NCBI GenBank assembly: GCA_015521735.1
Contig: WANQ01000005.1
Coordinates: 1-49,929 of the forward strand
Direction: 5' to 3'
From: Pyrodictiaceae archaeon
Lineage (GTDB): Archaea; Thermoproteota; Thermoprotei_A; Sulfolobales; WANQ01
Length of the DNA stretch: 49,929 bases
Shown here: piece by piece, positions 1 through 49,929 of the stretch
Numbering within the stretch: position 1 is the first letter of the stretch
Layout: each line of letters starts with the position of its first letter
Position numbers and translations under genes: made by a program
The notes under the pieces: generated by a model
Databases searched by the model: none
What the model saw: the letters and a program-made list of their open reading frames with translations, nothing else
What the model was told of the DNA's origin: nothing

Positions 1-1
1 A

Positions 2-172
2 AATGATACTAGTAAAATAACGATAGTAGCTCTCAGTAGGAATAAAAATGGTATTAAGGCATTATCGGAACTAGTTAAAGGAGTTCTCACAGGTTTAGGA
101 TTCCATGTAGAAAAAGAAGAAATAGATGAAGGGATATGTACAATAGAATATACGAGGAAAGAACATGGTTAA
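2..172 (+). CDS. C-terminal end of an unknown protein (5' cut by window)
   Basis: An open frame enters from the left edge and stops at TAA 170-172, giving 56 residues that end in TRKEHG. The stop overlaps the ATG of the next gene by 8 bases, so the two are probably cotranscribed and translationally coupled. Composition (mixed charged and aliphatic residues, one Cys) looks like a real small globular domain. I do not recognise the family. Confidence 0.55.
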   Translation, partial: NDTSKITIVALSRNKNGIKALSELVKGVLTGLGFHVEKEEIDEGICTIEYTRKEHG

Positions 173-698
173 AAAGCGTAAAACCATTGCTCTAGACGAA
201 GACTTAGTAAACGAGATAAGCCGAATAGCTAAAACCAAAGGTATGAGTATATCAAACTACTTAAGACGCCTTCTTTTAGCAACCATAAAAGCTGAAAAAC
301 ATGGCGTAAATCCCGAACAAGCTTTACTAAATAATATAATACTAAAATACGCTTATCACGTAGGCTTAGGTCTTTCACCAATATCAAATCTTTTCGATTC
401 GATATCAATTGATGAATGGAGGAATATAGGGCGTAAGTTAGGTGTAATATTAAGGATAAAGGAAATAGATAAAGAAGTAGCGCTAATAAATACAGCCTTA
501 AACATATTATCAAGTATTGGTGAGATAACAATAGAAAAATCAAAAAGCACATATAAGATAACTTGTGTTTCAGCAAAAGCTAGCAAAAAACTGTTTGAAT
601 CAATAGCAACATTACTAATTGAATTAGGAAAACAATACAATACTAACGTAAATGCTTTAGTTGAAGAGGGTATATTAGTCCTTGAAATAAAATTCTAA
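165..698 (+). CDS. Ribbon-helix-helix (CopG/MetJ-like) DNA-binding protein
   Basis: A 177-residue protein. The first ~45 residues fit a ribbon-helix-helix domain: a beta strand (KRKTIALDEDL) followed by two amphipathic helices with the SISNYLRRLL segment typical of CopG-type repressors. Residues ~55-177 form a separate alpha/beta domain that I do not recognise and that could bind a ligand or partner. The gene overlaps the upstream unknown gene by 8 bases. A transcriptional regulator is inferred; the target is not visible. Confidence 0.65.
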   Translation: MVKKRKTIALDEDLVNEISRIAKTKGMSISNYLRRLLLATIKAEKHGVNPEQALLNNIILKYAYHVGLGLSPISNLFDSISIDEWRNIGRKLGVILRIKEIDKEVALINTALNILSSIGEITIEKSKSTYKITCVSAKASKKLFESIATLLIELGKQYNTNVNALVEEGILVLEIKF

Positions 699-741
699 CT
701 TAATTCTTAGTCCAACATTCTCACATATCCATTCTATGATG

Positions 742-815
742 GAAGCCGGGAGACCGGATCCCAGAGCTCATCCTAGAGAGCCGATACGGCTCTGTCGCTC
801 TGGGGACCCCGGTTC
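742..815 (+). ncRNA. GC-rich structured RNA candidate 1
   Basis: In AT-rich surroundings this stretch is strongly GC-rich and folds as one rod. 742-744/813-815 and 746-750/808-812 pair (one bulged G), 760-767 pairs with 797-804, and 777-783 pairs with 787-793 around a three-base loop. The two internal loops are both about 9 by 3. An ACA trinucleotide follows at 821-823, so an H/ACA-like guide is possible, but the pocket is not canonical. It has no features of RNase P or SRP RNA. Strand is uncertain. Confidence 0.4.
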
Positions 816-880
816 AACTGAACAATAGTACTCAGATCTAAAAACGTTTAATAACCTACAGTAAGGTAGAAATCATGAAA

Positions 881-950
881 GGCCGCTATGACCTATTCCA
901 GCCGAGACCGAAAGAGGGGTGAGGACCTCTCGCCCCCTACGAGCGGCCGC
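881..950 (+). ncRNA. GC-rich structured RNA candidate 2 with upstream TATA box
   Basis: A 7-bp stem (881-887 with 942-948) closes a 70-base element containing an inner GC hairpin at about 914-936. A TATA-like TTTAATA at 848-854 lies ~27-30 bases upstream of the first stem base, the right distance for archaeal transcription to begin at the stem. The length resembles a tRNA but there is no D-arm, anticodon arm or T-loop. Function unknown. Confidence 0.4.
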
Positions 951-997
951 ATTACTTAACGGTGTAGTTATTTTCCAAAACCAAAAGTAGTTAAACC

Positions 998-1006
998 TTA
1001 TATATA
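998..1006 (+). promoter_or_regulatory. TATA box of tRNA-Val
   Basis: TTATATATA preceded by a BRE-like purine/CC context (AAACC). Its centre is about 34 bases upstream of the mature tRNA-Val 5' end, so transcription would start a few bases before the gene. Confidence 0.6.
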
Positions 1007-1035
1007 CACGAGGTTTTCCCTAACCAGAATGAAAA

Positions 1036-1110
1036 GGGCCCGTCGTCTAGCCTGGTTAGGACGCCGCCCTCACACGGCGGAGGTCCGGGGTTCAAATCCC
1101 CGCGGGCCCA
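1036..1110 (+). tRNA. tRNA-Val(CAC)
   Basis: Complete cloverleaf without intron: acceptor GGGCCCG/CGGGCCC, anticodon stem CCGCC/GGCGG with loop CTCACAC, T-loop TTCAAAT. The anticodon CAC reads GTG codons. Discriminator is A and CCA is encoded at 1111-1113. Confidence 0.95.
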
Positions 1111-1236
1111 CCAAAACCTGTCTTATTAAGAATTAGTTGGCCTCCTTTTATCTTAAATATTACAAGAGTTGTATGTTTTAGAATCCCATAAATATATTGA
1201 GAAGGCTGGTCTAATTAGAAGGAGAGAAGAGAATGG

Positions 1237-1338
1237 AGCCGGGGCCGGGATTCGAACCCGGGATTAAACGGGTTTCTGACGGGCGGTTAAAGGGTTGCCA
1301 CTGCAGCCCGCCGCCTTTGACCGCTCGGCCACCCCGGC
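1237..1338 (-). tRNA. tRNA-Cys(GCA) with a 27-base intron
   Basis: Acceptor GCCGGGG/CCCCGGC, T-loop TTCGAAT, and encoded CCA at 1234-1236. The discriminator is U, a hallmark of tRNA-Cys, and the loop begins CTGCAG (anticodon GCA). Taken unspliced, the variable arm looks 17 bases long like a Ser tRNA. Removing 1274-1300 between positions 37 and 38 gives loop CTGCAGA, a 5-bp anticodon stem and a normal variable loop. The exon bases CTG pair with CAG in the intron next to an AAA bulge, consistent with an archaeal bulge-helix-bulge site. Confidence 0.82.
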
Positions 1339-1451
1339 GCTCATGCTATTTTAGTAGTACTGGGGCTTATTTGGTTTACCTTTATTCACTAATACCTTAT
1401 TAGCTCGTATATTATTATAATAACGAGTAGTTAAGGAGCTAATTATGGTGA

Positions 1452-2027
1452 GTGTGGTTGCCATATAGTGTTAATATGCTTGCAGGCATTCTTAAGGAAA
1501 TAAAGGATTCGGGCATAGATTTTGTAGTAATAGGCGATACTGTAGTATTCCTTGAATTAAGGTATAAGAAGTTTGAAGGTGATATAGACCTCTTTGTTAC
1601 CAATATGAGTCCTTTCGTTGAAGAGGAGAATATTAGAAGTATAGCAGAAGAACGTGGTTGGGGGTTTAGTTATACAGATATAGGAACACCAAGGATAATT
1701 ATAGGTTCTGGTGAAGGAGATATAGTTGTTGAACTATATGAAAACATTCACGACTTTTATATCCCAGAGGAAATATTAACGTCTTCAAAGAAGATAAAGT
1801 TGAAGAATACAGAAGTAAATATTCTGCATGTTGAAGACTATATACTTCTAAAGGCTAGAGCAGGTGGTCCCGAAGACTTAGAAAAACTTGCTAAAATACT
1901 AGAGTTATTAAACAGTAAGAATTATAGGATAAATCAGAGATTATTGAAAGCTCACTTAGATTACTTTCCTAGAGAAGAACAGAACCTTATAGCATCTAGG
2001 ATTAAGTCCTTGGGTATTAGAATATAG
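1452..2027 (+). CDS. Nucleotidyltransferase-fold protein
   Basis: A 191-residue protein. GDIDLFV at ~40-46 fits the DxD metal-binding motif of pol-beta/MNT nucleotidyltransferases, preceded by VVIGDTVVFLEL in the position of the usual glycine-containing segment. The C-terminal HVEDYILLKARAGG followed by a Leu-rich helix resembles AbiEii/MNT-type proteins of toxin-antitoxin or abortive systems. The start is GTG 1452, directly after an in-frame stop; an AAGGAG lies 14 bases upstream. No partner toxin gene is adjacent. Substrate unknown. Confidence 0.6.
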   Translation: MWLPYSVNMLAGILKEIKDSGIDFVVIGDTVVFLELRYKKFEGDIDLFVTNMSPFVEEENIRSIAEERGWGFSYTDIGTPRIIIGSGEGDIVVELYENIHDFYIPEEILTSSKKIKLKNTEVNILHVEDYILLKARAGGPEDLEKLAKILELLNSKNYRINQRLLKAHLDYFPREEQNLIASRIKSLGIRI

Positions 2028-2030
2028 TGT

Positions 2031-2201
2031 TTAGCCCTTCTTTATGCCTTTTTCTATTCTCTTGGGTCTTAGATTTCTACTCCTACATCTCCTACACTTA
2101 GTAGCACCAGGCGGGTTTAGGGCACCACAGTTCCTGCATACAAGTTTTCTAAGAGCTCTATTAATTACGATTTGAACCTTTACTGGATCCCTTACAGGCA
2201 T
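2031..2201 (-). CDS. rpl40e: Ribosomal protein L40e
   Basis: A 56-residue protein read on the minus strand, begun by ATG 2199-2201 with GGAG just upstream. It has one zinc finger of the form CRNC-10-CRRC (Cys22, 25, 36, 39) within the L40e signature [14 protein letters not shown] and a very basic tail. It is a small subunit-interface protein of the archaeal 50S ribosome. It ends 3 bases from the convergent nucleotidyltransferase gene. Confidence 0.92.
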
Positions 2202-2353
2202 GGACTCCAGCCCCTTCTGGATCTTACGGTAGCCTTAATTATTTGTGCGGTTAAATATGTTTCCCGTATTCAAGGGAAGGTAAGAATTTTAGCTACAAAT
2301 ACATAAGCAATAGGAGGCACAAGAATAGTGAAAAACGAGGTGATGCTAATAGT

Positions 2354-2872
2354 ATGGTGAAGATACCATTAGACTATGTATGTGTTAAAAGCGGAGTATT
2401 ATGTCCTCGCTGTCAATTACTAGTTGATACGGGCAAAGTTAAAAAATTTGAAGTAGAAGTCATGAGGGCACTGATAGAATTGGAAGAATCTGGGTCCAGA
2501 CATCTTAGAAATGCTATATACCATAAATCATTCAAAGAGGATGACCTATTAGTTGTAGTGATGGAGTTTAGAGAGAAGATATCGCATCACGAATTAATGA
2601 AAATATCTAGAGCACTGGCTTCTAAACTAGGCTTACGTGTTAAAGTAATAAATAAGTCCAATGACTTACGTCAAATGGCAGCACTACTTCTATATCCAGC
2701 TAGAATCCTTGGAATAAATACAGTATGGTTACCTGACGGCTCAACACACTATGTCATAAGAGTTCCTCGCTCTGATCAAAGAATTCTTCAAAATAACAAA
2801 GAAATCTATGAAAGAATACTATCACAAATAATAGGTCAAGAAGTAGAAATAAGAATAAGTGAATACACATAG
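2354..2872 (+). CDS. NusA-like KH-domain protein with N-terminal CxxC
   Basis: A 172-residue protein. An N-terminal CVKSGVLCPRCQ segment has three Cys and could bind zinc. The C-terminal third (ARILGINTVWLPDGSTHYVIRVPR) looks like a KH/NusA-type RNA-binding domain, with the conserved helix preceding it. GAGGTGAT 10 bases upstream supports ATG 2354. It resembles a conserved archaeal family annotated as NusA-like. A role in transcription or RNA metabolism is inferred. Confidence 0.6.
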   Translation: MVKIPLDYVCVKSGVLCPRCQLLVDTGKVKKFEVEVMRALIELEESGSRHLRNAIYHKSFKEDDLLVVVMEFREKISHHELMKISRALASKLGLRVKVINKSNDLRQMAALLLYPARILGINTVWLPDGSTHYVIRVPRSDQRILQNNKEIYERILSQIIGQEVEIRISEYT

Positions 2873-2892
2873 ATGTCCAGTCATTTTTGCAT

Positions 2893-4065
2893 CTAACCAC
2901 TAAGTATTTCAGCACTGGTTTTAAAGATCTCTCTTAGAACTACCGTAGCATACATACCTTTTCTCAACGAAAACGTAACATTGTATTCTACAAAATCATT
3001 AACTCTACGTTTAAGCCAAGTTAAATCGTAAATTTTCATTAATGCAGGTCTTTTAAGCTTCGTTACAGCGTATAGTGTATTCCTAGGTCTACGTATGCAA
3101 TCATTGAAATCCAGAGGATTATAAATGCAGGGTTTTACAATTATATACTTTCCATTCAGATCCTTTAGACTACTAACTCTCTCTAACATAAGGCTAAGCT
3201 TCTTATTGAAAATATAGGATTGATAAGCTGAAATAAACAATGAAAGCATACGTAAACCAAGAGTCCTTAACACATGTAAGCAGTTTCCTCCTTCCCTAAG
3301 ATATTTAATGACCTTGTATTCATAGTATAAGCCCAGTCTTCGATAATGATCGTGTAGCTTAAAACCATTTAGTCTTGTAATTATAGATTTACTATGTTCG
3401 GTCAAGAATGGATATTTTACTACGTATTCTAAGGCTGTACACCACTCCTCTCTTAACATTAACTCACCAATAACATGAGTTATAGGCCTACGAGTACCGA
3501 AGCGCTGATAACCATAATATGCTGGGAGATAAGGGTTTTGCCTAAGGTAGAATAATACTTCTTCTATACTTTCTTCTACATCTTTTGTAACTTTGAACTT
3601 TATTTTGAAGTTGTTTCCCCATAGTTTTGGCAATTTATTAATATAGCCAAGAATCTTTATTTCAATGTTAGGGTTTTTAACATTATTAGTATTAATTGAA
3701 TTAATATACGCGTCTTTTATAAACAGTAGTTGCGTTGTAACAGCGTTAGCATCTTTTAATCCTAAATACAATATTTTATTAGACTTTACACCTAGACTTC
3801 TTGATAATATCCCTATTGCTTCATGAGTAGATAAACCCCTTTTGGTTAAAACAATAGCTAGGTATTTTCCTTTACCCTTACTAATCTTATCCATCAATAG
3901 TTCGCTATTGACGCTTATTTTGTTGTCTACTAACTCTATGACAGTAAAGTCCTCATAGCTTTTCCTAAAAACTATTTTCTCTCTATCTATAGTTGTTCCT
4001 GGTGTTACATAGTAGTCTAAGCCTAGTATCTGATCTATTAGTGATTTGGTTTTAGTTTTAATCAT
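2893..4065 (-). CDS. truD: tRNA pseudouridine synthase TruD
   Basis: A 390-residue protein. The TruD motif LGLKDANAVT at ~101-110 contains the catalytic Asp (D105), and ACYGYQRFGTRRP-type sequence (YYGYQRFGTRRP) at ~182 is the second family motif. The C-terminal domain is typical. TruD makes pseudouridine 13 in tRNA in bacteria; archaeal members act on tRNA positions 13 and, in some species, 35. Its ATG overlaps the stop of pth2 by 4 bases, so pth2-truD form an operon. Confidence 0.92.
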   Translation of the reverse strand: MIKTKTKSLIDQILGLDYYVTPGTTIDREKIVFRKSYEDFTVIELVDNKISVNSELLMDKISKGKGKYLAIVLTKRGLSTHEAIGILSRSLGVKSNKILYLGLKDANAVTTQLLFIKDAYINSINTNNVKNPNIEIKILGYINKLPKLWGNNFKIKFKVTKDVEESIEEVLFYLRQNPYLPAYYGYQRFGTRRPITHVIGELMLREEWCTALEYVVKYPFLTEHSKSIITRLNGFKLHDHYRRLGLYYEYKVIKYLREGGNCLHVLRTLGLRMLSLFISAYQSYIFNKKLSLMLERVSSLKDLNGKYIIVKPCIYNPLDFNDCIRRPRNTLYAVTKLKRPALMKIYDLTWLKRRVNDFVEYNVTFSLRKGMYATVVLREIFKTSAEILSG

Positions 4066-4421
4066 AAGAGTTTCAGCCTACCAGTAATTTTATCTATTTT
4101 ACTAGCTGGTGCAGGCCCTATACCTACACATGTAATTGTTCCAGGCTCCAGTTGCGTACGTCCAGCATCCTCTATGATTGCTACTGGTAAGCCTTGCGCT
4201 TTAGCTTGATCATATATCTTCAACAAGTCGTCTAGGTTATCCACCCTTAAAACAACTTTTTTCTGACCCTGTTTAAGCCATTCCATAACCCATTCTCTTT
4301 TCTGCTCTAATGCCTTAAGCACACATGAAACGGCTGCATGTGCTACTTGTGCTGCTAGTTTTCCTTTACTTATTTTCAAGTCAGTTCTAACTACTATTAC
4401 CTGCTTATACTCTTGACTCAT
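4062..4421 (-). CDS. pth2: Peptidyl-tRNA hydrolase Pth2
   Basis: A 119-residue protein, the normal size of archaeal/eukaryotic Pth2. The signature KISKGKLAAQVAHAAV lies at ~16-31 and the C-terminal GPAPASKIDKITGRLKLL is conserved. It releases tRNA from prematurely dropped peptidyl-tRNA in the cytoplasm. First gene of a pth2-truD operon, divergent from the zinc-ribbon/EF-1beta pair across a shared promoter region. Confidence 0.95.
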   Translation of the reverse strand: MSQEYKQVIVVRTDLKISKGKLAAQVAHAAVSCVLKALEQKREWVMEWLKQGQKKVVLRVDNLDDLLKIYDQAKAQGLPVAIIEDAGRTQLEPGTITCVGIGPAPASKIDKITGRLKLL

Positions 4422-4458
4422 GCTCTCTACACTACCTTAGTGTGAATAGCATTACTAC

Positions 4459-4466
4459 TTATAAAT
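4459..4466. promoter_or_regulatory. Shared TATA box between pth2 and the zinc-ribbon gene
   Basis: TTATAAAT sits in the 82-base gap between the divergent starts 4421 (minus) and 4504 (plus). It is nearly symmetrical and reads as a TATA box both ways, with ~20-30 bases to each start codon region, so one element could serve both transcripts. Confidence 0.5.
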
Positions 4467-4503
4467 CCTCAGAAGCCAATTATTTGGAGACGGTGAATTA
4501 AAA

Positions 4504-4716
4504 ATGGCTGTGGCGGAGAGAATAAAGTTAGCAGCTATAGTCGAAACAATTACACCGCCAGTTTGCTCTAGCTGTGGAAGACTTATACCTCCTAAGGAAA
4601 GAGGTGTAGCGTTTTATTGTCCTAATTGTGGAAGAATACTAATATGGAGATGTAGGAAATGTAGAAAACTTACACTAAAATACAAGTGCCCTAATTGTGG
4701 TTTTGAAGGACCCTAA
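4504..4716 (+). CDS. Small zinc-ribbon RNA-binding protein
   Basis: A 70-residue protein with four CxxC pairs (CSSC, CPNC, CRKC, CPNC), so probably two zinc ribbons. It matches the conserved archaeal Zn-ribbon family found next to EF-1beta and annotated as a nucleic-acid-binding protein. It lies 13 bases upstream of the EF-1beta gene, so the two are likely cotranscribed and the protein is probably linked to translation. Confidence 0.85.
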   Translation: MAVAERIKLAAIVETITPPVCSSCGRLIPPKERGVAFYCPNCGRILIWRCRKCRKLTLKYKCPNCGFEGP

Positions 4717-4729
4717 ACAGGTGTGAGTA

Positions 4730-5005
4730 GTGGCTAAGTTACTAGTCGTGTTAAAAATACTACCAACAGACATAAACATAGATTTGAATAACCTGGTATC
4801 CAAGATTAGAGAGAGTTTACCGGAAGGATATGAGTTAATGAAACACGACGTCTTACCCATAGCCTTTGGCCTTAATGCACTTAGACTATACGTGTTAATG
4901 CCTGAAGAAGAGGAGGGTGGAACAGAAAAATTAGAAGAAACTATTAAGAAGGTTGAAGGTGTAAGTGAAGTAGAAGTCGAAATGTTACATAGAATGAGTT
5001 TTTAA
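4730..5005 (+). CDS. ef1b: Translation elongation factor 1-beta
   Basis: A 91-residue protein, the normal length of archaeal EF-1beta, with the pattern VVLKILPTDINIDLNNLV at the N-terminus and the PIAFGLNALRLYVLMPE core. It is the guanine nucleotide exchange factor for EF-1alpha. Starts at GTG 4730. It forms a pair with the upstream zinc-ribbon gene. Confidence 0.93.
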   Translation: MAKLLVVLKILPTDINIDLNNLVSKIRESLPEGYELMKHDVLPIAFGLNALRLYVLMPEEEEGGTEKLEETIKKVEGVSEVEVEMLHRMSF

Positions 5006-5141
5006 GCAAAACACAATGCTTCTGCTACTACTATCTGTGATTTTAATAACTTAATACTTGGTTAGAGTTTTATAACTGCATACCTAGAATTAACCCTTAG
5101 TGGTACTGAAGGTAAACTTAATGTTTAAGGGTAAATAGGTG

Positions 5142-7346
5142 ATGTCTAAATCTACAGGCGAGAAAGGAGGGAGTATAATAGTACTTAGAGTTATTGAAGC
5201 CAAGCAACGCGATGTAGGTACTGGCTGGGTTAGAATAGATCCTATAGCGTTTCGTAAAGCTGGATTTGAGCCAGGTACTGTGGTTGTTATTGAAGGTAAA
5301 AAGAAGGCTGTAGCTAGAGCATGGCCCGGTTATCCTGAAGATGAAGGTATGGGCGTAATAAGAATGGATGGTTTACTACGTAGAAATGCTGGTGTAAGTA
5401 TAGGTGAAAAAGTAGTAGTTAGGGAAGTAGAGGCTCGTCAAGCCTCTACAGTTAAACTAGCACCTTCAAGTTTTGCCCTTACAACTGATGCTGGCTTTAT
5501 AAGTTACGTGAAGAGAAAACTTATGAATAGGCCGGTAATTGAGGGAAACATAGTCCTAATACCTGTCTTAGGCAAGGCTATACCATTCACAGTGGTACAG
5601 ACAAAGCCTCAAGGGCCAGTCATAATTTCATCTAATACTACTATAACTATACTAGAAAAACCAGTAGAAGAGCCACGTACACCCAGGGTAACGTATGATG
5701 ACATAGGTGGTATGAAGCACATAATACAGAGAATCAGGGAATTAGTAGAATTACCATTAAAGCATCCAGAACTATTCAAACATTTAGGTATAGATCCGCC
5801 TAAAGGAGTTTTACTCTATGGGCCACCAGGAGTAGGTAAAACACTACTAGCTAAAGCAGTTGCAAATGAAACCGATGCATACTTCATCGCAATTAATGGT
5901 CCAGAAATAATGAGTAAATTCTATGGTGAAAGCGAGCAGAGGCTACGTGAAATATTTGAGGAGGCTAAAAAGCATGCACCAAGCATAATATTCATTGACG
6001 AAATAGATGCCATAGCACCTAAAAGAGATGAAGTTGTAGGTGAAGTTGAGCGAAGAGTTGTAGCACAATTGCTAGCTCTAATGGATGGATTAGAGAGTAG
6101 AGGTAATGTTATAGTAATAGCTGCTACTAACAGGCCTGAAGCACTTGATCCAGCTCTTCGTAGACCTGGTAGATTCGATAGAGAAATAGAAATACCACTA
6201 CCCGACAAACAAGGCAGACTCGAAATACTGCAAATACATACACGCAACATGCCTCTAGCAGAAGATGTAGATCTACTTAAACTAGCTGAAATAACTCACG
6301 GCTATACAGGTGCAGATCTAGCAGCTCTTGTAAGAGAAGCAGCTATGCATGCCTTAAGAAGATACTTACCAGAAATTGATTTATCAACAGATAGAATACC
6401 ATCAGAAGTACTAGAGAAAATGGAAGTACGCATGGAAGACTTTATAGCAGCATACAAGGAGATAGTGCCAAGCGGTATGAGAGAGATTTATGTTGAGGTT
6501 CCTGAGGTTCGTTGGGGTGATGTTGGTGGTTTAGAGGATGTTAAGCAGCAGTTGAGGGAGGCTGTTGAGTGGCCACTCAAACACCCAGAAGCATTCAAAC
6601 GAATAGGTATACGTCCTCCAAAAGGCATTCTATTGTTTGGTCCTCCTGGTACTGGTAAGACTTTGCTTGCTAAGGCTGTTGCTACTGAGAGTGGTGCTAA
6701 CTTTATTGCTGTTCGTGGACCAGAAATACTGAGTAAATGGGTAGGTGAATCCGAGAAAGCAATAAGACAAATATTCCGGAGAGCAAGACAAGTAGCACCA
6801 GCAATAATATTCTTCGACGAAATAGACTCAATAGCACCAATGAGAGGCCTATCAGCAGACTCTCACGTCACGGAGAGAGTTGTAAGCCAGCTACTAACAG
6901 AAATAGATGGCATAACTAGACTAGACAATGTTGTTGTTATTGCTGCTACTAATAGACCAGATATACTAGACCCAGCACTACTAAGACCAGGAAGATTCGA
7001 TAAATTAATCTACGTACCACCACCAGATGTCAGGGCTCGTCTTGAGATACTAAAGATACATACAAGAAACATACCCTTACATGAAGATGTAGACCTAGAG
7101 GATATAGCACGTAGAACCGAAGGATATAGTGGTGCTGATCTAGAGTCATTAGTTAGAGAGGCAGCACTAGCAGCTCTTAGAGAAGATATTAGTGCTAAAA
7201 CAGTTAAACAAAAACACTTCGAGCAAGCCCTTAAGAGAGTAAAACCTTCAATAACTCCGGATATGGTAAGATTCTACAAGAGTTGGGAAGAGAGGGCTCG
7301 ACAACAAATACCTAGAAACTATATAAGACCCAATATATATGCCTAA
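5142..7346 (+). CDS. cdc48: Cdc48/VAT-type AAA ATPase
   Basis: About 734 residues. The order is an N-terminal double-psi barrel/four-strand domain (~1-185), D1 with Walker A GPPGVGKT (~227) and Walker [10 protein letters not shown] (~281), and D2 with GPPGTGKT (~500) and IIFFDEIDS (~555). Both domains carry arginine-finger segments ([18 protein letters not shown]). It is a hexameric unfoldase that probably feeds the proteasome. ATG 5142 is chosen over GTG 5139 because MSKSTGEK is a normal start. Codon use is patchy inside D2 (see findings). Confidence 0.96.
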
Positions 7347-7412
7347 TTAAACGGGAAACATAAACGTTTTTCCTCAAACGAATATTCAGAAAAGTCGGCA
7401 TAGGTAACAAGT

Positions 7413-7658
7413 ATGCAGTCTACATGGTATTATAAGCCCATTCACATAGAAATTCTTAGAATACTTGTACTTAAAGGTGGTATTGCAAAAGATAAGGATA
7501 TATACGAAATTCTAAGAAAATACTATGACATATCATATACTAGTTTCCTAAAAAGACTTCTAGCATTAGAGCTTAGAGGCTTAATTACTGTAAGACAACA
7601 AAAAGAGAATGTTAGGATAGTAGAATTAACGCCTTTAGGTAGAAGAATGCAAATATAA
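7413..7658 (+). CDS. Small winged-helix DNA-binding protein
   Basis: An 81-residue protein made of a single winged helix-turn-helix: [14 protein letters not shown], then a second and third helix, then [26 protein letters not shown], which is the wing and final strand typical of archaeal PadR/MarR-like regulators. It lies between cdc48 and fen-1 on the same strand, with short gaps. Its operator is unknown. Confidence 0.75.
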
Positions 7659-7696
7659 AGCATGAATACGGGAATACATTGAGAGAGGGGCAGGTA

Positions 7697-8746
7697 ATGG
7701 GTGTTAACCTAAGAGATCTAATCCCTAATGAGGCTCGTAGAGAAATAGAGTTAAAGGAGTTGAAAAATAAGGTAATAGCAATAGACGCATACAACGCCTT
7801 ATACCAATTCTTAACAGCTATACGCCAACCAGATGGCATGCCACTAATGGATAGACATGGTAGAATAACAAGCCACTTAAGCGGTTTATTTTATAGAACA
7901 ATAAATCTAGTAGAGAACGGTATAAAACCCGTATACGTATTTGACGGTAAACCCCCGGAAATAAAAAAGATGGAAATTGAACGTAGAAAGAAGGTTAAAG
8001 AAGAAGCTGTAAAAAAGTATGAAGAAGCACTAAGGAAGGGAGATATAGAATCAGCTAAAAGATATGCTCAAATGTCATCAAAGCTAACAGAAATCATGGT
8101 TAAAGAGGCTAAGAAACTGTTAACAGCCATGGGCATCCCATGGGTTCAAGCACCAGCAGAAGGTGAAGCTCAAGCAGCTTATCTAGCTAAAAAAGGCGAT
8201 GCTTATGCAGCAGCAAGTCAAGACTACGATTCACTATTATTTGGTGCACCCAGACTAATTAGAAACCTTGCCATTACTGGAAAGAGAAAGCTCCCTAGAA
8301 AAAATGTTTATATCGAGGTAAAACCTGAACTAATAGAACTAGATAAAGTTCTTAAGAACCTAGGTATAACCAGAGAGCAATTAATTGATATAGCTATTCT
8401 ACTAGGCACAGATTATAATCCTGACGGAGTAAGAGGAATAGGCCCAAAAACAGCTTTAAGGCTAATTAAAACACACGGATCAATAGAGAAAATCCTAAAA
8501 GCAATACCTAGACATGAGTTCCCTACCAATCCCTTAGAAATAAAGAAGTACTTCATGAACCCTCCAGTAACAGACAATTATGAATTAGAATGGCGCGAAC
8601 CCGATGAAAAACAGGTAATAGAAATACTTGTACATCAACACGATTTCTCATTAGAGAGGGTTAAAAATGCTCTTGAAAGGTTAAAGAAAGCCTATAGGGA
8701 ACTCAAGACAAGACAACTCGGACTAGATATTTGGTTTAGAAAGTAA
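7697..8746 (+). CDS. fen: Flap endonuclease FEN-1
   Basis: About 349 residues. The N-domain ([30 protein letters not shown]) and I-domain ([40 protein letters not shown]) hold the acidic metal-binding residues and the helix-hairpin-helix. The tail RQLGLDIWF is a PCNA-binding (PIP) box. It removes 5' flaps during Okazaki fragment maturation and repair. ATG 7697 is preferred over TTG 7679 because GVNLRDL follows the initiator Met throughout the family. Confidence 0.96.
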
Positions 8747-8747
8747 T

Positions 8748-9434
<687 letters not shown>

Positions 9435-9545
9435 CTACCTTACCGTTACAAGTCATCATTATATAAGCCTCGTCTAGAGTAGAAAAGAATTGCTGGCACT
9501 ATGTGCGAATTCAACTATTATGGCACTATATTTGTGGTGGTGTAA

Positions 9546-9974
9546 TTGGATTTAGCCATAGAGGTAATTAGAGCTAAAGGCCATGCAAACATAACAGCTA
9601 CACATAAAACCACAATTGAGGTAACGAAAGATGATTATTTAACACCTCTAGGCAACTGCATAATAGGTGTGATGGCTGATAAATCTGTAGCTGAATTATC
9701 AGATAAGTTTAAGAACATAATGTTAGACGACAAAACAACATTAATATCAGTATTCATAACTAATAATTCCTATGACTACATCGTATCTAAAGGTTCAAGT
9801 AAGCTATTATTAACAAATACTAAGAAGATTATATTTAGGAAGTCAAGCTACATAGACGAAGCCACAATAGCCATTAATTCAAATAAGGCAGCAGTAGAAC
9901 TAAGCCGCAAACTAATACAAGACCTAGTTAACGGGTCTCCTCTAACAATAGTTTTAATTGCTATAAAGCTTTAA
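9546..9974 (+). CDS. DUF371 family protein
   Basis: A 142-residue protein beginning with TTG 9546 behind a GGTGGTG Shine-Dalgarno. It carries the DUF371 pattern: RAKGHANITATHKTTIEVT near the N-terminus followed by LTPLGNCIIGV. The family is conserved in archaea and its function is unknown. The gene overlaps the convergent trm5 by 14 bases and is divergent from pcm. Confidence 0.8.
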   Translation: MDLAIEVIRAKGHANITATHKTTIEVTKDDYLTPLGNCIIGVMADKSVAELSDKFKNIMLDDKTTLISVFITNNSYDYIVSKGSSKLLLTNTKKIIFRKSSYIDEATIAINSNKAAVELSRKLIQDLVNGSPLTIVLIAIKL

Positions 9975-10998
9975 CATTACAGGTTACTCTGAACACATAT
10001 TTATAGGGAGCATAATCCAATACCTTAACTATGTTAGAATTATTGCAGATATATCCTAAACTCGTTAATTTCTCTTCAACTTTACCTAGAGCTTCTTCCA
10101 TATCTCTAGCTATTAAGTATATGTGTAAGTAGCCATTCTCAGATAAGAGTTCTAGTGCCTCTCTAATAAATCCTAGTGACTTATGCGGTAAGTTCATTAT
10201 TATATGATTAAATGACTTATGCTTCAGTATTAATGGTAGTATTTTAGCGTCGCAATTCAATGCTATGATCTCAGCTTTTAGTCGTCGCCTATTCATATAT
10301 ATACTCCTAAGTAAGCATGCTGTAGCCCAGGGATTTATGTCAACAGCTACTACTAGGGCCTTCTTACGTGTAGCTATGTTGAGGCTAAAACCACCAATTC
10401 CTGCAAACATATCCAGAACTCTATCACCATCATTTACTAGTTCAGTTATTCTTACATGTTCTGTACTAAGACTGGGATTCACATATACTTTTCCAAGTAG
10501 AACATAGAACGTTATACCATGCTCTCTATATAGGGTATATTGCTTAGGCTCACCCCATACAAGTCTTAATTCCCTGATCCTATATTCACCTTCAGTTCCC
10601 ATTCTAACGTAGACGGCTTTAATTCTCGGATGAAGCATTTTTAGGGTCTTAGCCAAAAGCACTCCATATAAACGGAGTATGCTATTACTTAATGGGGGTA
10701 AAAGTATTACATCGCCAATTATCTCGTAGGATGAAGGTATATGTGTTAAGTCTGAGTTCTTAACATAAGGCTTGACAATATCCCTTGCTTTTAGCTTTTT
10801 CAAATACCTTTTCCTTGGAGTACATGAAGTTATATTCCCTAAAGCTTTCAGCTTCTCCAACGGGCTGTTATCTTCTAATGGTACTAGTATCAAATGGTTA
10901 TTTATTATAGGTTCATACAATAAGTCTATGTATTCAGCAATATTCGGTAACACCTTATATAGGTATTCTGCATTAATCACTAAGCACTTCTTGGTCAT
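9961..10998 (-). CDS. trm5: tRNA (guanine37-N1)-methyltransferase Trm5
   Basis: A 345-residue protein. It has the Trm5 D1-D2-D3 plan: an N-terminal region, then ELRLVWGEP, HGITFYVLLGKVYVNPSLSTEH, and motif I VLDMFAGIGGFSLNIA (~195-210), then NLPHKS as the NPP-type motif. It makes m1G37 in tRNA to prevent frameshifting and is the first step to wyosine bases. Divergent from nadK. N-terminal length suggests a Trm5b/c type but I cannot fix the subtype. Confidence 0.92.
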   Translation of the reverse strand: MTKKCLVINAEYLYKVLPNIAEYIDLLYEPIINNHLILVPLEDNSPLEKLKALGNITSCTPRKRYLKKLKARDIVKPYVKNSDLTHIPSSYEIIGDVILLPPLSNSILRLYGVLLAKTLKMLHPRIKAVYVRMGTEGEYRIRELRLVWGEPKQYTLYREHGITFYVLLGKVYVNPSLSTEHVRITELVNDGDRVLDMFAGIGGFSLNIATRKKALVVAVDINPWATACLLRSIYMNRRRLKAEIIALNCDAKILPLILKHKSFNHIIMNLPHKSLGFIREALELLSENGYLHIYLIARDMEEALGKVEEKLTSLGYICNNSNIVKVLDYAPYKYVFRVTCNVKAL

Positions 10999-11110
10999 CC
11001 ATACCTCCTAGTCCGCTCTTTTAACTTTCGCCTAGAACTATTTTTATTCCAGGGCTAATAGTATGTTCTGAGGCTTAACATAATACTTAGGCTAGTTTGA
11101 AAGGAAACAT

Positions 11111-11959
11111 GTGTGGGGAAAAGTGTTGAGAATAGGAATTGTAGCAAAGCCTGGTGATAAGTCTATTACTAAGATACTTCAAATCGTTGTATCGTCTCTA
11201 TTAGAACATGGTGTAGAAGTTCTATTAGACCCTATAGCTTCAAGCTACGTAGGATCAACTGGTAATGGAATAGGATTACTTGATATTCATAGAGATACAC
11301 CAGACATAATAATAGTTATTGGTGGTGATGGCACACTTCTACGCACTATCCAATTACTTGGTGATAGACAACCAGCTATAATGACTATAAGATATGGTAG
11401 AAGAGGCTTCTTGTTAGACGTAAGTCCATATGAAATTAGAGAGCGCATTAAGGACCTCATAGAGGGTAAATTCTTTGTAGTAAGATACATGAGATTACAA
11501 GCAGAAATAGTTGATAGAGGAATAAGAACTCCATACGCATTAAACGAAGTAGCAATGGTTCAACCCGAATTTAAAGTTGTAAGATTACATTTATTCAAAG
11601 ACGATGATCCAGTATACTCTATGGATGGTGACGGTATTATAGTAGCTACACCAGTAGGTTCAACAGCTTATTCTCTCTCAGCTGGAGGCCCAATTGTAGA
11701 TCCAGAAGTAGAGGTAATAGTAATAACCCCAATTAACCCTCTTCAATTATATCTTAGATCAATAGTAGTACCACCATATTCTAAGATAAGCATTAGTGTA
11801 AGGAGTGATAGTCCTACGTCACTACTACTTGTTGATGGACAATATAGTATAAGAGTTGAACCAGGTGAAACAGTAAACATTACTCGCGCGCCAACACCAG
11901 CTAGAATAATAAGGTTTCAAAGGGTACCAATATATGAAAGAGTCTTCGAGCGTAGATAA
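11111..11959 (+). CDS. nadK: NAD kinase
   Basis: A 282-residue protein with GGDGTLLRTIQLL at ~73-85, NEVAM, and DGDGIIVATPVGSTAYSLSAGGPIV, the hallmarks of NAD kinases. It makes NADP from NAD. GTG 11111 is the start, with AAAGGA upstream; an ATG two bases earlier is out of frame and stops at once. Its 3' end overlaps nob1 by 26 bases. Confidence 0.95.
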   Translation: MWGKVLRIGIVAKPGDKSITKILQIVVSSLLEHGVEVLLDPIASSYVGSTGNGIGLLDIHRDTPDIIIVIGGDGTLLRTIQLLGDRQPAIMTIRYGRRGFLLDVSPYEIRERIKDLIEGKFFVVRYMRLQAEIVDRGIRTPYALNEVAMVQPEFKVVRLHLFKDDDPVYSMDGDGIIVATPVGSTAYSLSAGGPIVDPEVEVIVITPINPLQLYLRSIVVPPYSKISISVRSDSPTSLLLVDGQYSIRVEPGETVNITRAPTPARIIRFQRVPIYERVFERR

Positions 11960-12458
11960 ACTTAAGAAAACAGTCTTTGTTCATGACGCCTCCGGCATCT
12001 TTGCAGGAGTACCCCTAAGAATACATGGTAAGCATTATACAACTCCAGCCATAATAGAGGAAATAAAGGATCAACATAGTAAATTCCTATTAGACCTAGC
12101 TTTATCCTCAAATAAACTTGAAGTATTAACACCTAATGATGCGTTACTAAGAGAAGTCAAACGCGCTGCAATAGAACTAGGCGAACATGTATCATTATCG
12201 CATCCTGATCTAACCGTGTTAGCTCTAGCATTAGAACTAAAGAGGAAAGGATATGAGGTAGTTATCGTAACAGATGATTATGCAGTTCAAAATACAGCCC
12301 TATACTTGGGGCTAGACTTCATCTCAGTTAAAACTACTGGTATAAGAAGACTAGTAAAATACCATGTATACTGCCCAACCTGTGGTTGGCAAGGCATAAC
12401 TAGTTTAAAGAAATGCCCTCAATGCGGTAGCCCATTAAAGAAACGAGTCAAACTTTAA
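11934..12458 (+). CDS. nob1: Nob1-like endonuclease (PIN domain plus zinc ribbon)
   Basis: A 174-residue protein. Residues ~12-125 form a PIN domain (VHDASGIFAG with the first catalytic Asp, HPDLTVLALALELKRKG, IVTDDYAVQNTA). Residues ~138-168 form a zinc ribbon (CPTC and CPQC). This is the domain order of Nob1, which cuts the 3' end of 16S rRNA during 30S maturation. The ATG overlaps the end of nadK by 26 bases, so they form an operon. Confidence 0.9.
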   Translation: MKESSSVDKLKKTVFVHDASGIFAGVPLRIHGKHYTTPAIIEEIKDQHSKFLLDLALSSNKLEVLTPNDALLREVKRAAIELGEHVSLSHPDLTVLALALELKRKGYEVVIVTDDYAVQNTALYLGLDFISVKTTGIRRLVKYHVYCPTCGWQGITSLKKCPQCGSPLKKRVKL

Positions 12459-13611
12459 TCAACTTAGCTATAAAGTACCCGGTAGTGTCATGTATGTATG
12501 GAATATATCTTAAAACCATGTCACTAAACCAGTAGCCACTACTACCCCTACTACCGTAAACGTGCTGGATCTCTACAACCTTAAAGCCTATGGATTCAGC
12601 AAAAGCTATATTTTCCTCATTTTCTTCAATTGTAAGAGTACATGTAGAGTAAACTAAGACTCCTCCAGGCTTTAGAATTCTATAAGCTGTTTTAATGAAT
12701 TGTTTCTGGTATCTTGAACTATTGATTACATCCCAATATTTCTTCTCATCGTAAATTTTAGGTCTAACACCAATACTAGTACAGGGAGGGTCAAGTAGCA
12801 CTTTATCAGCTCTAATGAAGGGGAAATCTTTGTCTAGATACCTTGAATCAGCACGGTAAACTCTAACTTTATCCAAGTGGCCTAATCTTTTAAGAGTCTC
12901 CTTAAGTCTCCTAACCTTTCTAGCAGAATGATCAAATGCATAGACAATGGCCTTACCCCTAGTATACTCAACTATATGACTGGTTTTCCCACCTGGTGCA
13001 GCACACATATCCACTATAACCTCACTAGGCTTAGGGTCAAGTACATGCGTAGTGATAATAGCGGGTAAGCTCTGCTCATAAAAATACCCGCTATGATACT
13101 CCTTAAGCTCCCTAAGCTTTGGTAACTTATAACAACTCCTATACACTTCTACAACAAGTCCTCTACCACCAACCTCCCTTGGATCAACAACTACCTCGCC
13201 TTCACCAACAATAACACCCCTAGGACCAACAATGCTTACAATATCACCACGTCTAACGTCATCACTAAACCCAGTAACGCCTGGAGCATAAACATTAGCA
13301 CCAACCATAACACTCTCAGCTGTAGCCTTATCAACAAAAACATATTTACCAACATCTCTTACCCTAAATGGACCCTCTACTGGAAACCATAAAGCCTCAC
13401 CTAGTAATTCATCAAAGAAGACACGTAGACCACGAGATCTAAGCAAATCATATAGCACGCCAGGCTCAATAACCATAGTATTAACCCTAATATAGTAACG
13501 AGAACTAGGCCTACCAATACTATCAGCTAATCTGCCCAAATCAACAACACGCGATAACGACGAAACAAGTTTTTCGTCATAGTAAAGTCTACCACTAACA
13601 CAAACACTCAA
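12448..13611 (-). CDS. RNA (cytosine-5)-methyltransferase with PUA domain (NSUN6/Nop2-like)
   Basis: About 387 residues. A PUA domain (~85-160: VFVDKATAESVMVGANVYAPGV) is followed by the catalytic Rossmann domain with VDMCAAPGGKTSHI, DPPCTSIGVRP and STCTLTIEENEENI, containing the two catalytic Cys of m5C RNA methylases. The target is probably tRNA. The longest frame begins at GTG 13641, but a TATA-like CTTTAAAT lies just downstream of that, so TTG 13611 (LSVCVSGRL) is a more likely start. It overlaps nob1 by 11 bases, tail to tail. Confidence 0.9.
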   Translation of the reverse strand: MSVCVSGRLYYDEKLVSSLSRVVDLGRLADSIGRPSSRYYIRVNTMVIEPGVLYDLLRSRGLRVFFDELLGEALWFPVEGPFRVRDVGKYVFVDKATAESVMVGANVYAPGVTGFSDDVRRGDIVSIVGPRGVIVGEGEVVVDPREVGGRGLVVEVYRSCYKLPKLRELKEYHSGYFYEQSLPAIITTHVLDPKPSEVIVDMCAAPGGKTSHIVEYTRGKAIVYAFDHSARKVRRLKETLKRLGHLDKVRVYRADSRYLDKDFPFIRADKVLLDPPCTSIGVRPKIYDEKKYWDVINSSRYQKQFIKTAYRILKPGGVLVYSTCTLTIEENEENIAFAESIGFKVVEIQHVYGSRGSSGYWFSDMVLRYIPYIHDTTGYFIAKLIKV

Positions 13612-13630
13612 TTCACAGCACCAAACAAGA

Positions 13631-13636
13631 TTTAAA
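13631..13636. promoter_or_regulatory. TATA box shared by tRNA-Leu(TAA) and the divergent methylase
   Basis: TTTAAA, about 30 bases upstream of tRNA-Leu on the plus strand and about 20-25 bases upstream of the probable methylase start on the minus strand. The core is a palindrome, so it can direct transcription both ways. Confidence 0.45.
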
Positions 13637-13666
13637 GCCACCGAAATAAAACAACTATTACACGGT

Positions 13667-13751
13667 GCGGGGGTGCCCGAGCCTGGACAAAGGGGGCGGA
13701 CTTAAGATCCGCTGGCGTAGGCCTGCGTGGGTTCAAATCCCACCCCCCGCA
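13667..13751 (+). tRNA. tRNA-Leu(TAA)
   Basis: Class II tRNA: acceptor GCGGGGG/CCCCCGC, anticodon stem GCGGA/TCCGC with loop CTTAAGA, long variable arm (TGGCGTAGGCCTGCG), T-loop TTCAAAT, discriminator A and encoded CCA at 13752-13754. No intron. Its 3' half is overlapped in antisense by an integrase-like reading frame. Confidence 0.96.
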
Positions 13752-13858
13752 CCAATGATTTCTCAATAATTGTGGAAGTTCTCCACCAATTAATGCTACA
13801 TCATCTAAAGGTTCAAGAAGGCTCTTTCCTCGCGTCAATGTTTATACTTTCAATTCTT
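13670..13858 (-). pseudogene. Remnant of an SSV-type integrase N-terminus overlapping tRNA-Leu
   Basis: On the minus strand a frame runs through the 3' half of tRNA-Leu into downstream DNA. It reads KV-stop-TLTRGKSLLEPLDDVALIGG, then GGWDLNPRRPTPADLKSA from the tRNA itself. SSV-type integrases have VYxLxxG...YLGPLDDV followed by residues encoded by the tRNA-derived att site, so the match in order and spacing is good. A stop stands where the conserved Tyr would be, and no intact N-terminus lies upstream. This is probably an old int(N) fragment left by an excised or decayed element. Confidence 0.45.
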
Positions 13859-14023
13859 CAGATAAATATGTTAAGCTTCCTCACATGATATCATGGTTTC
13901 ACAAACTTGCAGTGAAAGATCACTATTCCTTCCTATAGTGTCGAGATTGTGACTTTGTACTTATATACTAGCAATACAAAGATTACAGCTTTAGTAACAA
14001 ATTAGTCAGAACCTTAAGACAAG

Positions 14024-14221
14024 GTGTCCTGGTGTTTGATGACTCTTAGGGATCTTCGTAGGCGTAGGAGGCAGATTGGTACTCTGTGGGCTCTTGTTCA
14101 TGAGGCTGGGGAAAAGGGTAGAGGAGAAGAGGCGAAGAAAATATTCCATCAATGGCTTAACGGTAAGCTATCATACAAGGAGGCCTTAGAAAAGCTAAAG
14201 AAACTAGTAAGAAAGAAATAA
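14024..14221 (+). CDS. Small basic helical protein, copy 1 of a tandem pair
   Basis: A 65-residue protein starting at GTG 14024 (GTGTCCTGG). It is rich in Arg and Lys, predicted all-helical, and aligns with the next gene: MSW start, Arg-rich segment, IF..WLN.K.SYKEA..KLKKL ending. I do not recognise the family. It lies in the accessory region behind the integrase remnant. The first ~80 bases are T/G-rich and the rest A-rich, so codon use shifts within the gene. Confidence 0.55.
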   Translation: MSWCLMTLRDLRRRRRQIGTLWALVHEAGEKGRGEEAKKIFHQWLNGKLSYKEALEKLKKLVRKK

Positions 14222-14274
14222 CCGTTACGTGAGCTATAACAGTATTTTTTCATACTCAAACACTATGTCTCTGG

Positions 14275-14469
14275 GTGTCCTGGTTGAGTGTTGTTAGGGA
14301 ATGGCGTAGGGATAGGGATAGAGCTGGAATCCTACTCTACCTTGTAGGTAAGGCTGGTTTCTCTAAACAGGCTTGGAGCATCTACAATAAGTGGTTAAAG
14401 TATAAGATAAGCTACCGTGAAGCAAAGAAAAAGCTAGAAAAACTAGCAGGAATACACATAGAAGAATAG
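14275..14469 (+). CDS. Small basic helical protein, copy 2 of a tandem pair
   Basis: A 64-residue protein starting at GTG 14275 with the same GGTGTCCTGG start context as copy 1. It shares the MSW start, Arg-rich helix, IYNKWLKYKISYREA and KLEKL with its neighbour at moderate identity, so the two arose by an old tandem duplication. Function unknown; the size and charge would suit a nucleic-acid- or protein-binding accessory factor of a mobile element. Confidence 0.55.
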   Translation: MSWLSVVREWRRDRDRAGILLYLVGKAGFSKQAWSIYNKWLKYKISYREAKKKLEKLAGIHIEE

Positions 14470-14836
14470 ATCTTAACTTACTTCAAGGATTTTATAAATA
14501 TTCTCTTAGAGAAGCAGAAGCCTAACTTCTCTGTACTCCGTAGCAATTCCTTCAGCTAACTGCTGCTCTTTAGTCTATGATTATGATTGGCACAAGATTA
14601 TGCCTTATCAATTAACCTTTTTCTTTCTCTACTCATGATGTTATGTATTTAACTTAGTCTCAACTTTTAAGGTCTCCTACTTGATTAGTAGGCATGGATA
14701 TGAAGGTTTCTAAGTAACCTATATGTGTAGGCAAGAAAGACATTACAGTATCATTACAAATACTGTTTAATGTCTTAGCATGTTTTGGATGATATTGGAA
14801 GTATAGCTGAAAAGTGAAGAAATAAGCTGAAGTGTT
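14470..14836. other. AT-rich gap without a clear gene
   Basis: No convincing coding frame on either strand. It holds a small hairpin (AGAGAAG / CTTCTCT near 14508-14535) and, at 14787-14830, a weak C/D-box-like pattern (GATGATA, CTGA, TGAAGA, CTGA). Nothing else stands out. Confidence 0.4.
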
Positions 14837-14995
14837 TCAATATTCTTTTTCTTGTTTTAGGTCGTATTCTCTAAGCTTGTCAAGGGCAGGCTTTATCTCG
14901 GAGAACGCTTCCTCTATATCACGTATGGTATACTTGATAGGCACTAACACGTACTCTACCTTTTTCTTCGGACTTTTACTCTTCTTCTTAGCCAT
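14837..14995 (-). CDS. Small Lys-rich hypothetical protein
   Basis: A 52-residue frame on the minus strand starting at ATG 14993-14995, with GAGGGA ~11 bases upstream. It begins MAKKKSKSPKKKVEYVLVPI and then has a helix-forming, charged half (TIRDIEEAFSEIKPALDKL). The basic N-terminus plus regular amphipathic helix suggests a real DNA/RNA- or partner-binding protein. It is divergent from the DUF2283 gene, with a perfect palindrome between them. Confidence 0.5.
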   Translation of the reverse strand: MAKKKSKSPKKKVEYVLVPIKYTIRDIEEAFSEIKPALDKLREYDLKQEKEY

Positions 14996-15033
14996 CTACG
15001 GCTTCCCTCTGGTTTGCTTTCTTGTTGGTGCTT

Positions 15034-15047
15034 GGAGTTGCAACTCC
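15034..15047. promoter_or_regulatory. Perfect 14-base palindrome between divergent small genes
   Basis: GGAGTTGCAACTCC is an exact inverted repeat in the region between the minus-strand 52-residue gene and the plus-strand DUF2283 gene, next to AT-rich TATA-like sequence (TTATTAATAA) at 15052-15078. It is a plausible dimer-binding operator. Confidence 0.4.
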
Positions 15048-15185
15048 GAAAATTATTAATAAAAGTTATTAATATTTTCTTGTTAGTCCTCATAAGTAAT
15101 TCTAATACATATTCCACTACTAAAGGATTAGTAATATTAGGAGTCTTGTTAGAAGGAGAATTAGGAGTGGTGGGTGGAGGAGGTT

Positions 15186-15398
15186 ATGACGAGGAAGGTT
15201 AAGGTAAGCTATGATCCAGTAGGTGATTTACTGGAGATAGAGTTAAGGCCTACTAAGATAGTATACGATATAATAGATGGTGGTAACGGTGTAGACATAC
15301 TAGTAGACAAGAAAGGCCACATCCTGGGAATCCAAATATGGAACTTATCAAAATACTTAAAGAAACCCCCTAAAATAGTCAAAATAAAGAAGAAATAA
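15186..15398 (+). CDS. DUF2283 family protein
   Basis: A 70-residue protein with the DUF2283 pattern: VSYDPVGDLLEIEL, a hydrophobic strand, and VDKKGHILGIQIWNLSKYL. Such proteins are small, of unknown role, and often sit near mobile or toxin-type genes. ATG 15186 behind GGTGGAGGAGGTT is a better start than GTG 15174. Confidence 0.7.
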   Translation: MTRKVKVSYDPVGDLLEIELRPTKIVYDIIDGGNGVDILVDKKGHILGIQIWNLSKYLKKPPKIVKIKKK

Positions 15399-15678
15399 CT
15401 CCTTTCTTACTAGTGCGAGGTATTCTATCTGAATTCTAAATGTTGTGAAAACATTTGTTAATGGTATAATTCGGTAGCACATTAATTTTTAGAATACACT
15501 GAGTATAAGTTATAGTACAAGTTATCCATGCAGACATAGTCCTTAATTTTTGCAAAATAGTAATTCTGTATTTATAGTAGGAATGATTTTACGTAGACAT
15601 GTCCGTCTTTTAGACTGATCTTTTGAAATCTTATATGGATTACTTAGTTAATGTCTTAATTAGTTATTTAAAAGGTAG

Positions 15679-15796
15679 CGGGCCCGGGGGGATTTGAACC
15701 CCCGACCACCGGCTTCCCCGGGAGGGTGCCTTCAGCGGATAGCTGTACTTTTCCCTTTAGGAGGCCGGCGCTCTTTCCTGGCTGAGCTACGGGCCC
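15679..15796 (-). tRNA. tRNA-Arg(CCT) with a 43-base intron
   Basis: Acceptor GGGCCCG/CGGGCCC, T-loop TTCAAAT, discriminator G, no encoded CCA. The anticodon stem CCGGC/GCCGG is separated by CTCCTA, an insert at 15715-15757, and A. Splicing between positions 37 and 38 gives loop CTCCTAA with anticodon CCT. The insert end GGGG can pair with CTCC of the anticodon loop, as in a bulge-helix-bulge. Confidence 0.88.
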
Positions 15797-15887
15797 TCTC
15801 TGAGCTGTGACCGTGTACCGCATAATGGCTAGGTCTGGTATAAGTCTTACTCGCATAGTTATGACATGTGTTAACGGTATGAGAAGT

Positions 15888-15971
15888 TTATGGGTACATT
15901 AATAGTATTTTATCATAGGCTTTGGCTATTTTTGCTCGTTTCCTTGGAGTTTCCTTCTTCTTTTTCCCCAT
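15888..15971 (-). CDS. Possible 27-residue Lys-rich peptide
   Basis: A short frame begins MGKKKKETPRKRAKIAKAYD and stops after 27 residues. GGTG lies a few bases upstream of the ATG. It sits alone between tRNA-Arg and the MFS gene. Too short to be sure; the highly basic start resembles small crenarchaeal proteins and the neighbouring MAKKK gene. Confidence 0.3.
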   Translation of the reverse strand: MGKKKKETPRKRAKIAKAYDKILLMYP

Positions 15972-16058
15972 GTTAACACCTATACTTGTATATGGATTAA
16001 GTGTTACCTAGACTAGATATTTATATGTTAGGTGTACTCGGATTAGTCAGTTGTCGAA

Positions 16059-17228
16059 TCATTTTATTCTATTCAGTGTTCGACCTAAGACTAGTATTAT
16101 TGTGTTTACTGTAAACAATATTGTGCTTACGATAAATGGTAGTGTTGTAGCTATAGAGTACAGTATACCTCCTATCCATGGTGAAGGTATGGCTATTAGT
16201 GAACGGTAAAAATTAGCTCTAGCATAGGTTCTAGCAAGTTCACTTCTATTAGGTGCTATTGTGGATACGGCTACATTGTAGCTTGGAACCCATGATGCTA
16301 TAGATAATCCTATGAAAAACATAGATAACGTCATAATAATTGCACTACTCGTCATAGGTATTAATATCACAGCTACTATAGCTAAAACTTCAGATAATAC
16401 TATAGCTGGGAACCATCCATGTCTGTCAACTAGTTTGCCTAATGGTAAAACTCCTACAACAGACGATATGCCCCTAAACGTGTTCACGAATCCTATAATA
16501 TCTTCAGTAAAACCTAGTACAGCCTTCATGTAAGAGTTAAGTATAGGTATCCAAAGCCTCCAGCCCGCCCTATCAATGCTTAAGAATACTAAGAACCAGA
16601 ATTCACGTTTACTCGGTACAAGTGTTCTATAGAATTCTCTGAGATTGAATACCCTATCGGTGTTATTCGTGGTTTCTGGAACCAAGACCAAAGTAGTAAC
16701 AGCAGCTAATACGGCTATGGCTGAAGCTAATGTAAAGACTATTGGGTAACCATATAGCATTATGAGTAATCCACTAACAAAAGGAGTAATCATACGTGAC
16801 AGTTGAAATGATAATGATAATAAAGCGAATGACGTACCCATGCTTTCTTCTCCAACAGAACTAGCTATACTAGCAGCTCTAGCAGGAATCCATGAATTAA
16901 TTGCGAGATTAAATAATATGTAAGCTAATAGAATACCAAGATAACCATTTACCGAGAAAGCAACTATGTTAGCTAAAGACAGCAAGATTGAGGAGACGAG
17001 TAAGCAAAACTTTCTACCTATAACATCAGCAATGAAACCGAATAAAGGAGTAGAAGCAACACCAATAGCAGATGCTATAGCAATAATATTAGCAATATCG
17101 GGTAATTCTAATCCTACAGAAACAGCATACACAGGTAAAAACGTCATTAAAATCGTAGTACAAACACCTCTAAGCACCGAAACATAAACAAGTGAAACCA
17201 CGACACCTCTTCCACCAAACTCCATCAC
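16059..17228 (-). CDS. Major facilitator superfamily transporter
   Basis: A 389-residue integral membrane protein with about 12 hydrophobic segments in two halves. The loop between segments 2 and 3 reads GFIADVIGRKF and the equivalent in the second half GKLVDRHGWF, both matching the MFS signature GxxxDrxGrk. Substrate cannot be told. GTG/ATG at 17228/17225 follows TAGGTG, and a TATA-like TTTTATAAG lies ~55 bases upstream. Confidence 0.88.
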   Translation of the reverse strand: MMEFGGRGVVVSLVYVSVLRGVCTTILMTFLPVYAVSVGLELPDIANIIAIASAIGVASTPLFGFIADVIGRKFCLLVSSILLSLANIVAFSVNGYLGILLAYILFNLAINSWIPARAASIASSVGEESMGTSFALLSLSFQLSRMITPFVSGLLIMLYGYPIVFTLASAIAVLAAVTTLVLVPETTNNTDRVFNLREFYRTLVPSKREFWFLVFLSIDRAGWRLWIPILNSYMKAVLGFTEDIIGFVNTFRGISSVVGVLPLGKLVDRHGWFPAIVLSEVLAIVAVILIPMTSSAIIMTLSMFFIGLSIASWVPSYNVAVSTIAPNRSELARTYARANFYRSLIAIPSPWIGGILYSIATTLPFIVSTILFTVNTIILVLGRTLNRIK

Positions 17229-17430
17229 CTACACCCTTCACTTAGATCCCGGCAACCAACTACATTTAGATCATGGCATCTTATAAAAGGACATAATCAA
17301 CTTAACAGAAGACCACTATTAAGTCTAAATTTCAGCAAACAAATCAATAAATAACATATAGGGTATCATATAGTGGTAGTAATTTGTAACTTGATTGTGG
17401 ACAATATGTCATTATTTATTTAATAAGTGG

Positions 17431-17505
17431 CGCCGCGGCCGGGATTTGAACCCGGGTCACGGGCTCGACAGGCCCGCATACTAGGCCGGGCTATACTACC
17501 GCGGC
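17431..17505 (-). tRNA. tRNA-Asp(GTC)
   Basis: Acceptor GCCGCGG/CCGCGGC, anticodon stem CGGGC/GCCCG with loop CTGTCGA (anticodon GTC), T-loop TTCAAAT, discriminator G typical of tRNA-Asp, and encoded CCA at 17428-17430. No intron. Confidence 0.96.
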
Positions 17506-17669
17506 ACCGTGTTGTGTTTGTTTTCCTGGGGTTGGTTTATAAGTGTTTATGTTATGGTATGTATTGGTAGTCGCGTGTTAGTTGTTTAGAGGGTTGACTT
17601 ACAGAAGGTTGCAGGTTTACCTATTGATGTATGTAGGTTTAATACTACGTATTGTTCTAGTTAATTGTT

Positions 17670-17727
17670 GGTGCCGCCCTAGGCGCCCCTGAGACCGCTG
17701 TGTTGTCGGCGGGCTATGAGGGGGCGT
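17670..17727. ncRNA. GC-rich hairpin element at the end of vapC
   Basis: A GC-rich island just after the vapC stop. CGCCCCT (17684-17690) pairs with AGGGGGCG (17719-17726) with one bulge, enclosing CCGC/GCGG; an alternative hairpin pairs GGTGCC and GGCGCC at 17670-17687. It could be the 3' end structure of the vapBC message or an independent small RNA. Confidence 0.3.
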
Positions 17728-18146
17728 TAGCCTTTACTTATTGTTGTAGGGTGCTTGTATTTTAGTTCTGGTAGTTTTTGGTATGCTTTTTCGTCGTAGC
17801 TTATGAGTGTTAGTTTTTCTGTTATTGCTGTTGCTGCGTGGAGGCTATCAAAGTATGTTAGCCCGTGTTTCTCTCTGAGCTTATGTGCTGTTTTATGGTA
17901 TTCTGGTTTTAGTGATAGTGTTCTTATTTCGTGGTATTGAAGTGCTTGTGCTAGTTTTTGCCAGAATTTTTCTTGGTCCGAGATTTTAAGGTTTTCTGAC
18001 CTTATTAGTAGGTCTATTTCTATTAGTGTGTATGGCGATAGGTATATCCCTGTTAACTGGTTTATTATCTGTCTTGCTTCTCCGTGCTTTGGGTCTTTAG
18101 GATTTATTGCTGCTAGTACCATGTCTGTTTCCACTAGCCATGTCAT
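17727..18146 (-). CDS. vapC: VapC-type PIN-domain ribonuclease toxin
   Basis: A 139-residue PIN protein: ETDMVLAAINPKD (first Asp), PYTLIEIDLLI, and GLTYFDSLHAATAI followed by ISYDEKAY with the other acidic residues. These are typical of VapC RNases. It starts 5 bases after the vapB stop. Together they form a type II toxin-antitoxin module. Compared with neighbours the coding strand is A/C-rich. Confidence 0.88.
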   Translation of the reverse strand: MTWLVETDMVLAAINPKDPKHGEARQIINQLTGIYLSPYTLIEIDLLIRSENLKISDQEKFWQKLAQALQYHEIRTLSLKPEYHKTAHKLREKHGLTYFDSLHAATAITEKLTLISYDEKAYQKLPELKYKHPTTISKG

Positions 18147-18151
18147 TTTCT

Positions 18152-18412
18152 CTATCCTTTCTCTAGTTTCCTCAGTTCTTGCTCTGCTATTTGTGATATC
18201 TTTTCTGGTTCTTTGCTTGCAATTATCTTTGATTCTACTACTAGTTCTGCTAGCTCATCTAGGGGGTCTCTTATTGGCTCTAATACTATCTTGTTGTCTT
18301 CTATTCTAAGTATTACGTGCCGCCCTATGTTTAGTTGTCTACGTATGTTTTTGGGGATGACTATCCGCCCCTTTCCATCTACTTTCACTATGATGGCCTC
18401 CAATGTATTCAC
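18152..18412 (-). CDS. vapB: VapB-type AbrB-fold antitoxin
   Basis: An 86-residue protein. The N-terminal ~45 residues are an AbrB/SpoVT swapped-hairpin domain (VKVDGKGRIVIPKNIRRQL). The C-terminal Glu/Lys-rich helix (~50-86) would wrap the VapC partner. It is the first gene of the pair and probably represses its own promoter together with VapC. Confidence 0.88.
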   Translation of the reverse strand: MNTLEAIIVKVDGKGRIVIPKNIRRQLNIGRHVILRIEDNKIVLEPIRDPLDELAELVVESKIIASKEPEKISQIAEQELRKLEKG

Positions 18413-18448
18413 CCATGTACTCCTTTACTTTCCCACTCTACGTATTAT

Positions 18449-18464
18449 CCCACTTATATGTGGG
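18449..18464. promoter_or_regulatory. Inverted repeat over the vapBC promoter
   Basis: CCCAC-TTATAT-GTGGG: a 5-base inverted repeat with the likely TATA box as its spacer, 37-52 bases upstream of vapB. A dimeric AbrB-type antitoxin bound here would block the TATA-binding protein, so it is a good candidate autoregulatory operator. Confidence 0.45.
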
Positions 18465-18571
18465 TGGTCTGGTTTAAATAAGTGTGTCGTCGTAGGGAAG
18501 GGTTTAAGGATAAAGCATGGTATTTGTTCTTTTTGTCTTTTTGTCACCTGGACTATGGTGAATATGGTAGG

Positions 18572-19315
18572 CTATAAGGGAGTCTTTCTCTCCTTAATCT
18601 TTTCTAGTATTGTTGGTTGTTTTCTTAATTGTTCTAGTGTTATTGTTCCACGTGGCTTTGTGGCTACTAGTACGTATATTGATCTTATCCCTGTTTCCAG
18701 GATGTCTACGTCTTTGAAGAATAGCCACAGCAGTGCTCCAAGGGCTGCTATACTCCAATAGTATAGTTCCATGTATGTGTTTCTCCTTGGGTCTCCTAGG
18801 TCTATTACTATTCTCTTACATGTTCCTTTCAATGGGTTGTAGTCTACGTATATGTCTAGTACGGTTCTATTCTTGCCTTCTACGACGTTTATGTGACGGT
18901 AGCCTCCATGGACTATGTGGTAGAATCTATCTGATTCCTCTAGAACTAGTACACCATCCCCTACTAGGATACCGGCTATTGAGGCTAAGAGCTTGTTCAT
19001 GGCCCATGGATTGAAGTGTGGTGTTGACGAACCCCACATTACTGCTAGGTCAAATGTCTTGTTTAAGGTGTATAGCATGGTTACGTCTATGGCGTGGGTT
19101 TCTGGTTCTATGCCTAATTCCCTAGTTATCCATTCAACTCCTTTTAGGAGAGCGTTTGATCTGATGTCTACGAGTGTTAGTGTTACCCTATAGCCTTTCT
19201 CTAATAGTAGTTTAGCGAACACGTAGCCTCCGATACCAGTACCACTACATACGTCAATTATTCTGATAAGGTCTTTGCCTTCAAGGATTTTGGCTAAGAA
19301 CTTGTGTTCCAGCAC
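18572..19315 (-). CDS. SAM-dependent methyltransferase (class I), N-terminus uncertain
   Basis: At least 247 residues from GTG 19315. Motif I RIIDVCSGTGIGGYVFA and an acidic TLVDIRSN strand show a Rossmann methyltransferase; the target is unknown. Coding sequence clearly continues upstream in frame to about 19405 (LYDIFPWPEDPSDSNFSERL) without ATG, GTG or TTG. Either it starts at a non-standard codon (ATA 19391-19393), or a TTG/GTG start near 19430 in another frame is joined by a +1 shift. No operon partner; it precedes vapBC on the same strand. Confidence 0.65.
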   Translation of the reverse strand: MLEHKFLAKILEGKDLIRIIDVCSGTGIGGYVFAKLLLEKGYRVTLTLVDIRSNALLKGVEWITRELGIEPETHAIDVTMLYTLNKTFDLAVMWGSSTPHFNPWAMNKLLASIAGILVGDGVLVLEESDRFYHIVHGGYRHINVVEGKNRTVLDIYVDYNPLKGTCKRIVIDLGDPRRNTYMELYYWSIAALGALLWLFFKDVDILETGIRSIYVLVATKPRGTITLEQLRKQPTILEKIKERKTPL

Positions 19316-19491
19316 TCTTTTGGCAAGGTCTAGGCTTATTCTTAGCCTTTCAGAGAAGTTAGAATCACTTGGGTCTTCAGGCCATGGAAATATATCATAG
19401 AGTTTATTTAGGTTTGATAATCTCGATCACCAATATAATGTTTTAAGATAAACGATATATAAACATAGTTTTTCGAGTAATTATGGTTCTT

Positions 19492-20052
19492 CTAGATCTT
19501 AATTCTTAGATGTAGATAGAGTAGTAATGCTGTTAACGTTTTTGCATCAGCGGGTTGTCTCTCTAATAGTAGTCTTAGTGCTTGCTTAATTGTGGTCTTC
19601 TCTATTCTTATGGCTTCATATGGTTCTGGTCGGGGTTTTCCAGGTTGCAGGTCTTTTGCTACAAATATATGTATGATTTCGTTACTATATCCTGGTGTTG
19701 GATGAATACTTGCTAGTTTTTCCAGCTTACCAGGCCTATAGCCTGTTTCCTCTATTAGTTCTCTTATAGCTGTTTCCTCTAGTTTTTCTCCACGTTCTAC
19801 AATTCCTGCTGGTATTTCTATAATCCATTTACCTATAGCTGGTCTATACTGTTTGATTAGTATTATCTCAGTATGCTCTGGGTTTTGGTGTTCGTTTAAT
19901 ATTGGTAATATTGCTACTGCTTCGCCAAAATCTACTATCTCTTTAAAGGTTTTCTTACCGTTTACTTCTATGTATAGCTTTTTCAGTGTTACACGTTTCC
20001 CATGATATATTGTTTCTTCTCCTAATGTTTTAATGTCATAGTTTTCGTTCAT
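19492..20052 (-). CDS. Nudix hydrolase, ADP-ribose pyrophosphatase-like
   Basis: A 186-residue protein. The Nudix box GIVERGEKLEETAIRELIEETG matches GX5EX7REUXEEXGU. The surrounding sequence (IIEIPAG before the box and HPTPGYSNEIIHIFVA after it) matches ADP-ribose/ADP-sugar pyrophosphatases. It probably hydrolyses ADP-ribose to AMP and ribose 5-phosphate. Divergent from aIF5A. Confidence 0.88.
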   Translation of the reverse strand: MNENYDIKTLGEETIYHGKRVTLKKLYIEVNGKKTFKEIVDFGEAVAILPILNEHQNPEHTEIILIKQYRPAIGKWIIEIPAGIVERGEKLEETAIRELIEETGYRPGKLEKLASIHPTPGYSNEIIHIFVAKDLQPGKPRPEPYEAIRIEKTTIKQALRLLLERQPADAKTLTALLLYLHLRIKI

Positions 20053-20133
20053 GGCTTATTTCCCTTCTCGTCTTATTTTTCTGGGTAGGGTTTTTAACGT
20101 AGTTGTTGCATTTTTGTGTATGGGGTAAGTGTT

Positions 20134-20535
20134 ATGAGTAAGACGTATGCTACTTTAGGTGAACTAAAGCCTGGCAACTATATTATCATTGATGGTGAGC
20201 CCTGCAAGATAGTTGAGATGAGTAAGGCTAAAACGGGTAAACATGGTAGCGCTAAAGCCCATGTTGTCGCTATTAGCTTGTTTACGGGCGCCAAGAAGAC
20301 AATGGTTGCTCCAGTCGATACCCGTGTAGAAGTTCCTATCATCGATAAGAGAACAGGTCAAGTAATAGCTGATATGGGTGATAGTGTTCAAATAATGGAT
20401 ATGGAGACTTATGATACATTTGAAGTTGAGAAGCCCAATGATCCAGAACTTGCTGAGAAGCTTAAACCTGGCGTTGAGGTAGAATACTGGGTTGTAATGG
20501 GCCGTAGAATGATTGTACGTGTACGTGGAGGCTAA
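20134..20535 (+). CDS. eif5A: Translation initiation factor aIF5A
   Basis: A 133-residue protein, the normal length. The hypusine loop KTGKHGSAK is present, with the modified Lys at position 36. An N-terminal SH3-like barrel is followed by an OB-fold domain. It relieves ribosome stalling during elongation. ATG 20134 is chosen because the family starts just before this point; GTG 20116 would add six unneeded residues. Confidence 0.95.
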
Positions 20536-20677
20536 AAGAGGTAACTCCTAGATAGAGGGTTTAGCGTTTTCTAAGTTTTTCCTCCAGTACACCTAGCCAT
20601 CGTTGAATAGTACTATTTATTAATGCTGTAAATTTAAGGTTAAGCTAGCTAATGCCGTATAAGTGGTGTTATAGGAC

Positions 20678-22021
20678 TTGGTACTAGGCTTAGAGGGTAT
20701 TAGAGAAGGCTTAAGAAAGTTCCTTAGGAGTAGCGCTAGCTACGAAAAAGCTGTTAACGAATTCATACGTGATCTTCAACGTACACTCATTAAAGCTGAT
20801 GTCAACGTACGATTAGTCTTCGAGTTATCGCAGAGAATTAAGAAGAAAGCTTTAGAGGAGCAGCCTCCTCCAGGTGTTAGTCGTAGAGACTGGTTTGTTA
20901 AAATAGTATATGACGTACTTTCAGAATTCTTTGGCGGTGATAAAGAGCCTAGAGTTACTCCTACAAGAACACCTTGGATTATGCTCTTGGTAGGCGTACA
21001 AGGTAGCGGTAAGACTACTACTGCTGCTAAGTTGGCATTATATTACAAGGAGCATGGATATAGAGTTGGCTTAGTTGCTGCAGATGTTTATAGACCTGCA
21101 GCTTATGATCAATTGAAACAGCTTGGCGAGAAAATAAGAGTACCAGTCTACGGTTTGCCTGGTGAACGTGATGCTGTAAAGATTGCTAAGGAAGGTGTAA
21201 AGTATTTCACGAGTAGAGGCTACGATATCGTAATCGTCGATACAGCCGGTAGACATGGTTATGGCGAGGAACAAGCATTACTTGATGAGATGAAGGCGAT
21301 AGCTAGGGCAATTAAACCAAACGAAGTAGTGCTAGTCATAGATGCTGTCATGGGGCAAAAAGCATATGATTTAGCAAAGAGATTTCATGAAGCTACACCC
21401 ATAGGCTCCATAGTTGTAACAAAACTTGATGGATCAGCTAAGGGTGGAGGAGCCCTATCAGCTATAGCTGCTACAGGAGCTACCATAAAGTTTGTTGGAA
21501 CAGGAGAAAAAGTTGATGAACTAGAGGTATTTAATCCACGTAGATTTGTGGCTAGGCTACTTGGCTTAGGAGATATAGAGGGATTATTAGAGAGAGTTAA
21601 ACGCGTTGAAGAACTAGTTGAAGCTCAGAAACGTGTTGAAGCAATTCTCTCAGGTAGGCTTACTCTTAGAGACCTATATCACCAAATAATTGGTATGAAG
21701 AAGCTTGGACCACTTAGGAAAATACTAGAAATGATTCCAGGGCTTGCATTGTATAATATTGGTGAAGAACAGTTAAAATTAAGTGAAGAAAAGATGAATA
21801 AATGGCTAGCCATAATAAACTCAATGACATACGAAGAACTAGATCACCCAGAAATAATAGATAAGTCCAGGATGAAGCGAATAGCTATAGGTGCAGGCGT
21901 AAAAGTCGATGATGTAAAAGAACTATTAAACCATTACTTCATGTTAAAGAAGATGTTAAAGCAGTTGAAGCGTGGAAGGAAGTTTAAAGGACTTCTTAAG
22001 GGAATTGGGGATATTAGGTGA
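20678..22021 (+). CDS. srp54: Signal recognition particle GTPase SRP54
   Basis: A 447-residue protein with N, G and M domains. The G domain has GVQGSGKTTTAAKLA, DTAGRHGYGE and TKLDGSAKGGG; the M domain (~310-447) is Met-containing and basic. It binds signal peptides and 7S RNA and docks with FtsY. Starts at TTG 20678. Its stop overlaps the next gene by 4 bases, so srp54, trmY-like and pus10 form an operon. Confidence 0.96.
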   Translation: MVLGLEGIREGLRKFLRSSASYEKAVNEFIRDLQRTLIKADVNVRLVFELSQRIKKKALEEQPPPGVSRRDWFVKIVYDVLSEFFGGDKEPRVTPTRTPWIMLLVGVQGSGKTTTAAKLALYYKEHGYRVGLVAADVYRPAAYDQLKQLGEKIRVPVYGLPGERDAVKIAKEGVKYFTSRGYDIVIVDTAGRHGYGEEQALLDEMKAIARAIKPNEVVLVIDAVMGQKAYDLAKRFHEATPIGSIVVTKLDGSAKGGGALSAIAATGATIKFVGTGEKVDELEVFNPRRFVARLLGLGDIEGLLERVKRVEELVEAQKRVEAILSGRLTLRDLYHQIIGMKKLGPLRKILEMIPGLALYNIGEEQLKLSEEKMNKWLAIINSMTYEELDHPEIIDKSRMKRIAIGAGVKVDDVKELLNHYFMLKKMLKQLKRGRKFKGLLKGIGDIR

Positions 22022-22500
22022 AGAGAATCATAGTAATAGACGTTGACTCTGAACCCAAGTGTACAGGATATATAACATCTACTATTTCAGCATCACTACT
22101 ATTGTCTCATAACATTAGGAGGGATACTAAACTCTACATAATATTTAGTAAAGGCTACGTATACATTGACGGTGGAAGTGTTAGAAATCTTAGACCAGAT
22201 TTTGAGTCAATGTGTGGGCTTTTCAAAGCAGCCATTAAGGGTAAAACAAGGTATGGTATACGCTACAATGAATCGAAGCCATCAATTATAGTTGACGAGT
22301 TATTAATACTTAGTAGACGTGGTGAACACTTAGTGGAAGGGACACTTAAATGTAAGAGTAGACTCATAGGTTTAGCTACTCAAAGTGCATCTAAATATAT
22401 TGTTTCTAAAAATACTAGGTATGTATACTTTGAGGAAAACTATGCTATACCACATATAATATTATTATTCAATTATGTATTAGATAGGAGAAGTAGGTGA
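22018..22500 (+). CDS. trmY: TrmY-like tRNA pseudouridine-54 N1-methyltransferase (SPOUT)
   Basis: A 160-residue protein, shorter than usual TrmY (~190-200). It keeps the family region SHNIRRDTKLYIIF, GSVRNLRPDFESMCGLFKAAIKG (DUF358/TrmY) but the C-terminal knot region is less clear. TrmY converts pseudouridine 54 in the T-loop to its N1-methyl form. The GTG start overlaps srp54 by 4 bases, and its stop overlaps pus10 by 4 bases. The linkage to Pus10, which makes pseudouridine 54, supports the call. Confidence 0.72.
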   Translation: MKRIIVIDVDSEPKCTGYITSTISASLLLSHNIRRDTKLYIIFSKGYVYIDGGSVRNLRPDFESMCGLFKAAIKGKTRYGIRYNESKPSIIVDELLILSRRGEHLVEGTLKCKSRLIGLATQSASKYIVSKNTRYVYFEENYAIPHIILLFNYVLDRRSR

Positions 22501-23822
22501 TGAGGTACTTAAAGAGCATGGTCGATGAAAATATTCTTGACAAAACATTGGCCTTGCTTAAAAAATACTATTTATGTGATAACTGCTTAGGTAGACTATT
22601 TGCTAGACTAGGAAGAGGTTTAACCAATAAGCAAAGAGGTGAAACACTTAAGATAGTAGCATTAATGGAGGCTCACCGAAAATTAATTGAAGGCTTATTA
22701 AGTGTTGAGGAATTTGAGAAAATAGCTACTAATATAGGCTCTATAGCCGATGATACAGCAGTAGAACTAGGACTAGACCTAAAACTTAGCGAAATCCGCA
22801 AATGTAGTATATGTGGTTTTCAATCACTAGACTTAAAGATCAACGAATACGCCAAGAAAGCACTAGAGCTACTTAGGAGATACTCTGCAAGAACATTTCT
22901 TGTCGGCGTTATGAAAAATAGTTCAATAGAACGTAAGGAGGAAGCTATTGCTAGTGAATATGGATTAAAATTCTATGAGAATGTAAGAAACGAGTTAAAG
23001 AGAGAGGTAGGTAAAGCAGTACAGTCGATGTCTAATATGAACGTAAGAGTAGACTTCAGTAAACCAGACATAGTAGTGGTCATAGACTTAGACAAGGATA
23101 TAGTGTCTATTAGGAGAATGCCATTATATCTCAAGGGCTTATACTGGAAGTTAGGAAGAAATATTTCTCAATCTAAATGGATACTATGGGATGGATCAAA
23201 AAAGTATCCTTACTCAGTTCAAGAAGCACTAGAAACATTAAAAGAACTAATTGGTGCCAAGGAGGTAGTACTCCATGCTTCTGGTAGAGAAGATGTTGAT
23301 GTACGCATGCTTGGATCCGGTAGACTATTTATTGTAGAAGTCAAAGAACCTGAAAAGTACTCCTTCTCAATAAGGGATATTGAAAGAAAAGTCAATGAAA
23401 AGTCAAGATACGTAAAGGTAAGATTTCTTGGAGAAGCTTCCCGAAAAGAGGTAAGATTAGCAAAAATGGAGCATGCGAGAAAAATAAAGGTATACAAGGC
23501 ATTAGTAGTTGTAGATAAGAATGTTTCTGAAGAACAACTACGTGGTCTAGAGGAATATTTTACGAACAAAGTAGTGCGTCAGAGAACTCCTCGAAGAGTA
23601 CTACATAGAAGACCTGATGTAGTTAGATTGAGAAGAGTACATAGTATTAAAACAAAACTTTTATCATCACATGTTTTTGAGGCATTAATTAAATGTGATG
23701 GAGGACTATACATTAAGGAGCTTGTCAGCGGTGATAATGGGCGGACTAAGCCTAGCTTTTCCGAGTACTTAAAGGCTGAAGCTAAGTGCGTTGAATTAGA
23801 CGTAGTATATGTTAGTACATAG
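22497..23822 (+). CDS. pus10: tRNA pseudouridine synthase Pus10
   Basis: A 441-residue protein. The N-terminus has a Cys-rich part (CDNCLGRLFA, CSICGF) and a THUMP-like region. The catalytic domain contains HASGREDVDVRMLGSGR with the catalytic Asp in the position typical of Pus10. It makes pseudouridine 54 and 55 in archaeal tRNA. Overlaps the TrmY-like gene by 4 bases. Confidence 0.93.
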   Translation: MMRYLKSMVDENILDKTLALLKKYYLCDNCLGRLFARLGRGLTNKQRGETLKIVALMEAHRKLIEGLLSVEEFEKIATNIGSIADDTAVELGLDLKLSEIRKCSICGFQSLDLKINEYAKKALELLRRYSARTFLVGVMKNSSIERKEEAIASEYGLKFYENVRNELKREVGKAVQSMSNMNVRVDFSKPDIVVVIDLDKDIVSIRRMPLYLKGLYWKLGRNISQSKWILWDGSKKYPYSVQEALETLKELIGAKEVVLHASGREDVDVRMLGSGRLFIVEVKEPEKYSFSIRDIERKVNEKSRYVKVRFLGEASRKEVRLAKMEHARKIKVYKALVVVDKNVSEEQLRGLEEYFTNKVVRQRTPRRVLHRRPDVVRLRRVHSIKTKLLSSHVFEALIKCDGGLYIKELVSGDNGRTKPSFSEYLKAEAKCVELDVVYVST

Positions 23823-23910
23823 AGTTAGAATTAATTGGAGGAGAAACCCTTATAGCCTATACACTGTTTTAACGAGATAGGGTTAGCTTAGTAAGATGAG
23901 GGATTAGCTA

Positions 23911-24270
23911 ATGGTTAAAGCACCTAAAGGCTTTAGGCATAGAACTAGGAAGCTGTTAAGGAAACATGTAAGAGAGAAAGGAGCGGTTCCGCCATTAAGT
24001 TTACTAATGTATGAGTACAAGCCTGGAGATAGAGTATACATAGTAATTAACCCATCTGTAATGAAAGGTATGCCTCATAGAAGATACCATGGTAAAGTAG
24101 GACTTATTTCAGGTAAACGTGGTAAATCTTATGAAGTTCTTGTTAGGGTTGGCGGTAAGGTAAAGAAGCTATACATTAGACCTGAACATCTTAGACCTAC
24201 GCCCGAAACAAGGAAGAGAATAGAGGAAGAACTTAAAAAGGAGCTAGAAGAATTGAGGAAGCCTAAATAA
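23911..24270 (+). CDS. rpl21e: Ribosomal protein L21e
   Basis: A 119-residue basic protein with the L21e pattern: GFRHRTRKLL at the start, YKPGDRVYIVINPSVMKGMPHRRYHGKVG in the SH3-like core, and LYIRPEHLRP. Part of the archaeal large subunit. A long charged C-terminal helix follows. First gene of the conserved L21e-rpoF-DUF655-ksgA array. Confidence 0.95.
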   Translation: MVKAPKGFRHRTRKLLRKHVREKGAVPPLSLLMYEYKPGDRVYIVINPSVMKGMPHRRYHGKVGLISGKRGKSYEVLVRVGGKVKKLYIRPEHLRPTPETRKRIEEELKKELEELRKPK

Positions 24271-24351
24271 AAAGTATTACCAGAACATACTGTTACCCGA
24301 CCACTATTTTAATTATGGAAAAGTATGAATAAACTCGTATAGGGAGGTATA

Positions 24352-24693
24352 TTGGCGTTTGAAATCAAATCATCTGAGGACGTATCAATACCTGAGGTTA
24401 AGCAGATACTTGAAAAAAGGCTTAGTGAAGGAGAAGTAAGCGACGTAGTTATACGAACGTATGAGTACGTTAGGAAGTTTGTTAAGTGTAGTGAAGAGGG
24501 AGTTAATAAGTTAAAGAAGTTTCTTAAGGAGAAAGGTTTTAATGATAAGACTATAGCTATGATACTGAGTATTTGTCCTACCACAGTAGAGGAATTGAGA
24601 ACACTTCTAGTATTTGAGGATAAAAGTTACGATACAAGTGTACTAGAGGAAGTAGTAAGCGAGGTTAAGAAGTACCTAGTTAGTGAAAAGTAA
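24352..24693 (+). CDS. rpoF: RNA polymerase subunit F (Rpb4 homologue)
   Basis: A 113-residue protein resembling archaeal RpoF, with the HRDC-like helical core (GVNKLKKFLKEKGFNDKTIAMILSI is split by family motifs) and PTTVEELRTLL. Together with RpoE it forms the polymerase stalk. TTG 24352 is the start, with a strong GGGAGGT upstream. Located in its usual place after L21e. Confidence 0.92.
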   Translation: MAFEIKSSEDVSIPEVKQILEKRLSEGEVSDVVIRTYEYVRKFVKCSEEGVNKLKKFLKEKGFNDKTIAMILSICPTTVEELRTLLVFEDKSYDTSVLEEVVSEVKKYLVSEK

Positions 24694-24805
24694 GAATAAT
24701 GCTGGGTTAGAGGACTAGTTAAAATATAGTTCTAGACCATTAAATATCCCTAGACTACACACTAATACTTACACGCCTAAGTTTAGATAAGAGGCTTGAT
24801 GAGTA

Positions 24806-25483
24806 GTGAGCTATACACCAAGGTTTACTCCCCGACGTAGCAGAGTTCGAAGAGATACACCAACCATATTCCATGACGAATGGGCCTATGTACTCGATTT
24901 CCTACCTCAAGGCAACCCTCTAGATAGACATCCACAGCATAGAACTAGAGCTCTTGCGCAAGTACTAGGCGACATGTTCTTCACACTTCTAGAGGTATAT
25001 CCTCGCCCGGACCAATACTTATCGATTGGTGAAAGAGTATACATAGGTAAGGGTAAACGTGATAAGATACTCCAAATATTTGGTAGAATAACTTACGAAG
25101 ACCTAACAACTGTTGCACGTGACACTCTACCTCAAGTAGTATACCAGATTGTGAAGGAGAAGGAACCTATATTTGTTCGCTTCTTCAATATAGCAGAACC
25201 CGTAACACTAAAACTACATTCATTAGAATTATTGCCAGGCATAGGTAAGAAGTCTATGAGAGTGATACTTGAGGAAAGAAGAAAGAAGCCCTTTGAATCA
25301 TTTGAAGATATAGAAAAGAGAACTAGAATTAATGACCCAGCTAAAGTCATAGCCGATAGAATAGTACTTGAGCTTCAGGGAGGCCAAAAGTATTACTTAT
25401 TTGTGAAACCCTATGGTGAGCAAGGCGCCATATTTCTGGGATACCTTGTCAGAATATATAGGGAATTAGGCCTAATCGGCTAA
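24806..25483 (+). CDS. DUF655 RNA-binding-like protein
   Basis: A 225-residue protein of the DUF655 family. An N-terminal basic tail is followed by WAYVLDFLPQGNP, an S1/OB-like part with ERVYIGKGKRD, and a helix-hairpin-helix segment LELLPGIGKKSMRVILEERRKKPF. Its position between rpoF and ksgA is conserved in archaea. Probably a nucleic-acid-binding protein of transcription or ribosome assembly. GTG 24806 is the start. Confidence 0.87.
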   Translation: MSYTPRFTPRRSRVRRDTPTIFHDEWAYVLDFLPQGNPLDRHPQHRTRALAQVLGDMFFTLLEVYPRPDQYLSIGERVYIGKGKRDKILQIFGRITYEDLTTVARDTLPQVVYQIVKEKEPIFVRFFNIAEPVTLKLHSLELLPGIGKKSMRVILEERRKKPFESFEDIEKRTRINDPAKVIADRIVLELQGGQKYYLFVKPYGEQGAIFLGYLVRIYRELGLIG

Positions 25484-25487
25484 TATC

Positions 25488-26294
25488 ATGATGCCTCCTA
25501 TCCTATCTAGAAAAGCCTTGTTAGCTTGGACTAAAAATATTCTTAAAGAATACGGTATTAGGCCTAAGAAGAAGCTTAGTCAAAACTTTGTCGTAGACCC
25601 GCAAATTGTTAAAGATATACTAAGGCTAGTAAGCAATGAGGATATGGTATTAGAGGTAGGCTGTGGTATCGGTACAGTAACATACTATTTATCATTAAAT
25701 AATAGATACGTAGTATGCACTGAAATAGATAAGAGTTTTCTACCCATCTTATCCAAACTCCTCCCAGACAATACAGATATAATATTAGGAGATTCGCTTA
25801 AGCATATAACCCGATTATATAAAGGCGTTATAGTATCCAATGTACCTTACCATATAACTTCACAACTAATTATCAGTATCCTAAAATCACGTGCAAGGAA
25901 AGCAATCCTAGTACTGCAAAGAGAGGTGGCTTTAAGAATAATAGCGAGACCAGGGTCAAGAGAGTATGGGAGATTAACTATTATAACACAATACATAGCT
26001 GATGCAAGGTTACTGAAAACTTATCCTCCACATAGTTTTTACCCTGCTCCCGAAGTATCTAGCTCTCTAGTAGAACTAAAACGTAAAAGACTCTGGGACG
26101 ACTTAGCAGATATTGTGGAAAGGTTGACAAGATGTCTATTCTCTGAAAGAAATAAGAAAGCAGTTAAGGTAATACAGAAATGTATAGGCAGAGTACCGGG
26201 AGAGATATTAGAGAAGTACATGGGTTTAAGAGTGAAGGATCTAAGTGTAGAGGACATAGTTTCGATAGCATTATATGCGAAGAATATAGTGTAG
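25488..26294 (+). CDS. ksgA: 16S rRNA adenine dimethyltransferase KsgA/Dim1
   Basis: A 268-residue protein. N-terminal KKLSQNFVVDPQIV, motif I VLEVGCGIGTVTYYL, and motif IV SNVPYHITSQLI (family NLPY, here NVPY) identify KsgA/Dim1, which dimethylates two adjacent adenines near the 3' end of 16S rRNA. It starts 4 bases after DUF655 and its stop is 2 bases before the probable start of the HemK2-like gene. Confidence 0.95.
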   Translation: MMPPILSRKALLAWTKNILKEYGIRPKKKLSQNFVVDPQIVKDILRLVSNEDMVLEVGCGIGTVTYYLSLNNRYVVCTEIDKSFLPILSKLLPDNTDIILGDSLKHITRLYKGVIVSNVPYHITSQLIISILKSRARKAILVLQREVALRIIARPGSREYGRLTIITQYIADARLLKTYPPHSFYPAPEVSSSLVELKRKRLWDDLADIVERLTRCLFSERNKKAVKVIQKCIGRVPGEILEKYMGLRVKDLSVEDIVSIALYAKNIV

Positions 26295-26296
26295 GC

Positions 26297-26872
26297 ATAA
26301 AATTCTATGTATGTAACGATACCTATAAACCTTCAGATGATACATTCTTATTAATGGATTTAATAAAGTTGGAGGGCTCTGAAAAAGTTATGGAAATAGG
26401 TACTGGAAGCGGTATTATACTAGCGTATACTTTAATCAATGGAGCCTCCTATGGCGTAGGGATAGATGTGAATCCATATGCGTGTATAAGCACAATGTTA
26501 ACACTTAAAGCAAATAATGTATACGATAAGGCCGATATTATTCTATGCGATGGATTAACATGTATAAACAAGCATGAATACTTTGACGTAGTAATATTTA
26601 ATCCACCATATACTCCTGGAGTAGAAGTACACGATTACATAGACTTAGCTTTAATTGGTGGGCCTACAGGTAAAGAAGTCTTAATGCAACTACTACCATA
26701 CATGGCTAACGTATTAAGAAATGGAGGTAAAGCCTACATAATAGTATCGGAGCCTCCAAGTGCAGAAAAAGTACATGAGATGTTACGTGAACTCGGCTTC
26801 AAGAAAACTAGGTCTCTATCCAAGAAATTCTTCTATGAAACAATACATGCTCTCGAGCTAGTTAAGATTTAG
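26297..26872 (+). CDS. HemK2/Mtq2-like N5-glutamine methyltransferase, probable ATA start
   Basis: About 191 residues. YKPSDDTFLL, motif I VMEIGTGSGIILAY and the NPPY motif (IFNPPYTPG) identify an Mtq2/HemK2 enzyme, which methylates the GGQ glutamine of release factor aRF1. Between the ksgA stop and the conserved core there is no ATG, GTG or TTG. The only standard start, ATG 26180, would add ~39 residues overlapping ksgA. ATA 26297, two bases after the ksgA stop, gives a family-like start (KFYVCNDTYKPSDD). Confidence 0.85.
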   Translation: MKFYVCNDTYKPSDDTFLLMDLIKLEGSEKVMEIGTGSGIILAYTLINGASYGVGIDVNPYACISTMLTLKANNVYDKADIILCDGLTCINKHEYFDVVIFNPPYTPGVEVHDYIDLALIGGPTGKEVLMQLLPYMANVLRNGGKAYIIVSEPPSAEKVHEMLRELGFKKTRSLSKKFFYETIHALELVKI

Positions 26873-26930
26873 TCTATGCTTAATACAGACGTAGTCTAGT
26901 AAGTGAAAAACGGATACTAAGGTAATCGTA

Positions 26931-27665
26931 ATGCTTGGACGTTATGTTAGAGTAGTTGTAGTAGGAATAGAGGGTGAGATAAATCTAGGCTTTATAGCTA
27001 GACTAGTAAAGAATTTTGAAGCAGATGACCTATACCTAGTTTCTCCTATAGCAAAAATTACTGAAGAAGCACGCAGGTTTGCTGCAAAAGGTGTTGGCGT
27101 CTTAGAGAAAACCGTTATCGTCAACACATTAGAGGAAGCTTTGAAGGGAATAGACTTATCAGCTTGTACTTCAGCTAAAATAGGTGAAGAAAAAGATGTT
27201 CTACGTCACCCTATAACTCCCTGGGAATTCGCTGAACTAGCCCTAAAGAGGAATAGAATAGCAGTAGTATTCGGCCGTGAAAGCGTAGGGCTAACTAGAG
27301 AAGAATTATCCCAGTGTGATTTAATGGTAACTATTCCAGGAAATCCTGAGTACCCTGTTATGAATCTTTCCCATGCCGTAGCAGTCATATTATATGAATT
27401 ATACAAAGTATTCAGTAGTCATAGGGGATTCAAATACGAAGCACCCAATCGTAATATTCTTGACAAGATAATGGAGTATTTTAACAACATTGTAAATGAG
27501 GTAGAATTAGATGAAAGACGTAAACATAAGATAACTACTAGTTTCAGAAGATTAATCTTTAAATCTAATATTGACAAAGCTGAAGCATACAATGTATTAT
27601 ACATAATGAGGAAAATCTATGTTAAGCTTGCAGGGAGGGATCATGGAAATACTAGTAACGACTAA
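26931..27665 (+). CDS. trmJ: tRNA ribose 2'-O-methyltransferase TrmJ (SPOUT family)
   Basis: A 244-residue protein. The TrmH/TrmJ motifs are VVVVGIEGEINLGFIARLVKNF, AVVFGRESVGLTREEL, and IPGNPEYPVMNLSHAVAVILYEL. Archaeal TrmJ methylates the ribose of C32 in tRNA. The C-terminal tail (~190-244) is a charged helical extension. Overlaps the next gene by 23 bases. Confidence 0.88.
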   Translation: MLGRYVRVVVVGIEGEINLGFIARLVKNFEADDLYLVSPIAKITEEARRFAAKGVGVLEKTVIVNTLEEALKGIDLSACTSAKIGEEKDVLRHPITPWEFAELALKRNRIAVVFGRESVGLTREELSQCDLMVTIPGNPEYPVMNLSHAVAVILYELYKVFSSHRGFKYEAPNRNILDKIMEYFNNIVNEVELDERRKHKITTSFRRLIFKSNIDKAEAYNVLYIMRKIYVKLAGRDHGNTSND

Positions 27666-28719
27666 TCCAGGCATAGAGGATTTAGTTGAAGAAGAGCTAT
27701 GGGAGATATTTGGTAAATGTATTGAAAGAATAGAATATAAGAAGAATAGGGGCAGACTAGTGTTCTCCATAGATGATTGTACAAAGTACATAGCTGAAAG
27801 AATATACACGATGACAATGATACATAGAGCAGGAATATTAGTAGCACAAGGTAAGGTTGATAAGGCTAAAGACGGGCTAAATGACGTGTTCAATACAATA
27901 TATTCGTCAGATATATATGGGTATGTTACACCTTACATGAAATTTGCTATTAGAGCTGAGAGAATAGGTAGGAACCACGAATACACATCAATAGACATAG
28001 CAAGGGTAGCAGGTGATGCCGTAATAGAAGCAGTAGAGAAAAAGTATGGTATGAGACCTAAAGTAGACTTGGATTACCCTAACATAGTTATACACGTTGA
28101 TGTGGTAGAGGACAATCTTTATGTATACATAGCGTTTACTGGAGATATATCTATGCATCGTCGAGGCTATAGAATATATGACCATCCTGCAGCGTTAAAA
28201 CCTACATTAGCTGCAGCTATGATAAGGCTTTCCAGAGCAGTTGATGGCGAAATTATAATGGATTCCATGTGTGGTGGTGGTACTATACCCATAGAGGCAG
28301 CTTTAACATTTGAGAACACGCGTCAAATATGCATGGACATAAATCCAGTACATATTAAGGGCGCTGAAATAAATGCTATAGCTGCAAACGTACGTAATAG
28401 AATAGAGTTTATAGTAGGTGATGCATCAAAAATACATGAGTATGTTAAAACAAGTATTGATAGAATAATATCGAATCCACCATATGGAATACGTGTAGGA
28501 AATCCACGTGCAATAAGAGAATTATATAAGAGGTTTATAATTAATGTTCCTAAAGTCTTAAGTGAAAACGCTACTATCACACTAATAACTACAGAACATA
28601 AAGTAATCGAGGAAACAATCACTAATGAAGGATCTCCGCTAGTGAAAATTCATGAAAGAATAGTATCTCACGGCAATTTATGGCCTAAGATCATGGTTTT
28701 AAGGGTAGAGAAACCCTAA
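27643..28719 (+). CDS. THUMP-domain tRNA guanine-N2 methyltransferase (Trm14-like)
   Basis: About 358 residues. N-terminal ferredoxin-like/THUMP domain (~1-155), then SMHRRGYR, DSMCGGGTIPIEAALT (motif I) and SNPPYGIRVG (motif IV), as in Trm14/TrmN enzymes that make m2G at position 6 of tRNA. ATG 27643 behind GGGAGGG fits the family start better than ATG 27619. Overlaps trmJ. Confidence 0.88.
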   Translation: MEILVTTNPGIEDLVEEELWEIFGKCIERIEYKKNRGRLVFSIDDCTKYIAERIYTMTMIHRAGILVAQGKVDKAKDGLNDVFNTIYSSDIYGYVTPYMKFAIRAERIGRNHEYTSIDIARVAGDAVIEAVEKKYGMRPKVDLDYPNIVIHVDVVEDNLYVYIAFTGDISMHRRGYRIYDHPAALKPTLAAAMIRLSRAVDGEIIMDSMCGGGTIPIEAALTFENTRQICMDINPVHIKGAEINAIAANVRNRIEFIVGDASKIHEYVKTSIDRIISNPPYGIRVGNPRAIRELYKRFIINVPKVLSENATITLITTEHKVIEETITNEGSPLVKIHERIVSHGNLWPKIMVLRVEKP

Positions 28720-28779
28720 ATACTTATAAACTTTCCCGGATAAAGCCGTAACCAGTAAGCAGAACGGGGATGCAGTAAA

Positions 28780-29307
28780 ATGCCCATGAAACCTGCCAGA
28801 TGTTATACGCATTTCTCGGGACCACCATATACTAGGAAGGAGTACATACCAGGTGTACCTCCTCCAAAAATATCTAAGTTTGAAATGGGCAATATTAAGG
28901 GAAGCTACGACTATGTAGTTGAATTAGTCGTATTAGAAGCTGGACAAATAAGACATAATGCTTTGGAAGCAGCACGTGTAATGGCCCATAAATACATGTC
29001 GACAACAGTAGGTGAAAACAATTACTTCCTAAAAATAAGAGTATATCCCCACCATGTGTTAAGAGAACATAAAATGATGGCTTTTGCAGGCGCAGATCGT
29101 CTCCAAGAAGGTATGAGGCACGCATTCGGAAAACCAGTTGGTACAGCTGCCAGAGTATATCCCGGACAAGCAGTAATGGAGATTAGGGTTAGAAAAGAAC
29201 ACCTAGACCATGCTAAAGAAGCACTTAGACGTAGTGGATCTAAACTACCGTTACCAACAAGGATAATTATCAAGGAGTACAAGACAGGTAAAATAGTAGC
29301 AGGGTAA
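28780..29307 (+). CDS. rpl10e: Ribosomal protein L10e
   Basis: A 175-residue protein with the L10e (uL16) signatures: [20 protein letters not shown] at the N-terminus, [27 protein letters not shown] and [11 protein letters not shown]. It sits at the A-site side of the 50S subunit. A TATA-like element (ACTTATAAAC) is visible ~50 bases upstream. Confidence 0.96.
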
Positions 29308-29399
29308 ACTGGAAACCATATAATGGTTTTCTACTTAACAGCAACTTTACTCTAATAGTAAACTGAATTTCTATTCTTAGATTGAGTTAAGGTAATAGT

Positions 29400-30413
29400 A
29401 TGGAATACGACTTCGAGTTAGATAAAGTAGTTGAACATATAAAAAAAGCTGGTGCAAGGAGAATACTATTACAATTACCTAATGGTCTTAAAAGATATCA
29501 TGAATATATCGTAGATTACATAGAATCCAGGCTCAAAGGTATCAGCATATACGTATCACTTGCGCCAACATATGGTGCATGCGATGTAGCCGTTGATGAA
29601 GCACGTAGACTAGGCGTAGACTTGATAGTACATGTAGGCCACAATAAGTATCCATACTATGAGCCGGAAATACCAGTAATCTTTGTTAATGCATATTATA
29701 AGTGGAAGCCTGATACACATGTATTAAGTGTAGCTTCAGATACATTACGTGAACTCAATTGTAAAAGTATAGCATTAGCCTCCGTGATACAGCATATTAA
29801 AAACATTGATTATGTGAAAGAATTCCTGGAGCTTAAAGGCTTCAAAGTGATTATACCAAAACCACTTAAAGGTTTATCACTAATGCCTGGGCAAGTACTT
29901 GGCTGTGAATATTCTAGTTTTATTAATGTTAGAGAGAATGTGGACTGCTATCTAATAATAGCAGGAGGGATGTTTCATGCTCTAGGATTATGGCTTGCTA
30001 CTAGAAAGCATGTAGTTAAACTTGATCCCTACGAGAACAAAGTAGTAATAGTAGACAAGATGGGAGAGAAAGTACTCAAGAAGAGGTATATGATTCTTAT
30101 GAAGGCTTTGGATTCAAAGTCTATGGGTATAATAGATGGCGTTAAGCCAGGTCAGCATAGGCCTTGGCTCGTAAGACTGTTAGAGAAGAAGGCATTAAAG
30201 AAAGGATTAAAGGTAAGGATATATACAACAGATTATCTTGACATGAATAGACTAATAAACATAGATACATGTAACGTGGATTTCTACGTCATAACACTAT
30301 GTCCTAGGATACCAATAGATGATTTAAGCGATTATCATAAACCAGTACTTACACCTGGAGAAGCCTTAATGGTTTTAGACAACAACTTATCAGACTATAG
30401 GTTTCCTTGGTAA
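29400..30413 (+). CDS. dph2: Diphthamide synthase Dph2
   Basis: A 337-residue protein. Three Cys that hold the radical [4Fe-4S] cluster are visible: Cys61 (YGACDVA), Cys169 (LGCEYS) and Cys301 (LCPRIP). It transfers the aminocarboxypropyl group of SAM to a histidine of EF-2, the first step of diphthamide synthesis. It is followed 6 bases later by the METTL5-like gene. Confidence 0.93.
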   Translation: MEYDFELDKVVEHIKKAGARRILLQLPNGLKRYHEYIVDYIESRLKGISIYVSLAPTYGACDVAVDEARRLGVDLIVHVGHNKYPYYEPEIPVIFVNAYYKWKPDTHVLSVASDTLRELNCKSIALASVIQHIKNIDYVKEFLELKGFKVIIPKPLKGLSLMPGQVLGCEYSSFINVRENVDCYLIIAGGMFHALGLWLATRKHVVKLDPYENKVVIVDKMGEKVLKKRYMILMKALDSKSMGIIDGVKPGQHRPWLVRLLEKKALKKGLKVRIYTTDYLDMNRLINIDTCNVDFYVITLCPRIPIDDLSDYHKPVLTPGEALMVLDNNLSDYRFPW

Positions 30414-30419
30414 AGATTT

Positions 30420-31046
30420 ATGCTTAAGAAAGAACTAGAACTACTGGTTCAACGTATATCACCTATACATAAGCCTAAACTGTACTTGGAGCAATACACG
30501 ACACCTGCAAATATAGTAGCTGATATGGTTTGGGAAGCCTTTATGCGTGGAGATATAGAAGATCGCGTAGTAGCTGATCTGGGATGTGGTTCTGGAAGAA
30601 TAGCTTATGCGTCATTGATGCTAGGTGCTAGCTATGTATTATGCATAGACATAGATTTAGATGTAGTTGACCTAGCTCATAGAAATCACGCAAAATTACT
30701 TGGACCAAATGATTTCGCAAAAATAGACTACATAGTGTTAAATGTATTAAGTAATGGTATTAGGAGAGTAGACGTAGTATTACAGAACCCTCCATTCGGC
30801 ATTAGATCTAGCGTAAGAGATCTAGAATTCCTGGATCAAGCATTCAAAATAGCGTCCACAATATATAGCCTTCATAGATCTAATAGTGAAAGCAGAATAC
30901 TTATAGCTAAGATAGCACGGGACAGAGGATTCGACTACGCGTTGATAAAGACATATGATTTCCCTATTCCTCAACTCCATGAAAGACATCGTAGGAGAAT
31001 ATACTATATTAAGGTTGATCTCTGGAGATTTGCTAGAAGAAAATAA
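30420..31046 (+). CDS. METTL5-like RNA adenine-N6 methyltransferase
   Basis: A 208-residue protein. LEQYTTPANIVADMVW is a typical N-terminal segment, motif I is VADLGCGSGRIAYASLM, and motif IV is QNPPFGIR, an NPPF of N6-adenine methylases. Human METTL5 modifies 18S rRNA; the archaeal members are assumed to act on rRNA. Likely cotranscribed with dph2 and csl4. Confidence 0.85.
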   Translation: MLKKELELLVQRISPIHKPKLYLEQYTTPANIVADMVWEAFMRGDIEDRVVADLGCGSGRIAYASLMLGASYVLCIDIDLDVVDLAHRNHAKLLGPNDFAKIDYIVLNVLSNGIRRVDVVLQNPPFGIRSSVRDLEFLDQAFKIASTIYSLHRSNSESRILIAKIARDRGFDYALIKTYDFPIPQLHERHRRRIYYIKVDLWRFARRK

Positions 31047-31081
31047 GTATCCCAGACAAATAACCATAGCGGCTAATTAAG

Positions 31082-31687
31082 GTGGAAAACTTGGCTGAAA
31101 AACTAGCTCTTCCATCCGATATACTTGCAGTAATAGAAGAATTCATGCCAGGAGAAGGAACGTATAGTGATGAAAAAGGGTTCATTAGATCAGCTAGACT
31201 AGGCTACGTATACAAGGATAAGATATTCAAGGTAGTTTCAGTTAAACATCCACTAGGAAAACCATTCATACCAAAGCAAGGCATGATAGTATTAGGTGTA
31301 GTGACTAGTGTTAAAGAGGACTTAGTATTCGTCGACATAATAGCAGATAAAGATGGTAAAATGTTTTCAGGGAAGTTTACAGGCATTATACACCTATCAC
31401 AAGCAAGTAAGGTTTTCATAAAAACAATAGAGGACGCATTCAAGTTATCCGATATAGTTCTAGCTAAAGTACTAACAGATAGAATACCACCTTACCAGCT
31501 AACAACAAAGCCACCTGAACTAGGAGTTATCGCTGCCATGTGCTCCAAATGTGGAGAAATAATGATACGTAAGGATGAAAACACCCTACTATGCCCTAGG
31601 TGCGGTAACGTTGAGAAGAGAAAAGTTGCAGCAAGCTACCTCATTAGGCCTAATCCCAAGAACAATAAGAAGAGAGTTAGAGGTTAA
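31082..31687 (+). CDS. csl4: Exosome RNA-binding subunit Csl4
   Basis: A 201-residue protein: an N-terminal domain (PSDILAVIEEFMPGEGTYSD), an S1 domain (GMIVLGVVTSVKEDLVFVDI, SGKFTGIIHLSQAS), and a C-terminal zinc ribbon (CSKCGEI, CPRCGN). It caps the archaeal exosome and helps to recruit RNA. Starts at GTG 31082. Confidence 0.94.
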   Translation: MENLAEKLALPSDILAVIEEFMPGEGTYSDEKGFIRSARLGYVYKDKIFKVVSVKHPLGKPFIPKQGMIVLGVVTSVKEDLVFVDIIADKDGKMFSGKFTGIIHLSQASKVFIKTIEDAFKLSDIVLAKVLTDRIPPYQLTTKPPELGVIAAMCSKCGEIMIRKDENTLLCPRCGNVEKRKVAASYLIRPNPKNNKKRVRG

Positions 31688-31693
31688 GGTAAT

Positions 31694-32320
31694 GTGCCTA
31701 TAATAAGAAAATTTGTTTTAAACTGTATAGATAAGGAAACGTGTATGGAGCTAGTTAACACGTTACTAGAAAATCTTCCAGCAACAACATACTTATCATA
31801 TAGGCTACGTGGAGATAAATTAGAAATAACGGTGTATGGGCTTAAACACGAAGTACAAAATATATGGTCTTTAATCAAGTACTATTATAGCAATGTACTT
31901 AAGATAATGTCACAGAAATACAAAGAATACAAAGAGTACCCTATAGACTACATAGTTTCGAAAACACGTAGAACATTCCCACCAGACATACTTGTGGAGA
32001 TATTAAAGGTAAAAGGATTCCATGCCTTACATGAGGACAATATAATCAAAACAAACGCGCCTATTGAGGAAGTATTAGAACTAGCATCCAAGATAGCAGA
32101 ACTACTTGACAAGATAAAGTATGATGTTAGAGGAAAAGCTACCAAGAAAGTAGTAGTCTTAACGTCATTACTACTTAAAATGGATCCTAATGATGCAATA
32201 AACAGATTACTAAATGAAGGTATATTAAGAAAAGACGATGAAGGTAAACCCATACTTGCAATAGATAAAGAAACAGCTATAACAAGGATCAAAACAATAT
32301 TTAAGCAACTATTACATTAG
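31694..32320 (+). CDS. DUF2067-like archaeal protein
   Basis: A 208-residue protein starting at GTG 31694. It is alpha/beta in the first half and helical in the second (IEEVLELASKIAELLDKIKY). Its position between csl4 and rpoL and its pattern fit the crenarchaeal DUF2067 family, which has no known function. Assignment is from context and memory of the family, so moderate. Confidence 0.6.
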   Translation: MPIIRKFVLNCIDKETCMELVNTLLENLPATTYLSYRLRGDKLEITVYGLKHEVQNIWSLIKYYYSNVLKIMSQKYKEYKEYPIDYIVSKTRRTFPPDILVEILKVKGFHALHEDNIIKTNAPIEEVLELASKIAELLDKIKYDVRGKATKKVVVLTSLLLKMDPNDAINRLLNEGILRKDDEGKPILAIDKETAITRIKTIFKQLLH

Positions 32321-32339
32321 GTAACGATAGGTGCTATTA

Positions 32340-32624
32340 ATGTCAAGGATAGAGATTATAAAGAATACAGAGAAAGAATTAGTTCTAACTATAGCAGATG
32401 AAGATCATACAATAGGTAACTTAATATCAAAATTAGCTGAAAATAAGCAAGGCGTAGTATATTCAGCCTATAGAATAGAGCACCCATTAATACCTAAGCT
32501 AACAATAACAATAGTTACTGATGGGTCAACAAAACCTCTAGAGATACTTAGAGAAGTACTTAAAGACATAATGGAAATGTCTAGGGAATTTGAGGAAAAA
32601 TTAAGTAAACAAGTAAAGAAGTAG
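32340..32624 (+). CDS. rpoL: RNA polymerase subunit L (Rpb11 homologue)
   Basis: A 94-residue protein with the Rpb11/RpoL signature LTIADEDHTIGNLISKLAE and VVYSAYRIEHPL. It dimerises with RpoD as the assembly platform of RNA polymerase. ATG 32340 behind ATAGGTG is preferred over GTG 32331. The reading frame stays open for 130 codons after its TAG stop (see next gene). Confidence 0.94.
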   Translation: MSRIEIIKNTEKELVLTIADEDHTIGNLISKLAENKQGVVYSAYRIEHPLIPKLTITIVTDGSTKPLEILREVLKDIMEMSREFEEKLSKQVKK

Positions 32625-32666
32625 TACATCGAGGTAAATAGCACGTTAATTAAAAAGGAATCACGT

Positions 32667-33017
32667 ATAGGACTTATCCGTATCATAAATTGTTCAAAGT
32701 TTAAGTCACTGTTAGCTCTAGTCCTTGTAGTTCGAGGTTTTAAATCAATAGATAATTTAATTATAGTAGAAGCTAGTTCAACGAAAAACCTTGTGGAAAA
32801 AACCCTTAGTGAGAGCATTATGGATGAGGTAAAGTATATAGTATGCTTTAATGGAGAAGTAAGTAAAGTTTTCTGTAGAGAATTGGAGGTTCTAGGCAAA
32901 AGGGTTATCAGCTTAAATGAGTTAAGAAAGCATTATGAGTACATAGACTATTATGTCGAGTTCTTTAGCAAGATAGTGCATGCAACTACAAAGATCCTTG
33001 GCTGCACTAGCGATTAA
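32667..33017 (+). CDS. Unknown protein, probable ATA start
   Basis: The first standard start is GTG 32793, giving 74 residues, but well-formed coding sequence extends upstream (LIRIINCSKFKSLLALVLVV, then DNLIIVEASS). ATA 32667 has AAGGA seven bases before it, giving 116 residues with an alternating alpha/beta Rossmann-like pattern. I do not recognise the family. Readthrough of the in-frame rpoL stop is a less likely alternative. Confidence 0.55.
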   Translation: MGLIRIINCSKFKSLLALVLVVRGFKSIDNLIIVEASSTKNLVEKTLSESIMDEVKYIVCFNGEVSKVFCRELEVLGKRVISLNELRKHYEYIDYYVEFFSKIVHATTKILGCTSD

Positions 33018-33117
33018 ACATGGAGTGCATAACATAAATAATCCCCTATACTAATACCTAGAACCAGTCCTCTCAATGTGAATACCTAGTAGAGCGTTAA
33101 AGTAAAGGTGTAAGATA

Positions 33118-33465
33118 ATGTTTTGCCCCAAGTGTGGTACACTAATGAAGCCTAAGAAAGTGGACGGTAAAACAATACTAGTATGCCCTAGATGTGGCTA
33201 CACAGTTGAGCCAAAAGGATCAAGGGGCATCATGTCAATGTATAAGACAACTACTAGAATACAGCATACAGAGAAAGAGAAAATAATAGTACTCGATGAG
33301 TCAAAGTTACCTAAGGTACTACCTAAAACAAGAGACGTCATATGCCCTAAGTGTGGTCATAATGAAGCATACTATTGGGTAATACAGACACGTAGAGCTG
33401 ATGAACCGCCAACAAGGTTCTTCAAGTGTACGAGGTGTGGCCATGTTTGGAGAGAATATGCGTAG
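33118..33465 (+). CDS. tfs: Transcription factor S (TFS)
   Basis: A 115-residue protein with two zinc ribbons: CPKCGTLM...CPRCGY at the N-terminus and CPKCGHNEAYYW...CTRCGHVW at the C-terminus. The loop RRADEPPTRFFKC holds the catalytic Asp-Glu pair that stimulates RNA cleavage by stalled polymerase, as in TFIIS. Its stop overlaps the next gene by 8 bases. Confidence 0.95.
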   Translation: MFCPKCGTLMKPKKVDGKTILVCPRCGYTVEPKGSRGIMSMYKTTTRIQHTEKEKIIVLDESKLPKVLPKTRDVICPKCGHNEAYYWVIQTRRADEPPTRFFKCTRCGHVWREYA

Positions 33466-33670
33466 CGAACAATACTTAAAAGAATACATTAAGTTAGTTG
33501 AAAGAGTACTTAAAAAGAACCTAGAAGACCTAATAGAAGCCTACCTTAGAACACCGCCCCAGGTATCATCGAAAATCTACATATATAGGTCTCTAAGGAG
33601 AACTCAAAACCTATTATCATGTACTCATAGTCTTTACGAGAAAATGCAACAACATTTTAAGGGAGAGTAA
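33458..33670 (+). CDS. Small helical hypothetical protein overlapping tfs
   Basis: A 70-residue protein (MRSEQYLKEYIKLVERVLKK...) starting at ATG 33458, which overlaps the tfs stop; ATG 33443 in frame is an alternative. Predicted all-helical with a Tyr- and Arg-rich centre. It lies between tfs and pcna in a tight array, so it is probably expressed. Family unknown. Confidence 0.6.
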   Translation: MRSEQYLKEYIKLVERVLKKNLEDLIEAYLRTPPQVSSKIYIYRSLRRTQNLLSCTHSLYEKMQQHFKGE

Positions 33671-33695
33671 TGAAAACAATGTTTAGGGGTAGTAT

Positions 33696-34439
33696 ATGAA
33701 GCTGTTATTCTTTGACGCAAGAGTATGGAGATACGTTATATCAGCTATAGGTAAGATAATAGAAGAAGGAGTATTCGTAGTCAATAATGAAGGACTTAGA
33801 CTAAGAGCTATGGACCCGTCACATGTAGTATTAATAGATTACCATGTACCTAATACAGCATTCGACGTATTTGAAGTTGAAGGAGAAGAACATATAGGTG
33901 TAAACTTTGAGGACATAGCTAGGATTATGAGAAGAGCTACTAAGGAAGATCAACTAGAACTTGCTACTGAGGCATCAAAATTCTCTATATCCTTCATAGG
34001 CAAGAGTATTAGAAAGTTTGTATTACCACAGTTAACGCTAAGCGTAGAAGAAATACCAGATATTGAGGCTAAGCTTCAGTTTAAAGCGCATGTAAGAATG
34101 ATGAGCGATACATTCAATGAACTCGTAAAAGATCTAGAACCAGTAGGTAAAGATCTTGTACTTCAAGCACTACAAGACAAGTTTATAGCTAAAGCATCAA
34201 GCGATATAGCTGAAGCAGAAATAGAAATGAGTTTAGAAGGCGGCGGCCTATTAGAATTAAACGTAGAAGAAGAATCACGTGCTGGTTACAGCCTAGACTA
34301 CTTCTCAGACATAGCAGGTGCATCCAAAGCAGCTGATAATGTGTCAATACACTTTTCAACCGATATGCCGTGCAAGATAGAGTTTGAGTTACCCCAAGGA
34401 GCTAGGCTGAGATTTTATGTCGCACCACGCGTCGAGTAA
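33696..34439 (+). CDS. pcn: DNA polymerase sliding clamp PCNA
   Basis: A 247-residue protein of normal PCNA length. RLRAMDPSHVVLIDYHVP, RKFVLPQLTLS and the C-terminal DMPCKIEFELPQGARLRFYVAPRVE mark the two-domain clamp. Crenarchaea often have several PCNA subunits; only one is in the window. FEN-1 encoded in this window has a matching PIP box. Overlaps priS if the latter starts at 34417. Confidence 0.95.
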   Translation: MKLLFFDARVWRYVISAIGKIIEEGVFVVNNEGLRLRAMDPSHVVLIDYHVPNTAFDVFEVEGEEHIGVNFEDIARIMRRATKEDQLELATEASKFSISFIGKSIRKFVLPQLTLSVEEIPDIEAKLQFKAHVRMMSDTFNELVKDLEPVGKDLVLQALQDKFIAKASSDIAEAEIEMSLEGGGLLELNVEEESRAGYSLDYFSDIAGASKAADNVSIHFSTDMPCKIEFELPQGARLRFYVAPRVE

Positions 34440-35604
34440 TAGTATGAAGCAGATAATAGCGTTATTTAAAGAGTATTATAGGAAAGCTCAGCTAATACTT
34501 CCTAAGGACTATGCTCTAAGAGAATTCGCTATTCAACCATTTAACTCAAACACATATATTAGACACCTAGCATTTAGCTCAGTTAATGAGCTAAGAAAAT
34601 ATATTCTTGAAAAAATACCAAGACACCTATACTACTCATCAGCTAGGTATGAAAACCCTGGACTAAAAGATATGGAGTCAAAGAAATGGCTAGGATCAGA
34701 CCTAGTCTTCGACATAGACGTAGACCACATACCAGACTGTAATATCACTGAGTATTGGATCTGTCCAAATAAACACGTCTTCACTAATGAGCAAATCAAG
34801 GATAATAGATGCCCTATATGTGGAGCAAGTTTAGAGAAAACATCAATAGTTACCGATGAATGCATTACTAAAGGAGTGAGAGAACTAGTAAAACTAGTTG
34901 ACATACTAGTAGAAGACTTCGGTTTTACCAAGGATAAGATAAAATCATATTTTTCAGGACATAGAGGTTTCCATGTACATGTAGAACTAAATGAACAAGA
35001 CTCATTAATGGATTCAAACATCCGTAGAGAAATAGTTGACTACATACTAGGACTTGGCATCAATATACACCAATTAAAGCTTACCGATGAAAAAATAGGT
35101 AGAGTTAAACGACACGCACTGCTACCTAGGATAAATGATTATGGATGGAGGAGAAGAATAGCTAAAGCATTAATTGAGTATAAGAAAGATCTCAATGTGG
35201 AGGACATTATAGTAGATTACGTCTCCGGTAAACTTCAACCAAACGTATCGCATACATTAAATAATGCTGGAGTAATTCTAGAAAACCTAATAGATAAAGC
35301 AAAGGTCTTAGTAGACGAGAAGGTGACAATAGATATACATAGACTCATAAGAATACCCGGATCAATTAATGGGAAAACAGGGCTAATGGTTACTGAACTA
35401 AAATCTATAGAAAGCTTTAAGCTAACTCCCAAGTTATCGCCGTTCAAGGGCTATGCTGTATTAAAGCCATTTATAGACCTTAAAAACATGAGTATAATGT
35501 CTATGAAAATAGATTTAAGGAAAAATACTCCCGTAAAAATAGAATTACCTATAGCAATCTATATACATCTTAAAGGTTTAGGCGAGATCATGAGAATAAT
35601 TTAA
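34417..35604 (+). CDS. priS: DNA primase small subunit PriS
   Basis: About 386-395 residues. The catalytic acidic motif FDIDVDHIP, a zinc-binding insert (CPNKHVF...CPICG) and SGHRGFHVHV are all present. It makes primers together with PriL. The start is uncertain: ATG 34417 overlaps pcna by 23 bases, while ATG 34444 would start MKQIIALFKEYY, closer to homologues. Directly followed by the GINS gene. Confidence 0.94.
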   Translation: MSHHASSNSMKQIIALFKEYYRKAQLILPKDYALREFAIQPFNSNTYIRHLAFSSVNELRKYILEKIPRHLYYSSARYENPGLKDMESKKWLGSDLVFDIDVDHIPDCNITEYWICPNKHVFTNEQIKDNRCPICGASLEKTSIVTDECITKGVRELVKLVDILVEDFGFTKDKIKSYFSGHRGFHVHVELNEQDSLMDSNIRREIVDYILGLGINIHQLKLTDEKIGRVKRHALLPRINDYGWRRRIAKALIEYKKDLNVEDIIVDYVSGKLQPNVSHTLNNAGVILENLIDKAKVLVDEKVTIDIHRLIRIPGSINGKTGLMVTELKSIESFKLTPKLSPFKGYAVLKPFIDLKNMSIMSMKIDLRKNTPVKIELPIAIYIHLKGLGEIMRII

Positions 35605-35606
35605 AG

Positions 35607-36095
35607 GTGTTTAATTTGAGTGAAGAACTACGTTCAATGGTATCAAAAGAGCTTAATAGCGACGAGATACAAACCATAACTCAGATAAAGCTATCAGAGA
35701 TATACTCAAGCATACTTGAATTCTTGTCAATATGCTTAGAAAACCCTAAGGATGAATGCAATCATGTTATTAATGAAATAAGTGAACTAGCGCAAACATT
35801 AATGGCGTTAAGGGTGAGAAAGGCGTTAGAGAAATCAGGAATAGATGAGAAATCCTTTGATGCAAGCATACTAGACGTTATCACAAGAACGCTACACAGC
35901 TACTATAAGGGTATGCTAGGACTAGAAGTTGCACCAGACTCTGCTGGCCGAGTCCTAGTACGTGCACTAACAACGTTTATTCATAAAGGAATAATAATTA
36001 AACCTGGTAGCCTAATGCTAATGGATTCTTCAGAAGCATTTATTCTAGAAGCACTAGGCTACCTTAAAGTTTATAGAATCAAAATATATAAGTAG
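35607..36095 (+). CDS. gins15: GINS complex subunit (Gins15/51 type)
   Basis: A 162-residue protein, helical N-terminal two thirds, then DSAGRVLVRALTTFIHKGIIIKPGSLMLMD as the small beta domain placed at the C-terminus, as in Gins51/15. Adjacent to priS, as known for Gins15 in Sulfolobus. With Cdc45/RecJ and MCM it forms the replicative helicase. GTG 35607 or TTG 35616 (behind AAAGGTG) may be the start. Confidence 0.75.
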   Translation: MFNLSEELRSMVSKELNSDEIQTITQIKLSEIYSSILEFLSICLENPKDECNHVINEISELAQTLMALRVRKALEKSGIDEKSFDASILDVITRTLHSYYKGMLGLEVAPDSAGRVLVRALTTFIHKGIIIKPGSLMLMDSSEAFILEALGYLKVYRIKIYK

Positions 36096-36148
36096 GTATA
36101 CTCTACCACTATGGTGCAGGAAATAGCTAAGAAACTGGTGGTGACTAG

Positions 36149-36427
36149 ATGCGAGTACCTAAGAGGATAAGAACCTATTGTCCAAGATGTAGAACGCATA
36201 CAGAGCATACTGTAGCAATATATAAGCATGGGAGAAGAAGAGCCCTCTCGGAAGGTGAGAGAAGGTATAGGAGAAAACAAGAAGGTTATGGCAGTAAGCG
36301 TAAACCTGAACAAAAAAGGTTTGCAAAGGTTACTAAGAAGATAGTGTTAAAACTAAGATGTACTAAGTGTGGCTATATACTGCATAGACGTGGTATAAGG
36401 CTTAAGAAAATAGAATTAGTTGGCTAA
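36149..36427 (+). CDS. rpl44e: Ribosomal protein L44e
   Basis: A 92-residue basic protein. [14 protein letters not shown] and [14 protein letters not shown] provide the four Cys of the zinc site; the segment between is the family [18 protein letters not shown]. It binds near the E-site of the 50S subunit. Start of a short translation array L44e-S27e-aIF2alpha-Nop10. Confidence 0.95.
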
Positions 36428-36442
36428 ACAAGGTGGTTAAAT

Positions 36443-36640
36443 ATGAAGCGTAGGAAAATACTAATACCAATGCCTAGAAGCAAGTTCCTAGTAGTTAGAT
36501 GCCCTGACTGCGAAAACGAACAAATAGTATTCTCTCATGCAACCTTCCCAGTTAGATGTCTTGTATGTGGCCGTGTACTAGTTGAGCCAACAGGAGGTAA
36601 AGCGAAAATCCTTGGAACAATAGTAAGGGAGCTAGGATAA
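36443..36640 (+). CDS. rps27e: Ribosomal protein S27e
   Basis: A 65-residue protein with a CPDC...CLVC zinc ribbon and the family pattern [29 protein letters not shown]. Part of the 30S subunit. Lies 15 bases after L44e. Confidence 0.95.
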
Positions 36641-36817
36641 GGATTCAAGGTTTCTTAAGTATATATTTCACATAGCACACTCAAGCTTCTTGTCACAATA
36701 AAATTGTTATGGGTAAAGTAGCACATATATTTTATATTCCTAGCAGAGTAAACTTGTTTCAGCAATATGGGAAATATTTTAGCTAAGTCCTACAGTAATA
36801 AGCTAGGTGATAACAGT

Positions 36818-37612
36818 ATGGTGATGAAGAGAAAGGATTTACCTGATGTGGGAGAACTAGTAGTCGGGACGATAATAAAGGTCTTCGATTATGGAGCTTA
36901 CGTCACATTAGATGAATATGGTGGACTTGAAGCCTATCTTCCATGGAGCGAAGTTTCTTCTAGGTGGATAAGAAATATCAAAGATTATCTTAGGGAAGGT
37001 CAGAAAGTTGTAGGCAAGGTTATACGTGTAAATAAGGCAAAGAAACACGTAGACATATCACTGAAACGTGTCACCGAAGGTGAACGACGTAGAAAAATAC
37101 TAGAATGGAAAAGAGCTGTAAAAGCTGATAAGATACTTGAACTGGCTGCTGAAAAGCTAGGTAAAACTAAGGAGGAAGCATATAAGGAAGCGGGCTGGAA
37201 GCTTGAAGACTACTATGGCGAAATATATGCTGGTTTAGAGGAAACGGTATTAAAAGGCATTGAAGCTCTCCTAGAAGCTGGAGTACCCGAGGAATGGGCT
37301 AAGGTACTAAAAGAGCTAGCTGACAAACATATAACGATTAAGAAGGTTAAAGTTAAAGGAATACTAACGCTACAAATACTAAAACCTAACGGCGTAGAAA
37401 TAATCAAAGAAGCATTAACTAAAGCGTTGAGCAATATTCCTCAAAACGTTGAAGCTAGAATATACACCATCGGCGCACCTAGGTATGTAGTAGAGGTCAC
37501 AGCAACAGACTATAAGTTAGCCGAAAAGACGCTAAGCAGAATAGTAAAGACTGCAACAAACATAGTAAAAGAGCAAGGCGGTACTGCAAGTTTTGAGAGA
37601 GTGAGAACTTGA
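36818..37612 (+). CDS. eif2a: Translation initiation factor aIF2-alpha
   Basis: About 264 residues: N-terminal S1 domain (DVGELVVGTIIKVFDYGAYVTLDEYGG), helical middle domain, and C-terminal alpha/beta domain (ARIYTIGAPRYVVEVTATDY). It is the alpha subunit of the factor that delivers initiator tRNA. ATG 36818 behind AGGTGAT is chosen; ATG 36767 would add 17 residues not seen in homologues. Its stop overlaps nop10 by 4 bases. Confidence 0.94.
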   Translation: MVMKRKDLPDVGELVVGTIIKVFDYGAYVTLDEYGGLEAYLPWSEVSSRWIRNIKDYLREGQKVVGKVIRVNKAKKHVDISLKRVTEGERRRKILEWKRAVKADKILELAAEKLGKTKEEAYKEAGWKLEDYYGEIYAGLEETVLKGIEALLEAGVPEEWAKVLKELADKHITIKKVKVKGILTLQILKPNGVEIIKEALTKALSNIPQNVEARIYTIGAPRYVVEVTATDYKLAEKTLSRIVKTATNIVKEQGGTASFERVRT

Positions 37613-37785
37613 AATGGCTACTACACAAGTGTACTAGTTGTGGAAGATACACTCTAAGAAGAGATAAATGTCCTGTATGTGGTTCACTGGTAAGAGTAGC
37701 ACATCCACCAAGATTTTCACCTGAAGACAGATACGTCAAGTACAGATACTTAATGAAAAAACTTGCAGGAATAATAAAAGAATAG
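37609..37785 (+). CDS. nop10: H/ACA RNP protein Nop10
   Basis: A 58-residue protein from TTG 37609: KWLLHKCTSCGRYTLRRD, then CPVCG, then HPPRFSPEDRYVKYR. This is the full Nop10 pattern with its zinc ribbon. It works with Cbf5, Gar1 and L7Ae in guide-directed pseudouridylation. The start overlaps the aIF2-alpha stop by 4 bases (TTGA); the pair is conserved in archaea. Confidence 0.95.
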   Translation: MKWLLHKCTSCGRYTLRRDKCPVCGSLVRVAHPPRFSPEDRYVKYRYLMKKLAGIIKE

Positions 37786-37787
37786 CG

Positions 37788-38288
37788 TCACCACGGTACA
37801 TTTTTTAGACCTAAAATATAGGCAACTCTATTAGTGAGTATATGGAGTAAAACTATGATTACCAATGCTACGATGAATAGTATGTAGTCTACTAAACCGT
37901 GGATTATGAGAACAATGCTAGATGCTAGAAAGAAATCTAGCTGATCTAACAATAATGCTCTCTCACCCCGCTTTAAGCCGAGTCTCCTCTTAATAAATGA
38001 GCCTAAAAGATCACCTAGAATAGCGGCAATACAAGACAAGTATAATATTAGAGTAGAGTAGAAATCATATTGAAGTAACATGTATGTAAATGAAACTATA
38101 AAGCCGAAATACAATCCAACAAGCAATCCTTCAAAAGTTTTACCATCACCTAAAATCCTATGGCCGTCAATGAATTTTTTGCCTAAATCTATTGGTGTAC
38201 CTTTCCTAACAAATACTGGTGTAGCATTAGTTACCATTGCTGGTAAGTATAATGTAATAGCATTTAGTACTAGTAGTACTAGGTTCAT
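37788..38288 (-). CDS. carS: CDP-archaeol synthase CarS
   Basis: About 166 residues with four or five membrane segments. It carries the DUF46/CarS motifs PVFVRKGTPIDLGKKFIDGHRILGDGKTFEG and FIKRRLGLKRGERALLLDQLD. It transfers CMP to unsaturated archaetidic acid, the precursor of polar archaeal lipids. ATG 38288 overlaps the radB-like stop as ATGA, so it is preferred over GTG 38300. Confidence 0.93.
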   Translation of the reverse strand: MNLVLLVLNAITLYLPAMVTNATPVFVRKGTPIDLGKKFIDGHRILGDGKTFEGLLVGLYFGFIVSFTYMLLQYDFYSTLILYLSCIAAILGDLLGSFIKRRLGLKRGERALLLDQLDFFLASSIVLIIHGLVDYILFIVALVIIVLLHILTNRVAYILGLKNVPW

Positions 38289-38923
38289 GGTCCTAGCCAC
38301 TTAATACCTTTATTAGTAATCTCGAATTCTAGTTCTAAACCCGTATTCTCGGGTTTTTCAATTATAAGTATCCTAGTAGATCCTTTTCTCTCTAACCTCA
38401 CTATAACACTTGCCCAAAACTTTATGTAAGTTGCACCACTAATTTCCTCCCCCTCCTCACCTGCTTTAACTTGACCTAGAACTAGAACCTTCCTTTTCTT
38501 AAATACGCTAACCCAATACAATATGCCCATTTGAGCACTTAAGCTACGTGTAGCAGCTTCAATATCTTCTTGACATCTAAATAAGTTGTTAATAGTATCT
38601 ATTACTATTAAATCATAGTCTTCAACTATTAACGGAATTATAGAGAGTATAAACAGTGTCTGTAACCAAAAATCGTTTATGTCCACGAAAACCACGTTGT
38701 CCAGACCGTCGAGTATAGATATTCTTCCCTTATAGGCCCATCCCTCAGTATTAACATACAATACTCGTTTACCACTTAGACTGGCTATCCTAGAAATATG
38801 TAGAGCTAAGTTAGTTTTACCTACTCCTGCTTCACCATAAACGAGTATAGGGCCTTGAGCCCCAATTAACAATTTATCTAGTACATTATTTCCAGTAAAG
38901 TACCTCCACTCTATAGATGGCAC
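38285..38923 (-). CDS. RadB-like RecA-family ATPase
   Basis: A 212-residue RecA-core protein without an N-terminal HhH domain. Walker A is YGEAGVGKTNLALH (~30), Walker B is DLIVIDTINNLF (~104). Size and pattern match archaeal RadB or Rad55-type RadA paralogues (also called KaiC-like in some species), which modulate recombination. The start is GTG 38923. Forms an operon with carS by a 4-base overlap. Confidence 0.75.
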   Translation of the reverse strand: MPSIEWRYFTGNNVLDKLLIGAQGPILVYGEAGVGKTNLALHISRIASLSGKRVLYVNTEGWAYKGRISILDGLDNVVFVDINDFWLQTLFILSIIPLIVEDYDLIVIDTINNLFRCQEDIEAATRSLSAQMGILYWVSVFKKRKVLVLGQVKAGEEGEEISGATYIKFWASVIVRLERKGSTRILIIEKPENTGLELEFEITNKGIKWLGP

Positions 38924-39030
38924 CAGTTTTTATCTAAACTTATAATAGCTATTAAACTCTACTAGGAAAATAAATGCTTAGCTGTAGGCATGGGCAAACA
39001 CAGGGAGTAGTACGTGTAAGGTGATAGAGC

Positions 39031-39711
39031 ATAATAAAGCTTAATAGATCTATAGGTGTAATAGTACTTGATCCCAAACTATTTGTTAAAGTATTAGAGA
39101 AGTTAAGACCACGAAACATTAACATAGTTGTTCCAACTAATGGTATCAATATCGATGAAATAAGAGATAAAGTAGACGTGATAATTATTGATAGAGATGT
39201 ACGCGATAGACTTAAGTTACCAGAGCATGATCATTCAGTAATAGTTATTGAAAGCTTAGACGAAATCGATAAGCACATAGAAAGAGCATTATGCATGATA
39301 CAGGGTAAGGAAGAGTATGATGAAGTAATAATAGGTGTTGACGTAGGCCCTGAATACATAGCTTATGCAGTTGTAGCCGACGGCGAGATAATTGAGGTGA
39401 ATAAAACAGTTATTGAAGACTTCCTAGAAAAGGTCAAGTCAATTGTATTAAACTATCCATATAAGTCAATGATAATTAGAATAGGGTCCTCAAGTAAAGG
39501 CCCAGAAATAGCTCTTAAACTACATAACCTACTAAACAAGTTTAACGTAGTAATAGAGCTAGTTGAAGAGGAAAGTACTTCTAAACATACGCTAATAACA
39601 TTAAACTATGGTAGAATACGTGACAAAGATCTAAGTGCAGCAGTAAACATATCATTTAAACAAGGAGTAAAAATCGGCTCACACATGGATTCCCAGTTAA
39701 ATAACGTATAG
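39031..39711 (+). CDS. RNase H-fold protein (YqgF/RuvC-like), probable ATA start
   Basis: About 226 residues if read from ATA 39031, which follows GGTGAT with a 5-base spacer. The first standard start is GTG 39178, but clear coding sequence (IGVIVLDPKLFVKVLEKL, NIVVPTNG) precedes it. The core IIGVDVGPEYIAYAVVADG resembles the first strand-loop of YqgF/RuvX, and ELVEEESTSK plus RDKDLSAAVNISFKQG match its later motifs. A Holliday-junction or RNA nuclease role is possible. Just upstream of the Clp1-like kinase. Confidence 0.65.
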   Translation: MIKLNRSIGVIVLDPKLFVKVLEKLRPRNINIVVPTNGINIDEIRDKVDVIIIDRDVRDRLKLPEHDHSVIVIESLDEIDKHIERALCMIQGKEEYDEVIIGVDVGPEYIAYAVVADGEIIEVNKTVIEDFLEKVKSIVLNYPYKSMIIRIGSSSKGPEIALKLHNLLNKFNVVIELVEEESTSKHTLITLNYGRIRDKDLSAAVNISFKQGVKIGSHMDSQLNNV

Positions 39712-39739
39712 TCTAAATGAGCTTTGGAAGGAGTCTGCT

Positions 39740-41044
39740 ATGATAATGAACGTGGAACTTGAAAAGAATAAGATAATAAGAATAAATGGTCCGGCAGCCA
39801 TAAAGGTGATAAATGGCTCAATAAAGATCTTAGGAGCAACATATAATGAAGGCGAACGCCTAATAATTAACAAGTATAGAAGCTATGCTTTAAAATGCAT
39901 AGATGATAAAGCAGTAATTGAAGTCTCACTAGGTGATGGAGGAGCTATAGAAGAGCCAAGCGAAGGAGAAGAAGTAGTAGATATTTGGGAGGAAAACATC
40001 GGGAAAATAGTAGAGGAGTGTAGGAGTAGGAAATGTAGGATAATTGTGGTAGGCCCAGTAGAGAGTGGCAAGTCTTCACTAACAGCATTCATAGCAAACA
40101 TGTCATTAGAAAAGGGGTTAAAGCCAATAGTAATAGACGCAGATGTAGGTCAAGCCGATATAGGACCACCAGGCTTCATATCAGCTGCTATAGTAGAAAA
40201 CAAAATCCTATGGCTACGTGACCTTAAAGCTAATTACCTGAAAATAGTTGGATCTATTACTCCAGCACATGTAATGCATAAGATCATTAGCAATACTATG
40301 TTCTTAGTTAATTGTGTTAAGGATTCTGGCGATATAATAATAATAGATACAGATGGATGGGTGCAGGGATACCAAGCAATTGAGTATAAAATAGATTTAG
40401 TAAGAGCAATTAATCCAACTCATGTAATAGTATTAGCGGACAAACAATTAGCAAATGCCTTGGAGAATGCTTTTAAAGATAATACAAGTATTAACGTGGT
40501 TCACCTACCGTCACCTAAGGTAGTCAGGAAAAGGGATAGAGATGATAGAAGATATCTTAGGAGTAAATCGTATAGAAGGTACCTTGAAGATGGTAAGATT
40601 AGGAAGATAAAGCTAAGAGAAATAGGATTAATAGGTTCAGCTCTATTTATTGGTGAAAAAGTAGATCTAAACACACTAAGAGAAATATTGAAGCCATCCA
40701 ACATTACACCGCTTTATGCCTCAGCTCTACATAATACACTGTTCATAGTAGTCGACAAGCAACAAGTCAATATACGTAGTATAGTTGAAGCAGTTTCACA
40801 GAAACTAGGATTCTCAGAAGTATACGTATTCACTAAGGGGTTTGAGAAAGGCTTACTTGTAGGCTTAATTGGTGAAGACCCCAATAGCGAAGTACCAGGA
40901 ATAGTAACATCAATAGACTTCAATAAAGAGGAAATAAGCATTCAAACAAAGTATGAAGGGAAAATACGTGCCATAATATTTAGTAAGATAAAGTTATCCG
41001 ATGAATGGGAGGAGGTGGGTAAGCCTTCACGATATATGATCTAG
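39740..41044 (+). CDS. Clp1/Grc3-like polynucleotide 5'-kinase
   Basis: A 434-residue protein. An N-terminal beta domain precedes the P-loop VVGPVESGKSSLTAFIANM (~115), followed by VIDADVGQADIGPPG and DIIIIDTDGWVQGY, typical of Clp1/Grc3. It phosphorylates 5'-hydroxyl ends of RNA (and DNA), which would arise from tRNA intron splicing; this genome has such introns. ATG 39740 follows GAAGGAG. Its 3' end overlaps the UbiD-type gene if ATA 41032 is the start there. Confidence 0.88.
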   Translation: MIMNVELEKNKIIRINGPAAIKVINGSIKILGATYNEGERLIINKYRSYALKCIDDKAVIEVSLGDGGAIEEPSEGEEVVDIWEENIGKIVEECRSRKCRIIVVGPVESGKSSLTAFIANMSLEKGLKPIVIDADVGQADIGPPGFISAAIVENKILWLRDLKANYLKIVGSITPAHVMHKIISNTMFLVNCVKDSGDIIIIDTDGWVQGYQAIEYKIDLVRAINPTHVIVLADKQLANALENAFKDNTSINVVHLPSPKVVRKRDRDDRRYLRSKSYRRYLEDGKIRKIKLREIGLIGSALFIGEKVDLNTLREILKPSNITPLYASALHNTLFIVVDKQQVNIRSIVEAVSQKLGFSEVYVFTKGFEKGLLVGLIGEDPNSEVPGIVTSIDFNKEEISIQTKYEGKIRAIIFSKIKLSDEWEEVGKPSRYMI

Positions 41045-42312
41045 GATCATTTATTGAAGCATTGAAGAAGGAAAACCTAGTTGACACAATATATAGGGAG
41101 GTAAGTGTTGAGTATGAGCCAACACGTATATTGTTGAAAGGTGATGTTGAAGGTAAGACAATAGTATTCAAGAATATAAGTAATTGTATAGGTAGTGGAG
41201 TAGGAAACTTAGTAAACACGAGAAAGAAACTATACATGGCCTTAAACTCCAATACTGATGAGGAAGCATACAAGCGAATTATTGAGGCTTTAAACTCAAA
41301 GCCCAAGTTTAAGGTAAGAGCATTTGAACTTAACGAGTCTAAGGTGGACTTAACAAGACTTCCAGCCATAAAATTTTACCCTAGAGATGGTGGTAGATAT
41401 ATTACATCGAGTATAATAATAGCATGCTTAGATGATGAAACATGTAACGCCTCAATACACAGAATACTTGTCCTAGGCAAACGTGAACTCGTTGCTAGGA
41501 TTGTCCCTAGACACTTATACTACATTTACAAACAAAACAGGCTGAAAGGAAAAGATACGCCTATAGCAATAATAGTAGGAGTTCACCCATCAATACTTCT
41601 CTCAGCATCTATGAGTCCTCCTTTCGGAGTATTCGAGCTAGGGTTAACTCACAAGCTAACTGGAGAAATACTTGACGTAGCTTATACACCAGAATACAAT
41701 ATTCCAGTACCACTACATAGCCAAATAGTGATAGAGGCAAAAATAACAGGTCAGCTTGTCGATGAAGGCCCTTTTGTAGACTTAACATTAACTTATGATA
41801 AAATACGTAAGCAACCATTAATACGTGTTGAGAAAATATATATGCATGAAAACCCATTATTCCACATAATTTTACCTGGAGGAAGAGAACATCAATTACT
41901 AATGGGCTTTCCACGTGAAGCAATGATCTGGGAGAATATTAGGAAAGTAGTACCAAAGGTACATAAAGTAAGATTAACAATAGGTGGTGGCGGATGGCTT
42001 CACGCTGTTGTAGCCATTGATAAGAATAGTGAAGGAGATGCCAAAAACGCTATATTGGCAGCTTTTGCCGCTCACCCAAGCCTTAAACATGTAGTAGTCG
42101 TAGACGGTGATATAGATCCAGATAATCCATACGAAGTTGAATGGGCTATTGCAACAAGATTCCAAGCAGATAAAGACATAGTGATAATAAGAAACGCTAG
42201 GGGTTCAAGCCTCGACCCTTCATCAAGTAACGGCTTAACAACTAAGATGGGTATTGATGCTACAGCTCCTCTACATGAACGCGAGAAGTATATCAAGGTT
42301 AAACCACCTTGA
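41032..42312 (+). CDS. UbiD-family decarboxylase, probably anhydromevalonate phosphate decarboxylase; ATA start likely
   Basis: About 426 residues of the UbiD family: VGVHPSILLSASMSPPFGVFELGL, PVPLHSQIVIEAKITGQ, DEGPFVDLTLTYD and the C-terminal GGGGWLHAVVAIDKNSEGD. The enzyme needs prenylated FMN. Linkage to the two aconitase-X subunits indicates trans-anhydromevalonate 5-phosphate decarboxylase of the archaeal mevalonate pathway. TTG 41062 would cut the conserved first helix; ATA 41032 gives YDLGSFIEALKK as in homologues, behind GGAGGTG at 41011-41017. Confidence 0.87.
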   Translation: MYDLGSFIEALKKENLVDTIYREVSVEYEPTRILLKGDVEGKTIVFKNISNCIGSGVGNLVNTRKKLYMALNSNTDEEAYKRIIEALNSKPKFKVRAFELNESKVDLTRLPAIKFYPRDGGRYITSSIIIACLDDETCNASIHRILVLGKRELVARIVPRHLYYIYKQNRLKGKDTPIAIIVGVHPSILLSASMSPPFGVFELGLTHKLTGEILDVAYTPEYNIPVPLHSQIVIEAKITGQLVDEGPFVDLTLTYDKIRKQPLIRVEKIYMHENPLFHIILPGGREHQLLMGFPREAMIWENIRKVVPKVHKVRLTIGGGGWLHAVVAIDKNSEGDAKNAILAAFAAHPSLKHVVVVDGDIDPDNPYEVEWAIATRFQADKDIVIIRNARGSSLDPSSSNGLTTKMGIDATAPLHEREKYIKVKPP

Positions 42313-42324
42313 ATAGGTGTTCTC

Positions 42325-43488
42325 ATGTACTTAACCAGATTAGAAGAGAAGATGTTGAATGGAGAACTAGGTGAAGCAGTAAGCATAGCAATGAAAGCTA
42401 TAGTTAAAGTAGGAGAAATACTGGGAGCCAGTAGACTAGTAGAAATAACCCATTCACATATATCAGGTATTTCATACTTAAACATAGGTGATCCAGGCTT
42501 AGAATTTATAGAGTATCTATCATCAAAGAATGCTAGAGTTAGAGTCTTCTCAACTATGAACCCGTCAAGTATAGATGAAGACAAAATACATATATTTAAC
42601 ATCTCTAAGGAAGAATTAGCTAAACAAAAAAAGATAGTAGAGCTATTAGTAAAGATGGGCGTAAAACCTACATTAACGTGTACTCCATACTACATAAGAA
42701 AACCTAAACTAGGAGAGCATCTAGCATGGGGTGAGTCTAGTGCTGTCGCATATGCAAATATAGTATTTGGGGCAAGAACCAATAAAGAAGGTGGGCCTCT
42801 AGCGCTTTTTGCAGCAATAACGGGTAGAACCTATTATGCAGGTTTACACTTAGAAGAGAACCGTATACCTAAAGTATACATTAAAGTAAATACTAGAATA
42901 GACAATGCTGTTAAAGCTGGCCTTTTAGGATACTATATTGGTGAAGTAGTTAGAGGAAAAATACCATATATAGATGCTACTATCTTGTATGATGAGTCTA
43001 CATTGAAAGCATTTAGTGCAGCTTACGCTACATCCACTACAACACCACACGCGTTATTAAAGGGTGTTTCACCTGAAGAGAAAATATACGATAAAGAATT
43101 CATAGAGGAACGCATTATTGTAGATGAAAAAGAACTAATTGAGACACTTAATAAACTAGTAGACCAAGACACTAACGAGTCAAGAAAAACTCTATTTATT
43201 GGTTGCCCTCACCTAGGAATAAGCGAAATACACTACATATACGATCTAGCTTCTAAAGGAAAGATAGGTATTGAGGGAATAATTATTTCGACAAGTAGGT
43301 ATGTTTATGAAAAAGCAAAGAACATTATTGCTAAGCTTGAATCGCTAGGTGCAATAGTAGTAAAAGATACATGCCCCATTGTATCTCGTTTAAAGATAAA
43401 AGATTACCTTATAACCAACTCGGTAAAAGCAGCATTCTATATGAAGAGGCTACATAAAGTTAAGGTGATGCTAAGAGATGTCAATTAA
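42325..43488 (+). CDS. Aconitase-X catalytic subunit: phosphomevalonate dehydratase large subunit
   Basis: A 387-residue protein of the DUF521/aconitase-X family. Three Cys for the [4Fe-4S] cluster are visible: Cys119 (LTCTPYY), Cys294 (GCPHLG) and Cys349 (DTCPIV). SHISGISYLNIGDPG near residue 44-58 is also typical. With the small subunit it dehydrates mevalonate 5-phosphate to trans-anhydromevalonate 5-phosphate. It lies 12 bases after the UbiD gene and overlaps the small subunit by 11 bases. Confidence 0.9.
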   Translation: MYLTRLEEKMLNGELGEAVSIAMKAIVKVGEILGASRLVEITHSHISGISYLNIGDPGLEFIEYLSSKNARVRVFSTMNPSSIDEDKIHIFNISKEELAKQKKIVELLVKMGVKPTLTCTPYYIRKPKLGEHLAWGESSAVAYANIVFGARTNKEGGPLALFAAITGRTYYAGLHLEENRIPKVYIKVNTRIDNAVKAGLLGYYIGEVVRGKIPYIDATILYDESTLKAFSAAYATSTTTPHALLKGVSPEEKIYDKEFIEERIIVDEKELIETLNKLVDQDTNESRKTLFIGCPHLGISEIHYIYDLASKGKIGIEGIIISTSRYVYEKAKNIIAKLESLGAIVVKDTCPIVSRLKIKDYLITNSVKAAFYMKRLHKVKVMLRDVN

Positions 43489-43891
43489 TAACAAGGTGAG
43501 ATTAACACCATTAATAGAGCTCAATAGTAATTATCTTGAAGGAGTAATGCTTGTATCACCAACACCTATTTCGCCATTAGGCGATATTGATCCACGTACA
43601 AGCGAAATAATTGACCCTCAATCCCCATTATATGGTGTAAGCATAGCTAGCAAAATACTTGTAGCACCATACTTTAGAGGCAGCACCGTAGGACCATACA
43701 TACTATTTTCGCTGAAAAAATATGGTGTTGCACCAAAACTAATAATAGTAGAACAAGTAGATCCAATGCTTGTTACAGGCTGTGTTATATCAAATATACC
43801 ATTATATCAAATAAATAGTATAGAGCGTTTAAGAAACTTATCAAATAAGCTAGTACGGGTATATCGTAATGGAAGAATCGAACAAGTTTAG
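43478..43891 (+). CDS. Aconitase-X swivel subunit: phosphomevalonate dehydratase small subunit
   Basis: A 137-residue DUF126 protein. VSPTPISPLGDIDPRTSEIIDP and PYFRGSTVGPYILFSLKKYGVAP are the family motifs; the Ser of GST (about 69) is the expected active-site residue. It completes the two-subunit enzyme with the preceding gene and overlaps tmk by 23 bases. Confidence 0.9.
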   Translation: MSINNKVRLTPLIELNSNYLEGVMLVSPTPISPLGDIDPRTSEIIDPQSPLYGVSIASKILVAPYFRGSTVGPYILFSLKKYGVAPKLIIVEQVDPMLVTGCVISNIPLYQINSIERLRNLSNKLVRVYRNGRIEQV

Positions 43892-44486
43892 GGGCTTACT
43901 AGTAGCAATAGAAGGTATAGATGGATCAGGTAAAACCACTCTTGCAAAAAACCTAGTAAATAGACTCCAAGATAAAGGATACAAAGTACACTATACATTT
44001 GAGCCAACTCACAGCATTATAGGAAAGCTATTAAGAGAACTACCAGATAACTATAGATCCCCATTAATAGAAACACTACTCTACGCAGCAGACAGAGTAC
44101 ACCACTACCTATCGGAAATAAAGGCTAAGATAGACAAGGGATACATAGTAATAGTAGACCGCTACATACATTCATCAATAGCCTATCAAGGAGCTCTAGG
44201 AGCACCACTTCAATGGATTATTGAGGTAAATAAACATGTCCCCAAACCGGATCTTGCTTTCTACATTGACGTCCCAGTAGAAGTAGCTATACAAAGACTT
44301 GAAGCATCTAGGAAAAAGAAGACGTTCTATGAGAAAAAGGAACTCCTAAGAAAAGTACGTAGAATATACCTTAAACTCGTCGACAAAGGCGAGTTAATAC
44401 TACTTAATGGTCTAGAAAAACCCGAGGAAATAACTAGGAAAGCATACGATAAGATACTATCGTTTCTGAGATCTAGAGCTAAGTGA
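43869..44486 (+). CDS. tmk: Thymidylate kinase
   Basis: A 205-residue protein. P-loop AIEGIDGSGKTTLAKNL (~13-29), FEPTHSIIGKLLRE, and IVDRYIHSSIAYQGA (DRY motif) identify dTMP kinase. It makes dTDP for DNA synthesis. Overlaps the preceding gene by 23 bases and the convergent Sjogren-type gene by 30 bases. Confidence 0.95.
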   Translation: MEESNKFRGLLVAIEGIDGSGKTTLAKNLVNRLQDKGYKVHYTFEPTHSIIGKLLRELPDNYRSPLIETLLYAADRVHHYLSEIKAKIDKGYIVIVDRYIHSSIAYQGALGAPLQWIIEVNKHVPKPDLAFYIDVPVEVAIQRLEASRKKKTFYEKKELLRKVRRIYLKLVDKGELILLNGLEKPEEITRKAYDKILSFLRSRAK

Positions 44487-44867
44487 ACCCTCGCTCCTCC
44501 TCTCAGATAATACTTCTCTCTTTATCCTCTCAATACGCTCAATTACTTCAAGTAAACCAATTACTCTACGTATAAGGTCTTCATCTAAACCCTTCTGCTC
44601 TATTCCTCTACGCATTTCAGCAAGCTTTGACACTACAACATCCTCTACTGAATCCAAAACACCTATTAAGGTAAACTTCTCAACTTCCTCTTCACTTCTT
44701 GCAACATACACTCTACCATGAATAGGGCATACAACCTCACCACTTCTAAGCTTAAACAACGGAAGACCACATTGAGGACAAGTATCAGATAACATCATAG
44801 CTCCAGCTCTAAGTAATTCACTCATCTTCCTCAACGCCTGTGCACGATCAACTTTTAAGCTACTCAT
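44457..44867 (-). CDS. Sjogren/scleroderma autoantigen 1 (p27)-type zinc protein
   Basis: A 136-residue protein from ATG 44867. RKMSELLRAGAMMLSDTCPQCGLPLFKLRSGEVVCPIHGR is the conserved segment of the archaeal/eukaryotic autoantigen p27 family, with a CPxC...CP zinc site. A helical C-terminal half follows. Function unknown. The longer frame to 44933 adds a hydrophobic stretch that is probably untranslated. Confidence 0.85.
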   Translation of the reverse strand: MSSLKVDRAQALRKMSELLRAGAMMLSDTCPQCGLPLFKLRSGEVVCPIHGRVYVARSEEEVEKFTLIGVLDSVEDVVVSKLAEMRRGIEQKGLDEDLIRRVIGLLEVIERIERIKREVLSERRSEGSLSSRSQKR

Positions 44868-44989
44868 ATACCTAGACACCTCTAACGCTAGTAGGAATAT
44901 ACATTGGGTAAGAAATAAACATATTTTATGCACTAGTAGCGTTAAGAGAAACTAGCATTCACTAGAAATCGTGTAAGGGTGGGTACATA

Positions 44990-45253
44990 ATGGCATACAA
45001 TAATGAAGCTAAGATAAAGCAAGCAATACTAATGCTAATACGTGTAATAAATGATACAAGTGTTCCTAGAAATATTAGGAGAGCAGCAACTGAGGCAATA
45101 AAGCGCCTCCAAGACTTATCCCTAAGCCCAGGAGTACGTGCAGCTAATGCCGTAGGAATACTCGATGAGGTAAGCCAAGACCCCAATATGCCCACTCATA
45201 CTAGAATAATGGTATGGAACGTAGTAACACTACTTGAAACCGTAAAGGACTAA
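44990..45253 (+). CDS. UPF0147 family protein
   Basis: An 87-residue all-helical protein with [39 protein letters not shown] and [12 protein letters not shown], the archaeal UPF0147 pattern (HEAT-like helical pair). Function unknown. ATG 44990 behind GGGTGGG. Confidence 0.9.
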
Positions 45254-45268
45254 GGGTACAGGTAAATA

Positions 45269-46738
45269 ATGTCCAGTAACAAGCACCAAGTAGTTAAGGC
45301 AAGAATTAGAGGAATATATGCAACAGCTATAACAAAAATACTACTAGATAACGGTATCCTAATAGTTCAAGCCTCACCAATAATAAGGCATAGACTAGGA
45401 CTACCCGAAAACAATGCAGCACCCGATGTAACAGTGAAGACACTCGACGACGACCCACATACACTACTAGTAATAGGGTTCCCAGAGCAAGTAGACACCG
45501 TATCAAGGATCATAGAAGAATACGTTGAAGAATACATTAAATGGGAATCAAAACTAGGCTTATACTCAATAGTAAAAGGAGTAGTCATTGAAAGAAAAAA
45601 TGATGAATGCCTAGTGAGGTTACCATACAATATAACATCAACACTCAAACCCTGCTACGAAGAAGAAGGCGACGAGATAATAGTATCAATAGCTAAAACC
45701 AGGATAAAACCCGACGAGCCAATAAGAATTACTAAAAACATAAGAGTAATAGGATACTATGCAGCAATAATAGATGGTGAAGCCAAGATCACAATAAGTG
45801 AACACATAAGAAACTATGAAAAAAGAGCAGAACTACTAACAATAGCATCAAACACTATAAGAGAAGGATACGGAGTACACTGGAGAAGTAGCGCAGGCTA
45901 CGCAGACACAAAAACACTTCTCAGCGAACTAGAAGAACTTAGAAAAAGGATAAAGGAAATAAAAGACCAAGCATCTAAAGCACAACCACTAACAATAATA
46001 TATCCAGGCGAAAAAATAGTCCTAATAACACTACCAAGTACAGCTAAAAGAAAACTAGATGAGATAAGAAGCAAAGTAACACCAACAACACCATACCACC
46101 ACACAGCTAAAGCCCTCGGAGACGAAGTAGCAGTAATAGTAGATTTCGCGGAAAAACTATTATCAAATAAATGGATAACAATGGAGCAAGCATACCAGGG
46201 AATACTCGAATACATAGCAGATAAACTAAAAGAAGCAAGAAAAATAGAAATATACCACATAAAACCTGAAGGAAAAATACTTAAACTAACACCAGGAAAA
46301 ATAGAATCACTAATAACCAAGTCAAATAAAATAATATTAGAGTTGAAAAGAACCTTCAAAACACATGGAGTATACGACGGACTAGGAATAGAGAAAGAAC
46401 CAGGCGACTACGACCTAATGAGAATAGACACAAGTAGCTGGACAATAATACACAGATACTACGATAAATCAGGAAACCTAAAAGGAGAATACATAAACAT
46501 AAACACACCACCAGAAATAACAACAAACAAAATAGTATACCACGACCTAGCAATAGACATAGTCAAAATAGAAGACAAAACAAAAATAATAGACCTAAAC
46601 GAATACATAAAACTACTAAAAGAAGGAGCCATATCCCAAGCAATACACAATAAAATAATAGAAGAAGTAAAGAAATACGGCATAGACCTAGAAAAAGAAA
46701 TAAAAGCAGCAGTAGAAGCAAACAAAGACAAAAACTAA
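45269..46738 (+). CDS. FAU-1-like RNA-binding ribonuclease with DUF402 domain
   Basis: A 489-residue protein. An N-terminal RNase E/G-like S1-containing part (RIRGIYATAITKILLD, PAPDVTVK-like NAAPDVTVKTLDDD), then REGYGVHWRSSAGYADTKTL, and a C-terminal DUF402 domain (YDGLGIEKEPGDYDLM, YYDKSGNLKGEYININTPPE). This matches FAU-1, which processes or binds AU-rich RNA, including 5S rRNA precursors. The last 600 bases are unusually A/C-rich with nearly all A-ending codons. Confidence 0.85.
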   Translation: MSSNKHQVVKARIRGIYATAITKILLDNGILIVQASPIIRHRLGLPENNAAPDVTVKTLDDDPHTLLVIGFPEQVDTVSRIIEEYVEEYIKWESKLGLYSIVKGVVIERKNDECLVRLPYNITSTLKPCYEEEGDEIIVSIAKTRIKPDEPIRITKNIRVIGYYAAIIDGEAKITISEHIRNYEKRAELLTIASNTIREGYGVHWRSSAGYADTKTLLSELEELRKRIKEIKDQASKAQPLTIIYPGEKIVLITLPSTAKRKLDEIRSKVTPTTPYHHTAKALGDEVAVIVDFAEKLLSNKWITMEQAYQGILEYIADKLKEARKIEIYHIKPEGKILKLTPGKIESLITKSNKIILELKRTFKTHGVYDGLGIEKEPGDYDLMRIDTSSWTIIHRYYDKSGNLKGEYININTPPEITTNKIVYHDLAIDIVKIEDKTKIIDLNEYIKLLKEGAISQAIHNKIIEEVKKYGIDLEKEIKAAVEANKDKN

Positions 46739-46778
46739 AAGACCCCCAACAACCTACGAATAAAATAGACCCCATGGT

Positions 46779-46863
46779 GCGGGGGTGCCCGAGCCTGGTC
46801 AAAGGGGTCGGGCTGAGGACCCGATGGCGTAGGCCTGCGTGGGTTCAAATCCCACCCCCCGCA
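46779..46863 (+). tRNA. tRNA-Leu(GAG)
   Basis: Class II tRNA nearly identical to tRNA-Leu(TAA) at 13667 apart from the anticodon arm: stem TCGGG/CCCGA with loop CTGAGGA, anticodon GAG. Long variable arm, T-loop TTCAAAT, discriminator A, CCA encoded at 46864-46866. No intron. Confidence 0.96.
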
Positions 46864-46918
46864 CCATTACCATAGGCTAACTTTATCATACCTGGCGCAT
46901 TTTAACTAATAACAAAAA

Positions 46919-46927
46919 CGTTAAAAA
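46919..46927 (+). promoter_or_regulatory. TATA box of tRNA-Ala
   Basis: CGTTAAAAA followed by CACC, centred ~30 bases before the tRNA-Ala 5' end. It separates tRNA-Ala transcription from the upstream tRNA-Leu. Confidence 0.4.
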
Positions 46928-46952
46928 CACCCTATAGTACCTACAAGCTTCT

Positions 46953-47026
<74 letters not shown>

Positions 47027-47146
47027 CCAAAACATCACGGCAAACCCTTGTGTTCTTATCTCCTCGTTCCTTAATTCAGAGCTGTCTAAAACAGTTTTCA
47101 TGGAGTAAATGTTTCTAGGTAGCTGCGGCTTGTAGTCTATCTGCAG

Positions 47147-47170
47147 TTCTAGTATTCTAGTATCTTAGTA
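47147..47170. repeat. Three tandem 8-base repeats upstream of the transporter
   Basis: TTCTAGTA, TTCTAGTA, TCTTAGTA in direct succession, about 100-120 bases before the transporter start. Could be a regulator-binding array or chance in AT-rich DNA. Confidence 0.3.
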
Positions 47171-47266
47171 TACGTTTAGTTAGCGATAATACTGTTAACT
47201 AGTAATAATATTAATAAATAAGTGGTTAGTAGATAGTATTTACTAGAGGCAGTAAGGTGGCCCCTA

Positions 47267-48577
47267 GTGGGCTTCTTTAAGAAGTATCTTGAATACCCTA
47301 TTATCTATAAAGTTGCTATAGGCTTTGTTATAGGAATAATTGTTGGTGTAGTCTTCAGCTATGCATTAGATGTAGGGGTTTTATCGAAGGAAAGCCTTGA
47401 CACATATCTTAAACCTTGGGGCGACCTCCTCGTAAGACTATTAAAAATGATTGTTGCACCAATCATATTGTTCTCCTTAATAGTTGGTGCTGCTAGTATA
47501 AGGCCTTCAAAGCTAGGTAAAGTTGGAGTTAAGATAATAGTGTATTATCTTCTTACCTCAGCTTTAGCTGTAGCTATAGGTCTAGTTATGGCTAACTTGT
47601 TTAGGCCTGGCGTGGGATTACAGTTAGTAGCAGCTGAGAAGGAAATAGCTGTTAAGAAGGCTCCATCACTTGTACAAGTACTATTAAACATTATACCCAC
47701 TAACCCGTTTACAGCATTAACTAATGGTGCAGTTTTACAGATAATATTCTTCGCCATAATACTTGGCATAGCCTTAGCATACTTAATGGAGTCAAAGAAC
47801 CAGAGAATCAGAGAGTCAAGTACAATAGCATACAAGGTTGTAGATGGACTAGCTGAAGCAATATACAAGATAGTACGTGGAATACTCCAATACATGCCCA
47901 TAGGTGTTTTCGCTTTAATAGCCTACGTTGTAGCACTATATGGTCCTAGAGTTCTTGGACCACTAGCAATAGTAGTAATAGCATTATACGTAGGCTTATT
48001 CATACACATATTCCTAGTATATGGGAGCATTCTCTCAGCATTCAAGATAAGCATAATAGACTTTCTTAAAGGAGCAAAAGAAGCAATGCTAACAGCCTTC
48101 GTAACTAGGAGTAGTTCAGGAACACTACCAGTAACAATGACTGTAGCAGAAGAAAACTTCGGCATAAAGAGAACAGTCTACGCCTTTACACTACCACTAG
48201 GAGCAACAATAAACATGGACGGTACAGCAATGTACCAAGCAATATGTACAGTATTCGTAGCCAACGCTCTAGGAATACCATTAACCATAGGACAACAACT
48301 AGCAATAATCATAACAGCAGTACTAGCATCAATAGGAACAGCAGGCGTACCAGGAGCAGGAGCAATAATGCTAGCCATGGTACTCGAAGCAGTAGGACTA
48401 CCACTAACAGACCCAGCAGTAGCAGCAGCATACGCCATGATACTAGGGATAGACGTCATACTAGACATGGGCAGGACAATGGTAAATGTAACAGGAGACC
48501 TAGTAGGAACACTAATAGTAGCAAAAACAGAAGGAGAAATAGACACAAGCAAACCAATATGGAAGAAACAACAATAA
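47267..48577 (+). CDS. GltPh-like dicarboxylate/amino acid:cation symporter
   Basis: A 436-residue membrane protein of the DAACS family. HP1 has SSSGTLP (~282), TM7 has NMDGT (~315), HP2 has GTAGVPGAG (~357) and TM8 has [12 protein letters not shown] (~400); Asp and Arg/Asn here bind substrate and sodium. Aspartate or a related acid is the likely substrate, as in GltPh and GltTk. GTG 47267 is the start. The gene begins T/G-rich and ends A/C-rich. Confidence 0.93.
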
Positions 48578-48707
48578 CACATCTACACGTAATCAAAACA
48601 TCTTTTCCTCACCCAAATACTATTCCTATTCTAAAACAAGCTAAGACAAAAATCAAGCTCCAATACAAATTTTAGAATCAGGATAACAAAGCATTAATAT
48701 TAATGAA

Positions 48708-48782
48708 TGGGCCCGGGGGGATTTGAACCCCCGACCTCCCGGTTATCAGCCGGGCGCTCTAACCAGGCTGAGCTACGGGCCC
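48708..48782 (-). tRNA. tRNA-Ile(GAT)
   Basis: Acceptor GGGCCCG/CGGGCCC, anticodon stem CCCGG/CCGGG with loop CTGATAA (anticodon GAT), T-loop TTCAAAT, discriminator A, CCA not encoded. A TATA-like TTTATAATCC lies upstream (plus strand around 48807-48815). No intron. Confidence 0.95.
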
Positions 48783-49027
48783 AAACCAAAGTACTAGACT
48801 ACGGGATTATAAATCCTAATCCAATACCCGCTTAGCCGAACTCATAGAATCAGATGGGTTCTTTTCCTCATCCCACTTAAAGGGGGAAGCGGTCAAACCA
48901 CGGTCTATCCGCTGCTCATCATCAACACTATCAACTCTAACTCCGACTAACACTATAGTATTACCTGGATAATATGTACTCGCCCAGTACTACCCTAAGG
49001 AAAATGAAGTGAAACGACATATGCATT

Positions 49028-49130
49028 GCCGCCCCGTACACTACCCCCTTAACGCTACAATGGATCATCACATACTCAGTCCGCCCGTCGCCTCCATCGG
49101 GGTACCACCAATAGTGTACGGGGCTTCGGC
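49028..49130 (-). ncRNA. Long-stem structured RNA candidate with kink-turn-like boxes
   Basis: CCCCGTACACTA (49032-49043) pairs perfectly over 12 bp with TAGTGTACGGGG (49112-49123), extended by GCCG/CGGC outside (three-base bulge) and CCCC/GGGG inside. Read on the minus strand, the inner region has CTGA-GTATG-TGATGA, like the D' and C' boxes that form an L7Ae-binding kink-turn. No protein frame explains it. Strand and identity are inferred. Confidence 0.45.
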
Positions 49131-49298
49131 AACATACCATAACGTACACAGTCTAATAGGCGATTATACCGAATTATAACTTAGCCACACCTACTATATA
49201 TACCGTAACGGATAAGAAATATACTGGAAGCACCACAGTAAAAGCAAACAGTCTTAGCACATAAGATATATCCTATGATAAGAATAATCACAGTAACC

Positions 49299-49305
49299 TT
49301 TAAAA
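49299..49305 (+). promoter_or_regulatory. Probable rRNA operon promoter
   Basis: AACC followed by TTTAAAA: a BRE plus TATA box. Transcription would start near 49328, just before a long GC-rich leader leading into 16S rRNA. A second, weaker match (ACCTTAAACC at 49443-49452) may be another start. Confidence 0.55.
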
Positions 49306-49335
49306 CCCAGATAAACACCAACACTCTCTTGGCAA

Positions 49336-49462
49336 CACTGCCCCCGGGAACCACACCCCGCAGCTCCCGGCGGCGGCATGGCCGGACACGGGGCTAAGCC
49401 CCGTAGGGTGAAGCGCCGGCCTCCAGCTGCGGGGACACGAAAACCTTAAACCCCCGGGGCGG
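49336..49462 (+). ncRNA. Highly structured 5' rRNA leader domain or separate small RNA
   Basis: Nested perfect stems: 49356-49365 with 49425-49434 (10 bp), 49380-49385 with 49416-49421 (6 bp), and 49388-49394 with 49398-49404 closing a tiny loop. GCCCC and GGGGC flank the whole. It lies between two TATA-like elements, so it may be a leader domain of the rRNA precursor or an independent RNA. It does not show the SRP or RNase P conserved cores. Confidence 0.5.
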
Positions 49463-49509
49463 TGAAAACTAGACCTCGGCTATACTCACGCTCACATACT
49501 CAAAGATGG

Positions 49510-49555
49510 GGGCCCGAACACCCCAAGGGCACTTACCCTTGGGACGTTCGGGCCC
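49510..49555 (+). other. Hairpin in the 16S leader
   Basis: GGGCCCGAAC (49510-49519) pairs with GTTCGGGCCC (49546-49555), continued by CCCAAGGG/CCCTTGGG across an AC/AC internal loop and a six-base loop. A very stable hairpin in the precursor leader, likely involved in rRNA folding or processing. A further hairpin ACGGCC/GGCCGT sits directly before the mature 16S end. Confidence 0.6.
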
Positions 49556-49638
49556 GACAGAGGGGTTCTAGGGCTACAGAACCCAGGAGCCACGTATTAG
49601 CCCCTGAGGAGCCAACCCTACGGCCAGCACGCGGCCGT

Positions 49639-49929
<291 letters not shown>

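Follow-up and report, generated by a model that had tools for sequence, protein, structure and literature searches.

An AUA codon as the probable start of a conserved archaeal gene, with AUA and AUC starts on ribosomal protein P1 in related families

We analysed a window of 49,929 nucleotides, contig 5 of a draft genome (G000; 2.03 Mb in 44 contigs), for a gene whose reading frame offers no canonical start codon near its front. From its relatives and its tRNAs we infer a crenarchaeon close to the Desulfurococcales. The features of the locus are as follows.

38962-38976, forward strand: possible BRE/TATA-like element AGGAAAATAAATGCT, inferred from reading the sequence, without transcription start data
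39020-39025, forward strand: Shine-Dalgarno (SD) motif GGTGAT; ATG starts throughout the genome have this hexamer register ahead of them
39025-39027, forward strand: in-frame TAG stop, which bars any start farther upstream
39031-39033, forward strand: proposed start codon ATA, on the basis of SD spacing, orthologue starts and coding score
39034-39036, forward strand: second ATA, a fallback start 8 nt from the SD
39178-39180, forward strand: first in-frame canonical start, GTG, at residue 50; without an SD upstream and unlikely to be the true start
39031-39711 (stop codon included), forward strand: gene for a 226-residue protein with a predicted N-terminal alpha/beta domain and a possible RuvX/YqgF-like RNase H fold

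On direct reading, GGTGAT, the spacer AGAGC, ATA, ATA and AAG follow one another from 39020 onward, exactly as the initial annotation had described them, and this 20-base start-site string occurs once in the genome. The stop codon that had been said to rule out an upstream ATG is indeed in frame, at 39025-39027, and therefore no start farther upstream is possible. The 49 open codons claimed between ATA 39031 and GTG 39178 were likewise confirmed: the GTG lies exactly 49 codons 3' of the ATA, with no earlier in-frame ATG, GTG or TTG. The codon-usage score of the stop-to-stop ORF peaks exactly from 39031. The BRE/TATA-like element, if real, would possibly put a short leader ahead of the SD.

As tests of a near-cognate start we asked for a ribosome-binding signal standing ahead of the ATA at the customary distance, for canonical starts at homologous positions in relatives, and for the absence of a canonical start between the stop and the conserved sequence. 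The first was met by GGTGAT-N5-ATA. The SD-to-ATG spacing in this genome has its mode at 5 nt (15 ATG sites), the same as for ATA 39031, and GAGGTGAT-type hexamers stand at this 5-nt spacing ahead of ATG starts. The 3' end of the 16S rRNA of this genome was not located with the pattern used, and a match of GGTGAT to its own 16S rRNA remains unshown. The second test was met for this gene and for two others described below, ribosomal protein P1 and an MBF1-like protein. In several orthologues the start is TTG, ATG or GTG and lies no more than about 6 residues from the ATA: those of family f9 start at a TTG corresponding to query residue 3, and those of G012, G015, G020 and G033 have canonical starts no farther than about 4-5 residues from residue 1. 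No canonical start precedes residue 19 in the G001 and G002 orthologues (sister genus) or residue 48 in that of G025 (another family), and the last carries only an ATA, 6 nt past GGTGAG. A point against the reading is that the start in G001 and G002 is itself unclear (CTG or GTA), so that the family does not keep the ATA in this gene.

The alternative that survives best is that the true start is a neighbouring non-canonical codon, namely ATA 39034, AGC 39028, CTT 39040 or ATA 39052. ATA 39034 cannot be excluded, and its 8-nt spacing would fit the seven cases in this genome in which ATG stands 8 nt past the SD. Against a neighbouring codon, 5 nt is the modal spacing and the one used in P1, the MBF1-like gene and an HTH-CBS gene. 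We consider such a shift unlikely, and either ATA, 39031 or 39034, leaves the main conclusion unchanged.

We further considered whether GTG 39178, a canonical codon, is where translation starts, the stretch before it remaining untranslated. GTG is a standard archaeal start, and gene callers limited to ATG, GTG and TTG would pick this codon. However, the 42 codons upstream of it are better conserved as protein than the remainder: residues 8-49 are 52% identical to those of G001, the rest of the protein 37%. Codon differences to G001 in residues 8-49 number 13, 10 and 27 at positions 1, 2 and 3, and on such comparison this segment is under protein-level constraint. An orthologue was found in 24 of 40 relatives. 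Orthologues without the N-terminal segment, which the initial annotation had named as grounds for abandoning its reading, were looked for, and this condition did not hold: most of the 24 align from query residues 1-10. AlphaFold2 gave a model with a mean pLDDT of 86.7, in which strand 1 comprises residues 7-11 and helix 1 residues 15-28, and residue 50 falls within the confidently predicted N-terminal domain. A start at GTG 39178, which also lacks an SD, would cut this domain and lose its conserved first strands and helices. Given the conserved N-terminus, the positions at which orthologues start and the domain structure, we rejected it and regard it as very unlikely. From alignment and model together, we hold with high confidence that the 49 codons 5' of the GTG are conserved coding sequence. 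The third test was also met, as no canonical start stands between the stop and the conserved sequence, which begins near residue 8.

The protein that an ATA start would give has no matching Pfam or NCBIfam family. Its model consists of an N-terminal alpha/beta domain joined to an RNase H-like domain, and D104, E180 and D200 are invariant in the orthologue comparison. Foldseek returned RuvX/YqgF matches at TM 0.3-0.5 only. The MID-PIWI parts of Argonautes matched the whole length, also with low TM-scores.

We then examined start codons elsewhere in this genome, using a 415 kb sample for start-codon statistics and genome-wide pattern searches. GGTGATN5ATA occurs at 20 sites, and at four of these it opens a long coding ORF: the 39031 gene and the first three genes listed here. 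The remaining four genes listed have rarer start candidates or, in one case, an ATA 14 nt from the SD.

G000:C9:2704-3027, reverse strand (locus L074): ribosomal protein P1; ATA at site 3024, 5 nt past GGAGGTGAT
C10, 88683, reverse strand: HrcA-like HTH-CBS protein; GGTGATN5ATA
C26, 15307: MBF1-like zinc-ribbon/HTH protein; GGTGATN5ATA
G000:C15:9746-10966, reverse strand (locus L073): class I/II aminotransferase; GGTGAT-N5-CTG before the conserved N-terminus
G000:C10:98026-98598, forward strand (locus L060): methyltransferase; TGAGGTG, then ACG; no canonical start for 124 codons
Window 18572-19426, reverse strand: methyltransferase-like gene; GGTGAT-N5-TTA at 19420; no canonical start for 35 codons
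Window 41023-42312, forward strand: UbiD decarboxylase; no ATG, GTG or TTG in the first 13 codons (GCC TTC ACG ATA ...)

A canonical start in the P1 gene of this genome comes only 37 codons farther on, and standard annotation would consequently truncate or lose the protein. In the HTH-CBS gene, the ATA of this genome corresponds in position to an ATC in G001 and G003 (sister genus); both codons lie 5 nt past GGTGAT or GGTGAC, and no canonical codon stands between the stop and the conserved protein. In the MBF1-like gene, where the leader can be aligned, G001-G003 have an ATG one codon away from the ATA of this genome. At predicted gene starts in the 415 kb, the codon 5 nt past GGTGAT was ATG in seven cases, ATA in three, and CTG, TTA, GTT and GAG in one each. 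As ATA makes up 6.4% of codons, finding it in 3 of 7 non-canonical cases (binomial P about 0.008) indicates that GGTGAT-N5-ATA starts occur beyond chance. In G032, a Sulfolobus-like control, the tally of SD-linked starts contained no ATA, and genes without a canonical start were fewer (2 of 170, versus 13 of 395). Against a reading of AUA as the start, the SD hexamer by itself is short and, of the 20 GGTGATN5ATA sites, 16 do not coincide with the start of a gene.

Candidates beyond ATA and ATC were rarer and comprised CTG, ACG and TTA; the CTG of L073 and the ACG of L060 are strong ones. In the L073 aminotransferase 139 codons pass without a canonical start, the first ATG, GTG or TTG coming about 140 codons in, and the sister-genus ATG lies one codon from the CTG. 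The UbiD gene was considered as a further ATA case in the window but is not a clean one, since its first codons overlap the end of a Clp1-like gene and its ATA is 14 nt from the SD. In an f9 genome (G021, L158-L167), an SD-spaced ATA is a candidate for an ABC-transporter gene, and a CTG past AGGTGAGGTATT for a large gene.

The comparison that decided the matter was that of ribosomal protein P1, whose N-terminal sequence M-E-Y-I/V-Y does not vary. The TIGR03685 profile matches P1 from profile position 2, and in G000, G001 and G002 the Met position of this motif is an ATA past GGAGGTG, one codon after a stop. Within the order we counted canonical starts, and non-canonical ones where an in-frame stop stands 2-3 codons 5' with no canonical codon between. 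P1 starts with ATA in at least 15 genomes and with ATC in at least 15, that is, in at least 30 genomes from five families. The counts by family were as follows.

f1: ATA in at least 3
f10: ATA in at least 1
f8: ATA in at least 4
f4: ATA in at least 1, ATC in at least 1
f9: ATA in at least 6, ATC in at least 14, ATG in at least 3
f3: ATG in at least 10
f6: ATG in at least 3

ATG is likewise the P1 start in the Sulfolobus-like family f11 and in eight genomes of the phylum that belong to other families; of the P1 loci retrieved from more distant archaea, nearly all have it too. Among the sites listed for f9, ATC was commoner than ATA. ATT was not seen as a P1 start among the sites listed, though ATA, ATC and ATT are all third-position near-cognates. 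A CTC start for P1 in G029 was rejected, as an in-frame TTG lies two codons upstream, and ACG at f4 and some f9 P1 starts was set aside as ambiguous, since there a GTG or ATG in frame shares bases with the SD. A scan of named genomes gave few close relatives; in one of them, a Desulfurococcales MAG (JALXCO010000269.1), the P1 start is ATA, but an in-frame GTG overlaps the SD.

These counts bear on whether the ATA is merely an assembly or base-calling error for a real ATG, as could be feared of a draft in 44 contigs. The independent genomes G001, G002, G010, G011, G012, G039 and others have ATA or ATC at P1, and four genes of one genome show ATA; recurrence across genomes and genes is something that sequencing error cannot explain, which makes an error extremely unlikely. 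Editing of the mRNA (A-to-I, so that AUA is read as AUG and the ribosome sees a normal start) would account for the AUA and UUA cases but not for ATC, as in P1 and HTH-CBS of sister taxa, or for CTG, and can be virtually dismissed.

Taken together, the sequence comparisons indicate that the 5' segment is coding, that no canonical start can yield it, that the SD spacing is right, and that homologous start positions interchange between ATG, ATA and ATC. It is thus very probable that the 39031-39711 gene is translated from an AUA start, although transcript, footprint and peptide data are lacking. The initial annotation had proposed an ATA start for this gene; the start is supported, and the scope has to be widened to ATA and ATC across several families.

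Initiation at AUA 39031, the use of Met-tRNAi and the role of a strong SD as enabling factor are our inferences. GGUGAU would pair with the anti-SD and so place the 30S subunit, and the initiator Met-tRNAi (CAU) would accept AUA with a third-position mismatch. Met-tRNAi could pair with AUA or AUC at two positions while the SD keeps the codon in the P site, and the protein made from AUA 39031 would probably begin with Met. The genome has a normal set of three CAU tRNAs: besides an initiator with A1-U72 and a G-C-rich anticodon stem, there is an elongator with an intron and one tRNA of the Ile2 type. A special initiator tRNA with a UAU anticodon was not encountered: the initiator at C10:90230 has the anticodon CAU, and there was no UAU anticodon among the tRNAs read in this genome. 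The sequence cannot show modification of C34. As the initiator anticodon is a normal CAU, near-cognate initiation by Met-tRNAi, anchored by the SD, is the likeliest mechanism.

Archaeal aIF1 destabilises complexes on non-AUG mRNA (PMC6237735), so AUA and AUC starts could respond to aIF1. We tentatively suggest that start-codon choice may be relaxed in several families of the order, with AUA and AUC, though apparently not AUU, serving as regular initiators under a strong SD, and that such starts have become fixed on P1 in these families. This might serve to control the supply of ribosome stalk through aIF1 stringency, or it might involve a modified initiator C34; as a whole the proposal is plausible and falls somewhat short of even odds. 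Should P1, a universal ribosomal protein, be translated from AUA and AUC in five families, near-cognate initiation would be regular and evolutionarily maintained in these archaea. Standard annotation shortens the genes concerned or overlooks them, and gene finders lose the N-terminal parts of real proteins. With its ATA or ATC versus ATG, the P1 leader offers a concrete system for testing how start-codon fidelity depends on aIF1, aIF2 and the SD.

AUC, AUU and AUA have been described as rare starts (PMC9094748), and a review of archaeal initiation, in the part available to us, lists AUG, GUG and UUG as start codons and no others (PMC7531240). We found no report of archaeal AUA or AUC starts in the open-licence literature; subscription papers were outside our scope. 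In layout, the site resembles standard archaeal SD-led initiation: the P. abyssi aEF1A mRNA has GGAGGUGAU-N4-AUG (PMC6237735), nearly the same arrangement as GGTGAT-N5 here. Chloroplast genes with conserved non-AUG starts, as far as the accessible portion of the source describes them (PMC9845219), are similar in that such starts are kept by evolution in particular genes, and differ in belonging to an organelle system. The GTC start codon of Streptomyces sigR, which is repressed by IF3 (PMC5472188), is likewise a single near-cognate start in a regulated and mis-annotated gene, but it is bacterial, the codon is GTC and not AUA or AUC, and regulation is proven for sigR only. Bacterial infC, encoding IF3, has an ATT or ATC start codon and is autoregulated by IF3 (PMC5472188); it too is a core translation gene with a conserved near-cognate start that automatic annotation misses. 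Archaea, in contrast, are without IF3, their fidelity factor being aIF1 (PMC6237735). An aIF1 gene with a near-cognate start, as a counterpart of infC, is not suggested: nearly all the relatives that were read offer an ATG there (the locus of this genome and two others were not included), and as the readable aIF1 genes start with ATG there is no sign of aIF1 self-regulation. Unlike infC, the genes with near-cognate starts here are P1 and others.
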